NCBI GenBank assembly: GCA_016874535.1
Contig: VGUA01000010.1
Coordinates: 1 to 54,177, forward strand
From: Gammaproteobacteria bacterium
Lineage (GTDB): Bacteria > Pseudomonadota > Gammaproteobacteria > Ga0077536
DNA: 54,177 nucleotides
Direction: 5' to 3'
Made by a program: the position numbers and the translations under genes. Every line of letters starts with the position of its first letter. Position 1 is the stretch's first letter. This document shows, in pieces, positions 1-54,177 of the stretch. The notes under the pieces are model-generated. The model was not told the origin of the DNA and ran no database searches. It saw only the letters and a list, made by a program, of their open reading frames with translations.

Positions 1-258
1 GCCAAGGCAGTTCCTCAGCACGTAGCTGGGCTTGAGAGTCTAGGTGCTTTGGGGGCGGGGTACCAAAACTGGATGCGTGATGCCATGACTTCACTCAACG
101 CCTTGAAAGACAACCCAACGATGGCGCCCCAAGCCGGTAGGTACCAGAACAAGGTAGCCGAAGTCCTCGCCGTAATCGCGCAAATCCCGAGCCTATATCA
201 AGGATGGAGCCACTCGGCGATGGCAATAGCCGACGCATTGACACAATCGGAGAACTAA
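1..258 (+). CDS. 3' end of a secreted-protein paralogue (partial)
   Basis: The frame is open from the first base of the window to a TAA at 256-258, so the gene starts outside. The visible 85 residues begin AKAVPQHVAG and align with the C-terminal part of the next gene, which has AKAVPHYGDG at the matching place, followed in both by YxNW, a DAM or NAM motif, NALK, a basic stretch and a KV-E-V segment. The first 17 bases are identical to bases 748-764 of the neighbour. I infer tandem duplication. No known domain is recognised. A TTG at 49 is not needed as a start because the frame is open upstream. Confidence 0.7.
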   Translation, partial: AKAVPQHVAGLESLGALGAGYQNWMRDAMTSLNALKDNPTMAPQAGRYQNKVAEVLAVIAQIPSLYQGWSHSAMAIADALTQSEN

Positions 259-324
259 GCAGTCACCGCCATAAGGAATCTACTGAACTCCAAAGGCACT
301 AATCGAAAAACAGGAAATTGACAT

Positions 325-1020
325 ATGAAACCTACAAGCTCGCGTATTGCATGTGCCCTCGCCATTTGCCTCATCTTACCTACCTCTAACGCCGGTCTAC
401 TCGACGGTGTTTCGAAGGGTGTCTCTGCAGTCACAGGCGTAGGAGGGGGCAGTGATGTCGCTTCCGTAATGTCTTTTGACGATCTTGACGGCCAGCTTGG
501 TTCGCTCAACTCTACTTTTATTTCGGCGCTGCGGTCGATGTTGACCGCGCAGGCAATCACGATGTCGGCCTTGGGACTGAAGGACCAGGCAGCGGCGTTG
601 ACCTCTGAGGCCAAATCGCTGGAGGGTAAGAATGACCTCAACATGGTTAAGCGGTCGATTACGTTGTCGCAGGATGCTTCCAAGGAACTGGATACCAAGC
701 TTGCGCAATCTCAGGTGGCTGATGCCAATGCGAAAGTCGAGCTCGCCAAGGCAGTTCCTCATTACGGGGACGGCATGGTGAATACCGTTCAACTCCCGGG
801 TGAGTACGCAAACTGGGCAACTAATGCCATGGAGTCAGCAAACGCATTGAAGAGTAACCCAAAGAAAGCAGGGGAATATGTCACCAAGGTAAATGAAGTC
901 AAGGAAGTCACCAAGGGACTGCCAACCCTCTTTGGGGCGTGGGAGACGACCACGGGGAACTTCATCAAATTCTGCAAGCAAAACGAAATCGACACTGGTG
1001 ATCTAGCTAGCAAGATCTGA
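325..1020 (+). CDS. Secreted protein of unknown family, full-length paralogue
   Basis: This 231-residue protein has a clear signal peptide: KPTSSR, a hydrophobic core to about residue 20, and a likely cleavage after SNA at residue 23. The mature part starts with a small Gly-rich stretch (residues 24-45) and then seems largely helical, with many Ala, Leu, Lys and Glu, and few Cys. The C-terminal 90 residues resemble the partial gene just upstream. It lies 30 bp before the CsgG/FlgT-like lipoprotein gene on the same strand, so co-transcription is likely. I do not recognise a family. A periplasmic or secreted partner or substrate of the lipoprotein is possible but unproven. Confidence 0.75.
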   Translation: MKPTSSRIACALAICLILPTSNAGLLDGVSKGVSAVTGVGGGSDVASVMSFDDLDGQLGSLNSTFISALRSMLTAQAITMSALGLKDQAAALTSEAKSLEGKNDLNMVKRSITLSQDASKELDTKLAQSQVADANAKVELAKAVPHYGDGMVNTVQLPGEYANWATNAMESANALKSNPKKAGEYVTKVNEVKEVTKGLPTLFGAWETTTGNFIKFCKQNEIDTGDLASKI

Positions 1021-1050
1021 CCCGCCAACCGCAACCTTGGGAGTGCTCAA

Positions 1051-2631
1051 ATGAGAAGAGTGAAGCGACGGATAGCCTCATCAGCTCTCGTCTTGCTATT
1101 GACGCTTTTGGTCATGCTCGCTGGCTGTGGAGAGAAGGGGGCAGAAGAGACACAAAGCTCGGTGGAACCGCAAAACGCTGCTCCGGAAGCTCTTGCCTCA
1201 AAACCCGGCATCAAGATGCAAACAGTGAAGTCCCAAGGCTATGGGCGCAGCTTCGATGAAGCACTTCAGCAGGCGTTGGTGATGGCGATCAAGCAAGTCA
1301 ACGGCGTCTCCGCCAGTCAATCGGTGGATACTGAGAGCATAGTGTCCGAGTACCGCGCGAAGTCCTCATCGACTGGAGAGTACGAGGGCTCAGGGCGAGT
1401 GACTGCGAGCGCTGAATCCAGTGCCGAGGTCTCGCTTCATTCCGGGTCCGGCGCCGACACTGCGCATCTTCAGAGTTCTGCCTCCGCCAACGCAGAAGCC
1501 ACGGAAGACTTCAAATATTCCGATTCCTTTTCTGCGGAGGGCAAGTTCGATTCTGGTCGAACCATCGTATCCATGTCATCGAGCGTCTCTGGGGTGGTAA
1601 GACGGTTCCAGGTGGCAAGCGCTTCACAATCCAAGGACAAGTCATCCTGGACAGTCGCCATCGTGGCTGAGATTCCGATCTATGAGGCCTCTGCCGCTGC
1701 AAAACGAATGAGCGTTGCTGTCCTTCCCCTCCGTATAGAATCCAAGGGAAGAGAAGGCTCGGGCTATGAAAAGGTACTTCGCCCGCTGGTCATTGATGCC
1801 CTTTCACAGTCCAACAAACTTGCAGTGCTTGATCGAGATTATCAGGCGGAGAATGAGGGGGAAATCGAGCAACTCAACTCAGATGGATTCAACAAGGATC
1901 AGGCGGCGAGGCTCGGCAATCGACTCGGTGCAGACTACATCATAGTGGGGACTATCACGAAGGCTGAGGTCTTCACCGAGTCCAAATACATCAAGGCGGC
2001 GGACAAGACCATCTATGGCGCCACACATGCAAGTGCCGGACTCACTTTCCGCCTGATTGAAGCGGCGACCGGTATTGTGCAGCTCTCTGCGACACTGGAG
2101 GGTGCCCGTTACCAGTCTTCGGCCTTAAGCGATATCGCCAAGACACAGGCCGCAGAGCTTGCGGACCGGGTCCTTGAGTCTTTGTATCCCATTCGAGTGG
2201 AAGGCTTCTCGAATGGGCAGGTCTATCTTGGGAGGGGAGGGGACAGTATCAAAGTGGGGGATGTGTTTGAAGTATTCCGACGTGGGGAAGCAATTACCGA
2301 CAGCGATACCGGGGAAATCATCGGCCACTCCGAGGAGAACCTTGGGCTCATTGAAGTCGTAGAGGTGCAGGCGAAAATTTCCAAAGGCACTTTTCTGGGG
2401 GGGCCTCCTCAAGACATGTCCAATCCCAAGAGCATGGTGGTTCGCCGGTCCCAGAGCGTTCCCGCAGCGGCGGCGGTAAATGCCGGCACCAGTGGCCAAC
2501 AAGTCACAGCCACCGCTGCAGCCTCAGCCCATGCGACGGTTACAGCGACCAACCAAGGCGCTGCTCCTCGAAGTGCGCCCCCGCCTGCGGATACGGCTGG
2601 CGACGGGCCGAAGGAAGGGGTGGATTTCTGA
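1051..2631 (+). CDS. CsgG/FlgT-like outer-membrane lipoprotein
   Basis: This 526-residue protein has a lipoprotein signal with lipobox LAGC (lipidated Cys26). Residues about 55-100 (GYGRSFDEALQQALVMA.. then QVNGVS) look like the N-terminal domain of FlgT and related LPP20-type proteins. Residues about 220-370 resemble CsgG/HfaB: MSVAVLPLRIES, KLAVLDRDYQ, then GADYIIVGTITKAE. Residues about 383-465 (NGQVYLGRGGDSIKVGDVFE onward) resemble the FlgT C-terminal SH3-like domain. The tail after about residue 470 is Ala/Thr/Pro-rich and probably disordered. CsgG proteins form secretion pores in the outer membrane and FlgT forms a flagellar ring. No flagellar or curli genes are seen here, so the role is open. 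It sits between secreted paralogues and a small lipoprotein. Confidence 0.8.
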   Translation: MRRVKRRIASSALVLLLTLLVMLAGCGEKGAEETQSSVEPQNAAPEALASKPGIKMQTVKSQGYGRSFDEALQQALVMAIKQVNGVSASQSVDTESIVSEYRAKSSSTGEYEGSGRVTASAESSAEVSLHSGSGADTAHLQSSASANAEATEDFKYSDSFSAEGKFDSGRTIVSMSSSVSGVVRRFQVASASQSKDKSSWTVAIVAEIPIYEASAAAKRMSVAVLPLRIESKGREGSGYEKVLRPLVIDALSQSNKLAVLDRDYQAENEGEIEQLNSDGFNKDQAARLGNRLGADYIIVGTITKAEVFTESKYIKAADKTIYGATHASAGLTFRLIEAATGIVQLSATLEGARYQSSALSDIAKTQAAELADRVLESLYPIRVEGFSNGQVYLGRGGDSIKVGDVFEVFRRGEAITDSDTGEIIGHSEENLGLIEVVEVQAKISKGTFLGGPPQDMSNPKSMVVRRSQSVPAAAAVNAGTSGQQVTATAAASAHATVTATNQGAAPRSAPPPADTAGDGPKEGVDF

Positions 2632-2689
2632 TTGGCCGGGCTGCAACCGCCGGTCTGGCATCCTAGCGAAAGCAAGCCAAGGTAAACAA

Positions 2690-3061
2690 ATGCAAAAGAA
2701 CAGACTTCGAATGGCGGCAGGGCTCGGCCCCATTACGCTCGCGCTACCTTTTCTGCTGTCGGCTTGTGCGGACGATGGGGCAAGATATAAACCGGAAGTG
2801 TATTCCCTGCCGATCGTCAATCAATCGCAGACCACCAGGAATGTTCAAATAACCGCAATCGCGCCAGGCAAGGTCGAGCTCGACAAGACATTCGTTGATG
2901 GTGTACAGGTCACTTACACGCTGAACCGCGTGACCACTACCTCTGTGCAGATTGGCAAGACGTGCGAATTCCAAATCGGACCTGCGCTACTTATCTCCAC
3001 ACTGGTAAACGAGACTCGGATACAGCCCAATGGCAGCTGCGGCGTGTCGGTGCCCAGGTGA
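2690..3061 (+). CDS. Small lipoprotein of unknown function
   Basis: The start at 2690 was chosen because it gives a proper lipoprotein signal (basic N-terminus, hydrophobic core, lipobox LLSAC at about residues 22-26) and follows an AAGG-type ribosome site. The frame is open further upstream, but that part overlaps the preceding gene in another phase. The mature 98 residues are beta-rich in appearance, with a Cys pair (near KTCEF and GSCGV) that could form a disulfide. The gene lies 58 bp after the CsgG/FlgT-like gene and probably belongs to the same transcript. No family is recognised. Confidence 0.7.
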   Translation: MQKNRLRMAAGLGPITLALPFLLSACADDGARYKPEVYSLPIVNQSQTTRNVQITAIAPGKVELDKTFVDGVQVTYTLNRVTTTSVQIGKTCEFQIGPALLISTLVNETRIQPNGSCGVSVPR

Positions 3062-3480
3062 GGGAGATGCCGCGACGCCAGGTGAGCGGCCTGTTGCCAA
3101 TGTCTCCTTGTTGGTAGCCTAAAACAGTCGGAGGGAATCGAGAATGAAGCCCATGACCCGGGTACAGCCGCGACTGACGAGCGCCATCCGACACTACCCA
3201 GCATCGAGCTAGGAACCCATTGTTTTAAAAACGGGTTTGAAGACCTTCCACGACCTGAATTGATACGCGTCGATGTTGCGTCCTTCTGCCTGGAGCGAAA
3301 TTACTCCTGGCTCATCTGCGTTTCCCGACTCGGCTATTGAGTGATGGCCGCAGAATGGGCATCAGAGTAAACGGCGAGTCACTGATTGCTGCCTGGCTGC
3401 CCGGCCGCGCTGGTCGCGTCTAGAGGTACGCGCCGCGATCCCTGCCTCACTATCCCATCCCGATCCGAAAACAGGATGCA
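3062..3480 (+). other. Gene-free stretch between the lipoprotein and the LprI remnant
   Basis: This stretch of about 420 bases holds no reading frame with a convincing start or family match on either strand. It has no obvious repeat or strong hairpin. It ends with an AGGA-like ribosome site before the ATG at 3481. I see nothing else in it. Confidence 0.6.
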
Positions 3481-4122
3481 ATGAATATGAAACGCACAAA
3501 CATCATCGCTGCTGCTTTGCTCATGATTCCAGAGGTATGTTTTGCGGCCAGTTTCAATTGCGGCAAAGCGAACAGCCAATTTGAAATTATGATCTGCAGC
3601 TCACCGGAATTGAATTATGTTGATGGGCAAATGGGAAATGTTTAGCGGGCTGCGCTTGGGAAATTCGCACTTCCTGAGGTTATAAAGAGTGATCAAAGAA
3701 ATTGGCTCGCCACCTATCTAGAGTGCGGGCAAGTCCAGAAATGTATTGAGGTTGCAAGCAAGCGAATTGAAGAATTGACGTCATACGCGGAGGGAAAAGT
3801 TTATACAGCCTACGCAGATGAAAAACTCAACCATCACGAGCAAACCATCATCGTTCGCCCGATCGATGGGGGTTCTGTGATTCGAATCCTTGGAAATTGG
3901 ATGCCAGATGGATTTCTTGATCCAGAGAAAATGAACGGCTTCCCTTATGATGGCTTTTGGTGCGATACAGAGGGAGAAATCAAGTTCAACGGGTCTGAAT
4001 ATACATCGGTTGTCATTCCCGGGCTCGCGTTTGTCTTTGGAAAATCCCTCGTCAGAACGCGCGGATTCTATTCATGCTCGCCGAGAACCGGTTTTGGCGA
4101 GGGTGTTCATGAACTGCGTTGA
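3481..4122 (+). pseudogene. LprI-like secreted protein broken by an in-frame TAG
   Basis: Reading from the ATG at 3481 gives a signal peptide ending near CFAAS, then FNCGKANSQFEIMICSS, ELNYVDGQMG and, after the break, RAAL. This is the typical start of LprI/DUF1311 lysozyme-inhibitor-like domains (C-x-KA..E..IC....L..LD..L...Y). A TAG at 3643-3645 (codon 55) falls where the family usually has a Tyr just before the RAAL-like motif. The same frame then stays open, with no indel, to the TGA at 4120-4122 and carries further Cys residues, giving 213 codons. A TTG at 3775 is an unlikely restart because it would drop the conserved domain. I conclude a recent single-base nonsense mutation, a read-through site or a sequencing error. 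The base composition is AT-rich relative to the rest of the window. Confidence 0.75.
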
Positions 4123-4161
4123 CTTAGCCTCGCGTCAGCTGCGCTCGGGATTTGGCAGGAT

Positions 4162-4668
4162 ATGCACAGCCCCCGTCTACCTCTCCTGTTGCTGACACTT
4201 CTGCTCCAGTGCCACTTCGCTGCATGGGCAGGCGCTGACTGTTATTCCGACAGGGAATGCAGCGGCGGGGTGTGCCGCTCGGGGATTTGCACTAATGCGG
4301 GCGGTGAATGTTATTCGGACCGGGAGTGTCCGGGCGGCGTTTGCCGGTCGGGACAGTGCACCACGGCCGGTGGGCGCTGCTACTCGGATCGGGAATGTGA
4401 TGGTGGGGTGTGCCGCTCGGGGAGTTGCACCGATGCGGGCGGTGAATGTTACTCGGACCGCGAGTGTCCGGGCGGCGTGTGCCGGTCGGGGCAATGCACC
4501 ACGGCCGGTGGGCGCTGCTACTCGGACCGGGAATGTGACGGTGGAATTTGTCGTTCGGGCCGTTGCACCAATGCAGGCGGTGAGTGTTACTCGGACAGGG
4601 AATGTTCCGGCGGTGTCTGCCGAGGGGGGCGCTGCACAACGTCCCGAGGTTTCGAATCCCATCGTTGA
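4162..4668 (+). CDS. Secreted Cys-rich repeat protein (six 23-residue repeats)
   Basis: This 168-residue protein has a signal peptide (MHSPRLPLLLL onward, cleavage near AWAGA at residues 21-25). The mature protein is almost entirely six repeats of 23 residues with the pattern xCYSDRECxGGVCRSGxCTxAGG (residues 26-163), then FESHR. Each repeat has four Cys at fixed spacing, 24 in all, so each unit can be closed by two disulfides. Only a few positions vary. The pattern resembles small disulfide-rich extracellular modules of the Dickkopf-like or EB type found in some bacterial secreted proteins. Target and function are unknown. It needs oxidative folding in the periplasm; a DsbB gene lies elsewhere in the window. 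Confidence 0.8.
   Translation: MHSPRLPLLLLTLLLQCHFAAWAGADCYSDRECSGGVCRSGICTNAGGECYSDRECPGGVCRSGQCTTAGGRCYSDRECDGGVCRSGSCTDAGGECYSDRECPGGVCRSGQCTTAGGRCYSDRECDGGICRSGRCTNAGGECYSDRECSGGVCRGGRCTTSRGFESHR
4237..4650 (+). repeat. Six tandem 69-bp coding repeats with a 138-bp higher-order unit
   Basis: Six 69-bp units run without gaps inside the Cys-rich gene, in frame because 69 is divisible by three. Units 2+3 and units 4+5 are near copies of each other (both read ECYSDRECPGGVCRSGQCT then RCYSDRECDGG), so the array seems to have grown by duplication of a 138-bp pair. Such arrays can change copy number by slippage or recombination without breaking the frame. Confidence 0.9.
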
Positions 4669-4784
4669 CGCGGCGACCCAAGCCCAGCCCTCCAGGCCCA
4701 ACGCTTCCGCCATACCGGGGCGTATGTTAAGGTCCGCCGCTGAATACCCCCGCCCCGCCAACCCGTAGTGACGAGGACTTTCGC

Positions 4785-6218
4785 GTGAGTTCGCTCTATC
4801 ACAATACCTTCAAAGACATGATGAACGACGTGGTGGCTGCCGGCAGCTGCTGCGAATGCGGAAGCTGCGTGCTGGTGTGCCCGCACAACGTGATCGAGTA
4901 CATCGACGGCAAGCCCAAGCAGACCGCCAAGGAAAGCGCGGCCTTCGATTACTGCGGCATCAGCGAAGGCGTGGGCTGCGATGTCTGTGCTTCGGTCTGC
5001 CCGCGCCTGTGGCCCCGCGAACAGCATCTGCGCGATGTGCAGTTTGGCAACGATCGCGGCTACGAAGGGGTGTTTGGCGTGTACCGCCACATCTTCGTCG
5101 CCCGCACGCGGCGGGATGACATCCTGCAGCGCGCGCAGGACGGTGGCATCGTCACCGCACTGCTGGCCTGGGCCCGCGAGGCAGGCGAGATTGACGGGGC
5201 GGTCGTCTCCGCCGTCGGCGAGAACGATGATCCTTGCTTCCCCACACCCAAGGTCATGACCGAGGTGGAGGAGATCAAGTCCAGCGCCAGCAGCTGGTAC
5301 ACCTACTGTCCGAACAACCTCGCCCTTGCCGAAGCCGAAGAAAAAGATCTTAAACAGGTGGCCTTTGTCGGCGTGCCCTGCCAGATCACGCCGCTCAGCA
5401 AGATGACCTATGTTGACCCCAGCATCCTGCTCGCAGCCAAGAAGAAGCCGCAGATCGTGTCCCGCCAACGCGGCTTCATGAAGGGTTATGCCGAACGTCT
5501 GTCCTTCAATGTCGGGCTCTTCTGCACCGAGGTGTTCCGCCCGGAACTGATGACCGAACGCATCGAGCAGCAGATGGGCATTCCGCTCACCGAGGTGAGC
5601 AAGTTCAACGTGAAGGGCGAGGTCCTCATCTACAAGAAGGATGGCGACATCGCGCGCATCCCGCTGGAAGAGGCCATGCACGAATACCAGCGGCCTGAGT
5701 GCAAACACTGCGGGGATTTCTCGGCTGAGCTCGCGGATATCGCCTGCGGCGGCGTGGGCACGGATCAGGCGACGATCGTCGTCCTCCGCACCCAGCGCGG
5801 TGAGGATATCTGGCGCAAGTTCGAGGCTGCGGGCCTCGTCGATGTGTGGCCCATTCAGGAAAACAAGAAAGCCTGGAACATCCTGCAGCGTTTGGCCCAG
5901 CGTCAACACGATCGCGTGCCGGTCACCACGCTGCGCAATGGCACCATACCCGACCTCCCGCAGTACTCACCCTTCGAGGAGCATCAGTTCTCACTGGCGC
6001 AGATCGCGCACACCGCCAAGTCCGCCGAGGATATCGAGGCCGCACTGGTGGCCGCCTACGCCGGTGGGCCGCGTCCGCTGGAAGTGATTGGCTACATGGC
6101 CGGGCAGCCCATCCCGGGTGATCCGGGTGAGCCGCCTCCGGGTGAGAAGCGCAAACTGCCGCCTCCGCCGCGCCCCGATCAGGGCGGTGCGCCTCCGGGC
6201 TGGACGCCAGCGGCCTGA
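4785..6218 (+). CDS. FrhB-type Fe-S flavoprotein (coenzyme F420 hydrogenase/dehydrogenase beta-like)
   Basis: This 477-residue protein starts at GTG 4785, preceded by GAGGA. It has an N-terminal [4Fe-4S] motif C22-x2-C25-x2-C28-x3-C32-P, a second Cys group (GCDVCASVCPR), the FrhB N-terminal signature around DGGIVTALLAWA, VPCQI in the middle, and the C-terminal CKHCGDFSAELADIACGGVG. The last 40 residues are Pro/Gly-rich and look disordered. Relatives pass electrons through FAD and Fe-S centres (FrhB, FdhB, hydroxymethyl-chlorophyllide reductase). No F420 synthesis gene or partner hydrogenase is visible, so cofactor and substrate are unknown. It probably acts in the cytoplasm with a ferredoxin-like partner. 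Confidence 0.85.
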   Translation: MSSLYHNTFKDMMNDVVAAGSCCECGSCVLVCPHNVIEYIDGKPKQTAKESAAFDYCGISEGVGCDVCASVCPRLWPREQHLRDVQFGNDRGYEGVFGVYRHIFVARTRRDDILQRAQDGGIVTALLAWAREAGEIDGAVVSAVGENDDPCFPTPKVMTEVEEIKSSASSWYTYCPNNLALAEAEEKDLKQVAFVGVPCQITPLSKMTYVDPSILLAAKKKPQIVSRQRGFMKGYAERLSFNVGLFCTEVFRPELMTERIEQQMGIPLTEVSKFNVKGEVLIYKKDGDIARIPLEEAMHEYQRPECKHCGDFSAELADIACGGVGTDQATIVVLRTQRGEDIWRKFEAAGLVDVWPIQENKKAWNILQRLAQRQHDRVPVTTLRNGTIPDLPQYSPFEEHQFSLAQIAHTAKSAEDIEAALVAAYAGGPRPLEVIGYMAGQPIPGDPGEPPPGEKRKLPPPPRPDQGGAPPGWTPAA

Positions 6219-6261
6219 GGGCCGGTTGGCGTCAGCATCGACCGTACAGAGGGTGGCTTGA

Positions 6262-6507
6262 TCAGCCGCCCTTGTTGTACTGCTCCCACCAGGTATTGCT
6301 GAGCTTGCTGGTGTTGATGGGGTCATAGACCACGACCTCATCGTCCACCGAGGCAGGCGGCAGCGCCGCGGGTGCCTCAGTGACTGCAGCAGGAGCGCTG
6401 TCGGCAGATCCCGTGCTTGAGGTTGCAGCTTGCTCGCTCTTGCCACAGGCAGACAGCGCGAGCATCAGGGGAAGCAGGGCAGTCGCGGCTTTCAAGGAAT
6501 GACGCAT
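6262..6507 (-). CDS. Small lipoprotein of unknown function
   Basis: The start at 6507 gives an 81-residue protein MRHSLKAATALLPLMLALSA followed by the lipobox Cys (LSAC). An upstream in-frame start would put 39 implausible residues before the signal. The mature part has a Ser/Ala/Pro-rich linker and then an acidic segment ending NTWWEQYNKGG. It lies 145 bp downstream of the amidohydrolase on the same strand and may share its transcript. No family is recognised. Confidence 0.65.
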   Translation of the reverse strand: MRHSLKAATALLPLMLALSACGKSEQAATSSTGSADSAPAAVTEAPAALPPASVDDEVVVYDPINTSKLSNTWWEQYNKGG

Positions 6508-6652
6508 GGCTTGGGTTCCCTCACTGGATTGATGTCGTCCCGGGCAGAGGCCGCTTACCGGCACTCTGTCCCGGTCAATTCGATTATGCGCCAAGCCGCT
6601 ACCCGCGGGGTAGGCAGTGCCCACCCCGCCGTTTCAGGTCTTCACGCCTTCC

Positions 6653-8371
6653 TCAGGCTGCGCGCGCGGCCTTCAACACGCCATGGCGCAGCAGCTGGCC
6701 ACTGTGCCGGTGCGTCTCGCGGTCATCCTCGATGGTGACTTGCCCATTGACCAGGATATAGCGATAGCCCTTGGCGCGCTGGATGCGCCGCCATTCACCG
6801 CCGGGCAGGTCGTGGGCGATTTCTGCGGGGCAGATATCGAGACGGTCGTAGTCGTAGCAGATGATGTCGGCCGGCGCGCCCGGTCGGAGTACGCCGCGGT
6901 TCTGGAAGCCGGCTACCATGGCCGGCAGGGCACTGAGCCGCCAATGCGCTTCCTCCAGGCTCAACATGCCGTGCTCGCGCACAGCCTTGGTGAGGGTTTC
7001 TGTCGGGTAGCGCCCGGCAGTCAGGAACTTGGTGTGCGCGCCGCCATCGGACACACCCAACACCACGTAGGGATCATCGAAGATTTCCTTCATGTAGCCG
7101 GGATAGGCGTTGGTGCCATTGGCGTAGAACTCGGTCTTCAGTTTGTCGTGCACGGCGATGTCGAGCAGCGCATCCACGGGATGCTTGCCGGTGAGCTCGG
7201 CGACGTGGCTGATCAACATATCGCGGAACTGCTCTGTCTCCGGGCTGGCCGGACCGGTGACGACGAGATTCGGAATGCCGCTGGTGACCACGATGGGCAT
7301 CTGCGACTTGAGCGCAGCGCGGCGGGCAGGATCGGCCATCTTGGCCAGACGCTCCTCCACGGTGCCCAGGGTGACTTCGCGCCAAGCGGGTTTCTCATCC
7401 CACAGGTTCCAGTCTTCCAGGGTGAAGGCATAGCCGGCATCAGTGGTAAGGCCTTGGGCGTAGATGCGCAGGCCGCGCTCGCGGCACTCCTGCAGCCAGC
7501 GCAGGCCACCGCGATGGACTTCCGGTTTGTGGTCGTAGACCTGCAGCACGTTCCACAGCAGCGGGCGACCTGACAACTCGGTCAGGCGCTCCATGTGTCG
7601 TCGATCATGCTCGGCGGAATGCGAGGCGATGGTCATCTGCATGAAACCCTGGTTGCGCCGGCCGAGCACACGTGCGAAGGCCTCGCAGGTTTCGTCATGC
7701 ATCACATCCGTGACCATGGGGGTGCCATCGTAGTCGAGCTGTACCGCAGCCGGCCCGGAGGGCATCAGACGCTGCGCGGACCAACCGCAGCCGCCAGCAT
7801 CCAGCGATTCCTCCAGCAGACGGCAGAGCTCGGCTTCCTGGGCCGGCGTCGGCTTCTGGCCGGCCTTGGCGGCCTCCAGGCCCAGCACCCACACCAGCAT
7901 GGGGCCCACCGGCACGTAGGGGAGAAGATTGATGGCCTTGGGTGCCCGGTCCACGGAGTCCAGGAATTCGGGGAAGGTCACCCAGTCCCAAGGCATGCCT
8001 TGCTTCATGGCGGCATAGGGCACGGCTTCCACGCGCGTCATGCTCAGCATCGCGCGTTCACGCAGTTCCGGTTGCACCGGCGCGAAGCCGAATCCGCAGT
8101 TGCCGATCACGGCCGAGGTGATGCCGTGCCAGCTGGAGAGCGTGCAATAGGGGTCCCAGAAGAGCTGGGCATCGTAATGGGTGTGGAGGTCGACGAAGCC
8201 CGGCGCGACGATGAGTCCGCTGGCATCGATCATCCGCTTGGCCGCGTGGGCGGGTACTTGCCCCATCTCCGCAATCACGCCGTTCTTGATGGCGATATCG
8301 GCCCGATAGCGCGGCAGACGCGTACCGTCTATCACCAGCCCGTTCTTGATGACGAGATCATACTCAGCCAT
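6653..8371 (-). CDS. N-acyl-D-amino-acid deacylase family amidohydrolase
   Basis: The start at 8371 was chosen because GGGAGG lies just upstream and MAEYDLVIKNGLVIDG is the usual N-terminus of the family; the frame is open further upstream without meaning. The 572-residue protein has the metal-binding GFVDLHTHYDAQ (HxH), GNCGFGFAP with the Cys seen in D-aminoacylases, and the late SDGGAHTKF motif with a metal-site Asp. The C-terminal beta-sandwich returns with GVLRPGAPADI. Family members remove acyl groups from N-acyl-D-amino acids in the cytoplasm. The exact substrate cannot be told. It lies 77 bp behind the acyltransferase gene on the same strand. Confidence 0.85.
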   Translation of the reverse strand: MAEYDLVIKNGLVIDGTRLPRYRADIAIKNGVIAEMGQVPAHAAKRMIDASGLIVAPGFVDLHTHYDAQLFWDPYCTLSSWHGITSAVIGNCGFGFAPVQPELRERAMLSMTRVEAVPYAAMKQGMPWDWVTFPEFLDSVDRAPKAINLLPYVPVGPMLVWVLGLEAAKAGQKPTPAQEAELCRLLEESLDAGGCGWSAQRLMPSGPAAVQLDYDGTPMVTDVMHDETCEAFARVLGRRNQGFMQMTIASHSAEHDRRHMERLTELSGRPLLWNVLQVYDHKPEVHRGGLRWLQECRERGLRIYAQGLTTDAGYAFTLEDWNLWDEKPAWREVTLGTVEERLAKMADPARRAALKSQMPIVVTSGIPNLVVTGPASPETEQFRDMLISHVAELTGKHPVDALLDIAVHDKLKTEFYANGTNAYPGYMKEIFDDPYVVLGVSDGGAHTKFLTAGRYPTETLTKAVREHGMLSLEEAHWRLSALPAMVAGFQNRGVLRPGAPADIICYDYDRLDICPAEIAHDLPGGEWRRIQRAKGYRYILVNGQVTIEDDRETHRHSGQLLRHGVLKAARAA

Positions 8372-8448
8372 GGCAACCTCCCCTGCATTATTGTCGCACG
8401 AGCATACCTCCCCGAACGGGGGCGAGGTAGTCGGACGATGCCGGGGCG

Positions 8449-10281
8449 CTAGCCTTGGCGCGGCTGCGGGACGGGGTCTTCCATGCCGGCGACATGCAGG
8501 GCATGGAAGCGGCCGGCAAGTTCGGTCCCCATGTACTTGCGCAGCAGGGGGAGCTCGGTGCGGCGCATGTCCACCCACAGTAGGCAGTCGATGGAATTGC
8601 CGAACTGGTTGTCGATGTTGAAGCCGAGAATGCGGCCGCCCAGCTTGAGGTACTGCCTCAGAAGCACCGGCACGCCACGTTCGTCGGGCTCTACGGTGCC
8701 CAGCAGGTCGGCCACCAGACGCAGGTCGCCGTCGTCCAGATCAACCACCGAGGCTGCCGCATGCTCGCGCTCCCGGAAGGGGCGGCGTGGCTTGACCAGA
8801 CTGGCTCGCCTGAGCTCGAATTTATGGTGGCGCAGGAAGCGCACCAGGATTTGCTTCGAGATGGGATGGTAGTCGTTGCTGATGCTGACCGGCCCGAACA
8901 GGATCTGGTACTGCGGGCGCAGGGCCATATAGGTGGCAACACCTTTCCACAGCAGCAGGAGCGCGGAATAGCTGCGCTGGTAGGCCGGGGAGACGAAGGA
9001 CCGCCCAACTTCAATCGCGCGCGAGAGATCCGTTCCAAGCGCGGGGTCGAGCTTGAACAGGGAATGCACGTAGAGACCCTTGGGGCCGTATTGGCGCAGG
9101 ATTTCATCGGCATGACCCAGACGATAGCCGCCCACAACCAGGCGCTTGCGCGAATCCCAGACGAACAGGTGGGTGTAGTAGGTATCGAAGAGGTCCAAGT
9201 CCGAGCGCTTGCCCGTGCCTTCACCCACCTCGCGGAAGGACACTTCGCGCAATCGCCCGATTTCCTGCAGCAGCCAGGGGATCTGCCCCGAAGCCGCATG
9301 CCACACCTGGAACTGCCCACTGGTCATGATGCACTGGCCGGGAGGAAGCGAGCGGATCTCGTCCTCGATGACCTCAGAATCCACCGCGTCACTCAGAGAT
9401 TCTTCGGGGCGCCGCGGCGAACCGGCCCGGCCCAGAACCAGTCGGGCGGTGGGCCGCTCCGCGAGCAGATAGGTCTTGGTGCGCAGATAGCGCGTGACCT
9501 GCGTGCGGTCAGGCAATCCCGCAAGCACTTCGGGTTCGATGGGGGTGCCGAAGCGCAGATCGATCTGCCGGTCACGCGCATTGAGCATCTCGCGTGCCAG
9601 CAGGGCGGTGCGCAGGCGTGGATGAATCAGGCCTGCCAGCTGGAACCAGAGGCTGTTGCGGCCGCCGATATGACAGGGCACTACCGGCACGCCGGTCTGG
9701 GCCGCGAGCCGGGCGATGCCGCGATCCCACTCCGGATCGATCACGCGACGGGTCCGCCAGTCGACGCTCGACACTTCGCCACCCGGGAACATGACGAGCA
9801 GGCCGCCCTGCTTGAGCCAGGCGAGCGCTTCGCGGGCGGCACTGGAATTGAAACGGCGGGCCTCGTTGCCACCGAAAGGATTCACCTTGAGGAACAGTGG
9901 CCCGAGTTCCTGGAAGCTCGCGAGGAAATGGTTGGCGAGGAAGCGCACATCCGGACGCCGCTGGAGCAGTACCTCCATCAGGATCAGTCCATCGAGCCCG
10001 CCATGCGGGTGATTGGCAATGAGCAGGCATCCGCCCTCAGCCGGAATGAGGTCCAGTTCGTCGGCCTCGAAAAGCGGGGTGACGCCGAGCTCCTCCAGCG
10101 CCAGCCCCGCGAACTGCGCTGGCGTCTCGGCCGCGGGAATCCGGTGGTAGCGCCGAGTCAGCGACGAGAAGCCCAGCGCGGAATCCGCGAGGCGGGTAAT
10201 CATTCGGCGCAGTCGGGCGGGCCAGCGCGGCAGATAGGGGCCTACGCTGAAAGTCGTGCGGTCGGTCCTGGAGTCGGGCAT
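8449..10281 (-). CDS. olsF: OlsF-like bifunctional acyltransferase (ornithine lipid synthesis)
   Basis: This 610-residue protein has two acyltransferase parts. Residues about 50-270 are PlsC-like, with NHPHGGLDG (N90-H91), RFLANHFLAS and FPGGEVSS (residues 165-172). Residues about 310-590 resemble OlsB-type ornithine N-acyltransferases of the GNAT-like class (FDTYYTHLFVWD, VVGGYRLG, GRSFVSPAYQRSYSALLLLW). OlsF of Serratia is known to carry both activities and to make ornithine lipid alone, first N-acylating ornithine and then adding the ester-linked chain. Length and order fit that enzyme. A related aminolipid head group is possible. It is divergent from the ferritin-like gene and upstream of the amidohydrolase. 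Confidence 0.75.
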   Translation of the reverse strand: MPDSRTDRTTFSVGPYLPRWPARLRRMITRLADSALGFSSLTRRYHRIPAAETPAQFAGLALEELGVTPLFEADELDLIPAEGGCLLIANHPHGGLDGLILMEVLLQRRPDVRFLANHFLASFQELGPLFLKVNPFGGNEARRFNSSAAREALAWLKQGGLLVMFPGGEVSSVDWRTRRVIDPEWDRGIARLAAQTGVPVVPCHIGGRNSLWFQLAGLIHPRLRTALLAREMLNARDRQIDLRFGTPIEPEVLAGLPDRTQVTRYLRTKTYLLAERPTARLVLGRAGSPRRPEESLSDAVDSEVIEDEIRSLPPGQCIMTSGQFQVWHAASGQIPWLLQEIGRLREVSFREVGEGTGKRSDLDLFDTYYTHLFVWDSRKRLVVGGYRLGHADEILRQYGPKGLYVHSLFKLDPALGTDLSRAIEVGRSFVSPAYQRSYSALLLLWKGVATYMALRPQYQILFGPVSISNDYHPISKQILVRFLRHHKFELRRASLVKPRRPFREREHAAASVVDLDDGDLRLVADLLGTVEPDERGVPVLLRQYLKLGGRILGFNIDNQFGNSIDCLLWVDMRRTELPLLRKYMGTELAGRFHALHVAGMEDPVPQPRQG

Positions 10282-10543
10282 CCGGGGGTCAGTCCTGAGA
10301 GCGGGAGTGGAGGGGAGGACGCACGATGACGGCAGTGAGGGCCGAGGAGCGTGCGGCGTGCTTCGCGCTTCCCGCGCCGGCCGTGGTTAGAATGTGGGCC
10401 ATGAAAAAGTCCTCGCATCTATCGGCGGCCGGGCGCAAGTCCGAGCTGCGGTCCCTTCGGCGGGCGACACTATACGCCGCTTGTTTTGCCACTGCATGCC
10501 TGAATCCCACTTTAACCAGCGCTGATGGAACAGGAAGCACGCC

Positions 10544-11371
10544 ATGAGCCAGACCTGGACCCTCGATGACATGCCCTGGTCCGCGCTCGATCCGGCGCGG
10601 GTGGATGCGGAGCTCCTGGAGACCGTCAAGACAGCGGCACTGGTGGAGGCCAACAGCGCCGATTACGTGACCTACCTCTGCAATGTCTTCGCCGATGATC
10701 CCGCCTTTGTGGAAGCCGCACGCGTGTGGGGGGAGGAGGAGGCCCAGCATGGCGCTGCACTGGCGCGTTGGGCCGAGCGGGTGGACCCCACCTTCGATTT
10801 CGCGGCAAGTCTTGCCCGCTTCCGGGCCGGCTACAGCCTGCCGCTGGAGACGACCACCTCGGTCCGGGGTTCCCGTACAGGCGAGCTGGTCGCCCGCTGC
10901 GTGGTCGAGTCCGGCACTTGTTCGTTCTATTCGGCGCTGCGCGACAGCACCACCGAACCTGTGCTGCGCCGAATCTGCCATGCCATCGCGCAGGATGAGG
11001 CTGCCCACTACCGCCTGTTCCATGTGCATTTGCGGCGCTATCTCGCCGGGCAGCGGCTGGGCTTCTTGAAACGCCTGAAAATCGCGCTGGGACGAGTGCA
11101 GGAGACTGGAGACGACGAGCTCGCCTATGCCTACTTCAGTGCGAACGTGTGGCCGGCGGCGGATGCCCGCTACGAACGGGAAGCCTGCGCGCAGGCCTAC
11201 TGGCGTCGAGCCATGGCCCGCTATCAGCGTCAGCATGTGCGCAGTGCCGCCCACATGATCGCCGCGGCCGTGGATCTGCGTCCCGGTGGCCGTTGGTTGG
11301 ATTGGGTGGTGGCTGGCGTCTGGAATCTTCTGCAATGGCGCTTGGCGCGCCTGCGTCGCGTCGCTGCCTGA
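10544..11371 (+). CDS. Ferritin-like diiron protein, unknown substrate
   Basis: This 275-residue soluble protein shows the four-helix diiron pattern: E35 (LVEANSADY), E66-x2-H69 (EEEAQHG), a Glu in CVVESGTCSFY, and a second ExxH in DEAAHYRLF. This is the set found in ferritin-like oxidases and acyl-ACP desaturase relatives. The C-terminal 100 residues are basic and may touch membranes. AGGAA before the ATG supports the start. It stands between an OlsF-like acyltransferase (divergent) and a fatty-acid-hydroxylase-family protein (convergent), which suggests O2-dependent lipid modification. The reaction is not known. Confidence 0.75.
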   Translation: MSQTWTLDDMPWSALDPARVDAELLETVKTAALVEANSADYVTYLCNVFADDPAFVEAARVWGEEEAQHGAALARWAERVDPTFDFAASLARFRAGYSLPLETTTSVRGSRTGELVARCVVESGTCSFYSALRDSTTEPVLRRICHAIAQDEAAHYRLFHVHLRRYLAGQRLGFLKRLKIALGRVQETGDDELAYAYFSANVWPAADARYEREACAQAYWRRAMARYQRQHVRSAAHMIAAAVDLRPGGRWLDWVVAGVWNLLQWRLARLRRVAA

Positions 11372-11408
11372 AGCAGGCCCGGGCTCCAATCCCGGCGCCG
11401 CCGGCGTT

Positions 11409-12290
11409 TCAGCTCTCCTGCTGGTAGCGCTTCCACACGAACGGTACCCACAGCTGCCGCAGCCAGCGGCTCGGCATCTTCTCGCGAATACCGATCTCGC
11501 CCAGCAGAGCCACCGGCTTGATGAAGAACGTGCCGAAGAGCTGATCCCACAACACCAGGTTCTGGCCATAGTTGTTGTTGCCTTCCTCCAGCCGTGTGGA
11601 ATGGTGCCAGCGATGCAGGTTGGGCGTGTTGAAGAACCAGCTCAGCACGCCACAACGCGTGTCCACGTTGCAGTGGGTGAGGATGCCGATATAGGCGGTG
11701 ATCGCGCTCACCAGGATGATTGCGTCCATGGAGATCCCGGTGACCAGCAGGAAAGGCACGCTCGCAAGTACGCTCAGGTTGGAGTCCACGAAATGGAAAC
11801 GCCCGGTGTTCACCAGCCATAGTCGTCGCACGCTGTGGTGCACGGCATGAAAGCGCCACAGCAGCGGCCACTCGTGTGAAAAACGGTGCGCCCAGTAGAG
11901 GCCGAATTCGGCTGCCAGCAGGCCGGCTGCCGCCTGCCACAGCAAAGGCTGTCCCGCCAGCCAGGTTGCTTCCCGATGCTGGAAGAACGGCAGCCCCATC
12001 AGCTGCACGATGGTGAACTGCACCAGTCCCTTGTTCAGCAAGGTGTGGCCCAGATCTGCCGGAATCTGCCCATCGTTGCGCTGCCAGTCCTTGCGGTAGG
12101 GCAGCACCCGCTCGAGCACCAGCAGCCAGCCGATGATCCACAGGTAAGACAGGTTGAAGAAGACGAGCTCCGGCTTGACCGCAAGGCCAAACAGCTCGAG
12201 ATCTCCCTCGTGGCGGAAGCCGAAGCTCAGAATGAAGCAGCAGCTGACCAGCAGAAATGGCCAGGCGGCAAGGCTCAGGAAGGATTTCAT
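11409..12290 (-). CDS. Sterol desaturase/fatty acid hydroxylase superfamily membrane protein (OlsE-like?)
   Basis: This 293-residue protein has four to five hydrophobic segments and the three His boxes of the superfamily: HRFSH (residues 135-139), HAVHH (148-152) and a final HRWHH. These bind two irons in membrane-bound hydroxylases and desaturases. An extra THCN motif lies between. OlsE, which hydroxylates the ornithine part of ornithine lipids, belongs to this superfamily, so the nearby OlsF-like gene makes that activity attractive, but sterol, carotenoid or fatty-acyl substrates cannot be excluded. The gene is 47 bp downstream of a secreted-protein gene and convergent with the ferritin-like gene. 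Confidence 0.8.
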   Translation of the reverse strand: MKSFLSLAAWPFLLVSCCFILSFGFRHEGDLELFGLAVKPELVFFNLSYLWIIGWLLVLERVLPYRKDWQRNDGQIPADLGHTLLNKGLVQFTIVQLMGLPFFQHREATWLAGQPLLWQAAAGLLAAEFGLYWAHRFSHEWPLLWRFHAVHHSVRRLWLVNTGRFHFVDSNLSVLASVPFLLVTGISMDAIILVSAITAYIGILTHCNVDTRCGVLSWFFNTPNLHRWHHSTRLEEGNNNYGQNLVLWDQLFGTFFIKPVALLGEIGIREKMPSRWLRQLWVPFVWKRYQQES

Positions 12291-12336
12291 GCGCGGCAGG
12301 ATCTCGTTCGGCAGGTGAGGTGGACTGCAGGGGTAT

Positions 12337-13029
12337 TCAGTCCGCGTCGGCGGGCAGCGCGCACCGCCGCCGGACCGCCGTGCTCACCTCGTACTCATCG
12401 CTCGCGGTGTCGCGGGCAAGGCCGCAGATCACGGAGGTCTCCACGTTCAGGCCACCTGCGCCCTGGGCGATATGGAATTCATAGCGCGGGCTGCAATTGC
12501 CACCACACCGCTCGTAGAGCTGTTTCCCGAGATCTCCTCGGCCCTGGCTGAATTCCATGACCCACGCGTTGAGCGCCTCCACGGACTTGAACTCTTGTGG
12601 GGGGAAACTCAGGGGCGCCTTGGTGGTGTCGGCCTCCAGAGTCAGGCAGAGCGGTGCCTGCTCGGCCTTGGGCAGGAACATCTTGGGCGCCACGCGATAC
12701 ACCACCTCCGGTGAGGCACTGGCAGTGCAACCTGAACCGCAGGCAGCGCCATCCACCTTCTCTCCACCGTCCAGCGCGTCCGAGAGCAGTTTGGCCGCCA
12801 CCGCCCGGATGGACTTCGGGTGCTCGGCCAAGTTGTAGAGGATGCCAGCCGAACCGGTGCGGGTTTCCAAGGGCTGCTCCGCCGAGGCCTCCGGACACTG
12901 GCCTGCAGTGGTGCCGCGAGCGGTGCCATCGAGGGGGCCATTGGCAAGCACGAAGGGCGCCGCGCTCAAGGCCAGAAGGCCCGGCAAGAAGACTGAAGAA
13001 CGCATGTGAAGGGTCTTGCTCCGGCTCAT
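12337..13029 (-). CDS. Secreted protein of unknown family
   Basis: This 230-residue protein has a signal peptide with a hydrophobic core near FLPGLLALSAAPFVL and likely cleavage after LAN (about residue 30). A second Met at residue 9 (13005) is an alternative start; neither has a good ribosome site. The mature part has eight Cys, two of them in CGSGC and others in CGGNC, so disulfides are likely. It is probably periplasmic or secreted. No known domain is recognised. It is followed by the hydroxylase gene on the same strand. Confidence 0.65.
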   Translation of the reverse strand: MSRSKTLHMRSSVFLPGLLALSAAPFVLANGPLDGTARGTTAGQCPEASAEQPLETRTGSAGILYNLAEHPKSIRAVAAKLLSDALDGGEKVDGAACGSGCTASASPEVVYRVAPKMFLPKAEQAPLCLTLEADTTKAPLSFPPQEFKSVEALNAWVMEFSQGRGDLGKQLYERCGGNCSPRYEFHIAQGAGGLNVETSVICGLARDTASDEYEVSTAVRRRCALPADAD

Positions 13030-13090
13030 GGGGCTTATGGTAATACGGGATCCGGCATAAACCTAAGGTGAATTCTAGGTGCCGAACCGC

Positions 13091-13543
13091 CTAATGCTCC
13101 CAGTTCAGCCACAGCGCACCTGATTCTGGTCCCGGCCCCACGACGATGGCGTTCCAACCGGTGCGCAGCAACGCATGGCTGCGCAAGCGATGCCTGCCAA
13201 TCCAGCGCCCGTTAACCAGAGTGCCATGGCGACTGCCGACATCCAGGATGGCCGGCGTTTCCTCCAGCAGTAACAGGCAGAAATGGGTGGGGGCAAGATC
13301 TCTGCAGTGCTCCTGCGGCAGACAGAGGTCGGCACGCGCCGTGACGACGCCTGGCTGCGCCGCACCCACCACCAGTGGCAGACGAGGGATGCACAGCGCC
13401 TCCGCCTGGAGCGCGTGCTTGCTGTCGGGGTGATGGAGGCTCAGGCGCAGACGGGGTGTGTTCGCGAACCCTTTACGGGCGAGCGGCAAAACACCTGCGA
13501 CCAGCCCGGTGCGCCCGATGGGCATCGGCCGGGAACGAGACAT
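13091..13543 (-). CDS. Single-domain FHA protein
   Basis: In this 150-residue protein the second half has the forkhead-associated core: a Leu/Pro-rich strand, THFCLLLLE, then SRHGTLVNGRWIG, where Ser, Arg and the Asn of VNG are the usual phosphothreonine contacts. The N-terminal part is variable and there is no membrane segment, so it should act in the cytoplasm as a phosphopeptide reader. It lies 61 bp before the secreted-protein gene and about 135 bp downstream of the YeeE-type pair. No kinase is encoded in the window. A second FHA domain is found at 46.5-47.5 kb. Confidence 0.75.
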   Translation of the reverse strand: MSRSRPMPIGRTGLVAGVLPLARKGFANTPRLRLSLHHPDSKHALQAEALCIPRLPLVVGAAQPGVVTARADLCLPQEHCRDLAPTHFCLLLLEETPAILDVGSRHGTLVNGRWIGRHRLRSHALLRTGWNAIVVGPGPESGALWLNWEH

Positions 13544-13582
13544 GGCGTGACTTCTTCTTGTTGTATCCGGGATGAGTCACGG

Positions 13583-13645
13583 CTCCCCTCAAGGGGAGGG
13601 CGACCAGCGTGCGAAGAAGTCTGAGGGGCCGGGGCAAACTGCCCC
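13583..13645 (-). terminator. Two consecutive hairpins, possible terminator
   Basis: Two perfect 6-bp stems follow the YeeE/YedE pair in its direction of transcription. One is GGGGCA/TGCCCC with a 3-nt loop (13631-13645) and the other CTCCCC/GGGGAG with a 4-nt loop (13583-13598). Neither has a U-rich tail, so intrinsic termination is uncertain. Confidence 0.3.
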
Positions 13646-13677
13646 ATACCCCGAATGCGGTAAGCGGGCGCTGCGAC

Positions 13678-14130
13678 TCAGGCCTTGCCGGACACTGTCT
13701 GCAGAGGCGGGCTGCTGCGGCCTTGGCTGGCCAGCCAACCCTGCACGTAGGCCCCTGCCAGCATCCCGGCAATGGCATAGAGCAAGGCCCAATTTCCGGC
13801 GCCCAGACCCGCGACGGCAGGACCGGGGCACACACCGGAGATTCCCCAGCCGACGCCGAAGAGCGCCGCGCCCCACAGGGTCTGAGCATTCATCGCGGCC
13901 ACATGTCGGCCGAAGGCGGGCGCGAACAGGGGACGCTGCATGATTCGGGGCGCCAGCTGGTAACACAGCGCGGTGACGGCGGCCGCGCCGCCAAGCACCA
14001 TCAGCAGGCCAAAATCCTGGAAGCGCAGGAAGCTCAGCACCACCTCCGGCTTGATCATGGTGGCGGTGGCGAGGCCAAAGCCGAACAGCATGCCGCTCAG
14101 CAGAATGAAAAAGAGGGAGACGGGTTTCAT
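13678..14130 (-). CDS. YeeE/YedE family transporter, second half-protein (PmpB-like)
   Basis: This 150-residue membrane protein has about four hydrophobic segments and the signature GVGWGISGVCPGPAVAGL with a Cys in the pore motif. It is one half of the YeeE/YedE (DUF395) fold, which transports sulfur compounds such as thiosulfate in the TsuA family. Its ATG overlaps the stop of the first half-gene as TGATG, so the two are translationally coupled and probably form one pore. The in-frame extension upstream of 14130 overlaps that first gene and was dropped. Confidence 0.85.
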   Translation of the reverse strand: MKPVSLFFILLSGMLFGFGLATATMIKPEVVLSFLRFQDFGLLMVLGGAAAVTALCYQLAPRIMQRPLFAPAFGRHVAAMNAQTLWGAALFGVGWGISGVCPGPAVAGLGAGNWALLYAIAGMLAGAYVQGWLASQGRSSPPLQTVSGKA

Positions 14131-14600
14131 CAGGTACCTCCGAGGCGCAGCACGATGTTGGCGGTGATGATGGCCGTGGTCAGAAAGACGATGACCGCGG
14201 TCAGCGAGGGGATTTGCAGTGAGGCAAGTCCGCAGATGCCATGGCCGGAAGTGCAGCCATTGCTGAGGCGCGCGCCGAAGCCCGCGATGAATCCGCCGAC
14301 CAGCAATTGCCAAGGCTGGACTGCCGTGTGCACGGGGGTGCCGCCGCCCAAGGTGAACATCCACAGTGCGGCGCCAAGCACCAGACCTAGCGCCAGTACG
14401 AGACGCCACCGCCGGCTGCCGGCGATTCGCGGCTCCTGAAAGAACGACAGGCGCGAAACGAAAGACCAGACAGAGCTGAACAGCGTACTCATGCCTGTGA
14501 CCAGGCCGGTGGTGAGGTAGGCCAGGCTCACGCCACACCCGATCACCAGACCACCTATGAGGTAGTGCGTGATGCCCAGGGGAAACATCGACTCAAGCAT
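14130..14600 (-). CDS. YeeE/YedE family transporter, first half-protein (PmpA-like)
   Basis: This 156-residue membrane protein carries the signature GARLSNGCTSGHGICGL, with conserved Cys residues that shuttle sulfur in YeeE-type channels. The start at 14600 has a strong AGGAGG 6-7 nt upstream. It belongs to the two-gene form of the family found in BigR-regulated operons that handle sulfide or persulfide stress. It sits directly downstream of the cys genes, which fits sulfur uptake or export. A perfect AT-rich palindrome precedes it. Confidence 0.85.
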   Translation of the reverse strand: MLESMFPLGITHYLIGGLVIGCGVSLAYLTTGLVTGMSTLFSSVWSFVSRLSFFQEPRIAGSRRWRLVLALGLVLGAALWMFTLGGGTPVHTAVQPWQLLVGGFIAGFGARLSNGCTSGHGICGLASLQIPSLTAVIVFLTTAIITANIVLRLGGT

Positions 14601-14639
14601 CGTTCGCCTCCTTCTATGGACGAATGGACTGGCGAACAC

Positions 14640-14655
14640 TATATAATTTTATATA
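14640..14655 (-). promoter_or_regulatory. Perfect AT-rich palindrome, candidate operator of the YeeE/YedE pair
   Basis: The sequence TATATAATTTTATATA is a perfect inverted repeat (7-bp arms, 2-bp centre) 40 bp before the start of the first transporter gene, in otherwise GC-rich DNA. A TATAGT hexamer on the minus strand overlaps its edge and could be a -10 element. ArsR-type sulfide sensors of the BigR class control such transporter pairs through AT-rich palindromes, but no such regulator is encoded in the window. Confidence 0.5.
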
Positions 14656-14663
14656 ACGTTCTG

Positions 14664-14678
14664 TGGAGGTTTCCTCCA
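14664..14678 (-). terminator. Hairpin at the end of the cys operon
   Basis: TGGAGG and CCTCCA form a perfect 6-bp stem with a 3-nt loop, 7 bp past the stop codon of the methyltransferase gene. There is no long U tract, so it may be a weak terminator that separates the cys genes from the transporter promoter. Confidence 0.35.
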
Positions 14679-14684
14679 ACCTCT

Positions 14685-15470
14685 TCAGGCTGCAACCGCC
14701 ACGCCGGGGATCAGTGCCGACAGTGGCCGCAACCCGAGGCCTGCCACTTCGCCCACGATGACGAGCGCGGGCGCCTGCAAGGCCACCTGTCGGGCGAGGG
14801 AGGCAAGGCCTTCCAGGGTGTCGCAGAACACCCGCTGTTGAGGCGTGCAGCCATTTTCCACCAGCGCGACGGGCGTGCTGGCGCTGCGCCCATGGAGCTG
14901 GAGTTGCGCCTCAATTGTCGGGATCTCACTCACGCCCATGTAGAACACGACCGTGCACCCCGCCCGGGCGAGTGAAGCCCAGTCGACGCCTCCTTCTGCC
15001 GACGCCCGATGTGCCGTGACGAAAGTCACTTGCTGCGCGAGGCCACGGTGGGTGAGCGGAATCCCTGCGTAGGCTCCGCAGCCCGTCGCGGCGGTGATGC
15101 CAGGAATGATTTCCCATGCGATGCCTGCAGCCTCCAAGGCCAGGGCCTCCTCACCCCCGCGCCCGAAGATGAAGGGGTCGCCGCCCTTCAGGCGCACCAC
15201 TCGACGATACTGTCCCGCGAGCGCGAACAGTCTGGCATTGATGGACTGCTGGACTGCACTCGGCCGTCCCACACCCTTGCCGGCGTATTCCCGATAAGCA
15301 CCTGCGCGGATAAGGGCGAGGATGTCGGATGACACCAGACGGTCGTATACCACGCAGTCTGCTGCCTGCAGTGCGCGCAGGGCGCGCACTGTCAGCAGAT
15401 CCGGATCGCCGGGGCCTGCCCCCACCAATGACACGACGCCTGCGTGCGAGAGAGATGAGTGTCGTTTCAT
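14685..15470 (-). CDS. cobA: Uroporphyrinogen-III C-methyltransferase (siroheme synthesis)
   Basis: This 261-residue protein has the SUMT fold motifs VGAGPGDPDLLT (residues 16-27), RLKGGDPFIFGRGGEE and PGITAATGCGAYAGIPLTHR. It methylates uroporphyrinogen III twice with S-adenosylmethionine to give precorrin-2, the precursor of siroheme. The oxidase/ferrochelatase half found in full CysG is absent and must be encoded elsewhere. Its start overlaps the cysI stop by 4 nt (ATGA), so it is coupled to the enzyme that uses siroheme. The protein is cytoplasmic. Confidence 0.92.
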   Translation of the reverse strand: MKRHSSLSHAGVVSLVGAGPGDPDLLTVRALRALQAADCVVYDRLVSSDILALIRAGAYREYAGKGVGRPSAVQQSINARLFALAGQYRRVVRLKGGDPFIFGRGGEEALALEAAGIAWEIIPGITAATGCGAYAGIPLTHRGLAQQVTFVTAHRASAEGGVDWASLARAGCTVVFYMGVSEIPTIEAQLQLHGRSASTPVALVENGCTPQQRVFCDTLEGLASLARQVALQAPALVIVGEVAGLGLRPLSALIPGVAVAA

Positions 15471-17233
15471 GTTTCCTCCAAAATTACCGCAGCCGGTCCA
15501 TCACCGATGGGGCGCGTCGCGCGCGCAGCGGCCAAGGCCCGCGCGGTGTCGGCAAAGGCGGGTCCGCTGGTGATGGCGGGGACCACTCCCGTCCTCACCA
15601 CGAAATCGCCGAAGGGTTCAGCGCAGAGACGCTCGCGCGCATAGGTCGCAAACAGTGGCTCCAGCGCGTCCAGGATTTCCGGTTCGGACAAGCTTTCCGC
15701 CCAAGGCGCGTTGAGGCGCGAACCATCAAAGGCTGCACCGAGGTAGACGCTGTAGCGCCCCGGCGCCTTGCCCACGAGGGCGATCTCCGCGAGATATGGC
15801 CGTGCGCAGCCATTGGGGCAGCCGGTGATGCGCAGCGTGACAGGCGTTTCCACAAGACCATGGCGTGCCTGCAATACTTCAATCTGCGACACGAAATCCT
15901 CCAGATAGCGCTCACTCTCCGCCATCGCGAGACCACAGGTCGGCAATCCCACGCAGGCGAGCGCCAGGCTGCGCACTGGCGAGATTGAAGTTTCAGCCAG
16001 CCCGTGCAATGCGAGCAGGGATTCCACCTTGGCCCGCGCTTCGCGTGGGATGTTGGCCAGCACCACATTCTGGTTGGGGGTGAGATGGAATTCGCACACA
16101 TCGGCTTCGGCGATTGCGCGCAGGCCCGCGAGAGCAGTGCGGCCGGGTCTGTCCTGTACCCTGCCGCTGGCGAGGAAGACCGTGAAATGGGACACCCCCT
16201 CCGGCTCCTCCTGCCATCCACGCCGATCGCCGTTGTGGGTGAACTGCCAGGGACGCGCGGGCGACAGCTGCCAGCCGAGTCGTGCTTCCACCTCGGCCTT
16301 GAATGCGGCCAGACCCAAGGTTTCGATGGTGTATTTCAGGCGCGCGTGTTTGCGGTTGCTGCGATCCCCATGGTCGCGCTGCGCTGTGATGACGGCGACC
16401 GCCACCTCGAGTGCCTGCTCCGGTGTGCAGAACCCGATCGCATCCCCCGCGCGCGGGAAGGTTGAGAATTCGCCGTGGCTCATGCCGAGGCCACCGCCCA
16501 CCGTCACATTGAAACCCGCCAGTCGCCCGTCTTCCACGATGGCGATATAGCCAAGATCCTGCGAGAACACATCGATGTCGTTGTCCGGTGGGACGGCGAC
16601 GCCAATCTTGAATTTGCGCGGCAGGTAGGTCTCACCATAGATCGGATCCAGATCCTCGGCAGTGTTCACCACCGGCTCCTCGTCCAGCCAGATCTCGCGA
16701 TAGGCACGGGTGCGCGGTGTGAGGTGATCGCTAAGTGATCCGCAGACTGCGTCGATGGCAGGGCGGATGGCGGCCGGGTTGGCGAGTGTCGTGCCCATCA
16801 CATTGCGGTTCACGTCACCGCATGCCGCGAGCGTATCCAGCAGGGCGGCGTTGATCGCCGCGATGGACGCCTTCAAATCCCGCTTCACGATGCCATGAAA
16901 CTGGAACGCTTGGCGCGTGGTGAGCCTGAGGGTGCCGTTGGCGTGTTCACGGGCGATTGCGTCCATCGCCAGCCACTGGGCCGCGGTGCACCGCCCGGCA
17001 GGGACGCGAGCCCGGATCATGAACTGCCACGCGGGCTCCAGCCGTTGCTGCCGGCGCTCGGCACGCAGATCACGGTCGTCCTGCTGATACAGGCCATGAA
17101 ACTTGATCAGCTGGGTATCATCCTCGCGCATCGCGCCCGTGATCTCATCGGTCAGGCTCTCGAGAATGGTTCCCCGCAAGTGACGGCTACGGGACTTGAT
17201 GCCCTCCACGGGCGACAGGGTCTTGTCATTCAT
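15467..17233 (-). CDS. cysI: Sulfite reductase hemoprotein beta subunit
   Basis: This 588-residue protein holds the two duplicated sulfite/nitrite reductase half-domains. The [4Fe-4S]-siroheme ligands are visible in ACVGLPTCGLAMAESER and TGCPNGCARP. Substrate-binding basic residues occur in GTLRLTTRQAFQFHG and in NRKHARLKY. It reduces sulfite to sulfide with six electrons from CysJ. The start is 4 bp after the end of the upstream FAD-domain gene and it overlaps the methyltransferase gene downstream. Length is close to E. coli CysI (570). Confidence 0.95.
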   Translation of the reverse strand: MNDKTLSPVEGIKSRSRHLRGTILESLTDEITGAMREDDTQLIKFHGLYQQDDRDLRAERRQQRLEPAWQFMIRARVPAGRCTAAQWLAMDAIAREHANGTLRLTTRQAFQFHGIVKRDLKASIAAINAALLDTLAACGDVNRNVMGTTLANPAAIRPAIDAVCGSLSDHLTPRTRAYREIWLDEEPVVNTAEDLDPIYGETYLPRKFKIGVAVPPDNDIDVFSQDLGYIAIVEDGRLAGFNVTVGGGLGMSHGEFSTFPRAGDAIGFCTPEQALEVAVAVITAQRDHGDRSNRKHARLKYTIETLGLAAFKAEVEARLGWQLSPARPWQFTHNGDRRGWQEEPEGVSHFTVFLASGRVQDRPGRTALAGLRAIAEADVCEFHLTPNQNVVLANIPREARAKVESLLALHGLAETSISPVRSLALACVGLPTCGLAMAESERYLEDFVSQIEVLQARHGLVETPVTLRITGCPNGCARPYLAEIALVGKAPGRYSVYLGAAFDGSRLNAPWAESLSEPEILDALEPLFATYARERLCAEPFGDFVVRTGVVPAITSGPAFADTARALAAARATRPIGDGPAAVILEET

Positions 17234-17236
17234 GGC

Positions 17237-18337
17237 TCAGTACACATCCCGTCTGTAGCGACCTTCGCGTTGCAGGTTTTGCAGGTATTCCCTGGCGTGA
17301 TCTTCGTCTTTGCCAGTCCCGAGCCTGATGGCCTCCAGGATGGCAGCGTGCACATCCTTGGCCATGCGGCTGGCATCCCCGCACACATGGATGGCTGCGC
17401 CTTCCTCCAGCCAGGCGTAAAAGTCACCCGCCTGTTCGAGAATGCGATGCTGGACATAGCGTTTGCTCGCGCCGTCGCGTGAGAAGGCGAGAGAGAGACG
17501 GCTCAAGCCGCCTTGTGCCAGCGCCTTCTGCCATTCCACCTGGTAAAGAAAATCCTCGCGCTGTGTGCGCTCCCCGAGGAACAGCCAACTGCGACCAGTG
17601 GCTCCGCGCGCCATGCGCTCCGCGACATAGCCTCGAAAGGGCGCCACGCCGGTGCCGGGTCCGATCATGATGAGCGGAACGTCGTCCGCAGGCAGGTGAA
17701 AGTTCGCGTTGCGCTCGAGGCGGAGCTCGAGCGTGCTGCCCTCGGCGAGTGTCGCCAGACGATTGGAGGCGGCACCCAGACGGGTTCCGCGACCGTGATC
17801 TTCTTCCACGCGAGCGACCAGCAGATGCAGCTCTCCCGGATGTGCGAGTGGCGAGGAGGCCAGGGAGTAGGTCCGTCGGCCGAGCGGTCGGAGACGGGCC
17901 AGCCAACCCTGGGCATCCAGCAATCCGCGATGTTGATGGACCAGATCGAGCACCTGGTGGCTCGCCAGAAAATGCGCCAGAGCCTGACCGGACTGATCTT
18001 CCAGCAGTGAGATTAATCGTGAGTCATGGTTCAGTTCATGCAGCGCGACCAGGAGGGGACGATGAATCTGTGTCAGTTCCACCTCGCAGAGCAGGATTTC
18101 GCGCAACGGCCGCAGAGCACCGGAAGGACCGATCAAGCTCTCCTCACCACTCGCGCCCAGCGCGTCGAGCATGGCGCTAACCACCTGTGGCGGGTTCTGA
18201 GGTTGGAATGAAACGCCGTCGCCCGGTTGCCAGAGCTGTGCATAGCCGTCGAACAGGAACTCGAGATGGCGGACATCTTTGCTCGAATGACGACCGGTGA
18301 GACGCTGGTTGAGCGCCAGCTCGGCCAGCACGGTCAC
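17237..18337 (-). CDS. cysJ: CysJ FAD/NADPH reductase part (separate reading frame)
   Basis: This 366-residue frame covers the connecting, FAD and NADPH domains of sulfite reductase flavoprotein: LALNQRLTGRHSSKDVRHLE, RTYSLASSP (FAD), GPGTGVAPFRGY (NADPH pyrophosphate), CGDASRMAKDVH and the terminal YRRDVY. In E. coli all this follows the flavodoxin domain in one protein of 599 residues. Here it starts at GTG 18337, 8 bp after the stop of the flavodoxin frame and in a different phase. There is no clear ribosome site before the GTG. The two frames add up to 602 residues, the normal total. Confidence 0.85.
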   Translation of the reverse strand: MTVLAELALNQRLTGRHSSKDVRHLEFLFDGYAQLWQPGDGVSFQPQNPPQVVSAMLDALGASGEESLIGPSGALRPLREILLCEVELTQIHRPLLVALHELNHDSRLISLLEDQSGQALAHFLASHQVLDLVHQHRGLLDAQGWLARLRPLGRRTYSLASSPLAHPGELHLLVARVEEDHGRGTRLGAASNRLATLAEGSTLELRLERNANFHLPADDVPLIMIGPGTGVAPFRGYVAERMARGATGRSWLFLGERTQREDFLYQVEWQKALAQGGLSRLSLAFSRDGASKRYVQHRILEQAGDFYAWLEEGAAIHVCGDASRMAKDVHAAILEAIRLGTGKDEDHAREYLQNLQREGRYRRDVY

Positions 18338-18344
18338 TTCGGCA

Positions 18345-19055
18345 TCAGGCGCCGGGCGGGGTGGTCACCGGCGCCAGCGCCGTCACCGAGGGAATGGCGT
18401 CCTCTTCGCGCTTAAGGCGTTCGAAGGCGCGCTTCAGCGCGGAGGTGACCCAGGACTCTGCCGCGCTCGCGAAACCGAGATCGCAATCCACACGGTCCTG
18501 CTCTCGGGTCGCGCCGAGTTCGGCAAGCCGTGCATCCAGCAACCGACCCGCGGCGCAGAAGTGCGGGTAGCTCGAGTCCCCGAGCGCGAGCACCCCGAAA
18601 CCAAGCCCGCTGAGTTTCGGCGCCTTGTTGCTGCCCAGGAAGTCGAAGAAGGCAACCGCGTCCTCGGGCGGTTCACCATCGCCCTGGGTGCTGACCACGA
18701 ACAGCACCAGACTTTCCCGCCCGAGCTGGCGCGGCGGGAATTCCCCCAAGCTTTGCAGCTTGACGGGCAAGCGTGCCGCACGCGCCGCCTCGGCGGCGGT
18801 CTCGGCAACACGTCGGCTGTTACCGGTTTGTGAACCGTAGAGGATGGTCAGGCTTGGACCGGTCGTGGGCAGGGCAAGCACCTGGCCCGACAGATTGGCG
18901 GCGGGCGAAAGACGGCGGGCAGCCGCAAGACCCGCCAGATAACCGCTGGCCCACACCAGCTGGTCCGGGTTGAGGGTCCGGCTGGCGGCCTCAAGCCCCT
19001 GGAACTGCGCGGGGTCCAGCGGAAAGGACGGAAGATTCTGGACGGGCGCGGGCAT
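18345..19055 (-). CDS. cysJ: CysJ flavodoxin part (separate reading frame)
   Basis: This 236-residue frame contains the N-terminal part and FMN domain of sulfite reductase flavoprotein: YGSQTGNSRRVAE (FMN phosphate), STQGDGEPPEDA and LGDSSYPHFCAAG. It ends within a Pro/Thr-rich linker (VTTPPGA), exactly where CysJ joins its domains. AAGGA precedes the ATG. Removing one base from the G4 run at 18358-18361 (plus strand) would fuse it to the next frame. So it is either a frameshift or a true split gene. It would be the first gene of the cys operon. Confidence 0.85.
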   Translation of the reverse strand: MPAPVQNLPSFPLDPAQFQGLEAASRTLNPDQLVWASGYLAGLAAARRLSPAANLSGQVLALPTTGPSLTILYGSQTGNSRRVAETAAEAARAARLPVKLQSLGEFPPRQLGRESLVLFVVSTQGDGEPPEDAVAFFDFLGSNKAPKLSGLGFGVLALGDSSYPHFCAAGRLLDARLAELGATREQDRVDCDLGFASAAESWVTSALKRAFERLKREEDAIPSVTALAPVTTPPGA

Positions 19056-19135
19056 GCCGAAGTTCCTTGATCTGCGGGCCGGTAAGTGAGGCGCGCAGTC
19101 TAGGCACCGCGGAAAAGTGGCGGAACGACCATCTG

Positions 19136-19163
19136 GGCATAAGGATCTGCGGGCGCGGCATAA
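19136..19163 (-). promoter_or_regulatory. Direct repeat upstream of cysJ, candidate activator site
   Basis: GGCATAA occurs at 19136-19142 and 19157-19163, 21 bp apart (two helical turns). A TAGACT -10-like hexamer for cysJ lies at 19097-19102 with a poor -35, so the repeats fall about 45-75 bp upstream of the expected start of transcription, where a LysR-type activator such as CysB would bind. This is a positional inference only. Confidence 0.3.
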
Positions 19164-19193
19164 AACCGGCGTCGCGAGCCCGGGGGAGTGGTG

Positions 19194-19994
19194 TCAGTGG
19201 GCGTAGTACCAGAGGAGTGCGCTGCCGAAGAGAATCCGGTACCACGCAAACCAGGCGAAGCTGTGTCGTGAGACAAAGTGCAGCAGGAAGCGAATCGTCA
19301 GCAGGGCGCTGATGAAGGCGGTGACGAAACCCACCGCGAATACGCCCAGATCCTCCATCGCGAGTGAGCGCCAGCTTTTCGCAAGGTCATAGCAGGTGGC
19401 GGCGAACATCATGGGGATCGCCAGGAAGAACGAGAATTCGGTGGCGGCGCGGCGATCGAGGCCACTCACCATGCCCCCCATGATGGTGGCACCCGAGCGG
19501 GAGACACCCGGGATCAGCGCCAGCACCTGGGCGCAACCGATGCCGAATGCCTGGCGCGGGGTAATGGTGTTGGCCTCCAAGGTTCGTGGAGTCTTTACCA
19601 GCTGCTCGATGAGGAGTATCGCAATCCCGCCACCGATCAAGGCCCAAGCCACGACTTCCGGCGTGAAGAGGTGCTGCTTGATGTATCCGTGTGTGAAGAA
19701 GCCAACGGCTGCCGCGGGCAGGAAGGCGATCCCCAGATTCAATGCAAAAGCGTTGGCGGGAGGGGAGCGACCCAGTTCACGCAGCAGGGCCAACAGGCGC
19801 CCGCGGTAGAACCAGCAGACGGACAGGATGGCCCCCAGCTGGATGAAGATCTCGAATGAAGCCTCCTTGCCCGTGTTGAACTCCAGCCAGTCACCCGCGA
19901 TGATCAGGTGCCCCGTGCTCGAGACCGGCAGGAACTCAGTGAGTCCTTCCACGATACCGAGCAGGACGGCCTTGAGATGAAGTGTGATGTCCAC
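19194..19994 (-). CDS. uppP: Undecaprenyl-diphosphatase (bacitracin resistance)
   Basis: This 266-residue membrane protein has about eight hydrophobic segments and the two inverted-repeat signatures EGLTEFLPVSSTGHL (residues 16-30) and PGVSRSGATIMGG. It removes a phosphate from undecaprenyl diphosphate so that the lipid carrier for peptidoglycan and other polymers is recycled. The start codon is GTG at 19994. It is divergent from the cation exchanger gene and downstream of nothing on its strand. Confidence 0.95.
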   Translation of the reverse strand: MDITLHLKAVLLGIVEGLTEFLPVSSTGHLIIAGDWLEFNTGKEASFEIFIQLGAILSVCWFYRGRLLALLRELGRSPPANAFALNLGIAFLPAAAVGFFTHGYIKQHLFTPEVVAWALIGGGIAILLIEQLVKTPRTLEANTITPRQAFGIGCAQVLALIPGVSRSGATIMGGMVSGLDRRAATEFSFFLAIPMMFAATCYDLAKSWRSLAMEDLGVFAVGFVTAFISALLTIRFLLHFVSRHSFAWFAWYRILFGSALLWYYAH

Positions 19995-20077
19995 GCGGCT
20001 CTCGAGGGGCGGGTTGATCGTTGATCCGGTATTGAGGGTGGGCTGTGGCGTCGCGCGCCCTGGACACAGAGGTTAGC

Positions 20078-21085
20078 ATGGCTACAGGTCTGGAACTGGT
20101 GTTCGCGCTGCTGCTGATTCTGGTAGCGGCAGAAGTCTTCACAAATGCACTCGAACATTTCGGGGAGCGTATCGGCATCTCGGAAGGGGTGACCGGTTCG
20201 CTGTTCGCCGCGGTTGGCACCGCCATGCCGGAGAGCATCGTGCCGTTGGTGGCCATCTTCGCCGGCACCGCCAGTGCCCAGGTGAATGAGGAAATCGGCG
20301 TGGGTGCCATACTTGGCGCGCCCCTGATGCTCTCCACCCTGAGCATTGCGCTGATGGGGTTGTCGGTGCTGAAGCGCCGGGGTGCCATGGGGCACCTGCG
20401 ACCGGAAAAGACCGGTCTGCAGCGCGATCTGTTCTTTTTCCTGATCGCCTTCGGGATCGCGTTGATTGCCCTGTTCCTGCCGATGGAGCCGAAGGGCCTG
20501 CGTTTCTTCTTTGCCGGCGCGCTGGTGATGACCTACTTCACCTACGTCATGATCACGCTCAAGGTTTCGGCGAAGCTGGTGGAGGAGGGGCATGCCACCC
20601 AGGCCGAGGGCAAGATGTTCCTGTGCCGGCTCGGACTGCCGGAACACATGGCAGTGATCCTCGTACAGATGGCGCTCGGGCTCGCACTTCTCATCGGTGG
20701 TGCCAAGACTTTCGTGCATGGCGTGGAGCAGTTCTCCGATCTCGTCGGGATCTCGCCGTTGCTGCTGTCCCTGCTGATAGTGCCCATCGCCACGGAACTG
20801 CCGGAGAAGGTCAACAGCATCCTGTGGATCCGGCGGGGCAAGGACACCTTGGCGTTCGGCAACATCACTGGCGCCATGGTGTTTCAGGGCAGCCTGCTGC
20901 CGGCAATCGGGCTCATGCTGACGCCGTGGCAGCCGAGTACCGAGGTACTCATCGGCATCATCGTCACCTACGTCGCCGGGATCTGGATGTTCATGCTCGC
21001 ACGACAGGGCGATATCCGGGTGTGGCATCTGATGCCGAACCTGGCGCTCTATGTGTTGTATGTCGGGGTAATGCTTTTCGCCTGA
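20078..21085 (+). CDS. Na+/Ca2+ exchanger family (CaCA) membrane protein
   Basis: The start at 20078 was preferred over an upstream GTG (20045) because AGAGG stands 5 nt before it. The 335-residue protein has about ten hydrophobic segments and two alpha-repeats with acidic pore residues, GTAMPESIVPLVAI and ATELPEKVNSI, arranged as two halves. Members exchange Ca2+ or other cations for Na+ or H+ across the inner membrane. Ion preference cannot be read from the sequence. It is a single-gene unit, ending at a strong hairpin before the tRNA gene. Confidence 0.88.
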   Translation: MATGLELVFALLLILVAAEVFTNALEHFGERIGISEGVTGSLFAAVGTAMPESIVPLVAIFAGTASAQVNEEIGVGAILGAPLMLSTLSIALMGLSVLKRRGAMGHLRPEKTGLQRDLFFFLIAFGIALIALFLPMEPKGLRFFFAGALVMTYFTYVMITLKVSAKLVEEGHATQAEGKMFLCRLGLPEHMAVILVQMALGLALLIGGAKTFVHGVEQFSDLVGISPLLLSLLIVPIATELPEKVNSILWIRRGKDTLAFGNITGAMVFQGSLLPAIGLMLTPWQPSTEVLIGIIVTYVAGIWMFMLARQGDIRVWHLMPNLALYVLYVGVMLFA

Positions 21086-21091
21086 GGCGGC

Positions 21092-21117
21092 GGGAGCCCG
21101 GCCTGCTGCCGGCTCCC
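21092..21117 (+). terminator. Strong hairpin after the cation exchanger gene
   Basis: GGGAGCC(C)GGC pairs with GCCGGCTCCC around a 5-nt loop, with one bulged C. The stem is 10 bp and very GC-rich, 7 bp after the stop codon. The tail (TCGTTC) has few T residues. It also lies near the 3' end of the opposite-strand tRNA gene, so it may serve both. Confidence 0.5.
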
Positions 21118-21144
21118 TCGTTCACCCAGGGACTGAAGCCCTGA

Positions 21145-21229
21145 TGGTGCCGAGGAGAGGACTCGAACCTCCACGGATTTCTCCACTGGTACCTGAAACC
21201 AGCGCGTCTACCAATTCCGCCACCTCGGC
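21145..21229 (-). tRNA. tRNA-Leu (anticodon CAG)
   Basis: The 85-nt minus-strand sequence starts GCCGAGG and ends CCTCGGCACCA, so the acceptor stem is 7 bp, the discriminator is A and CCA is encoded. The D arm reads GGCGGAATTGGTAGACGC, as usual for Leu tRNAs. The anticodon arm CTGGT-TTCAGGT-ACCAG gives CAG. A long variable arm and a GGTTCGAGTCC T arm follow. It lies between convergent-looking gene ends, upstream of rnr. Confidence 0.97.
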
Positions 21230-21322
21230 TGAGGAGGCGCGCAATCTACCGGACCCCCTGAGGGGAGTCAATGAACGGACTCATTCACCCCATGGTCATC
21301 CGCCTTGGATTACCATGACCGC

Positions 21323-23467
21323 ATGCCAAGAACTGAAAAAGACCTCATCGTCATCCCCAGCCGCGAGGCCATTCTCCAGCGACTGGAGCTGACCGGCGCA
21401 CCTTGTTCACTCGAAAAACTGGCGCGCGCACTGGAAGTGCAGGCGCGCGAAGAGATCTTCATCCTGCGCAAGCGGCTGCGCGCCATGGTGCGTGACGGAC
21501 AGCTGGTGGAGACCCGTGACCATCGTTACGGTGTCGCGCGGGCGATGGAGATTCTTGCCGGACGCGTCATTGGCCATCCCGACGGGTTTGCATTCGTGCG
21601 GCCGGATGATGGCACTCCCGACATCTATCTCGCGCCGAAGGATGCCCGCTCGGTACTGCACGGCGACCGACTGCTGGTTCGCATTGCCGGACATGATGAT
21701 CGGGATCGGCCCTATGGCGCCGTGGTGGAGGTGCTGGAGCGGGCGAACCGCGAAGTGGTGGGTCGCTATCTGCGCGATGGTCCGGTGGGCTACATCAGCC
21801 CGGACAACCGTCATCTCAATCAGGACATTCTCATTCCTGCCGGACAGGAGCTCGGTGCCAGTCACGGACAGATCGTGGTCGCTGCAATCGACCAGCAACC
21901 CGACCGCCATCATCAGCCGATAGGCCATGTGACCGAAGTTCTCGGCGAGCACATGGCGCCAGGCATGGAAATCGACATCGCCATCCGCAGCCACCAGTTG
22001 CCCACCTTGTGGCCGGAGGGTCTGGAGCGCGAGTTGAAACGCGTGCCGGCCAAGGTGCGCAAGGCGGATCTCGAGGGGCGCGAGGATTTGCGCGAGCTGC
22101 CCTTCGTGACCATCGACGGCGTGGATGCCCGTGACTACGACGATGCCATCTATTGCCGCAAGACCCGCACTGGCTTCGTGCTGTACGTCGCCATCGCGGA
22201 TGTGGCGCACTACGTGCGCCCCGGCACCTTGCTCGATGCCGCGGCCCGCGAACGCGGAACTTCAGTCTATTTTCCGGCGCGCGTCATCCCGATGCTGCCC
22301 GAGGCGCTGTCGAACGGGATCTGCTCCCTCAATCCGGAAGTGGAACGCCTCGCCATGGTCTGCGAGCTGCGCTATGACGACACGGGTCAGCGCCAGAAAG
22401 CGCGCTTCTGCAACGCTGTCATCCGCTCGCGCGCGCGACTCATTTATGAGGAAGTCGCCGAATGGCTGGAACAACCGGATCCGGCCTGGCCTGCGGATGC
22501 TCCCCAACGGCAAGTCATCACCGCCTATTCCCTCTACCAGCTGCTGCGCGCCCAGCGCGAGCTACGCGGTGCGCTGGACATCGATACCGTGGAGCCGCGT
22601 TTCATCTTCAATGAAGAGCGCAAGATTGCCCGCATCGAGGCGCGCCAGCGCAATGACGCCCACCGGCTGATCGAGGAATTCATGATTGCCGCCAATGTCG
22701 CGGCGGCCGAACACCTCATCCGGCATCGTCGACCCGCGATGTTCCGTGTGCATGCCCAGCCGGAAGCGGAGAAGGCGGAGGCCCTGCGGCAATTTCTCGG
22801 CAGCGTCGGGCTCGGCTTGGGCGGCGGCCTGAAGCCGGAGGCAAAAGATTTCGCCCGCGTGCTGGTGGCCGCAAAATCCCGCCCTGATCGCCATCTCATC
22901 GAAACGGTTGTCCTGCGCAGCCTGAAGCTTGCTGTCTACAGCCCGGAGAACGTCGGCCATTTCGGGCTGGGCCTCGAGTCCTACGCCCACTTCACTTCGC
23001 CGATTCGCCGCTATCCCGATCTGTTGATTCACCGTGCACTCAAGCAGCAACTGCTGCGCCAGCCACCACCCGCCGACGATCTCCCGGTGCTGGGTGAGCA
23101 CTGCTCGATGACCGAACGCCGGGCGGATGATGCCACCCGCGATGCGGTGGCTTGGTTGAAGTGCGAATACATGCTGGACAAGGTGGGCGAGACGTTTTCC
23201 GGCATCATCAGCGCGGTCACGTCCTTTGGCCTGTTCGTGCAGCTTGAGGAGAGTTTCGTGGAAGGGCTCATCCACGTGACGGGCCTGCCCGATGACTACT
23301 ACCACTTCGACCCCGTCGGGCACTGCATGACGGGACGTCGCAGCAACCGCGAATACCGCTTGGGACAGCGTCTACAGGTCACGGTGGCACGTGTGAACCT
23401 CGATGAGCGCAAGATTGATTTTGCATTGGCCGTGAGTCCGCCCGCGGGCAAACGGCGCCGGCGTTGA
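21323..23467 (+). CDS. rnr: Ribonuclease R
   Basis: This 714-residue exoribonuclease has an N-terminal winged-helix part (residues about 15-70), cold-shock domains (for example GRVIGHPDGFAFVRPDD), the RNB catalytic domain with DGVDARDYDDAIYC metal-binding Asp residues and YAHFTSPIRRYPDL, and a C-terminal S1 domain (GETFSGIISAVTSFGLFVQL). The basic tail is very short (GKRRRR), so the protein is shorter than E. coli RNase R (813). It degrades structured RNA in the 3' to 5' direction. ATG 21323 was preferred over a TTG six codons earlier; neither has a strong ribosome site. Confidence 0.95.
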   Translation: MPRTEKDLIVIPSREAILQRLELTGAPCSLEKLARALEVQAREEIFILRKRLRAMVRDGQLVETRDHRYGVARAMEILAGRVIGHPDGFAFVRPDDGTPDIYLAPKDARSVLHGDRLLVRIAGHDDRDRPYGAVVEVLERANREVVGRYLRDGPVGYISPDNRHLNQDILIPAGQELGASHGQIVVAAIDQQPDRHHQPIGHVTEVLGEHMAPGMEIDIAIRSHQLPTLWPEGLERELKRVPAKVRKADLEGREDLRELPFVTIDGVDARDYDDAIYCRKTRTGFVLYVAIADVAHYVRPGTLLDAAARERGTSVYFPARVIPMLPEALSNGICSLNPEVERLAMVCELRYDDTGQRQKARFCNAVIRSRARLIYEEVAEWLEQPDPAWPADAPQRQVITAYSLYQLLRAQRELRGALDIDTVEPRFIFNEERKIARIEARQRNDAHRLIEEFMIAANVAAAEHLIRHRRPAMFRVHAQPEAEKAEALRQFLGSVGLGLGGGLKPEAKDFARVLVAAKSRPDRHLIETVVLRSLKLAVYSPENVGHFGLGLESYAHFTSPIRRYPDLLIHRALKQQLLRQPPPADDLPVLGEHCSMTERRADDATRDAVAWLKCEYMLDKVGETFSGIISAVTSFGLFVQLEESFVEGLIHVTGLPDDYYHFDPVGHCMTGRRSNREYRLGQRLQVTVARVNLDERKIDFALAVSPPAGKRRRR

Positions 23468-23511
23468 GCCGGGGACCTGCGCCGAGGAACGGGCCGTTGG
23501 GCGCGCCTGCA

Positions 23512-24264
23512 ATGAAAGACAACCGCACACTCGTCTCGTATGGCCTGCATGCGGTGGAGGCAGCACTGCGCCATGCGCCCTCGGCCATCCTGGAATGCTT
23601 CGCCAGACCCGGCGGAAACAATGCTGCGCTGGATGCCCTGCTTGCACAGGCAGCGCAGGCTGGGGTCCGCGTGCAGCGGGTGGGGGCGGAGACTCTCGAC
23701 AAGCTGGCAGGGGGCGGCAACCACCAGGGCGTGGTGATCCGCCGTCGCCCACCGCCTGTGCACGTGTTCGAGCAGTGGCTCGATGAAGTGGTTAGGCCGA
23801 ATCCCTTGCCGCTGGTGCTCGCAATCGACCAGATTCAAGATCCCCACAACCTCGGCGCCGCCCTGCGCCTCGCCGACGCCGTGGGCGCGCAAGGCATCGT
23901 GCTGACCCGGGACAACTCGGTCGGCCTCACGCCCGCGGTGGCCAAGGTTGCGAGCGGGGCCCTGGATACCGTGCCGCTGGTCCAGGTCACCAACCTGGTC
24001 CGCGCGCTGGGGGCGTTGAAGGAGGCGGGCTTGTGGGTGGTCGGGGCGGCGGGGGAGTCCGGTGAAAGCCTGTTCGAACTTGACCTCAACCGGCCACTGG
24101 TGTGGGTCATGGGGGCGGAGGGGACCGGCTTGCGCCGCCTGACTCGTGAGTGCTGCGACTATCTTGCCCGCATCCCGATGCAGGGCACGGTTGACAGTCT
24201 GAATCTCGGCACGGCGGCCGCAGTCTGCCTGTTCGAAACCCTGCGCCAGCGCGGCATACGCTAG
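23512..24264 (+). CDS. rlmB: 23S rRNA (guanosine-2251-2'-O)-methyltransferase
   Basis: This 250-residue SpoU-type methyltransferase begins with a substrate-binding domain (YGLHAVEAALRHAPS, HQGVV) and continues with the knotted catalytic domain: IDQIQDPHNLGAALRLADA (motif 1), VMGAEGTGLRRLT (motif 2) and PMQGTVDSLNLGTAAAVCLFE (motif 3). It uses S-adenosylmethionine to methylate the ribose of G2251. A TTG start at 23464 would overlap the rnr stop (TTGA), but ATG 23512 matches the usual N-terminus. It is co-transcribed with rnr, as in many gammaproteobacteria. Confidence 0.93.
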   Translation: MKDNRTLVSYGLHAVEAALRHAPSAILECFARPGGNNAALDALLAQAAQAGVRVQRVGAETLDKLAGGGNHQGVVIRRRPPPVHVFEQWLDEVVRPNPLPLVLAIDQIQDPHNLGAALRLADAVGAQGIVLTRDNSVGLTPAVAKVASGALDTVPLVQVTNLVRALGALKEAGLWVVGAAGESGESLFELDLNRPLVWVMGAEGTGLRRLTRECCDYLARIPMQGTVDSLNLGTAAAVCLFETLRQRGIR

Positions 24265-24275
24265 GGTCAGCCGCC

Positions 24276-24305
24276 TTTACACCCCGTGGTGGGGCCGCAT
24301 AGAAT
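24276..24305 (+). promoter_or_regulatory. Sigma-70-like promoter of the rpsF operon
   Basis: TTTACA (24276-24281) and TAGAAT (24300-24305) are separated by 18 nt, in the gap between rlmB and rpsF. The predicted transcript would start near 24312, giving a leader of about 60 nt before the GTG start of rpsF. Confidence 0.55.
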
Positions 24306-24344
24306 GCCTCTCCTTTTTCCATCACTCCTTGCTTCACCGCCAGT

Positions 24345-24363
24345 TCGGGAAGCTTCAAGCCGA
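24345..24363 (+). promoter_or_regulatory. Possible S6:S18 autoregulatory RNA element
   Basis: TCGG (24345-24348) can pair with CCGA (24360-24363), and the second strand overlaps the GAGAGGAG ribosome site of rpsF. S6:S18 binds a leader element with a conserved CCG in many bacteria. The stem here is short, so this is only a candidate. Confidence 0.2.
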
Positions 24364-24374
24364 GAGGAGCCCGT

Positions 24375-24818
24375 GTGAGACACTATGAAATAGTGTTTCT
24401 GGTCCATCCTGACCAGAGCGAACAGGTCAACGCCATGGTTGACCGCTACCGCACCATGATCACCAACAATGGGGGGCGCATCCACCGCCAGGAAGATTGG
24501 GGCCGTCGCCAGCTCGCATTCCCCATTGCCAAGGTGCACAAGGCGCATTACGTCCTGCTCAACATCGAGTGCGACGCGCCTACCCTGAATGAACTCACCA
24601 GCGCCTTCCGCTTCAACGACGCTGTGCTTCGTCACCTCGTGGTAAAGCGTGACGACGCCGTGACTGAGCCGTCCCTCATGGCCCGCGCCAAGGACGAGCA
24701 CGACGAGCGGGAGAGCGAGCGGCGCAGCCGCCACCAGGCCGCTGCCGCCAGTGAAGAAACCGCCAGTGAAGAAGCCGCCGCCCCGGCTGCGGCGACAACC
24801 GCGGAGGACGCAGCATGA
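24375..24818 (+). CDS. rpsF: 30S ribosomal protein S6
   Basis: This 147-residue protein starts with GTG, preceded by [26 protein letters not shown], the [10 protein letters not shown] strand and the HYVLLNIE strand are typical S6. The C-terminal 45 residues are Ala/Glu-rich and disordered, as in other proteobacteria where this tail can be polyglutamylated. It binds S18 and 16S rRNA in the platform of the small subunit. It overlaps rpsR by 4 nt. Confidence 0.97.
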
Positions 24819-25072
24819 GACCTTCCAAACCGAAACCCCGTGGCGGCGGTTCGCGGCATTTCCGCCGTCGTCGTTTCTGCAAGTTCACCGCCGAGGGCGT
24901 CACCGAGATCGATTACAAGGATCTCAACACCCTGAAGGCCAACATCGCGGAAAACGGCAAGATTGTGCCCAGCCGGATTTCCGGCACCAAGGTCCGCTAT
25001 CAGCGTCAGCTCGCGATCGCCATCAAGCGTGCACGTTTTCTGGCACTGATACCGTACAGCGACTCGCACTGA
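24815..25072 (+). CDS. rpsR: 30S ribosomal protein S18
   Basis: This 85-residue basic protein has [36 protein letters not shown] and [21 protein letters not shown], all signature parts of S18. It is slightly longer at the N-terminus than E. coli S18 (75 residues). It forms a pair with S6 on the small subunit. The ATG lies inside the end of rpsF, so translation is coupled. Confidence 0.97.
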
Positions 25073-25109
25073 AGTTCCGCGGCCCGCGCCGCGAAACCGG
25101 GAATCGGTC

Positions 25110-26021
25110 GTGCAGGGCTTGGCAAGAGTAGCGATGCGCGGGCCCCTGCCCGCAATTCTGCTCATCGGGGGGTTTGCGCTGCTCGCACTGCCCTTCGGTC
25201 CGGCGCTGCTGGTGAGCGGTGCGCTGCTGGGCCTCGTGACCTTGAGGCACGGCGAGACCGCCGGTCTGAAGGCTGTTTCCGGGGCGGCTGTGCTTGCGGC
25301 GGCCGCGATTTACGGCCTCACGGGCCGCCTGGGACCTGCAGGCGTCACCGTGCTGGCATCGTGGATCCCGGTGTGGGCTGCGGCAGGCGTGCTCCGGCGC
25401 ACGGGCAGTCAAGGCAGGGCCTTGGCTGGCCTCGGCTTCTGGGTCGTGGGATTTGCGCTGGCCATGCGGGTGCGCTACCCGGATGTCCAAGGCTTCTGGC
25501 GCGAGCGGCTGTCGGCACTCACGGCCATGGTCGAGGCGGATGGGGGGACCTTCCTCACCGCGGAGCAGATCGAACTCTATGGCAACCTGATGCACGGCGC
25601 TTCCGTCGCGCTGGTCTATCTGGTGCTTGCCAGCATGCTGCTGTTGGCCAGGGCCTGGCAGGCCGGGCTCTATAATCAGGGCGGATTCGGCAGCGAATTC
25701 CACGCGCTGCGCCTGCCGGGATGGCTCTCTCCTGTGGGAGCGGTGGTCGCGCTGGCCAGCCTTGCGCTGTCCATGACGGGACGGGCAGGTGGTCTGGCGG
25801 ACGATGCGATCATCGTGCTGCTGTTGATGTTCGCCCTGCAGGGACTGGCCGTGATACACGCGGTTGCTGCAGCAAAAAGCCTGTCGCGGCTCTGGCTGGT
25901 CGGGCTTTATGGATTGATGATACTGGTGCCCCAGTTGGTGATGCCTTTGTTGGCCACCGCCGGGATTGCCGACAGAATCGTGGATTTCAGACGCCGCATG
26001 GGGCGTCCGGGCCAGGCCTGA
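25110..26021 (+). CDS. DUF2232 membrane protein
   Basis: This 303-residue protein has about eight hydrophobic segments spread over its whole length and few charged residues. Members of DUF2232 are found between rpsR and rplI in many gammaproteobacteria, and position and size fit. A conserved QGLAVIHAV segment lies near residue 245. The start is GTG at 25110; an ATG at 25134 is possible. The molecular role is unknown; the family is remotely similar to membrane proteins linked to transport or signalling. Confidence 0.8.
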   Translation: MQGLARVAMRGPLPAILLIGGFALLALPFGPALLVSGALLGLVTLRHGETAGLKAVSGAAVLAAAAIYGLTGRLGPAGVTVLASWIPVWAAAGVLRRTGSQGRALAGLGFWVVGFALAMRVRYPDVQGFWRERLSALTAMVEADGGTFLTAEQIELYGNLMHGASVALVYLVLASMLLLARAWQAGLYNQGGFGSEFHALRLPGWLSPVGAVVALASLALSMTGRAGGLADDAIIVLLLMFALQGLAVIHAVAAAKSLSRLWLVGLYGLMILVPQLVMPLLATAGIADRIVDFRRRMGRPGQA

Positions 26022-26086
26022 GCCCAGTTCCCCACAGGCCCCGCGGGCGCATGCCGCCCGTCAGATTTATGAAGAAGGTGCGTACG

Positions 26087-26557
26087 ATGGAAGTCATTCT
26101 GCTGGAAAGAATTCACAACCTGGGCAAGCTCGGCGACAAAGTGCGCGTGAAGCCCGGTTACGGTCGCAACTATCTCGTGCCGCGCAAAAAGGCCGTGCCG
26201 GCCACGGCCGACAACGTCGCCCGGTTCGAAGCCCAGCGCGCCGAACTGGAGAAGGCGCAGGCCGAAGGTCTGGCTCGTGCCACCCTGCGCGCGGATGCGA
26301 TGCGCGAGCTCGAGCTCACCATCGTGGCCAAGGCTGGCAGCGAAGGCCGTCTCTATGGCTCGGTGGGCGCTGGCGAGATTTGTGACGCGCTGGCTGCAGC
26401 CGGTCGCGAGGTGGACCGCAGGGAGGTTCGCCTGGCCAACGGCCCGTTGCGCAGCCACGGGCGCCACGTGGTGGAGATCGCGCTGCACGCCGACATCCAC
26501 GTTCCGGTTGCCATCGTCATTACCGGTCAGGAAGGTGGGCAGGCCGCTGAAGGCTGA
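26087..26557 (+). CDS. rplI: 50S ribosomal protein L9
   Basis: The start at 26087 follows GAAGAAGGTG and gives MEVILLERIHNLGKLGDKV, the standard L9 N-terminus with GYGRNYLVPRKKAV. A long central helix rich in Ala, Glu and Arg connects to the C-terminal domain (GRLYGSVGAGEICDAL onward). Length is 156 residues, compared with 149 in E. coli. L9 binds 23S rRNA at the base of the L1 stalk and limits frameshifting. The frame stays open upstream, over the DUF2232 gene in another phase, which is not coding. Confidence 0.96.
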   Translation: MEVILLERIHNLGKLGDKVRVKPGYGRNYLVPRKKAVPATADNVARFEAQRAELEKAQAEGLARATLRADAMRELELTIVAKAGSEGRLYGSVGAGEICDALAAAGREVDRREVRLANGPLRSHGRHVVEIALHADIHVPVAIVITGQEGGQAAEG

Positions 26558-26589
26558 GGCCGCCTGCCGCGGCCCCAGCACCCGCTGAC

Positions 26590-27990
26590 ATGGCCCTGGA
26601 GCCTCTGACCGGGCGCAATGACGCAGCGGATCGAAGCGTCGATTCGCTGCGACTGCCGCCGCACTCCATCGAGGCTGAGCAATCCGTGCTCGGTGGACTC
26701 ATGCTAGACAACGATGCCTGGCTGCAGGTGGTGGAACGGATCTCCACCACGGATTTTTACCGGCGGGACCACGCCAACATCTTCAAGGCCGTCGAGTCGT
26801 TGGCCAACGACGGCAAGCCCTACGACATCGTGACCTTGGCCGAGTGGCTGGACAGCCACGGCCTGCTGGAATCCAGTGGCGGCCTCGCCTACCTCGCACA
26901 GCTCGCCGACAACACCCCGACTGCCGCCAATATCGCGGCCTACGCCGACATCGTGCGCGACAGGGCGGTTCTGCGCGCGCTCATTCGCGCCGGCACGGAG
27001 ATCGCGGAGAGCGCCTTCCGTACCGAGGGGCGCAGCACCAATGAACTGATCGACTCCGCCGAGCGCACCGTGTTCCAGATCGCCGAACGCGAGTCGCGGG
27101 GGCGTAGCGGCTTCCGGCCGATACGGGATCTGCTGGTGTCCGCCCTCGACCGTATCGACCAGCTCTTCCAGCAGGACAATCCCATCACCGGTGTACCCAC
27201 CGGCTACTACGAGCTCGATGGCATGACTTCTGGTTTGCAGCCGGCGGATCTCGTGATTGTGGCCGGCCGCCCCTCGATGGGTAAGACGGCTTTCGCCATC
27301 AACATCGCCCAGAACGTGGCCACCAAGACCTCACTGCCGGTGGCCATCTTCAGCATGGAAATGCCGAGCGAGCAAATTGCCATGCGCATGCTCTCGTCTC
27401 TCGGCCGTATTGATCAGCACAAGGTGCGTACCGGAAAACTGGCGGATGACGATTGGCCACGACTCACGCATGCAGTCGGCATCCTGTCCGAAGTGAAGCT
27501 GTTCATCGACGATACTCCGGCACTCACGCCCGGCGACCTGCGGGCGCGATGTCGCCGCCTTGCGCGCGAACACGGGCTCGGCATGATCGTCATCGACTAC
27601 CTGCAGCTCATGCAGGTGCCGGGCAACAATGAGAATCGGGCGACCGAGATCTCGGAAATCTCGCGCTCACTGAAGGCGCTCGCCAAGGAGCTCAGCGTGC
27701 CGGTGATTGCGCTGTCGCAGCTCAATCGAAGCCTGGAACAACGCAGCGACAAGCGACCAGTGATGTCCGACCTGCGCGAATCGGGCGCCATCGAGCAGGA
27801 TGCCGATCTCATCATGTTCATCTACCGCGATGAGGTCTACAACGAGGACAGCACCGACAAGGGCGTGGCCGAAATCATCATCGGCAAGCAGCGTAACGGC
27901 CCCATCGGCACGCGCAAGCTGCGCTTCTTCGGTGAATACACCACCTTCGACAATCTCGCCCATGACTCCTATGGTGGGGACCATTCGTGA
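26590..27990 (+). CDS. dnaB: Replicative DNA helicase
   Basis: This 466-residue protein has the N-terminal helical domain (HSIEAEQSVLGGLMLDN), a linker, and the RecA-like domain with Walker A GRPSMGKT, Walker B-type MIVIDYLQLM, and the SQLNRSLEQR and DLRESGAIEQDAD motifs. It is the hexameric 5' to 3' helicase at replication forks. No intein is present. It is 32 bp after rplI and overlaps alr by 4 nt. Confidence 0.97.
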   Translation: MALEPLTGRNDAADRSVDSLRLPPHSIEAEQSVLGGLMLDNDAWLQVVERISTTDFYRRDHANIFKAVESLANDGKPYDIVTLAEWLDSHGLLESSGGLAYLAQLADNTPTAANIAAYADIVRDRAVLRALIRAGTEIAESAFRTEGRSTNELIDSAERTVFQIAERESRGRSGFRPIRDLLVSALDRIDQLFQQDNPITGVPTGYYELDGMTSGLQPADLVIVAGRPSMGKTAFAINIAQNVATKTSLPVAIFSMEMPSEQIAMRMLSSLGRIDQHKVRTGKLADDDWPRLTHAVGILSEVKLFIDDTPALTPGDLRARCRRLAREHGLGMIVIDYLQLMQVPGNNENRATEISEISRSLKALAKELSVPVIALSQLNRSLEQRSDKRPVMSDLRESGAIEQDADLIMFIYRDEVYNEDSTDKGVAEIIIGKQRNGPIGTRKLRFFGEYTTFDNLAHDSYGGDHS

Positions 27991-29054
27991 CGCGCCCGGC
28001 GCACGTCATTTTCGATCCCCAGGCCGTGAGGGCCAACCTGAGACAAGTGCGCACGCAGGCCCCGGGGCGCAAGGTCATGGCCATCGTCAAGGCGGATGGT
28101 TACGGCCACGGTGTGGTGCGCATGGCGCAGGCTCTCGGTGATGTGGAAGCGTTCGGCGTAGCTTCCGTCGAGGAAGCGGTGCGTCTGCGGGATGCCGACA
28201 TCAGCCAGCCTGTGGTGCTGCTGGAAGGTCCGTTCGAAGCCGAAGAGCTGCCGGACATTTCCGTCCACCGCCTGGAGTCCGTGGTGCACAACCACGAGCA
28301 GGTCCGCATGTTCGCCGCTCATGCCGAGCCACTGACCCTGTGGGTGAAGGTGGATACCGGCATGCATCGCCTCGGGTTCGCGCCTGAGGAAGTGCCGGCA
28401 GTGCTCGCGCAACTGCACCGGCCCGGGCGCATCCTGCGCCTGATGACGCACTTCGCCAGCGCCCACTTGCCCGGAGACGAAAGCGTGCAGGCCCAGATGG
28501 CCGGGTTCCGTGATGTTCTCGGCAATCAGGCCTTGGAAAGCTGTTGCGCCAATTCCAGTGCGGTGCTTGCCTGGCCGGACAGCCACTGCGATTGGGTAAG
28601 GCCCGGCCTGATGCTGTACGGCGTTTCCCCTCTTGCCGGCGTGAGCGCGAAGGACCTCGGCCTGCGGCCTGCCATGACGGTCGTCTCGGCACTCATCTCG
28701 CTACGGGAGGTCGCGGCTGGTGGGGCAGTGGGCTACGGTCGGGGCTTCGTCTGCCCGGAGAACATGCGGGTTGGAATCGTGGCTTTCGGCTATGCGGACG
28801 GCTATCCAAGACACGCGGCCACCGGCACGCCGGTGCTCGTCAATGGCGTGCGGACCCAGGTCATCGGCGAAGCTTCCATGGACATGATGGCAGTTGATCT
28901 ACGCCCCGTCCCCGACGCTCGCATCGGGGATCCCGTGGTGCTCTGGGGCGAAGGTCTGCCGGTCGAGGAAATCGCCAGCGCTGCGCAGACCATACCCTAC
29001 GAACTTCTCTGCCGCATGCGCATGCGTGCGCAATTCATCCAGCGCACGGCATGA
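27987..29054 (+). CDS. alr: Alanine racemase
   Basis: This 355-residue protein has the pyridoxal-phosphate lysine in AIVKADGYGHG (Lys35) and the second catalytic Tyr region near VGYGRGFVCPE, followed by AFGYADGYPR and the C-terminal beta domain. It makes D-alanine for peptidoglycan in the cytoplasm. The GTG start overlaps the dnaB stop (GTGA), and its own stop overlaps the radA start. The position next to dnaB is common in gammaproteobacteria. Confidence 0.95.
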   Translation: MTRPAHVIFDPQAVRANLRQVRTQAPGRKVMAIVKADGYGHGVVRMAQALGDVEAFGVASVEEAVRLRDADISQPVVLLEGPFEAEELPDISVHRLESVVHNHEQVRMFAAHAEPLTLWVKVDTGMHRLGFAPEEVPAVLAQLHRPGRILRLMTHFASAHLPGDESVQAQMAGFRDVLGNQALESCCANSSAVLAWPDSHCDWVRPGLMLYGVSPLAGVSAKDLGLRPAMTVVSALISLREVAAGGAVGYGRGFVCPENMRVGIVAFGYADGYPRHAATGTPVLVNGVRTQVIGEASMDMMAVDLRPVPDARIGDPVVLWGEGLPVEEIASAAQTIPYELLCRMRMRAQFIQRTA

Positions 29055-30412
29055 AGGCGCCGAAGCGGATCTACCAGTGCGAGCAGTGCGGCGGGCAGCA
29101 GCCAAAGTGGACGGGGCAATGTCCTGACTGCCAGGCCTGGAACACGCTGATCGAAAGCGTCGCCGCTGCCCAACCCACCTCTGCCCGCCACACCTCCTAC
29201 AGCGGTGAGGCACCACGCATCATCGCGCTGTCGGAAGTCAACCCGGCTGAAGCGCCCCGGCTGCCGACGGGTCTCTCGGAATTCGATCGCGTGCTGGGCG
29301 GGGGGCTGGTGGAAGGCTCGGTGGTCCTGCTGGGCGGTGATCCCGGCATCGGCAAGTCCACCCTGCTGTTGCAGAGCCTGGCCTTCAACACGGGGGCGAG
29401 AAAGATCCGCGCGCTCTATGTCAGCGGCGAGGAATCCTCCTCCCAGATAGCCCTGCGTGCAGAAAGGCTGAAGGTCCCGACGGGAGATCTGCGCCTGCTC
29501 ATCGAAACCGGCATCGAACGCATCCTTGCGCTTGCCGTGAGCGAGCGCCCACAGGTGATGGTGATCGATTCCATCCAGACGCTCTATACCGAAACCCTGC
29601 AGTCTGCCCCTGGCAGCGTGGCCCAGGTCCGTGAATGTGCGGCCCAGCTGGTGCGCTTTGCCAAGGCTACTCGCACTGCCATCTATCTTGTGGGGCATGT
29701 CACCAAGGATGGTGCGCTCGCCGGGCCGCGCGTGCTCGAGCATATGGTCGATGCGGTGCTCTATTTCGAGGGCGAAGTCAGTGGCCGCTATCGTCTGGTG
29801 CGCGCCTTCAAGAACCGCTTCGGTGCCGTGAACGAGCTCGGCGTGTTTGCGATGACGGATGGCGGGCTGCGCGAAGTCACCAACCCCTCGGCCATGCTCT
29901 TGTCGCGCCACGACCAGCCGGTGCCGGGCAGTGTGGTGATGGTGACTCGCGAGGGCACGCGGCCCTTGCTGGTGGAAGTGCAGGCGCTGGTGGACCAGAG
30001 CGCGCTTGGCAATCCGCGACGCGTCACGGTGGGGCTGGATCAGAACCGACTGTCGATGCTGCTCGCGGTACTGAATCGCCATGGTGGCATCGCAACCTCA
30101 GGCTGCGATGTCTTTGCCAACATCGTGGGTGGTGTGCGCCTCACTGAGACGGCAGGCGATCTGGCAATCGTCATGGCGGTGCTGTCCAGTCTGCGCGATC
30201 GTCCCCTGCCGCCAGACCTGGTGGTTTTCGGGGAGGTCGGGCTGGCGGGAGAAGTGCGTCCGGTGCAAGGGGGCCCCGAGCGCTTGCGCGAGGCCGCCAA
30301 GCATGGCTTCAAACGCGCCATCGTGCCCAAGGCCAACGTGCCGAAGACTTTGCCGGCGGGCCTCGAAGTGATACCCGTGACGCGCCTGGGAGACGCGCTG
30401 GGCGAGATCTGA
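29051..30412 (+). CDS. radA: DNA repair protein RadA
   Basis: This 453-residue protein has an N-terminal zinc finger C10-x2-C13-x10-C24-x2-C27, Walker A GGDPGIGKST, the RadA-specific KNRFG motif, and a C-terminal Lon-protease-like domain ending near the IPVTRLGDAL segment. It is a branch-migration helicase working with RecA in recombination. The ATG overlaps the alr stop by 4 nt. It converges on the CorC-like gene across a short repeat region. Confidence 0.95.
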   Translation: MKAPKRIYQCEQCGGQQPKWTGQCPDCQAWNTLIESVAAAQPTSARHTSYSGEAPRIIALSEVNPAEAPRLPTGLSEFDRVLGGGLVEGSVVLLGGDPGIGKSTLLLQSLAFNTGARKIRALYVSGEESSSQIALRAERLKVPTGDLRLLIETGIERILALAVSERPQVMVIDSIQTLYTETLQSAPGSVAQVRECAAQLVRFAKATRTAIYLVGHVTKDGALAGPRVLEHMVDAVLYFEGEVSGRYRLVRAFKNRFGAVNELGVFAMTDGGLREVTNPSAMLLSRHDQPVPGSVVMVTREGTRPLLVEVQALVDQSALGNPRRVTVGLDQNRLSMLLAVLNRHGGIATSGCDVFANIVGGVRLTETAGDLAIVMAVLSSLRDRPLPPDLVVFGEVGLAGEVRPVQGGPERLREAAKHGFKRAIVPKANVPKTLPAGLEVIPVTRLGDALGEI

Positions 30413-30467
30413 TCAAGGCCAATCAAGGCCAATCAAGGCCAACCGGTCCAGCCTCAGCCTTGACCGG
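30412..30467. repeat. Three tandem 10-bp repeats with alternative hairpin partner
   Basis: ATCAAGGCCA occurs three times without gaps (30412-30421, 30422-30431, 30432-30441), beginning at the radA stop codon. Each copy can pair through TCAAGGC with GCCTTGA at 30457-30463, and CCGGTC (30443-30448) pairs with GACCGG (30462-30467). The area lies between the convergent radA and CorC-like genes and could act as a two-way terminator with several registers. Confidence 0.6.
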
Positions 30468-31737
30468 AGTCCTCACGCTCAAAGGGCGGAAAGATGCGGG
30501 CGCTGCGCACGCCCTGGGCCGTGGTCTGCAGGATCTCGATGGTGTAGCCCCTCACCCTGAAGCTGGTCCCTGTGTCCGGAATGTCTTCCAGTGATTCCAT
30601 GATGAGGCCATTGAGGGTCTTGGCGTCTTCTTCCGGCAGGTTCCAGCCGTACGCCCGATTGAGTTCACGGACGTTGGCAGAGCCGTCCACCAGCAGGCTG
30701 CCGTCGGGCTGTTTCTGCACGCCGCGCGCGTTGAATTGCGGCACGGTGGTGAATTCACCCACGACCTGTTCCAGCACATCATCCAGGGTCACCAGACCCG
30801 AAAGATCCCCGTACTCATCCACCACCAGGGCCAGCCGCTGCTTTTCCATCTGGAAATTGATCAATTGGGTGTGCAGATCGGCTTTCAGCGGTACGTAGTA
30901 GGGTTCGGTCAGCAGCGCCTCCAGCTCTTCCAGATCAAGCTCCTCGTTGCGCCTCAAGAGCCGCGTCAGGCTGCGCAGGTGGAGGATGCCCACCACTTCA
31001 TCCACGCTGCCCCGGTAGCAGGGCACGCGGGTGTGCCGGCAGGTAATGAGCTGCTCGCGCACGTCCATCCAGTCCTGATCCAGATCGATGGCCGTCATGT
31101 CTGTACGCGGCACCATGATGTCTTCCACGGTGACTTTTTCCAGATCGAGAATCCCAAACAGCATGTCCCGGTGTTTCTGGGGAATCAGCGCCCCGGCTTC
31201 CTTCACCACGGTGCGGAGTTCCTCACGGTCGATCATGTCCATCTGCGAGCGATCGGTGGAGACATTGAAGGGTTTCAGCAATGCCCTCGTTGTGAGATTG
31301 ATGAGCGCAACCAGAGGCTTCAACAGGGTCATCAACGGGATGATCACCAGCGTGGCCGGGTAGGCAACCCGCTCCGGGTTCAGGGCGGCAAAGGTTTTCG
31401 GAATGACTTCAGCAAAAATCAGGATCAGTGCAGTCAGCACCAATGAAGCAATCCAGATAGCGCTTTCGCCGAACAGTTGCAGGGTTACCAGAGTCGCGAT
31501 CTGCGCCAGCAGCACGTTGACGAAATTGTTGCCGAGGAGCACGAAACCGATGAATCCATCGGGATTTTCCAGCAGCTTGAGCGCCCTGCCTGCGCCGCGG
31601 TGCTTTTTCTCGGCGAGGTGGCGCAGCCGGTAACGGTTGAGCGCCATGATGGCGGTCTCCGACGAGGAGAAAAAAGCGCTCAGGCCGAACAGGCCCAGCT
31701 GCGCAATGACCAATGCCACCAGGGTGTTGGTTTCCAT
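30454..31737 (-). CDS. CNNM/CBS-domain transporter-like protein (CorC/HlyC, YfjD type)
   Basis: The start at 31737 (METNTLVALV) has a GAGGA-like site upstream, and the twelve extra codons before it look non-coding. The 427-residue protein has a CNNM membrane domain with three to four segments (FFSSSETAIMALN, VLLGNNFVNVLLAQI, FAEVIPKTFAALNPE), a CBS pair (residues about 200-330, VDEYGDLSGLVTLDDVLEQVV) and a CorC/HlyC C-terminal domain. Relatives take part in Mg2+ or Co2+ handling. It is divergent from ffh, the same neighbourhood as yfjD in E. coli. Confidence 0.88.
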   Translation of the reverse strand: METNTLVALVIAQLGLFGLSAFFSSSETAIMALNRYRLRHLAEKKHRGAGRALKLLENPDGFIGFVLLGNNFVNVLLAQIATLVTLQLFGESAIWIASLVLTALILIFAEVIPKTFAALNPERVAYPATLVIIPLMTLLKPLVALINLTTRALLKPFNVSTDRSQMDMIDREELRTVVKEAGALIPQKHRDMLFGILDLEKVTVEDIMVPRTDMTAIDLDQDWMDVREQLITCRHTRVPCYRGSVDEVVGILHLRSLTRLLRRNEELDLEELEALLTEPYYVPLKADLHTQLINFQMEKQRLALVVDEYGDLSGLVTLDDVLEQVVGEFTTVPQFNARGVQKQPDGSLLVDGSANVRELNRAYGWNLPEEDAKTLNGLIMESLEDIPDTGTSFRVRGYTIEILQTTAQGVRSARIFPPFEREDSGQG

Positions 31738-31891
31738 CTGCGGGAGTCCTCGCTGTGGGAGGCGGCCGCTCATGCGCTAGCGCAAGGAAGGCCGTGCCGC
31801 ATTATAGTATGGCTCCCGAGGAAGAACGCCCGCGCGCAGGGACAACCTGCCCCGGACCCGCAAGACAACCACCTCCAGCCAGGACCTGCCG

Positions 31892-33256
31892 ATGTTCCAG
31901 AATCTCAGCGAACGCCTCAGTAATGTCGTCAAGAAGCTGCGCGGCCAGGGGCGGCTGAGCGAGGAAAACATCGATGCCACCCTGCGCGAAGTGCGCATGG
32001 CATTGCTCGAGGCCGACGTGGCCCTGCCAGTGGTCAAGACCTTCACGGAGCAGGTGCGGGCCCGCGCACTCGGCCAGGAAGTCATAGGCACGCTCACGCC
32101 GGGTCAGGCGCTCATTCGCGTGGTACGTGATGAGCTGACCGCCATGATGGGCGAGGCGGGGGAGGGACTCGATTTCGCAGCCGAGCCACCGGTGGTCATC
32201 TTGCTCGCCGGTCTCCAGGGCTCGGGCAAGACCACCAGCGCGGCCAAGCTTGCCCGCCGTCTGCGTGAGCAGGAACGCAAGTCCGTGGCCATGGTGAGCT
32301 GCGACATCTACCGGCCCGCGGCCATCGAGCAGCTGCGGGTGCTGGCTGCTGAAGTAGGGGTGGACTGCTATCCGAGTGCGCCCGGCGCCTCGGCGATCAC
32401 CATTGCCGAATCTGCGCTCGCCCAGGCGCGTCGTGAGCTGAAAGACGTGCTCATCATCGATACCGCCGGCCGCCTTGCCATCGATGACGCGATGATGGAT
32501 GAGATCAGGAACCTGCACGCGGCAATACATCCCCGCGAGACCTTGTTCGTGATCGATTCCATGATGGGCCAGGACGCCGTGCGCACAGCCCAGGCGTTCA
32601 ACGAAGCGCTGCCCCTGACGGGCGTCATCCTCACCAAGACCGATGGCGATGCCCGCGGTGGCGCGGCGCTGTCGGTGCGGCAGTTCACGGGCAAGCCCAT
32701 CAAGTTCATGGGCGTTGGCGAGAAGACTCACGCGCTCGAGCCTTTCCATCCGGACCGCATCGCCTCGCGCATCCTCGGCATGGGCGATGTGCTGTCGCTC
32801 ATCGAGGAGGTCGAGCAGAAGGTCGATCGCGAACAGGCGGCCAAGGTGGCGGCGAAGATCAGCAAGGGCAAAGGCTTCGATCTGCAGGATTTTCGCGCCC
32901 AGCTCGAACAGATGCGCAACATGGGGGGGCTGACCGCCCTGATGGGCAAGTTGCCTGGAACGGCGGAACTACCTGAGCACATCAAGAGCCGGGTGAATGA
33001 CCGCGAGATGCTTCGCCTGGCGGCGATCATCGACTCCATGACGCCCCAGGAGCGGGTGTTCCCCGCCATCATCAAGGCCTCGCGCAAGAAGCGCATTGCT
33101 GATGGTTCGGGCACCCAGGTGCAGGAGGTGAATCGCCTGCTCAAGCAGTTCGACCAGATGCAGCGCGTGATGAAAAAAGTCAGCAAGAAAGGCGGGCTGC
33201 AGGCCATGATGCGTGGACTCAAGGGCCGCATGCCGCCCGGCATGCCCTTCCAGTGA
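31892..33256 (+). CDS. ffh: Signal recognition particle protein Ffh
   Basis: This 454-residue protein has an N domain, a GTPase domain with GLQGSGKTT (G1), DTAGRLAIDD (G3), TKTDGDARGG (G4) and the closing GVGEK, and a Met-rich M domain (MRNMGGLTALMGK, MRGLKGRMPPGMPF) that binds 4.5S RNA and signal peptides. It targets membrane proteins to FtsY and SecYEG. A single TATAGT-like -10 element lies around 31804, about 90 bp before the ATG. Confidence 0.97.
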   Translation: MFQNLSERLSNVVKKLRGQGRLSEENIDATLREVRMALLEADVALPVVKTFTEQVRARALGQEVIGTLTPGQALIRVVRDELTAMMGEAGEGLDFAAEPPVVILLAGLQGSGKTTSAAKLARRLREQERKSVAMVSCDIYRPAAIEQLRVLAAEVGVDCYPSAPGASAITIAESALAQARRELKDVLIIDTAGRLAIDDAMMDEIRNLHAAIHPRETLFVIDSMMGQDAVRTAQAFNEALPLTGVILTKTDGDARGGAALSVRQFTGKPIKFMGVGEKTHALEPFHPDRIASRILGMGDVLSLIEEVEQKVDREQAAKVAAKISKGKGFDLQDFRAQLEQMRNMGGLTALMGKLPGTAELPEHIKSRVNDREMLRLAAIIDSMTPQERVFPAIIKASRKKRIADGSGTQVQEVNRLLKQFDQMQRVMKKVSKKGGLQAMMRGLKGRMPPGMPFQ

Positions 33257-33295
33257 TACCTGGCAATTATCCCGCTCAGATGGAGGCTCGATGGC

Positions 33296-35569
33296 ATGAG
33301 TGAACTCTTCGACAAGGCCGCACTCGACTACCACGCCCTGCCGCGCGCCGGTAAAACCGAAATCACACCGACCAAGCCGCTGGCCAACCAGAGCGATCTG
33401 GCGCTGGCCTACTCCCCTGGGGTAGCGGTGCCTTGTCTCGCCATCGCTGATGATCCGGCTGATGCTGCACGTTATACCAATCGCGCCAATCTGGTGGGTG
33501 TGGTCACCAATGGCACGGCGGTGCTTGGCCTCGGCAACATTGGTCCGCTCGCCGCCAAGCCGGTGATGGAAGGCAAGGCTGTGCTGTTCAAGAAGTTTGC
33601 CGGCATCGACGTCTTTGACATCGAGATTGGCGAGCAGGATCCCGATCGGCTGGTGGAAGTGATTGCGAGCCTCGCGCCGACCTTCGGCGGCATCAATCTG
33701 GAGGACATCAAGGCGCCCGAGTGCTTCTACGTGGAGCGCAAGCTGCGTGAACGCGTGAACATCCCGGTCTTCCATGACGACCAGCATGGAACGGCCATCA
33801 TCGCGGCCGCCGCCATCAGCAATGCACTACGACTGGTCGGGAAACGTATCGAGGATGTGCGTCTGGTAGCATCGGGCGCCGGGGCGGCGGCGTTGGCTTG
33901 CCTGCGATTGCTCGAATCCCTGGGCTTGCCGCGCGAGCATATCATCGTCACCGATGTTGTCGGGGTGGTGTACGAGGGGCGCGCAGAGCGAATGGATGAG
34001 CACAAGGCGCACTATGCTCGCGCGACTCCCATGCGCACCCTCGCGGAAGCGATTCGGGGTGCAGACATCTTCCTCGGACTGTCTGCACCACGGGTGCTTA
34101 CCGGCGAGATGGTGAAGACCATGGCTGCACAGCCCATCATCTTGGCGTTGGCCAATCCCACGCCCGAAATCATGCCGGAGGAAGTCCACGCCGCACGCGA
34201 GGATGCAATCGTGGCGACCGGTCGATCCGACTACCCGAACCAGGTCAACAACGTGCTGTGCTTCCCGTACATCTTCCGGGGTGCGCTGGATGTGGGAGCC
34301 ACCACCATCACGGAGGAGATGAAGCTCGCCTGCGTGACGGCGCTTGCCGAGCTCACTATGCAGGAGCCCTCGGAAGTGGTGGCGGCGGCCTATGCGGACG
34401 AGACGCTGACTTTCGGTCGCGAGTACCTCATCCCCAAGCCCTTCGACCCGCGACTCATCACCACCTTGGCACCTGCCGTGGCCAAGGCCGCCATGGAGAG
34501 TGGCGTGGCCACACGGCCAATCGAGGATCTGGAAGCGTATCGGGACCAGCTCGGCAAGTTCGTATTCCAGTCCCTGCTCCTGATGAAGCCCCTGTTCCAG
34601 CGCGCCAAGGCGGATCGCAAGCGCCTCGTCTACGCGGAGGGTGAGGAGATCACGGTGCTACGCGCGGTGCAGGCGGTGGTGGATGATCGGCTGGCGCAAC
34701 CTATCCTCATCGGACGCCCGGCGGTGATCGAGCAGCGCATCGGCAATCTGGGTCTGCGCCTCAAGCCCGGTGTCGACTTCGAGGTGGTGAATCCGGAGAG
34801 CGACCATCGCTTCCGCGAATACTGGACCGAATATCACGCCCTGATGCAGCGGCGCGGGGTCACGCCGGCGGATGCACGGCGCATGCTGCGGACCCAGTCC
34901 ACCGTCATTGGCGCCATGTTCCTGCGCCGTGGCGATGGGGATGCGCTCATCTGCGGACTCACCGGTGAGTATCAGGAGCACCTCCACCATTTGAGCGAAC
35001 TGCTCGGTGTGGAGGATGGGCGCGCGCTGGCCGCGCTCAGCGTGCTCGTACTGCGCAAGGGCACTTATGTCATCGGCGACACCCATGTGCATGCGGACCC
35101 GGATGCCGCAACACTTGCCAATATCACCCTGGCGGCCGCGGACTGCGCGCGGCGCTTCGGGATGAAGCCCAGCGTGGCGCTGCTTTCCCACTCCAATTTC
35201 GGCAACAGTGACACGCCCTCGAGTCGCAAGGTACGGGAGGCACTCGCCATCGTGCGTGACTTGAGTCCGCAACTGGAAGTGGATGGCGAAATGCAGGCGG
35301 ACTCGGCGCTGCTTGCGGCCGTGCGCCGAAGCGCGGTCAACGATTCACCGCTTCAGGATGCGGCGAACGTGCTGGTAATGCCGACCCTGGACGCGGCCAA
35401 TATCGCCATGCACCTGCTGACGGTGCTGGGCGAAGGCGTGGCAGTCGGTCCCATCTTGAGCGGCCTGCGCTACTCGGCCCACATCCTGCCGCCCGCGGCT
35501 TCGGTAAGGCGCGTGGTCAACATGAGCGCACTCGCGGTCGTCGAAGCGCAGGTCAAGGCAGCCCGCTAG
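33296..35569 (+). CDS. maeB: NADP-dependent malic enzyme with phosphotransacetylase-like domain
   Basis: This 757-residue protein combines a malic enzyme part (residues 1 to about 430: [45 protein letters not shown]) with a C-terminal phosphate acetyltransferase-like part that is usually regulatory. It converts malate to pyruvate with CO2 release, giving NADPH. The size matches E. coli MaeB (759). TGGAGG stands 11 nt before the ATG. It is a single-gene unit between ffh and a convergent secreted-protein gene. Confidence 0.94.
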
Positions 35570-35597
35570 CGAGTCGCCCGCTCTCGCTGTCGCTCAG

Positions 35598-36167
35598 TCA
35601 GGGCTGCGCTGCGTGATTCTGGGCGCTGTAATCGCTGAGGAAGACGCTGAGTTGCTGGTCCAGCAGGGCATCGATTTTTTCGGTTTCGCTGGCGAGCATC
35701 ACCCCGTTGTCGGCAGAAGACCAGATTGCCTGAGAGATGAAGCCGCCGGCCGCATTGCCGAGCGGAATCTTCTTGCGCAGTTCGAGTTTCACCGAGAAAT
35801 GGTAGAAGCCCTGCGCATTCCGGTTCGTGATGATGCGCACGCGGAGCAGTGCCGCCGCCGGATCCTGCACGGCGGCGTCTTTGTCGATTACCGGCAGGCC
35901 GGCGGATTGCAGCTTCTGCGCGGCCTTCGCATGAATTGTTGCCGCAGTGACCCCGTAAGGGGCGAGTTCCGGCACCACGTCTTCTATGGACAGGGTGACG
36001 CCCGTGATGCCATTCAGGGTCATGTGCGAGAAAACCGGGCCGCCGGCTGAAACAAGCGCGGGCAGCAGGGTCGCCAGGCACAGCATGAGGCTCTGCACAG
36101 CGGTGCGGATGCGGTTCCGGCCGGCTCTGGCATCAGGCGTGTGGCATGTGGTCTGGGCTGCGGACAT
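35598..36167 (-). CDS. Secreted protein of unknown family
   Basis: The start at 36167 was chosen because CAGGAG lies 8-9 nt upstream; twelve more codons are open before it. The 189-residue protein has a signal peptide with core LMLCLATLLPALVSA and likely cleavage after VSA. The mature part has a GVTLSIEDVVPELAPYGVT segment followed by alternating strands, suggesting one small alpha/beta domain. It is probably periplasmic. It follows dsbB by 52 bp on the same strand and may end the long sdh transcript. Confidence 0.65.
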   Translation of the reverse strand: MSAAQTTCHTPDARAGRNRIRTAVQSLMLCLATLLPALVSAGGPVFSHMTLNGITGVTLSIEDVVPELAPYGVTAATIHAKAAQKLQSAGLPVIDKDAAVQDPAAALLRVRIITNRNAQGFYHFSVKLELRKKIPLGNAAGGFISQAIWSSADNGVMLASETEKIDALLDQQLSVFLSDYSAQNHAAQP

Positions 36168-36218
36168 GGCGCGTGCTCCTGGAAATCGATTAAGGAAGAT
36201 CACATGGACGTCGCTTGG

Positions 36219-36755
36219 TCATGCACTTCGCCGGCGCAGTAACACCAGCGCAAGAGCGATACCACCCAAGGCCAGAAAGTTCAGCAGCGACCATTCTGCA
36301 ATGGAAAGGCCAAGAAAAGTCCAATCCACTTTTGCGCAGTCGCCACTGCCACGCAGCACGGTCTCGATGGCATCGGTAAGCGGATAGGCATCGAGGAGAA
36401 AATCGAGACCCGGTCCGCATTCGGGAATGCGATCCTCCGGCAGATGCTGCAGCCAGACCTGGCGCCCGGTAATGGCCGCACCAATGTCCGCAACCAGCAT
36501 GAGCAGGAAGCTCAATATTTGCGCACCGGTCTTGCGCGGCCCGAGCAGCGCGCCCAATAGGGCAAGCGCGAGCACTCCGAAAAAGGCCAGACGTTGGAAA
36601 ATGCATAGTGGGCAGGGCGTCAGGCCTTGCTGGAATTGCAGGTAGTACCCAAATCCGAGCAGTGCGGCACACCAAAGGCTGATGAGAAGGAAGGGCTGGC
36701 GTCTGTTCAACAACAGGGATCTCAAGGCAACTCTCCGCATCGACAATGTCGACAT
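36219..36755 (-). CDS. dsbB: Disulfide bond formation protein DsbB
   Basis: The start at 36755 was chosen because it follows the TAG of the hydrolase gene by one base (TAG-A-ATG), which suggests translational coupling; ATG 36740 is an alternative. The 178-residue protein has four membrane segments, the first periplasmic pair CPLC and the second pair in PECGPG and SGDCAK. It reoxidises DsbA and passes electrons to quinone. A Cys-rich repeat protein and many Cys-containing secreted proteins in the window would depend on this pathway. Confidence 0.92.
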   Translation of the reverse strand: MSTLSMRRVALRSLLLNRRQPFLLISLWCAALLGFGYYLQFQQGLTPCPLCIFQRLAFFGVLALALLGALLGPRKTGAQILSFLLMLVADIGAAITGRQVWLQHLPEDRIPECGPGLDFLLDAYPLTDAIETVLRGSGDCAKVDWTFLGLSIAEWSLLNFLALGGIALALVLLRRRSA

Positions 36756-36756
36756 T

Positions 36757-37749
36757 CTAGCCCGCGCTCGTGGCTGGTACCGTGGTGGCTGCCGCCAGCG
36801 CACGCACCCCGCCCAGGAATTCCACGATCCGCTCCTCCAGCCAAGGGCGGGTGAGGCCCGGCAGGGGATCGGTGATGAAACCCACATGACCACCTCGCGC
36901 CGGAACCTCGAGTGCTACCGCAGAAGGGCATTCGCCCCCGTCAGGGATGGCCCACGCGGGCAGGAAAGGGTCGTCCCGGGCATGGAGAATGAGCGTCGGC
37001 ACGCGAATCTCGGGGATGAACTGACGCGAACTGGCCCGCCGGTAATAGTCATCAGCCCCGGCAAAGCCATGCAGCGGGGCGGTGATGCGGTCGTCATACT
37101 CGTGAAAGGTTCGAACCTCCGCGAGATCCCGGCGCGAGAAAGGCAGCGCATGATGCCCTAACTTGCGGCCGAGGCTCAGGCGCAGGCTGGCCAGCAGGTG
37201 GGCCTGATAGAAGCGTGAGAAACCTTCATTGAGGCGTTCTGCCGCAGCAGCGAGCTCAAAGGGCACCGACACTGCGGTCGCCGCGTGCACGCGCGCAGTC
37301 TCTCTCTTTTCGCCCAGCCATTTGAGCAGCACATTACCGCCCATCGAATATCCGACGACCCCCAAGGGCCGCTCGGGCGAGCGCGCATGCAAGACGCCGA
37401 TGAGGAAATCCAGATCCGCCGTGTCACCGGAATGATAGCTGCGCGCGAGACGATTCGGTTCACCGCTACAGCCCCTGAAATGCATGAGACAGGCGCCCCA
37501 GCCACGCGCCACCACCGCATGCATCACGCGCCGCACATAGGGGGAGGCGAAGCTTCCCTCCAGACCATGCAGCACCACGATGAGGGGCCCCACCCCTGAA
37601 CCCGCCCACACTAGATCCACGAAATCGCCATCGGGCAATTCCAAGCGTTCCTTGCGCGCTGGGACTTCAGGGGTGGGCCTGCCACGCGCCGCCCAGAGAG
37701 TCGGCAGGTGGGGGCCGGGCAGCCACCAGGCTGGGGTGTAGGCTGGCAA
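36757..37749 (-). CDS. yheT: YheT-family alpha/beta hydrolase
   Basis: This 330-residue protein starts at TTG 37749, 4 bp after the ygfZ stop, and no later start fits. It has the family parts LIVVLHGLEGS, HFRGCSGEPNRL, nucleophile motif GYSMGGN, a late Asp (LILHARDDPFL) and a His in GGHVGF. YheT-type proteins are cytoplasmic esterases or acyltransferases of unclear substrate. The gene is inside the operon that runs from sdh to dsbB. Confidence 0.85.
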   Translation of the reverse strand: MPAYTPAWWLPGPHLPTLWAARGRPTPEVPARKERLELPDGDFVDLVWAGSGVGPLIVVLHGLEGSFASPYVRRVMHAVVARGWGACLMHFRGCSGEPNRLARSYHSGDTADLDFLIGVLHARSPERPLGVVGYSMGGNVLLKWLGEKRETARVHAATAVSVPFELAAAAERLNEGFSRFYQAHLLASLRLSLGRKLGHHALPFSRRDLAEVRTFHEYDDRITAPLHGFAGADDYYRRASSRQFIPEIRVPTLILHARDDPFLPAWAIPDGGECPSAVALEVPARGGHVGFITDPLPGLTRPWLEERIVEFLGGVRALAAATTVPATSAG

Positions 37750-37753
37750 CCCG

Positions 37754-38692
37754 TCAGTCTTGCCAGGTGGGTGTACGCTCGAAGCGCACGGTGCGAGCCG
37801 GAGAATCGGCCGTCACGAGACCGGTTGCAAGGGCACCCAGGTCGACCACTGCAAGCAGGTGTGTCGTGCCTCCGGGATCCCGCACCGAAGCCAGCACCTG
37901 ACCGCCGGTGGGCGCTTGTGGGCTGGCGGCAAATTTTTCGCCCGCCAGAATCTCGCTGCCAGAGGTGCCCACGAGCAGGCGCGATTTCACTTCGCCGCGG
38001 TATTTGAGGCGGGCGATGATCTCCTGGCCCGGATAGCAGCCCTTGTCGAAGGCGAGGGTGTCCTGGAAATCGAGGTTGAGTTGCTGGGGCAGGAAGGCAT
38101 TCGCATAACCCCCTGCAATCTCCACATGACCGTGGCGGATATCGAGATACCGCCAGGTTTCGGGGTCCACCGTCGCGATTTCATGCCGCGCAAGCCACTT
38201 AGCCGTTTCCGCGGGCTCGCCAATGAGCAGGAAGCGCGGTGCCGACTCCATCCTCACCGCCACCAGGGAAGGGCTGATGCGTGTCGTGCGCCAGGCCTCG
38301 GCCGGCAGCGACAGGGACTCGGTCTGCGCGCTGAGGGTTGCGGGGAAATTGAGCCCGTGCGCTTGGCACGTGGCGGAGATATCTTCCACCTCCACCTTGG
38401 CCCTCAGTACGAACATGCGCAGGCGCTGCACGCAACGTGTGGCTTCGCTCGCCGGCAGCAGCAGGTGGTAACCGGTTGCGGTCGGCACCAGCCAGAACAG
38501 GAATGAGACCCGACCCTGGGGTGTGCACCAGGCGGTGCGCACGGCATCTTGCGGACCCAGACGTTTCAGGTGGCTGGTGCACTGCCCGTGCAGGAAGTCG
38601 CGGGCGTCAGGGCCTTCCACACGGATGACGGCGAGATCGAGCGGGCAGGACACCGCGGCATGCGTGAGCAGCCGAAACGTTTCCGGATTCAT
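37754..38692 (-). CDS. ygfZ: YgfZ/GcvT-like folate-dependent Fe-S protein
   Basis: This 312-residue protein has a GcvT-like fold and the family motif KGCYPGQEIIARL near residue 215, with the reactive Cys. YgfZ helps assemble or repair [4Fe-4S] enzymes with tetrahydrofolate. Its start overlaps the sdhE stop by 4 nt, so it is coupled to the succinate dehydrogenase operon. SdhB, encoded just upstream, carries three Fe-S clusters and is a plausible client. Confidence 0.92.
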   Translation of the reverse strand: MNPETFRLLTHAAVSCPLDLAVIRVEGPDARDFLHGQCTSHLKRLGPQDAVRTAWCTPQGRVSFLFWLVPTATGYHLLLPASEATRCVQRLRMFVLRAKVEVEDISATCQAHGLNFPATLSAQTESLSLPAEAWRTTRISPSLVAVRMESAPRFLLIGEPAETAKWLARHEIATVDPETWRYLDIRHGHVEIAGGYANAFLPQQLNLDFQDTLAFDKGCYPGQEIIARLKYRGEVKSRLLVGTSGSEILAGEKFAASPQAPTGGQVLASVRDPGGTTHLLAVVDLGALATGLVTADSPARTVRFERTPTWQD

Positions 38693-38922
38693 GGATGCGG
38701 ACGATGCTGTTGGAGTGCGCCTACGAGTCCCGCGAAGTGCTCCGGGGGCGCGACCCGACCGAGTACCCAGTCGTAGAGTTCGGGATCCGTGACTTCCAGA
38801 AGCTCGAGGAAGCGAAGCTTCGACCCGGCATCGAGTAAGGGGTAATCCTGCGCGAGAAAGCGGTCGAGGACCATGTCCAGCTCCCGCATCCCGCGCCGAC
38901 AGCGCCAGCGCAGCTTGTTCAT
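38689..38922 (-). CDS. sdhE: SdhE flavinylation factor (CptB)
   Basis: Start ATG 38922 gives MNKLRWRCRRGMRELD, where the RGMRELD motif is needed for attaching FAD to SdhA. The 77 residues match the usual family length of 80-90; a GTG four codons earlier is possible, and a longer open frame extends into sdhB without support. In E. coli the protein was also described as the CptB antitoxin. It lies 26 bp after sdhB and overlaps ygfZ. A ygfX-like gene is found beyond the operon start. Confidence 0.9.
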   Translation of the reverse strand: MNKLRWRCRRGMRELDMVLDRFLAQDYPLLDAGSKLRFLELLEVTDPELYDWVLGRVAPPEHFAGLVGALQQHRPHP

Positions 38923-38948
38923 CTCAGCCGTCACTGGCGTGTCTCCGC

Positions 38949-39731
38949 TCAGAGCGTGCGAGTCACCATCATCTTCTTGATGTTTGCGATCGCCTCCGCC
39001 GGGTTCAGACCCTTGGGGCAGGTGCGCGCGCAATTCATGATGGTGTGGCAACGGTAGAGCTTGAACGGATCTTCCAATTCGTCCAGGCGCTCGCCGGTGG
39101 CCTCATCGCGACTGTCCACCAGCCAGCGATAGGCTTGCAGCAACGCCGCGGGGCCAAGGTAGCGATCCCCGTTCCACCAGTAGCTGGGGCAGCTCGTGGA
39201 GCAGCAGGCGCACAGGATGCACTCGTAAAGTCCATCCAGCTTCTCGCGGTCTTCTTTCGACTGCAGACGCTCGCGATCCGGCGGCGGCGGAGATTCCGCC
39301 TGCAGCCAGGGCTTCACGGACGCGTATTGCGCATAGAAGTGCTTCAGATCCGGCACCAGATCCTTATGCACCGGCATGTGGGGCAGCGGATAGATCTTCA
39401 CGTCGCCCTTGATGGACTCCGTGGCCTTGGTGCAGGCAAGCGTATTGGTGCCGTCGATGTTCATCGCGCACGAACCGCAGATCCCTTCACGACAGGAACG
39501 TCGGAAGGCCAGCGTGGGGTCGACCTCGTTCTTGATGTAGATGATGGCGTCGAGCACCATCGGCCCGCACTTGTCGAGATCGATCTCGTAACTGTCGACG
39601 CGGGGATTGTCCCCGTTGTCGGGATCGTAGCGGTAGACCCGGAAGGTGCGCTTGCGCTTCGCTCCATTCGCCGCGGAGACGGTCTTGCCGGGCATCACCC
39701 GCGAATTCTTCGGAAGGCTGAACTCTGCCAT
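38949..39731 (-). CDS. sdhB: Succinate dehydrogenase iron-sulfur subunit
   Basis: This 260-residue protein has the [2Fe-2S] motif [12 protein letters not shown], the [4Fe-4S] motif [12 protein letters not shown] and the [3Fe-4S] motif [17 protein letters not shown]. It carries electrons from SdhA to quinone at the membrane interface. A 20-residue N-terminal extension ([13 protein letters not shown] onward) is longer than in E. coli. It is the last enzyme subunit in the operon. Confidence 0.96.
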
Positions 39732-39756
39732 GGGGATATTCCTCTGCTTGCCTGTC

Positions 39757-41544
39757 TCAGTAGGTGCGCTTCTTGGGCGGCACGACCTGGCACTCGTTGC
39801 TCAGGGTATACATGTGCACGGGTCGGTAATCGAACCGCACGTTGCCCTTGTCATCGATCCAGGTGAGCGTGTGCTTCATCCAGTTCTCGTCATCCCGATC
39901 CGGGTAGTCCTCACGCGCATGGGCGCCGCGGCTTTCCTTGCGGTTGGCGGCAGCCTCGATGCTGGTGATGGCGTTGCCGAGCAGGTTGTCGAGTTCCAGC
40001 GTCTCCACCAGATCGGTGTTCCAGGTGAGTGAGCGGTCGCTGACCTTCACGTGTTCGAACGCCGCCTTCACTTCGCGCAGGCGCTTGATGCCGTCTTCCA
40101 TCACTTCGCCGGTACGGAACACTGCCGCGCATTCCTGCATGATCTTCTGCATGGAGAGACGCAGCTTCGCGGTGGGTTCCGAGCCGTTGGCGTGGCGCAG
40201 CCCGTCGAAGCGCGACAACACCCGGTCTGTCGCATTCGATGACAATGTGGGATGCGGCATGCCGGGCTTGATGGTCGCGGCGCAGCGCTTGGCTGCCGCG
40301 CGGCCAAAGACCACGAGGTCGAGCAGTGAGTTGGAACCGAGGCGATTGGCGCCGTGCACCGAGACGCAGGCAGCCTCACCGATGGACATGAGGCCGGGGA
40401 CCACGCTGTCCGGGTCGCCGTTGCGCAGGGTCACGACTTCGCCGTGGTAGTTGGTCGGAATGCCGCCCATGTTGTAGTGCACGGTGGGCAGCACAGGAAT
40501 GGGCTCGCGGGTCACGTCCACGCCGGCAAAGATCGCCGCGGATTCCGCGATGCCGGGCAGGCGCTCGTCGATCACCTCGGGGCCCAGGTGCTCCAGATGC
40601 AGGTGGATGTGGTCGGCATCCTTGCCTACGCCGCGGCCCTCGCGGATTTCGATGGTCATGGAGCGTGAAACCACGTCGCGCGAGGCGAGGTCCTTCGCGT
40701 TTGGTGCGTAACGCTCCATGAAGCGTTCGCCCTTGGCGTTGGTGAGATAACCGCCCTCGCCACGCACGCCCTCGGTGATGAGGCAGCCTGCGCCATAGAT
40801 GCCGGTGGGGTGGAACTGCGTGAATTCCATGTCCTGCAGGGGCAGGCCGGCACGCAGGATCATGCCGTTGCCGTCCCCGGTGCAGGTGTGCGCGGAGGTG
40901 CAGGAAAAGTAGGCACGTCCATAACCACCGGTCGCGAGCAGCACCTGGTGCGCGCGGAAGATGTGCAGAGAGCCGTCTTCCAGATTCCAGGCGATGACGC
41001 CGCGGCAGACACCTTCGTCATCCATCACCAGATCAACCGCGAAGTATTCGATCATGAATTCCGCGTTGTGCTTGAGTGACTGCTGGTAGAGGGTGTGCAG
41101 GATTGCATGCCCGGTACGATCGGCCGCCGCGCAGGTGCGCTGGGCGATGCCTTCGCCGTAGTTGGTGGTCATGCCGCCGAACGGGCGCTGGTAAATGCGT
41201 CCATCCTCGGTGCGCGAGAAGGGCACGCCGTAGTGCTCCAGCTCGATGACCGCGGGAATCGCCTCGCGGCACATGTATTCGATGGCATCCTGGTCACCCA
41301 GCCAGTCCGACCCCTTGATGGTGTCGTACATGTGCCAGCGCCAGTCATCCGGCCCCATGTTGCCGAGCGCGGCACTCATGCCGCCCTGGGCCGCCACCGT
41401 ATGCGAACGCGTGGGGAAAACCTTGGTGATGCAGGCCGTGGTCAATCCCTCGGCCGCCATGCCGAAAGTGGCGCGCAGGCCGGCGCCGCCGGCACCCACC
41501 ACGACAACATCGTACTTGTGTTCGATCAGAGGATATGCAGCCAT
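39757..41544 (-). CDS. sdhA: Succinate dehydrogenase flavoprotein subunit
   Basis: This 595-residue protein has the FAD-binding GAGGAGLRA, the [11 protein letters not shown] motif whose His carries covalent FAD, the [11 protein letters not shown] region, and the active-site RSMTIEI and [16 protein letters not shown] parts. It oxidises succinate to fumarate on the cytoplasmic side of the membrane. It follows sdhD by 3 bp. The length is normal. Confidence 0.96.
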
Positions 41545-41547
41545 TGG

Positions 41548-41931
41548 TCAACTCATGCCTACGGAAATCTTGAGGATGGACACGACCGCGACGAGTGCGC
41601 CGAGTGCCGCGAAGGCACGCACCGCAATCTGGGCCGCAATGAGCAGCCAGGGGGTGTGGACGTAATCTTCGATCACGACCTGCAGCCCGAGCTTGAGATG
41701 CCAGAAGAGGGCGAGGCTCAAAGCCAGCAGCAGCACGGTCACGTGAATCTGCCCGACCCAAGCGACAACCTTTTCATGGGGTGCGCCAATGAGGCTCATC
41801 AATGTCGTGACAAACCAGAGGGCGAGCAGGATGAGCGCCACGGCAGTCAGGCGCTGCAGGCGCCAATGGTTGACGCCCTCATGGGCTGCGCCGAGTCCCT
41901 TGACCCGACCGAGATCGCTGCGCAGGCTCAT
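41548..41931 (-). CDS. sdhD: Succinate dehydrogenase membrane anchor subunit
   Basis: This 127-residue protein has three membrane segments, a HLKLGLQVVIEDYVH segment with the heme-region His and the Asp-Tyr pair near the quinone site. The ATG at 41931 overlaps the sdhC stop (TGATG); the GTG just before it is less likely. It forms the anchor with SdhC and completes the quinone site. Confidence 0.92.
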   Translation of the reverse strand: MSLRSDLGRVKGLGAAHEGVNHWRLQRLTAVALILLALWFVTTLMSLIGAPHEKVVAWVGQIHVTVLLLALSLALFWHLKLGLQVVIEDYVHTPWLLIAAQIAVRAFAALGALVAVVSILKISVGMS

Positions 41932-42326
41932 CACGCACCTCCCAGCTTGGCAAGCACACAGGCCCAGATGAGTCCGGTCAGCACCAGCGAGGCCACGATC
42001 ACGGTGTAACCCGAGCGGTAGACGGTGCTGATCTTGAAACCATAGCCCGCATCCCAGGCGAGGTGCCGCAGGCCGTTGCAGAGGTGGTAGAAGAAGGCCC
42101 AGGTCCAGCCGACGAGCAGAAGCTTCACGAGTCCATGCGAAAACACACCCTGCGCAGCGGCGTAGGCGTCACTGCCACCCGCGGCACTGGCGAGCCAGTA
42201 GAGGAGTACTACCGTGCCGGCGCTGAGCGCGATGCCCGTTGCGCGGTGGGTGATCGAAAGGACGCTCGTAATCTGCGGCCGGTAGACCTGCAGGTGCGGC
42301 GACAGCGGTTTGCTTCGACTCATCAT
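41931..42326 (-). CDS. sdhC: Succinate dehydrogenase cytochrome b556 subunit
   Basis: This 131-residue protein has the motif SPHLQVYRPQITSVLSITHR at the start, HRATGIALS, and YHLCNGLRHLAWD with the heme-ligand His. Three membrane segments follow. GGAGCG precedes the first ATG. It anchors the enzyme and binds heme b with SdhD. It lies 141 bp after the SDHAF4-like gene on the same strand. Confidence 0.94.
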   Translation of the reverse strand: MMSRSKPLSPHLQVYRPQITSVLSITHRATGIALSAGTVVLLYWLASAAGGSDAYAAAQGVFSHGLVKLLLVGWTWAFFYHLCNGLRHLAWDAGYGFKISTVYRSGYTVIVASLVLTGLIWACVLAKLGGA

Positions 42327-42467
42327 CGCTCCATCTTCTGGGGTTCGGACTTCACGTCAGGATTGTGCCTGTGCGGGAGTGCCGTTTTCCGGGTTGTTGG
42401 TTCAATGTCCGGGGAGAGATTCCCCGCGTTCGGGCCTTTGGCGCGGGCGTTGCCCTGCCAGAGGGCT

Positions 42468-42653
42468 TCAGAAATCCACGCAGCGCCCCTTGCGTTCCCA
42501 ATCACCGTAGCGGGTGGGTTCCGGACCTTTGGGGCCGCCGATTTCCGTGGGCCTCGCCGCAGGCACGGCGCCCGGTTTCAAGGAACCGGTTTCTGGCGTG
42601 GCCGGTGAGGGTCTTACCTCTGTGGGGTCGGTTTCCGCAACGGATTCGCGCAT
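42468..42653 (-). CDS. SDHAF4/DUF1674-like succinate dehydrogenase assembly factor
   Basis: This 61-residue protein ends TEIGGPKGPEPTRYGDWERK and then GRCVDF, the C-terminal signature of DUF1674, the family of mitochondrial SDHAF4. Eukaryotic SDHAF4 binds flavinylated SdhA and helps it join SdhB. The N-terminal 35 residues are variable and Pro/Thr-rich. The start at 42653 (MRESVAE) was chosen because the longer open frame upstream contains Cys-rich, non-coding-looking sequence. It is the first gene of the sdh transcript, preceded by a good promoter. Confidence 0.85.
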   Translation of the reverse strand: MRESVAETDPTEVRPSPATPETGSLKPGAVPAARPTEIGGPKGPEPTRYGDWERKGRCVDF

Positions 42654-42699
42654 GGGTATCGTTGAGCAGCTTGCTGCAAGAAGTCTCGGATGGCCGGCT

Positions 42700-42728
42700 A
42701 GTATCTGGCGTGGAGTCGCGTAATTCAA
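42700..42728 (-). promoter_or_regulatory. Sigma-70-like promoter of the SDHAF4-sdh operon
   Basis: On the minus strand TTGAAT (42723-42728) and GATACT (42700-42705) are separated by exactly 17 nt. Transcription would start near 42693, about 40 nt before the SDHAF4-like start codon. The ygfX-like gene is divergent, so this region is shared. Confidence 0.55.
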
Positions 42729-42813
42729 GCCACAAAAACCCTTGTTTGCGCGGCTGATCCCTGTGCATGAACAAGCACGTGGGCGCATACGCCGGGGCTG
42801 CTAGGCTCGGTGC

Positions 42814-43260
42814 ATGCACAACCGTTTCCAGACCCGCCTGCTTTTCCCGGTACAGCCCTCCAGACGGACTCAGGGCACGTTGCGTGCCGTGCATGGAATG
42901 GCGGTGCTGGGGGTGTTGCTGGCCTTGCCGTGGAGCTGGCAGTTAGTGCCCAGCCTCGCGCTACTCGGTGTGAGTGCCGTGTTTACCGAACGCGAATTGC
43001 TCGCCGCCGCGCAACGGTATCAATTGCGGGAGCTTGCGGCGGACGGTCATTGGTTTTGCCTCGCAAGCACGGGCGAGCGTCAGCCGGCAGGATTGACAGG
43101 GCATCCCTTCATGTTGGGCAGGCTCGCAATCTTGCCGATCAGGGCAGGCGGAAAGCGCTACACGATTGCGCTCGATGCGACAAACACCGCGGCAGACGAC
43201 CTTCGTCGCCTGAAAGTCAGGTTGAGACTCGAACCCGCAGTGACAGCAGCAGCTTCCTGA
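42814..43260 (+). CDS. YgfX-like membrane protein (CptA toxin family)
   Basis: This 148-residue protein has a short N-terminus, two close membrane segments (HGMAVLGVLLALPWSW and LVPSLALLGVSAVF), then a cytoplasmic part with WFCLASTGERQPAG, IRAGGKRYTIALDA and a DDLRRLKVRL-type end. This order matches YgfX, where GGKR, the aspartate and DLRR recur. YgfX was described as the toxin (CptA) partner of SdhE/CptB and as affecting cell shape through the cytoskeleton. Here it is not adjacent to sdhE but divergent from the operon that contains it. Its 3' end overlaps the next convergent gene by 44 bp. Confidence 0.7.
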   Translation: MHNRFQTRLLFPVQPSRRTQGTLRAVHGMAVLGVLLALPWSWQLVPSLALLGVSAVFTERELLAAAQRYQLRELAADGHWFCLASTGERQPAGLTGHPFMLGRLAILPIRAGGKRYTIALDATNTAADDLRRLKVRLRLEPAVTAAAS

Positions 43261-44059
43261 GCGGGGTCAGTTCCAGTCGCCTGCTCCAGGCAGCGGCGCC
43301 GTCCTTCTGTACCTCCTGCAGGGTGCGCTCTGCCAGCAAGACAAGTGTCCGCGCACAACGCAGGTCGCGGCGGCCCACCGGCAGTCGTGAACAGCGGGTC
43401 ATCGCCGCGGGCAGCGCCTCCAGCAGCCAGGCCAGTTCGCGTTGCACGCTTTCGCGATAGAAATCGTCTTCGCCAAGGGGTGTGCCGGACACCGGCTCAT
43501 GAGCCCGGCAGAGCACGCTGAGACCACCGGTGACCGCCCGTCGCAGATCACGCAGCAACCACGCAAGCTCGGTCATCACCCCCAGATCCACGAAGGTCCC
43601 AAGGTGGCTCTCGCTGCTCACACCGCAAAGCGCCCCGTGTATCCGCCACAGTGGACCATGCCCTTCCAGCAGCAGGGCATGGCGCTCGGCGGCGTCTGCA
43701 TAGCGTGGGTGCGCGAGCTGACGTGCCACGCCCTCCACCAATGCGAACATCGCGGGGAGGAGATCAGCGCGCGCGCGCACCAGCGGATGAAGGGCGCGGA
43801 GCAGGGGGTGGCGCACCACCGTGCCTTCAAGGCTGTGCAATTCCTCATGCCACCAGACAAGACGTGTCTGTGTGATCTCGGGATTGGAGCTGCCGAGCGG
43901 AATGAAAGTGATGGTCCGCCGGAAGCTTTCGAGGAGTGTCAGCGCAGCGCGTGTCCCCGTGGGCTGATAGATCAGGGCGTAGTAGAGATCCGACCCGGGC
44001 GCCGGCAAGTGCTCGCGCAAGTTGGCGGGCGAAAGATCGAGCACCGGCAAGTCATTCAC
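43217..44059 (-). CDS. Squalene/phytoene synthase-like protein (NDUFAF6-like)
   Basis: This 280-residue all-helical protein begins with SDLYYALIYQPTGTRAALTL and continues RTITFIPLGSSNPEITQTRL, then VWWHEELHSL, which is the isoprenyl-synthase-like fold of the squalene/phytoene synthase class. The usual Asp-rich DxxxD motifs are absent; the first is replaced by HEELH and the second by LLRDLRR. That suggests loss of catalysis, as in the complex I assembly factor NDUFAF6. It overlaps gph by 4 nt and overlaps the convergent ygfX-like gene by 44 bp. Confidence 0.7.
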   Translation of the reverse strand: MNDLPVLDLSPANLREHLPAPGSDLYYALIYQPTGTRAALTLLESFRRTITFIPLGSSNPEITQTRLVWWHEELHSLEGTVVRHPLLRALHPLVRARADLLPAMFALVEGVARQLAHPRYADAAERHALLLEGHGPLWRIHGALCGVSSESHLGTFVDLGVMTELAWLLRDLRRAVTGGLSVLCRAHEPVSGTPLGEDDFYRESVQRELAWLLEALPAAMTRCSRLPVGRRDLRCARTLVLLAERTLQEVQKDGAAAWSRRLELTPLRKLLLSLRVRVST

Positions 44060-44748
44060 GCACGCGGGCCCAGCCAGCCACGATCACGCAACCAGTCACA
44101 CAACTCAGCCGGCGCATCGAGAAAACCGTCACTCCCCCAGCTTTCTGGTGCGTCATCGAGGCCCAGATAGCCATAGCGGGCGATGAGTGTGCGCATGCCT
44201 GCACGCAGGCCGGCTTCCACATCCCGCGCCGCATCGCCGATGTAGACACAGGCCTGCGGGGGCTCTCCCAGCAGCGCGGCGGCATGGAACAACGGTGCGG
44301 GGTCGGGTTTGCGCACCGGCAAGGTGTCGCCACTGACGATACAGGACGGCGGGTGAGCGAGGACCCTCTGCGCCATCAGTGGTGTGGTGAGCCAGCCGGG
44401 CTTGTTGGTGACGATCCCCCACTTCAGCCCGTGGCCGACGAGGGTCGCGATGACGGCTTCCATACCGGGGAAGTAACGCGTCTCCACTGCAACCTGTGCA
44501 TGGTACTCGTCCAGCAAGCGCTGCCGCAGGGGCTCAAAGTCGGGATGATCGTCGGCGATGGCAAAACCCAGTCGGGTGAGGGCTGCGGCCCCGTGGGAAA
44601 CATGCGGTCGAATGGACTCGAAGGGCAGGGCAGCCAGGCCTTCCTGATGGCGCAGCCGGTTCAAGGCGCCGGCCAGATCGGGCGCGGTGTCCAGCAGGGT
44701 GCCGTCGAGATCGAAGAGCACCGCCCGCGGTGCCGGCTGTTCAGTCAA
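44056..44748 (-). CDS. gph: Phosphoglycolate phosphatase
   Basis: This 230-residue HAD-type protein has the nucleophile motif FDLDGTLLDTAPDL, the helical cap, ATLVGHGLKWGIVTNKP (motif II), KPDPAPL (motif III Lys) and YIGDAARDVEAG (motif IV). It removes phosphate from 2-phosphoglycolate formed during DNA repair or oxygenation. The gene next to ubiG is a typical gammaproteobacterial order. It overlaps ubiG by 8 nt. Confidence 0.92.
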   Translation of the reverse strand: MTEQPAPRAVLFDLDGTLLDTAPDLAGALNRLRHQEGLAALPFESIRPHVSHGAAALTRLGFAIADDHPDFEPLRQRLLDEYHAQVAVETRYFPGMEAVIATLVGHGLKWGIVTNKPGWLTTPLMAQRVLAHPPSCIVSGDTLPVRKPDPAPLFHAAALLGEPPQACVYIGDAARDVEAGLRAGMRTLIARYGYLGLDDAPESWGSDGFLDAPAELCDWLRDRGWLGPRA

Positions 44749-45472
44749 GGCGCGCGTGCACCAGGTAGTTGACCGAAGGGTCGGGGATCAGCACCGCGCG
44801 AGCGCGCCAAGGTTGGTAACGCATGCCGCGAATCTCGCGCACCGTGAGACCTGTGGTCCGCAACATCGCCGCAAGTTCGTGGGGACGCACGAACTTGCGA
44901 TAATCATGCGTGCCTTGTGGCAGCAACTTCAGCACGTACTCCGCCGCGACCACCGTTTCCAGCCAGGCGCGCGGTGAGCGGTTGAGCGTGGAGAGGAAAA
45001 GATCTCCCCCGGGCTTCAGCAGGTCCTTCAAGGCCCGCAGCAGGCTGGTGACGTCCGGGACATGCTCGAGTAGTTCCATGCAGATCACGCAGTCGAATGA
45101 AGCGGGCTCGCGCACAGCGAGCGCTTCCGCCGTGAGGACTTCATAGTTGATGGGTAGTGCGCTTTGTGCGGCGTGTTCGCGCGCGACCCCGATCACTTCG
45201 GACGAGGCATCGACACCCGTGACGGCACCCGCGTGGCGAGCCAAGGCTTCAGTGAGGATGCCGCCACCACAACCGACATCCACCACTCTTGCGTTCTGGA
45301 GAGGCGTGCGTTGGCGGATGAAATCCAGCCGGCATTCATTGATTTCATGCAAAGGTCTGCTGGGGCCTTGGGGATCCCACCAGGTCCCGGCCAGCGCACC
45401 GAATTTGCCGATCTCACGCGGGTCACTGTTATGCAGCGGGACCGCCATGGAAGAGGATGGGATGGCCGTCAT
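44741..45472 (-). CDS. ubiG: Ubiquinone biosynthesis O-methyltransferase
   Basis: This 243-residue methyltransferase has EIGKFGALAGTWWDPQGPSR, motif I VVDVGCGGGILTEALA, CMELLEHVPD and LSTLNR, all typical for UbiG. It makes both O-methylations in ubiquinone synthesis with S-adenosylmethionine. Its ATG overlaps the stop of the small membrane protein gene (TGATG); a second Met at residue 9 is possible. The link to the sdh genes is functional only, through the quinone pool. Confidence 0.95.
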   Translation of the reverse strand: MTAIPSSSMAVPLHNSDPREIGKFGALAGTWWDPQGPSRPLHEINECRLDFIRQRTPLQNARVVDVGCGGGILTEALARHAGAVTGVDASSEVIGVAREHAAQSALPINYEVLTAEALAVREPASFDCVICMELLEHVPDVTSLLRALKDLLKPGGDLFLSTLNRSPRAWLETVVAAEYVLKLLPQGTHDYRKFVRPHELAAMLRTTGLTVREIRGMRYQPWRARAVLIPDPSVNYLVHARLD

Positions 45473-45786
45473 CAGCTGGCGCTCAGCCAGAACCAGGCGC
45501 CAGCAGCAGCCCCCAGCAGCAGCACGCCCGCCGCCGCCAGTCCGAGGGACCGGCCGCGACCAGTAGGCAGGGAGAATTCAACGGTGTCGTCAGTCGCCAG
45601 CGCCTCGTTGAGGGCCCGGCGGGGGGGCGGCGACGGAGGAATGTCCTCATCGGGCAGCGGGACGCGGCCCGCCGCGATGTCATCCAGCAATGCCCGCCGC
45701 TGGTGGATGTAGTCGCGTTGTCCCAGCTCTCCGCTTGCATAGCGGCCAGCCAGCTCGCGCACGGGCGTAAGCTCACGGGGTTTCAT
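45472..45786 (-). CDS. Small tail-anchored protein with SHOCT-like N-terminus
   Basis: The start at 45786 overlaps the PP2C stop by 4 nt. The 104-residue protein begins with a helical VRELAGRYASGELGQRDYIH segment, then QRRALLDDI, which looks like the SHOCT short helical motif normally found at the C-terminus of other proteins. A charged Pro-rich linker follows, and a single membrane segment (LAAAGVLLLGAAAGAWFWL) closes the protein with only three residues after it. This is a tail-anchor layout, with the N-terminus in the cytoplasm. Function is unknown; it may bring the PP2C or FHA proteins to the membrane. Confidence 0.65.
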   Translation of the reverse strand: MKPRELTPVRELAGRYASGELGQRDYIHQRRALLDDIAAGRVPLPDEDIPPSPPPRRALNEALATDDTVEFSLPTGRGRSLGLAAAGVLLLGAAAGAWFWLSAS

Positions 45787-46526
45787 CGGATATTCACTGC
45801 ACACATGGTGACATTGTCGCTCGCGCCGCGGCCGAGCACGAGCTCCAGCAGCGAATCCACGCTCCTGGCGGCATCTCCACGGGCAAGATGCACGGCAATC
45901 TCGTCCTGGGAGACATGTTTGTCCAGGCCATCCGAGCAAAGCAGGAAGGTATCTCCTCCGCGCAGCAGGCAGACATCGAGATCCACGCGCAGATCCTCAT
46001 GGGCGCCGACGGCGCGCGTCAGCAGGTGGCCATGCGGATGTGCCCGGGCCTCGTCACGCGACATCACGCCTTCCTCGATGAAGCGCTGTTGCTGGGAGTG
46101 ATCGGTGGTCATCTGGCGCAGCACTCCTCCCCGATAGCGGTAGAGTCGGCTGTCGCCGACCCAGAGGAAGGCGGCGTAGCGGTCGACAATCGAGAGCGCG
46201 ACTACCGTGCTGCCAATCACCTGCTGACGTTCACCCGAGATCTGGAGCAGGCGCTGGTTGGCATCCAGCAGGCCGTGCTCCATGAATTCAACCATCAGAC
46301 TCAGCTCGGGATAGGGCTTCAGGCGTTGCATGGCCTCGATCACTGTCTGGCTTGCGAGGTCACCGGCCGAATGGCCGCCCAGCCCGTCCGCAACGGCCCA
46401 CAGCCCGGCGTCCGCGCGATCACAAACGGCGTCTTCATTGACTGTCCTGACCTTGCCGGCGTGGGTCACGCTGGCCGACTTCCAGGTAAACGGGGACTGC
46501 GCGCTGCGCTGGTGCAGGGCATTCAT
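45783..46526 (-). CDS. PP2C-type serine/threonine protein phosphatase
   Basis: This 247-residue protein has the metal-binding NEDA (residues 30-33) and VADGLGGH (Asp47), then WVGDSRLYRYR, LLTRAVG, LLCSDGLDKHV and SDNVTMCAV. This is the bacterial Stp/PppA class, cytoplasmic, using two Mn2+ ions to remove phosphate from Ser or Thr. No membrane segment is present. It overlaps the cyclase-FHA gene by 4 nt and the small tail-anchored gene by 4 nt, so the three should be made together. No kinase gene is in the window. Confidence 0.93.
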   Translation of the reverse strand: MNALHQRSAQSPFTWKSASVTHAGKVRTVNEDAVCDRADAGLWAVADGLGGHSAGDLASQTVIEAMQRLKPYPELSLMVEFMEHGLLDANQRLLQISGERQQVIGSTVVALSIVDRYAAFLWVGDSRLYRYRGGVLRQMTTDHSQQQRFIEEGVMSRDEARAHPHGHLLTRAVGAHEDLRVDLDVCLLRGGDTFLLCSDGLDKHVSQDEIAVHLARGDAARSVDSLLELVLGRGASDNVTMCAVNIR

Positions 46527-47482
46527 GCGGGGTCGCTCATGAACTGGTGGTCTCGCGGACTGTCGGGCCGCACGCCTTGACCGGGCGACTCGGTGGTGAA
46601 ACTGATGTATTCGTCCGGGGTGTCGCCAAAGGGGCGTCCCAGGCTGATTTCACCCTCGGCGCCAAGAAGCATCGCCTCGCGCCGCAGGAAGGCCTGGGTG
46701 CCGGCGCTTCGTACATGGGTGCCGTTGGTACTCAGATCCGTGAGGTAATACTTTCCTCTGCGCTGTTCGATGCGTACGTGCAGACGCGAGGCGAGGGTTT
46801 CCTCCACCTGCAGATCCGCAGTGGTGCTGCGACCCAGTACCACCACCGATCGCCCGGCATCCATCACGAGCTCACTTGCGCGGTAACGAAGATGCAGCCG
46901 GGGGACTTCGCAAGCAGGCCTGGCCAGGGGAATCGACATCATCGTCACGTCTTCCGGCTGCCACAGGATTTCGTGGATATCCATGGTCAGTCGTTTGCCA
47001 CGCACAGGGGCATGATCGACAAATCGGGTGTGCTGCCGCAGATCTGTCGACAGTCGGGCGACGGTCTCGCGGGTGGTGATGATCTGGCCGGGCTTGGCCA
47101 GCGCGCCCATGCGCGCGGCAACATTGACCGCATCCCCGAATGCATCGCCGTCCTCGATGATGGCAGGCCCGACATGCAGGCCCACCCGGATGGCCAGCGC
47201 AAGCGGCCCTGAGGGAGTGAGTTCCGTGCTGTCATCATCGGCGCGGGTCTGCATGGCGCAGGCAGCCTCCAAGGCCGCGTCCGCAGTAGGGAAGGTGCAC
47301 ATGACGCCGTCACCGATGGTCTTCAGCGTGTTGCCCCCGAATTCACGCGTTACCGCGCAGAGCATGTCCACACAGCGCGCCACGCGCGCCCGCGCGGCAG
47401 TGTCGCCCAGCACCTCGTAGAGGCGTGTGCTGCCGCTGAGATCGGCAAACATGATGGCGATTTCAAGGGTCTGTACGACCAT
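46523..47482 (-). CDS. Class III adenylate/guanylate cyclase fused to FHA domain
   Basis: This 319-residue protein has a cyclase homology domain (residues about 1-175): MFADLSGSTRLYEVLGD with metal Asp14, TLKTIGDGV with Lys54 and the second metal Asp58, and GDAFGDAVNVAARM with the Asn and Arg that stabilise the transition state. The key residues seem complete. The C-terminal FHA domain (about 200-290) has LGRS, ASRLHVRI and STNGTHV. The two domains would let nucleotide synthesis respond to phosphothreonine. It stands at the head of the chain, followed by PP2C. The product nucleotide cannot be told. Confidence 0.9.
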   Translation of the reverse strand: MVVQTLEIAIMFADLSGSTRLYEVLGDTAARARVARCVDMLCAVTREFGGNTLKTIGDGVMCTFPTADAALEAACAMQTRADDDSTELTPSGPLALAIRVGLHVGPAIIEDGDAFGDAVNVAARMGALAKPGQIITTRETVARLSTDLRQHTRFVDHAPVRGKRLTMDIHEILWQPEDVTMMSIPLARPACEVPRLHLRYRASELVMDAGRSVVVLGRSTTADLQVEETLASRLHVRIEQRRGKYYLTDLSTNGTHVRSAGTQAFLRREAMLLGAEGEISLGRPFGDTPDEYISFTTESPGQGVRPDSPRDHQFMSDPA

Positions 47483-47538
47483 TCTGCGCAGCGTCCGCTA
47501 TGGCATCGGGTTGCCGCACGGCGGTGGGCGCGCAGTTT

Positions 47539-48060
47539 CTACTGGGAAACGCTGGTCGCGCGCGGCACCTTGCCGTACTTGGCAGTGAGATCAGCGGCCA
47601 GAGCCCGCGCTTCCTTGAGCGAGTCGGGTGAGAGCTGCCCGGCGGCCGAGTCGCGGGCCACGCCGGCCTTGGCACTGCCGAGGTTTGCAGCCACGCTGTA
47701 CCAGCCATAGGCGTACTCCAGATCCTTCGGCACACCTTCTCCGCGCTCATAAGCGCCGGCAAGGCGGAACTGGGCTTCCTGCACCCCTTTCTCGGCAGCC
47801 TTGCGGAACCATTTGGCAGCCTCTTCCGGTGATTTTTCGACGCCGCGGCCGTCAGCGTACAGGCGTCCCAGGAAGTATTGGGCATAGGCGTGGTCAGCGG
47901 TTTCCGCCAACGGCACGAAGGATTCCAACGCCTTGGCATAGTCCCCTGTGACCATGGCAGCCACGCCGTCATTGAAATCGGCCCTCGCGGGATTCGCCAA
48001 CAGCCCCAGCATCAGGCCAACGGCCGCGAGCAGGAGGGCAGGGGTGATTCTTGCAGACAC
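47539..48060 (-). CDS. Secreted Sel1-repeat protein
   Basis: This 173-residue protein has a signal peptide (core LLLAAVGLMLGLLANP, cleavage after ARA at about residue 27) and Sel1-like repeats: AQYFLGRLYADGRGVEKSPEEAAKWFRKA, AQFRLAGAYERGEGVPKDLE and a partial third unit. Sel1 proteins form helical solenoids that bind other proteins. It lies 56 bp upstream of the cyclase-FHA gene on the same strand and could belong to the same transcript. It is likely periplasmic. Confidence 0.85.
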   Translation of the reverse strand: MSARITPALLLAAVGLMLGLLANPARADFNDGVAAMVTGDYAKALESFVPLAETADHAYAQYFLGRLYADGRGVEKSPEEAAKWFRKAAEKGVQEAQFRLAGAYERGEGVPKDLEYAYGWYSVAANLGSAKAGVARDSAAGQLSPDSLKEARALAADLTAKYGKVPRATSVSQ

Positions 48061-48164
48061 TTCAGCATTGCTCCGTAAAGGCGGCGCGGCAGGGCAATCG
48101 CGCGCCGGGTATCATGGTCAGGTGTGTGCCCTGCGACGCAAGGCCGAAGGAGTGTAACGGGACC

Positions 48165-48413
48165 TCAGGGAAGTTCATCGCCAGCCCGGGGTGACGCCCC
48201 GCCTTCGCGTTCGAGCAGCCGGCGAAATGCCTCCAGATCCGCCCGATCCCTGCGTTCCGCGAAGTAATCGGCAGTCCTCAACACCGCCAGCTTCTCGGCA
48301 ACGGCAGTGGCCACGAACTGGTTGATGCTGATGCCTTCTTCCTTCGCCACTTTCTCCACCGCGGCCTTGACGGATTTTGGAAGACGCAAAGGGTACGTTG
48401 CGGTTTCGCTCAT
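48165..48413 (-). CDS. Ribbon-helix-helix antitoxin
   Basis: This 82-residue protein begins TYPLRLPKSVKAAVEKVAKE and continues EGISINQFVATAVAEKLAVL, which is a ribbon-helix-helix DNA-binding fold (one strand, two helices) as in HicB/CopG-type antitoxins. The charged, flexible C-terminus probably covers the toxin. Its start overlaps the PIN gene stop by 4 nt. The toxin gene comes first, which is the reverse of most type II pairs but found with this PIN group. Confidence 0.8.
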   Translation of the reverse strand: MSETATYPLRLPKSVKAAVEKVAKEEGISINQFVATAVAEKLAVLRTADYFAERRDRADLEAFRRLLEREGGASPRAGDELP

Positions 48414-48832
48414 GGTTTCAGTTTCCTCAAGGCCTCACGTGGGAGCAGCACCTCGACTCCAAATCTGCCGGGGGCCAGGCCGAAGTCCCGCGAATTGAAA
48501 GTCACGATTGCGGTTGCGCGACCGTTTACCGCCGCCTCCAGAATCATCTCGTCCTCGGGATCACGCAAGGTCGGGCGCCAGATGAAGCGGGACTCCACGG
48601 GTTCAATGAGCGTGGCAAGGCCGTCGAGGAACCACTCGAGCTGGGCGGCCGTCAATTCCGCAGCTTCGAGATGTTCGGGCCGTGCACAGACTGCCTCGTA
48701 CTCCAGCATGAGCGCGACGTTGGCCAGCAGAGTCACCTTCGATTCCAGTGCCTTGCGCAGGAGCGCTGCGGAGGCTCCCGTGGGGCTGCGCATCGCTGCC
48801 ACCACCACATCCGTGTCCAGCACCAAACGCAT
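48410..48832 (-). CDS. PIN-domain toxin
   Basis: This 140-residue protein shows the acidic residues of PIN nucleases: LDTDVVVAA (Asp6, Asp8), LEYEAV, RDPEDEMILEAA and TFNSRDFG. These proteins cleave RNA when freed from their antitoxin. The group is the one annotated as putative toxin component of the PIN family next to a HicB-like antitoxin. The start has no ribosome site and lies where a predicted promoter would begin transcription, so translation may be leaderless. Confidence 0.85.
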   Translation of the reverse strand: MRLVLDTDVVVAAMRSPTGASAALLRKALESKVTLLANVALMLEYEAVCARPEHLEAAELTAAQLEWFLDGLATLIEPVESRFIWRPTLRDPEDEMILEAAVNGRATAIVTFNSRDFGLAPGRFGVEVLLPREALRKLKP

Positions 48833-48838
48833 GGCGAA

Positions 48839-48867
48839 AATATGACATCACCGGGAATGTCATACAA
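48839..48867 (-). promoter_or_regulatory. Toxin-antitoxin promoter with overlapping perfect palindromic operator
   Basis: On the minus strand TTGTAT (48862-48867) and CATATT (48839-48844) are 17 nt apart. Between and over them lies a perfect inverted repeat, TATGACAT (48841-48848) and ATGTCATA (48857-48864), with an 8-nt spacer. The expected transcription start, 6-7 nt after the -10 box, coincides with the PIN start codon at 48832. The palindrome would let the ribbon-helix-helix protein block its own promoter. Confidence 0.6.
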
Positions 48868-49016
48868 GGTCCGGGACTCCGGTTCCCTGCGCCACCGCAA
48901 CGCCTTCGGGTCCGAACAACCCTGACGTCACCGGCGAGCGGATCCCCCCGGGCGAATTGGCTTAGAATCGCGACCCCGCCCCGGCCGCGGACCCGCCAAC
49001 CAGGACCAGGACCTCG

Positions 49017-50417
49017 ATGAACGCCAAGACACTGTACGACAAGCTCTGGGATGACCATCTCGTGGAGACTTACGAAGAAGGTTCCGCCCTCATCTATATC
49101 GACCGCCACATCGCGCATGAGGTGACGACCCCCCAGGCGTTCGAGGGCCTGAAACTGGCCGGCCGCAAGCTGTGGCGCACCGCCGCCACCGTCGCGGTGT
49201 CCGACCATAACGTGCCCACCAAGGACGTGCACAACATCACCGACCCGGTGGCCCGCGTGCAGCTCGAGACCCTGGCCCGCAACTGCCGCGAACACCGCAT
49301 CACACATTTCGACATCGGTGACGTGCGCCAAGGCATCGTGCACGTCACGGGCCCCGAGCAGGGCTGGAGCCTGCCGGGCATGACCATCGTCTGCGGCGAT
49401 TCCCACACCGCCACCAACGGGGCACTGGGTGCCTGGGCCTTTGGCATCGGGACGTCTGAGGTTGAGCACGTGATGGCCACCCAGTGTCTGGTCCTGCGCA
49501 AGGCCAAGAACATGCTCATTCGGGTGGACGGCGAACTCGGCGCCGGCGTCAGCGCCAAGGACCTCATCCTTGCGATCATCGGGCGTATCGGCACGGCCGG
49601 CGCCACCGGACACACCATGGAATACGCCGGTACGGCCATCGAGCGGCTGTCCATGGAAGAGCGCATGACCATCTGCAACATGTCCATCGAAGCCGGTGGC
49701 CGGGCCGGTCTGGTGGCGGTCGATGACACCACGCTGAGTTACGTGGAGGGGCGGCCGCACGCGCCCAAGGGCGCCGACTGGACCCGCGCGGTCGAGGCCT
49801 GGCGCAAGCTGAAGTCCGACCCCGGCGCGCATTTCGACACCACGGTCGTGCTGGACGCGGCCACCATCGAACCACAGGTGACCTGGGGGACCTCGCCCGA
49901 GATGGTGCTGCCGGTGTCTGGTCGCGTGCCCGACCCGGCCGCCGAGGCCGATGAGACCCGCCGCGTGGGCATCCAGAACGCGCTCAAGTACATGGATCTC
50001 AAACCCGGCACGCCGCTCACCGACATCGCAATCGACAAGGTCTTCATTGGTTCCTGCACAAACTCCCGGATCGAGGATTTGCGGGCCGCCGCGGCCGTCA
50101 TCCGCGGGCGCAAGCTTGCGTCCAATGTGAAACTCGCGCTGGTGGTGCCGGGCTCCGGACTGGTGAAGCGCCAGGCCGAGGAAGAGGGCCTGGACCGGGT
50201 GTTCACGGCCGCCGGTTTTGAATGGCGCGAGCCGGGCTGCTCCATGTGCCTCGGCATGAACCCGGACCAACTCTCTTTCGGCGAGCGTTGCGCGTCCACT
50301 TCCAATCGCAATTTCGAAGGCCGCCAGGGACACGGCGGACGTACCCATCTGGTGTCGCCGGCCATGGCCGCGGCCGCAGGCATCGCGGGCCATTTCGTGG
50401 ACGCAAGAGGATTCTGA
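49017..50417 (+). CDS. leuC: 3-isopropylmalate dehydratase large subunit
   Basis: This 466-residue protein of the aconitase family has [25 protein letters not shown] and [10 protein letters not shown], which supply the three Cys for the [4Fe-4S] cluster. It isomerises 2-isopropylmalate to 3-isopropylmalate in leucine synthesis. A TAGAAT -10-like hexamer lies at 48963-48968 but no good -35 is seen. leuD follows after 3 bp. No leuA or leuB is found in the window. Confidence 0.97.
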
Positions 50418-50420
50418 ACC

Positions 50421-51065
50421 ATGCAGGCATTCACGACACTCGACGGACTGGTGGCTCCACTCGATCGACCCAATGTCGACACCGACGCCATCATTCCCAA
50501 GCAGTTCCTGAAATCGATCAAGCGTTCGGGTTTCGGCCCCAACCTGTTCGACGAATGGCGTTATCTCGATCAGGGCGAGCCCGACAAGGCCAATGAGGGC
50601 CGGCCGCTCAATCCCGAGTTCATCCTCAACCAGCCGCGCTACCAAGGCACGAATATTCTGCTCGCGCGCGACAATTTCGGCTGCGGCTCCTCACGCGAGC
50701 ACGCCCCCTGGGCGATCGTCGATTACGGCATTCGCGCCATCATCGCGCCAAGCTTTGCCGACATCTTCTACAGCAATTCCGCCAAGAACGGCCTGCTGCT
50801 GGTGATCCTGCCGACTGACGTGGTTGACCGGCTCTTCGCCGAATGCAAGGCGCACGAGGGCTACCGGCTCACCATCGATCTGGCGAAGCAGGAGGTCCGC
50901 ACGCCATCCGGTGAAACCTTCACCTTCGACTACAACGCGGGCCTGAAGCACCGCATGCTGAACGGACTCGATGATGTCGGCATAACCTTGCAGCGCGCCG
51001 ATGCCATCCGCACCTACGAAACCCGGCGACGCGCACAGGCGCCGTGGCTGTTCGCGGAAGGCTGA
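50421..51065 (+). CDS. leuD: 3-isopropylmalate dehydratase small subunit
   Basis: This 214-residue protein has [27 protein letters not shown] and [16 protein letters not shown], the swivelling-domain motifs of LeuD. It forms the enzyme with LeuC. leuD is usually followed by leuB; here a gamma-carbonic-anhydrase-like gene comes next, 5 bp later, so the leucine operon is broken or rearranged. Confidence 0.97.
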
Positions 51066-51070
51066 GCATC

Positions 51071-51607
51071 ATGATCTACCAACTGGAAGACCAGCGCGTG
51101 CGTGCGGAGGGCGATTACTGGGTCGCGGATTCCGCCACCGTGCTTGGCTCGGTGCTGCTCAAGCACAATGCCAGCGTTTGGTTTGGTGCGGTGATTCGTG
51201 GCGACCGCGAGTCCATCGTGGTGGGCGAGAATTCCAATGTGCAGGATCTGGCGGTGCTCCATACGGATCCCGGTTATCCCATGCATATCGGCAATCATGT
51301 GACGATAGGGCACAAAGCGATGCTGCATGGCTGCACCATCGGAGACCACAGCCTCATTGGAATCAATGCAGTGATTCTGAATGGCGCCAAGATTGGCGCG
51401 CATTGTCTCATTGGCGCCAACACGCTCATTCCCGAGGGCAAGGAAATCCCGGATGGCAGCCTGGTGATGGGCTCGCCCGGCAAGGTGGTGCGCACACTCA
51501 CACCTGAGCAGACTGCGCATCTGACCAAGCTCGCGGAAAATTACGTCGCCAATTTCAAGCGCTACAAGACTGCTTTCGTGCCCCAAGGCCAGGCCGAACT
51601 CGTCTGA
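51071..51607 (+). CDS. Gamma-carbonic anhydrase-like hexapeptide-repeat protein
   Basis: The start at 51071 was chosen over an upstream in-frame codon inside leuD. The 178-residue protein is a left-handed beta-helix with hexapeptide repeats ([37 protein letters not shown]). Three His residues, in AVLHTD, IGHKAM and MLHGC, are placed like the zinc ligands of the gamma-class and YrdA/PaaY proteins. A C-terminal helix follows. Enzyme activity is not certain because many relatives are inactive as anhydrases. It probably shares the leuCD transcript. Confidence 0.9.
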
Positions 51608-51655
51608 CCACTCAGCCTCGCTTCCAACTCAGGCGCGGCGCAGGCTCGCAATTCA

Positions 51656-51719
51656 TGACCTGACCCCGCCGCCCTCGGGTGGCAGAGGGGCCTGGTGGTA
51701 TGGGGTCAGCCTCAGGTCA
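51656..51719. terminator. Large nested inverted repeat between convergent genes
   Basis: TGACCTGA (51656-51663) pairs with TCAGGTCA (51712-51719), and in a second register CTGACCCC (51660-51667) pairs with GGGGTCAG (51702-51709). Inside, GCCGCCC and GGGTGGC add a further stem with one G-U pair. The structure lies between the carbonic-anhydrase-like gene and the stop codon of the convergent acyl-CoA ligase, so it may end transcription from both sides. It could also be a REP-like element. Confidence 0.5.
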
Positions 51720-53349
51720 GGCTGCCCAACTCATCGGCAATCTTGCGCAGCTTGAACTTCTGGATCTTGCCGGTCGAAGTCTTGGGCAACTCATGGAACA
51801 CGACCGTCTTGGGCGACTTGAAGTGCGCCAGGTGCTGGCGGCAGTACTTGATGAGTTCCTCGGCCGACACCGCCGCCGCATCGGGCTTCAACCACACGAA
51901 GGCGCAAGGCGTTTCACCCCATTTCTCGTCGGGGCGCGCGACCACGGCGGCCTCCAACACCGAAGGATGCTTATAGAGCACCTCTTCGACTTCGATGGAG
52001 GAGATGTTCTCTCCGCCGGAAATGATGATGTCCTTGGAACGGTCCTTGATCTGGATGTAATTCTCCGGGTGCATCACGCCAAGATCACCCGAGTGGAACC
52101 AGCCACCGCCCAGTGATTCGTTCGTGGCCGTCTCGTTCTTGAGGTAGCCACGCATCACCACATTGCCCTTGAACATGATCTCGCCAATCGTCTCGCCGTC
52201 CCGCGGCACAGGCTGCAAGGTGTCCGGGTCGAGGACATCCAGATCCTGCAATACGGGGTAGCGCACCCCTTGGCGAATCTTCACGGCCGCGCGCTCCTCG
52301 CGCGTCATGCTCGCCCATTCATCCTGGGGCGCACCAAACACCGCGGGCCCGTAGGTCTCCGTGAGGCCGTAGGTGTGTATGACCTTGAAACCGGCGTCCT
52401 CCATGCCATCCATGATGGCGGCCGGCGGGGCGGCACCCGCGGTCATCACCTGCACAGGGCCGGGCAGCGGGCGCTTTTCGCTGGCACTGGCATGCACGAT
52501 GAAATTGAGCACGATGGGCGCGCCGCAGAAGTGCGTGACTTTTTCGTCTGCGAGGGCGTTGTAGATGTTGGGCGCGCTGATGCGACGCAGGCAGATGTTG
52601 GTGCCGCCCTGCATCGCGATCGTCCAGGGAAAACACCAGCCACAGCAGTGGAACATGGGCAGGGTCCAGAGATACACCGGGTTCAGCGGCAGGCTCCAGG
52701 ACAGGGCATTGCTGACTGCATTCAGGTAGGCGCCGCGGTGGTGATAGACCACGCCTTTGGGATTGCCGGTCGTTCCTGAGGTGTAGCAGAGCGCCATGGC
52801 CTGCCATTCATCCTTGGGCAGCTCCCAGGGGGATTCGGGATCGCCTTCCGCCAGCAGCTCCTCGTACTCGATCTCCCCAAGCCGGTCGTGGCAGGGGGCG
52901 TGCGCGTCTGCAATGTCTATGACCAGCGGTTTGACCTTGCACTTGGCTAGGGCCTCGCGCATCACCGGCGCAAATTCGGTGTCCACCAGCACGGCCTTGG
53001 CTTCGCCGTGATCGAGAATGAAAGAGATGGCATCTGCATCCAGACGGATGTTGATGGGATTCAGCACCGCCCCTGCTGCCGGCACCCCGAACAGGCTTTC
53101 GTAGAAGGCGGGGATATTGGTGGCGACGATGGCAATGGTGTCACCCAGACCGAAGCCGCGCTTGCGCAGGGCGGAATTGAGTCGCCGGCACCGGGCAAAG
53201 GTCTCGCGCCAGGTCCTGCGGTGCTCATGGTGCACGACTGCCGTGCGGTGCGGATAGACCGACGCCGCGCGTTCGATGAAGGACAGCGGCGAGAGCGGGC
53301 TGTAGTTGGCTTCGCACTTGTCGAGGCCTTGTTCGTAGATGTTGCTCAT
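51712..53349 (-). CDS. Acyl-CoA synthetase, AMP-forming
   Basis: This 545-residue protein has the ATP-binding YTSGTTGNPKG, the TYGLTETYGP adenylate motif, GWFHSGDLGV, the IKDRSKDIIISGGENISS hinge and a C-terminal PKTSTGKIQK lysine. It resembles the DmdB/medium-chain fatty acid ligase group that activates short or branched acids, including methylmercaptopropionate. The substrate cannot be fixed from sequence. It follows the enoyl-CoA hydratase gene by 33 bp on the same strand, which suggests a small acid-degrading operon. Confidence 0.9.
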   Translation of the reverse strand: MSNIYEQGLDKCEANYSPLSPLSFIERAASVYPHRTAVVHHEHRRTWRETFARCRRLNSALRKRGFGLGDTIAIVATNIPAFYESLFGVPAAGAVLNPINIRLDADAISFILDHGEAKAVLVDTEFAPVMREALAKCKVKPLVIDIADAHAPCHDRLGEIEYEELLAEGDPESPWELPKDEWQAMALCYTSGTTGNPKGVVYHHRGAYLNAVSNALSWSLPLNPVYLWTLPMFHCCGWCFPWTIAMQGGTNICLRRISAPNIYNALADEKVTHFCGAPIVLNFIVHASASEKRPLPGPVQVMTAGAAPPAAIMDGMEDAGFKVIHTYGLTETYGPAVFGAPQDEWASMTREERAAVKIRQGVRYPVLQDLDVLDPDTLQPVPRDGETIGEIMFKGNVVMRGYLKNETATNESLGGGWFHSGDLGVMHPENYIQIKDRSKDIIISGGENISSIEVEEVLYKHPSVLEAAVVARPDEKWGETPCAFVWLKPDAAAVSAEELIKYCRQHLAHFKSPKTVVFHELPKTSTGKIQKFKLRKIADELGSLT

Positions 53350-53382
53350 GTCTGTTTTCCGTAAGCGAATGCAGAATGGGGT

Positions 53383-54177
53383 TCAGGTGAAGCGCGGCGC
53401 GCGTTTTTCCATGAAGGCGTTCAGCCCTTCCAGGCCATCCTCGGCAAGGATGTTCCGGACCAGATCGGCCGATGCGCAGCGATAGGCCGCATCGAGCGGC
53501 TGGTTGGCCTGTGCGTGGAACGAGGCCTTGCCGAGACGCAGGGCATAAGCGGATTTGGAGGCGATACGCCTGGCGAGGGACAGGACTTCCTCCTCGAGGA
53601 TCGCGTCTTCCACGGCCCGATTGATGAGTCCGATGCGGCTCGCCGTGTCGGCATCGATGAAGTCGCCCGTGAGGAGCATCTCCATGGCGTGCTTGCGCGG
53701 CACATTGCGGGAAAGCGCCACGGCCGGTGTGGCACAGAAGAGGCCATAGTTGATGCCCGAGGTGGCAAAGCGGGCGCTCTGTGCGGCAATCGCAAGATCG
53801 CAACTCGCCACCAGCTGGCAGCCTGCCGCGGTGGCAATGCCCTGCACACTTGCGATCACCGGCTGCGGCAGGTTCACGATCATCTGCATCATGCGTGAGC
53901 AATCACCCAGAAGCTTGTTGAGAAAGGCCTCGTCGTGTTGCGTGCGCATCTCCTTCATGTCGTGGCCGGTACTGAAGGCCTTGCCCGTGCTGGCGATGAC
54001 GATAACCCGCACCTCCGGATCATCAGCCACGGCGGCGAGTTCCGCGCTGAGGGCCGCAATGGTCGCGCTGCTCAGGGTGTTGTAAGCGCCCGGGCGGTTG
54101 AGCGTGAGCGTGGTGATGCCCTGCTCGTCGCGGCGAACAACGGGACTGGCAAGGGCCGTCTCGGTGGTGGCCGTGTA
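53383..54177 (-). CDS. Enoyl-CoA hydratase/isomerase family protein (ECHDC3-like, 5' end missing)
   Basis: The frame is open to the window edge, giving 264 residues without a start; an internal GTG at 54030 is not the true start because the conserved ITTLTLNRPGAYNTLS lies before it. The body has STGHDMKEM, GIATAAGCQLVASCDLAIAA and TSGINYGLFCATPAVALSRN, typical of crotonases. The catalytic Glu pair of true hydratases is not obvious: the second position is replaced by the NYGLF segment, as in ECHDC3-like proteins. It probably acts with the acyl-CoA ligase gene just downstream. Confidence 0.88.
   Translation of the reverse strand, partial: YTATTETALASPVVRRDEQGITTLTLNRPGAYNTLSSATIAALSAELAAVADDPEVRVIVIASTGKAFSTGHDMKEMRTQHDEAFLNKLLGDCSRMMQMIVNLPQPVIASVQGIATAAGCQLVASCDLAIAAQSARFATSGINYGLFCATPAVALSRNVPRKHAMEMLLTGDFIDADTASRIGLINRAVEDAILEEEVLSLARRIASKSAYALRLGKASFHAQANQPLDAAYRCASADLVRNILAEDGLEGLNAFMEKRAPRFT

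Follow-up and report, generated by a model that had tools for sequence, protein, structure and literature searches.

The window analysed here is a stretch of DNA of 54,177 nucleotides (contig VGUA01000010.1 of assembly GCA_016874535.1) from a gammaproteobacterium. A block of four genes lies within it, with the following features:

8449–10281, reverse strand: OlsF-like bifunctional acyltransferase of 610 amino acids, assigned with Pfam and the NCBIfam OlsF profile
10282–10543, no strand: divergent intergenic region of 262 bp between the olsF-like gene and ferL
10544–11371, forward strand: ferL, soluble diiron protein of 275 amino acids with a predicted acyl-ACP-desaturase fold
11409–12290, reverse strand: putative OlsE-like membrane hydroxylase of 293 amino acids, from the fatty-acid hydroxylase/sterol desaturase superfamily
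12337–13029, reverse strand: fourth gene (hyp), family without a name, probably exported protein of 230 amino acids

All three genes named in the original prediction (olsF-like, ferL and olsE-like) are present at these positions. The genes do not form a single operon: the olsF-like gene and ferL are divergent, separated by 262 bp, while ferL and the olsE-like gene converge, with 37 bp between them. The fourth gene is located upstream of the olsE-like gene in the same direction, at a distance of 46 bp. In the intergenic region between the olsF-like gene and ferL, the top Pho-box score was not above that of shuffled sequence, and control by PhoB is therefore without support. The amidohydrolase gene at 6653–8578, which adjoins the olsF-like gene, was excluded from the block because relatives, including those of the same genus, do not carry it with the block.

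The OlsF-like protein carries a PlsC-like O-acyltransferase domain (PF19576) in its N-terminal half and an N-acyltransferase domain (PF13444) in its C-terminal half, on one chain and in the same order as in OlsF, the bifunctional ornithine-lipid synthase of the Serratia/Flavobacterium type. In the alignment of homologues, the NHPHG.LDG motif of the N-terminal domain is invariant save for one position. The NCBIfam OlsF profile matches residues 54–577 (524 residues, E = 9e-113) with 378 bits, below the equivalog cut-off of 620 bits; for this reason the protein is called OlsF-like, and its product is a predicted one.

The OlsE-like protein is matched over its full length (residues 3–289) by the NCBIfam OlsE profile (E = 2.3e-85) and contains the Pfam FA_hydroxylase domain. 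Eight histidines in three motifs (H135/H139, H148/H151/H152 and H226/H229/H230), characteristic of the FA_hydroxylase superfamily, are invariant in 14 orthologues. These features are shared with OlsE, the ornithine head-group hydroxylase of Rhizobium and Agrobacterium. The score of 286 bits misses the equivalog cut-off of 475 bits, hence the name OlsE-like, and the gene differs from olsE in adjoining an olsF-like gene and a gene for an additional, probably exported protein.

This additional protein, encoded by the fourth gene, has a hydrophobic N-terminus and conserved cysteines, and is probably exported. It has no match in Pfam or NCBIfam, and its AF2 model (pLDDT 83) has no fold match in the PDB (best Z 4), so its function cannot be read from the structure. 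The gene is present in 30 genomes of the gammaproteobacterial family to which the window belongs and is kept beside the olsE-like gene in other genera of that family, but it is found in no relative outside it. It is part of the block; the three-gene neighbourhood proposed originally is conserved but incomplete.

FerL had been described as a ferritin-like protein, which gave the diiron class correctly but is too vague, as the protein groups with the soluble acyl-ACP desaturases. The likely diiron ligands E35, E66/H69, E122 and E152/H155 are invariant across 21 homologues and form the six-ligand desaturase pattern (E, ExxH, E, ExxH), the two ExxH motifs being assigned by alignment and E35 and E122 by order, without superposition. 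The EExxH and DExxH motifs align with those of plant desaturases, and the FerL profile matches Mycobacterium tuberculosis DesA2 (E = 1.8e-7). The Pfam family FA_desaturase_2 (PF03405) is matched by 20 of the 21 FerL members at E ≤ 1 (best 7.6e-6), the window protein scoring 16 bits against a gathering score of 22.7. When the AF2 model of FerL (pLDDT 93.7) is compared with the PDB, its closest neighbours are stearoyl-ACP desaturases (Z 18.7, r.m.s.d. 3.5, 248 aligned residues). R2 proteins score lower (Z about 15); ribonucleotide reductase R2 and the R2-like ligand-binding oxidases share the broad ferritin-like diiron superfamily with FerL, but resemble it less than the desaturases do. Storage ferritin and Coq7 were rejected as identities, with weak Pfam matches only and the desaturase fold scoring highest. 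FerL looks like a desaturase-fold diiron enzyme, although Pfam scoring does not file it as a desaturase. With soluble acyl-ACP desaturases such as the castor stearoyl-ACP desaturase and DesA2, it has the fold, the aligned motifs and the four-helix diiron core in common; it differs in sequence (12–16% identity), in being shorter, in its Pfam score and in that its gene is kept with an aminolipid locus.

Analysis of the family shows that ferL is present in 26 of 36 genomes. An OlsF-like gene and the olsE orthologue accompany it in all 26, while the ten genomes without ferL all lack the olsE orthologue (Fisher 4e-9 for ferL and olsE, a value that ignores shared descent). In genera other than that of the window, the block genes are the only window genes kept within about 8 kb on either side. 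The arrangement is not due to chance, because it is found again in many of the family's genera and the flanking genes are not. Conservation of the neighbourhood, which had been proposed as a check, is therefore seen in other genera. In one genus of the family OlsF is unlinked, with ferL, olsE and hyp remaining together.

In Alphaproteobacteria, ferL adjoins the ATP-synthase operon, usually just downstream of atpC, and no olsF or olsE homologues were found up to 8 kb on either side at the loci examined. An OlsB-like gene is present in 102 of 106 alphaproteobacterial genomes with ferL and in 81 of 183 without it, counts that ignore phylogeny and genome size, many of the ferL-negative genomes being small. 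In the tree, the ferL genes of the gammaproteobacterial family form one clade among the alphaproteobacterial ones. Since this clade nests among genes usually located downstream of atpC, the data are consistent with transfer of ferL into the family and its subsequent placement beside olsE and olsF. Culturable alphaproteobacteria with ferL include Acetobacter, Neoroseomonas, Zavarzinia and Pelagibius. Around more distant homologues from Gamma- and Alphaproteobacteria (about 31–37% identity), ten neighbouring proteins were examined and no consistent link to lipid genes was found. Among the ten are two transporters (one for K+, one of the AI-2E type), a molybdopterin oxidoreductase together with FdhD, an enzyme of the YjeF type, a glycosyltransferase and products of two-component genes.

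We favour the reading, at a probability of roughly 0.6, that the block is a locus for the synthesis and oxidation of ornithine lipid, or of a closely related aminolipid, in which FerL most likely oxidises an acyl chain. Gene content, fold, metal-ligand pattern, synteny and co-occurrence are observed for the block; from here on, all substrates and reactions are what we infer. By homology, the OlsF-like protein would take a 3-hydroxyacyl chain from acyl-ACP for the N-acylation of an amino acid, which is probably ornithine, and would then O-acylate this chain; the OlsE-like membrane protein would hydroxylate the head group. FerL, as a putative soluble diiron enzyme that activates O2 and has the acyl-ACP desaturase fold, most likely would hydroxylate or desaturate an acyl chain; the chain would be carried either by acyl-ACP, ahead of the OlsF step, or by the (lyso-)aminolipid. 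The acyl chain is favoured over the head group as its substrate because FerL resembles acyl-ACP desaturases in sequence and predicted structure. The fourth protein may assist the OlsE-like hydroxylase as an accessory partner, possibly in the periplasm. No biochemistry of any block protein was found in the literature. Two further points weigh against this reading: OlsF is unlinked in one genus of the family, and alphaproteobacterial ferL has no olsF or olsE homologue nearby at the loci examined.

The head group and position are uncertain, because both the OlsF-like and the OlsE-like protein score below their NCBIfam equivalog cut-offs. It is possible, though rather unlikely, that the lipid is a different acyloxyacyl aminolipid, based on lysine, glycine or something else, and that the same enzymes act on it: the OlsF-like protein also matches GlsB and GlsA, and OlsF of F. 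johnsoniae also makes lysine lipids (PMC4484230). Against this, the score of the OlsF profile is far above those of GlsB (114 bits) and GlsA (90 bits), and a putative head-group hydroxylase of the OlsE type adjoins the olsF-like gene.

A specific form of the favoured reading, which we regard as doubtful, is that FerL is a fatty-acyl 2-hydroxylase, placing an alpha-hydroxyl on the ester-linked (piggyback) chain. OlsC, OlsD and LpxO are alpha-ketoglutarate-dependent lipid hydroxylases (PF05118), unrelated to FerL in fold and cofactor; OlsC and OlsD hydroxylate acyl chains of ornithine lipids, the reaction proposed here for FerL. Tentatively, FerL might do the job of these three enzymes without alpha-ketoglutarate, and it might, more speculatively put, found a new class of diiron, desaturase-fold lipid hydroxylases responsible for 2-hydroxylated acyl chains in ornithine lipids. 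The proposal arises because several taxa with ferL have 2-hydroxy-C18:1 without genes of the OlsC/OlsD/LpxO type. C18:1 2-OH is reported to be a major acid of Neoroseomonas and Plastoroseomonas (PMC8414978), and to make up 2.6% in Roseiterribacter TMPK1, where aminolipids are present but listed as unidentified (PMC11164329). No PF05118 match was found in the ferL-bearing genomes of Neoroseomonas (four), Plastoroseomonas (two) and TMPK1, nor in the profile-searched genome of the window or its block proteins, and 39 of 40 ferL-bearing alphaproteobacterial genomes have an OlsB-like gene. However, this is a correlation over few taxa, with 2-hydroxy acids compared in ferL-bearing taxa only, and a PF05118 gene also occurs in 13 of the 40 and in many genomes of the gammaproteobacterial family. 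P450 and PF04116 families could also produce such acids, C18:1 2-OH may reside in other lipids, and the nearest fold relatives of FerL are desaturases, none of them a known 2-hydroxylase. If this is true, FerL would account for the 2-hydroxy-C18:1 of those Acetobacteraceae and Rhodospirillales relatives in which an OlsC/OlsD/LpxO-type gene is absent, and a 2-hydroxylase gene would have passed into the gammaproteobacterial family, joining olsF and olsE there.

A general role for FerL in desaturating acyl-ACP for membrane fatty acids, with the olsE/olsF neighbourhood incidental or due to shared regulation, is unlikely. Its nearest fold and profile, and the housekeeping neighbourhood of alphaproteobacterial ferL, which also speaks against the favoured reading, would fit such a role. 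However, many genera retain the block and nothing else around it, ferL is matched in presence or absence by the olsE orthologue in 36 of 36 genomes of the family, and alphaproteobacterial ferL is almost confined to OlsB-positive genomes. A rubrerythrin-like peroxidase or iron-handling protein, protecting the OlsE-like enzyme or supplying it with iron, is improbable: Rubrerythrin (PF02915) is the only Pfam family above cut-off for the window FerL, but marginally so (23.5 versus 22.8 bits), probably reflecting shared ExxH helices, while FerL has the larger multi-helix desaturase fold, no Pfam match to the C-terminal rubredoxin domain of classical rubrerythrins, and OlsE-superfamily genes elsewhere occur without ferL.

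The favoured reading, aminolipid synthesis followed by oxidation, agrees with the earlier proposal, in which two oxygen-dependent enzymes of different diiron classes belong to an ornithine-lipid or aminolipid locus. The ornithine-lipid hydroxylases known to us are OlsC, OlsD and OlsE only. As had been claimed, our literature search gave no role in aminolipid or ornithine-lipid synthesis for a ferritin-like or acyl-ACP-desaturase-like protein. Labels such as "ferritin-like" and "rubrerythrin" should be read with caution, as they can conceal lipid enzymes. Hydroxylated ornithine lipids are tied to resistance to stress (acid, heat) and to host interaction (PMC3972451), and some bacteria, Pseudopedobacter saltans among them, show aminolipid hydroxylation that is without explanation (PMC4484230). 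The product of the block would be a phosphorus-free membrane lipid that apparently is then oxidised. FerL, with its conserved neighbourhood, is a candidate aminolipid-oxidising enzyme from an unexpected protein class, and may carry out a hydroxylation that in many bacteria still lacks its enzyme.

The original prediction placed a possible ornithine-lipid modification cluster of three genes in this stretch, and all three were found at the coordinates it gave. A fourth gene accompanies them in relatives. The block is made up as follows:

8449–10281, minus strand: OlsF-like protein, 610 amino acids, with PF19576 at the N-terminus and PF13444 at the C-terminus
10544–11371, plus strand: diiron protein FerL, 275 amino acids, with a marginal Pfam rubrerythrin match
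11409–12290, minus strand: OlsE-like protein, 293 amino acids, matching the OlsE profile from end to end
12337–13029, minus strand: fourth protein, 230 amino acids, its gene 46 bp upstream of olsE-like and co-directional with it

The olsF-like and ferL genes are divergent, with a gap of 262 bp, while ferL and olsE-like converge and are 37 bp apart. The presence of both Pfam domains in one chain, together with a match to the NCBIfam OlsF profile (E = 9e-113, 378 bits, under the equivalog cut-off of 620), bears out the predicted two-domain OlsF-like acyltransferase. The OlsE-like protein matches the NCBIfam OlsE profile with E = 2.3e-85 (286 bits; cut-off 475), and the eight histidines of its membrane-diiron motif are all retained in 14 orthologues. 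Both genes thus belong to known kinds or stand close to them. FerL has no match in NCBIfam.

Directly adjoining olsF-like is a gene for an Amidohydro_3 protein of the amidohydrolase superfamily (6653–8578, minus strand), which is not kept with the block in relatives; the reading frame as listed overlaps olsF-like, and translation probably begins at a more internal site. On the plus strand, positions 4162–4668 encode a small protein with tandem cysteine repeats (CYSDRECxGGVCRSGxC) and a signal-like N-terminus, and 4785–6218 an iron-sulphur protein resembling the coenzyme F420 hydrogenase beta subunit (FrhB/FdhB-like), which is also found beside the block in a congener (locus L125, 88% identity).

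The likely metal ligands of FerL (E35, E66, H69, E122, E152 and H155) are invariant, including in homologues at 26–29% identity. A plant acyl-ACP desaturase has EExxH and DExxH motifs that line up with the ones in FerL. The family profile matches the Mycobacterium tuberculosis acyl-ACP desaturase DesA2 (E = 1.8e-7). Pfam FA_desaturase_2 is matched by 20 of 21 FerL members at E ≤ 1 (best 7.6e-6), the window FerL by itself being under the family cut-off. The AF2 model (pLDDT 93.7, pTM 0.92) has stearoyl-ACP desaturases as its top PDB neighbours, with Z 18.7 and an rmsd of 3.5 over 248 aligned residues, whereas ribonucleotide reductase R2 and R2-like oxidases match less well (Z at most 15). Acyl-ACP desaturases act on acyl-ACP, the donor class for ornithine-lipid synthesis. 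The fold alone does not establish the reaction of FerL.

In f1, the gammaproteobacterial family of the window genome, ferL is present in 26 of 36 genomes (53–100% identity), and each of these carries an OlsF-like gene as well as the olsE orthologue. The ten genomes lacking ferL all lack the olsE orthologue; three (G013, G028 and G034) have OlsF only, and in the remaining seven all three genes are absent. These counts are raw and ignore kinship. Conservation of the three-gene neighbourhood had been proposed as a check, and the divergent and convergent order seen in the window is that of most genomes; in one genus, g4, ferL, olsE and the fourth gene stay together, with OlsF on a different contig. 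When all window reading frames of at least 100 amino acids were searched for in the roughly 8 kb flanking the relatives' ferL on either side (shorter at contig ends), the block genes were the only ones recovered outside the window's genus, so the block is kept and its surroundings are not.

The nearest ferL relatives outside f1 are alphaproteobacterial, and 74 of the 80 best loci have no olsF or olsE homologue in the available flanking sequence of up to 8 kb on either side. In many of these loci ferL stands between atpC and rppH- or ctpA-type genes; this position directly downstream of the ATP-synthase operon is a conserved place (L041, L045, L047, L077 and others). At least four ferL-like genes, from subfamilies that have diverged, are present in one alphaproteobacterial genome (G293:C1, several copies at 33–54% identity). 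In the tree, the f1 sequences form a single clade (100/98) within alphaproteobacterial ones, next to Rhodothalassium and relatives (wider group 99/96), and distant gammaproteobacterial homologues are placed far outside. The simplest reading is transfer from alphaproteobacteria followed by placement beside olsE and olsF; as the tree is rooted at its midpoint, the direction is an inference.

An even draw of 289 alphaproteobacterial genomes contained 106 with a clear ferL (E ≤ 1e-20). An OlsB-like gene (PF13444, E ≤ 1e-10) is present in 102 of these 106, against 81 of the 183 others (Fisher 1e-21, relatedness ignored). Since small genomes are common in the ferL-negative set and shared descent is left uncorrected, this puts ferL almost wholly within aminolipid-capable genomes and does not prove that it needs aminolipids.

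The fourth protein has conserved cysteines and a hydrophobic N-terminus, and matches nothing in Pfam or NCBIfam. Its AF2 model (pLDDT 83, poor at the N-terminus) resembles no PDB structure convincingly. A profile of its family has matches in 30 f1 genomes and none in relatives outside f1. Two genomes have a second copy, in each case no more than 0.8 kb from a further gene of the OlsE superfamily (G011:C28:202798–204170 and G018:C99:34022–35110), so the protein may be tied more to the membrane hydroxylase than to ferL; this suggests a general partner of OlsE-superfamily hydroxylases within f1.

PF05118, the alpha-ketoglutarate family that includes OlsC and OlsD, has no match in the window genome or in 27 of 40 ferL-bearing alphaproteobacterial genomes, the latter including Neoroseomonas (4), Plastoroseomonas (2) and Roseiterribacter TMPK1. 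Three ornithine-lipid hydroxylases are known: OlsE for the head group, OlsC for the ester-linked chain and OlsD for the amide-linked chain (PMC3972451). C18:1 2-OH is described as a major fatty acid of Neoroseomonas and Plastoroseomonas (PMC8414978) and makes up 2.6% in TMPK1, which also has unidentified aminolipids (PMC11164329), so 2-hydroxy acids arise in these taxa even though the known class of enzyme is absent. FerL is a rather unlikely candidate for this step, the correlation extending across few ferL-bearing taxa; other enzyme families may be responsible.

In the open-licence papers searched, the phrase acyl-ACP desaturase is never paired with ornithine lipid, and those consulted on aminolipid synthesis mention neither a ferritin-like protein nor a desaturase there, in agreement with the expectation that the ferritin-like protein had no described role there. 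What is new is a conserved soluble diiron protein of desaturase fold in an ornithine-lipid locus, and with it a conserved, probably exported protein without an assigned family.
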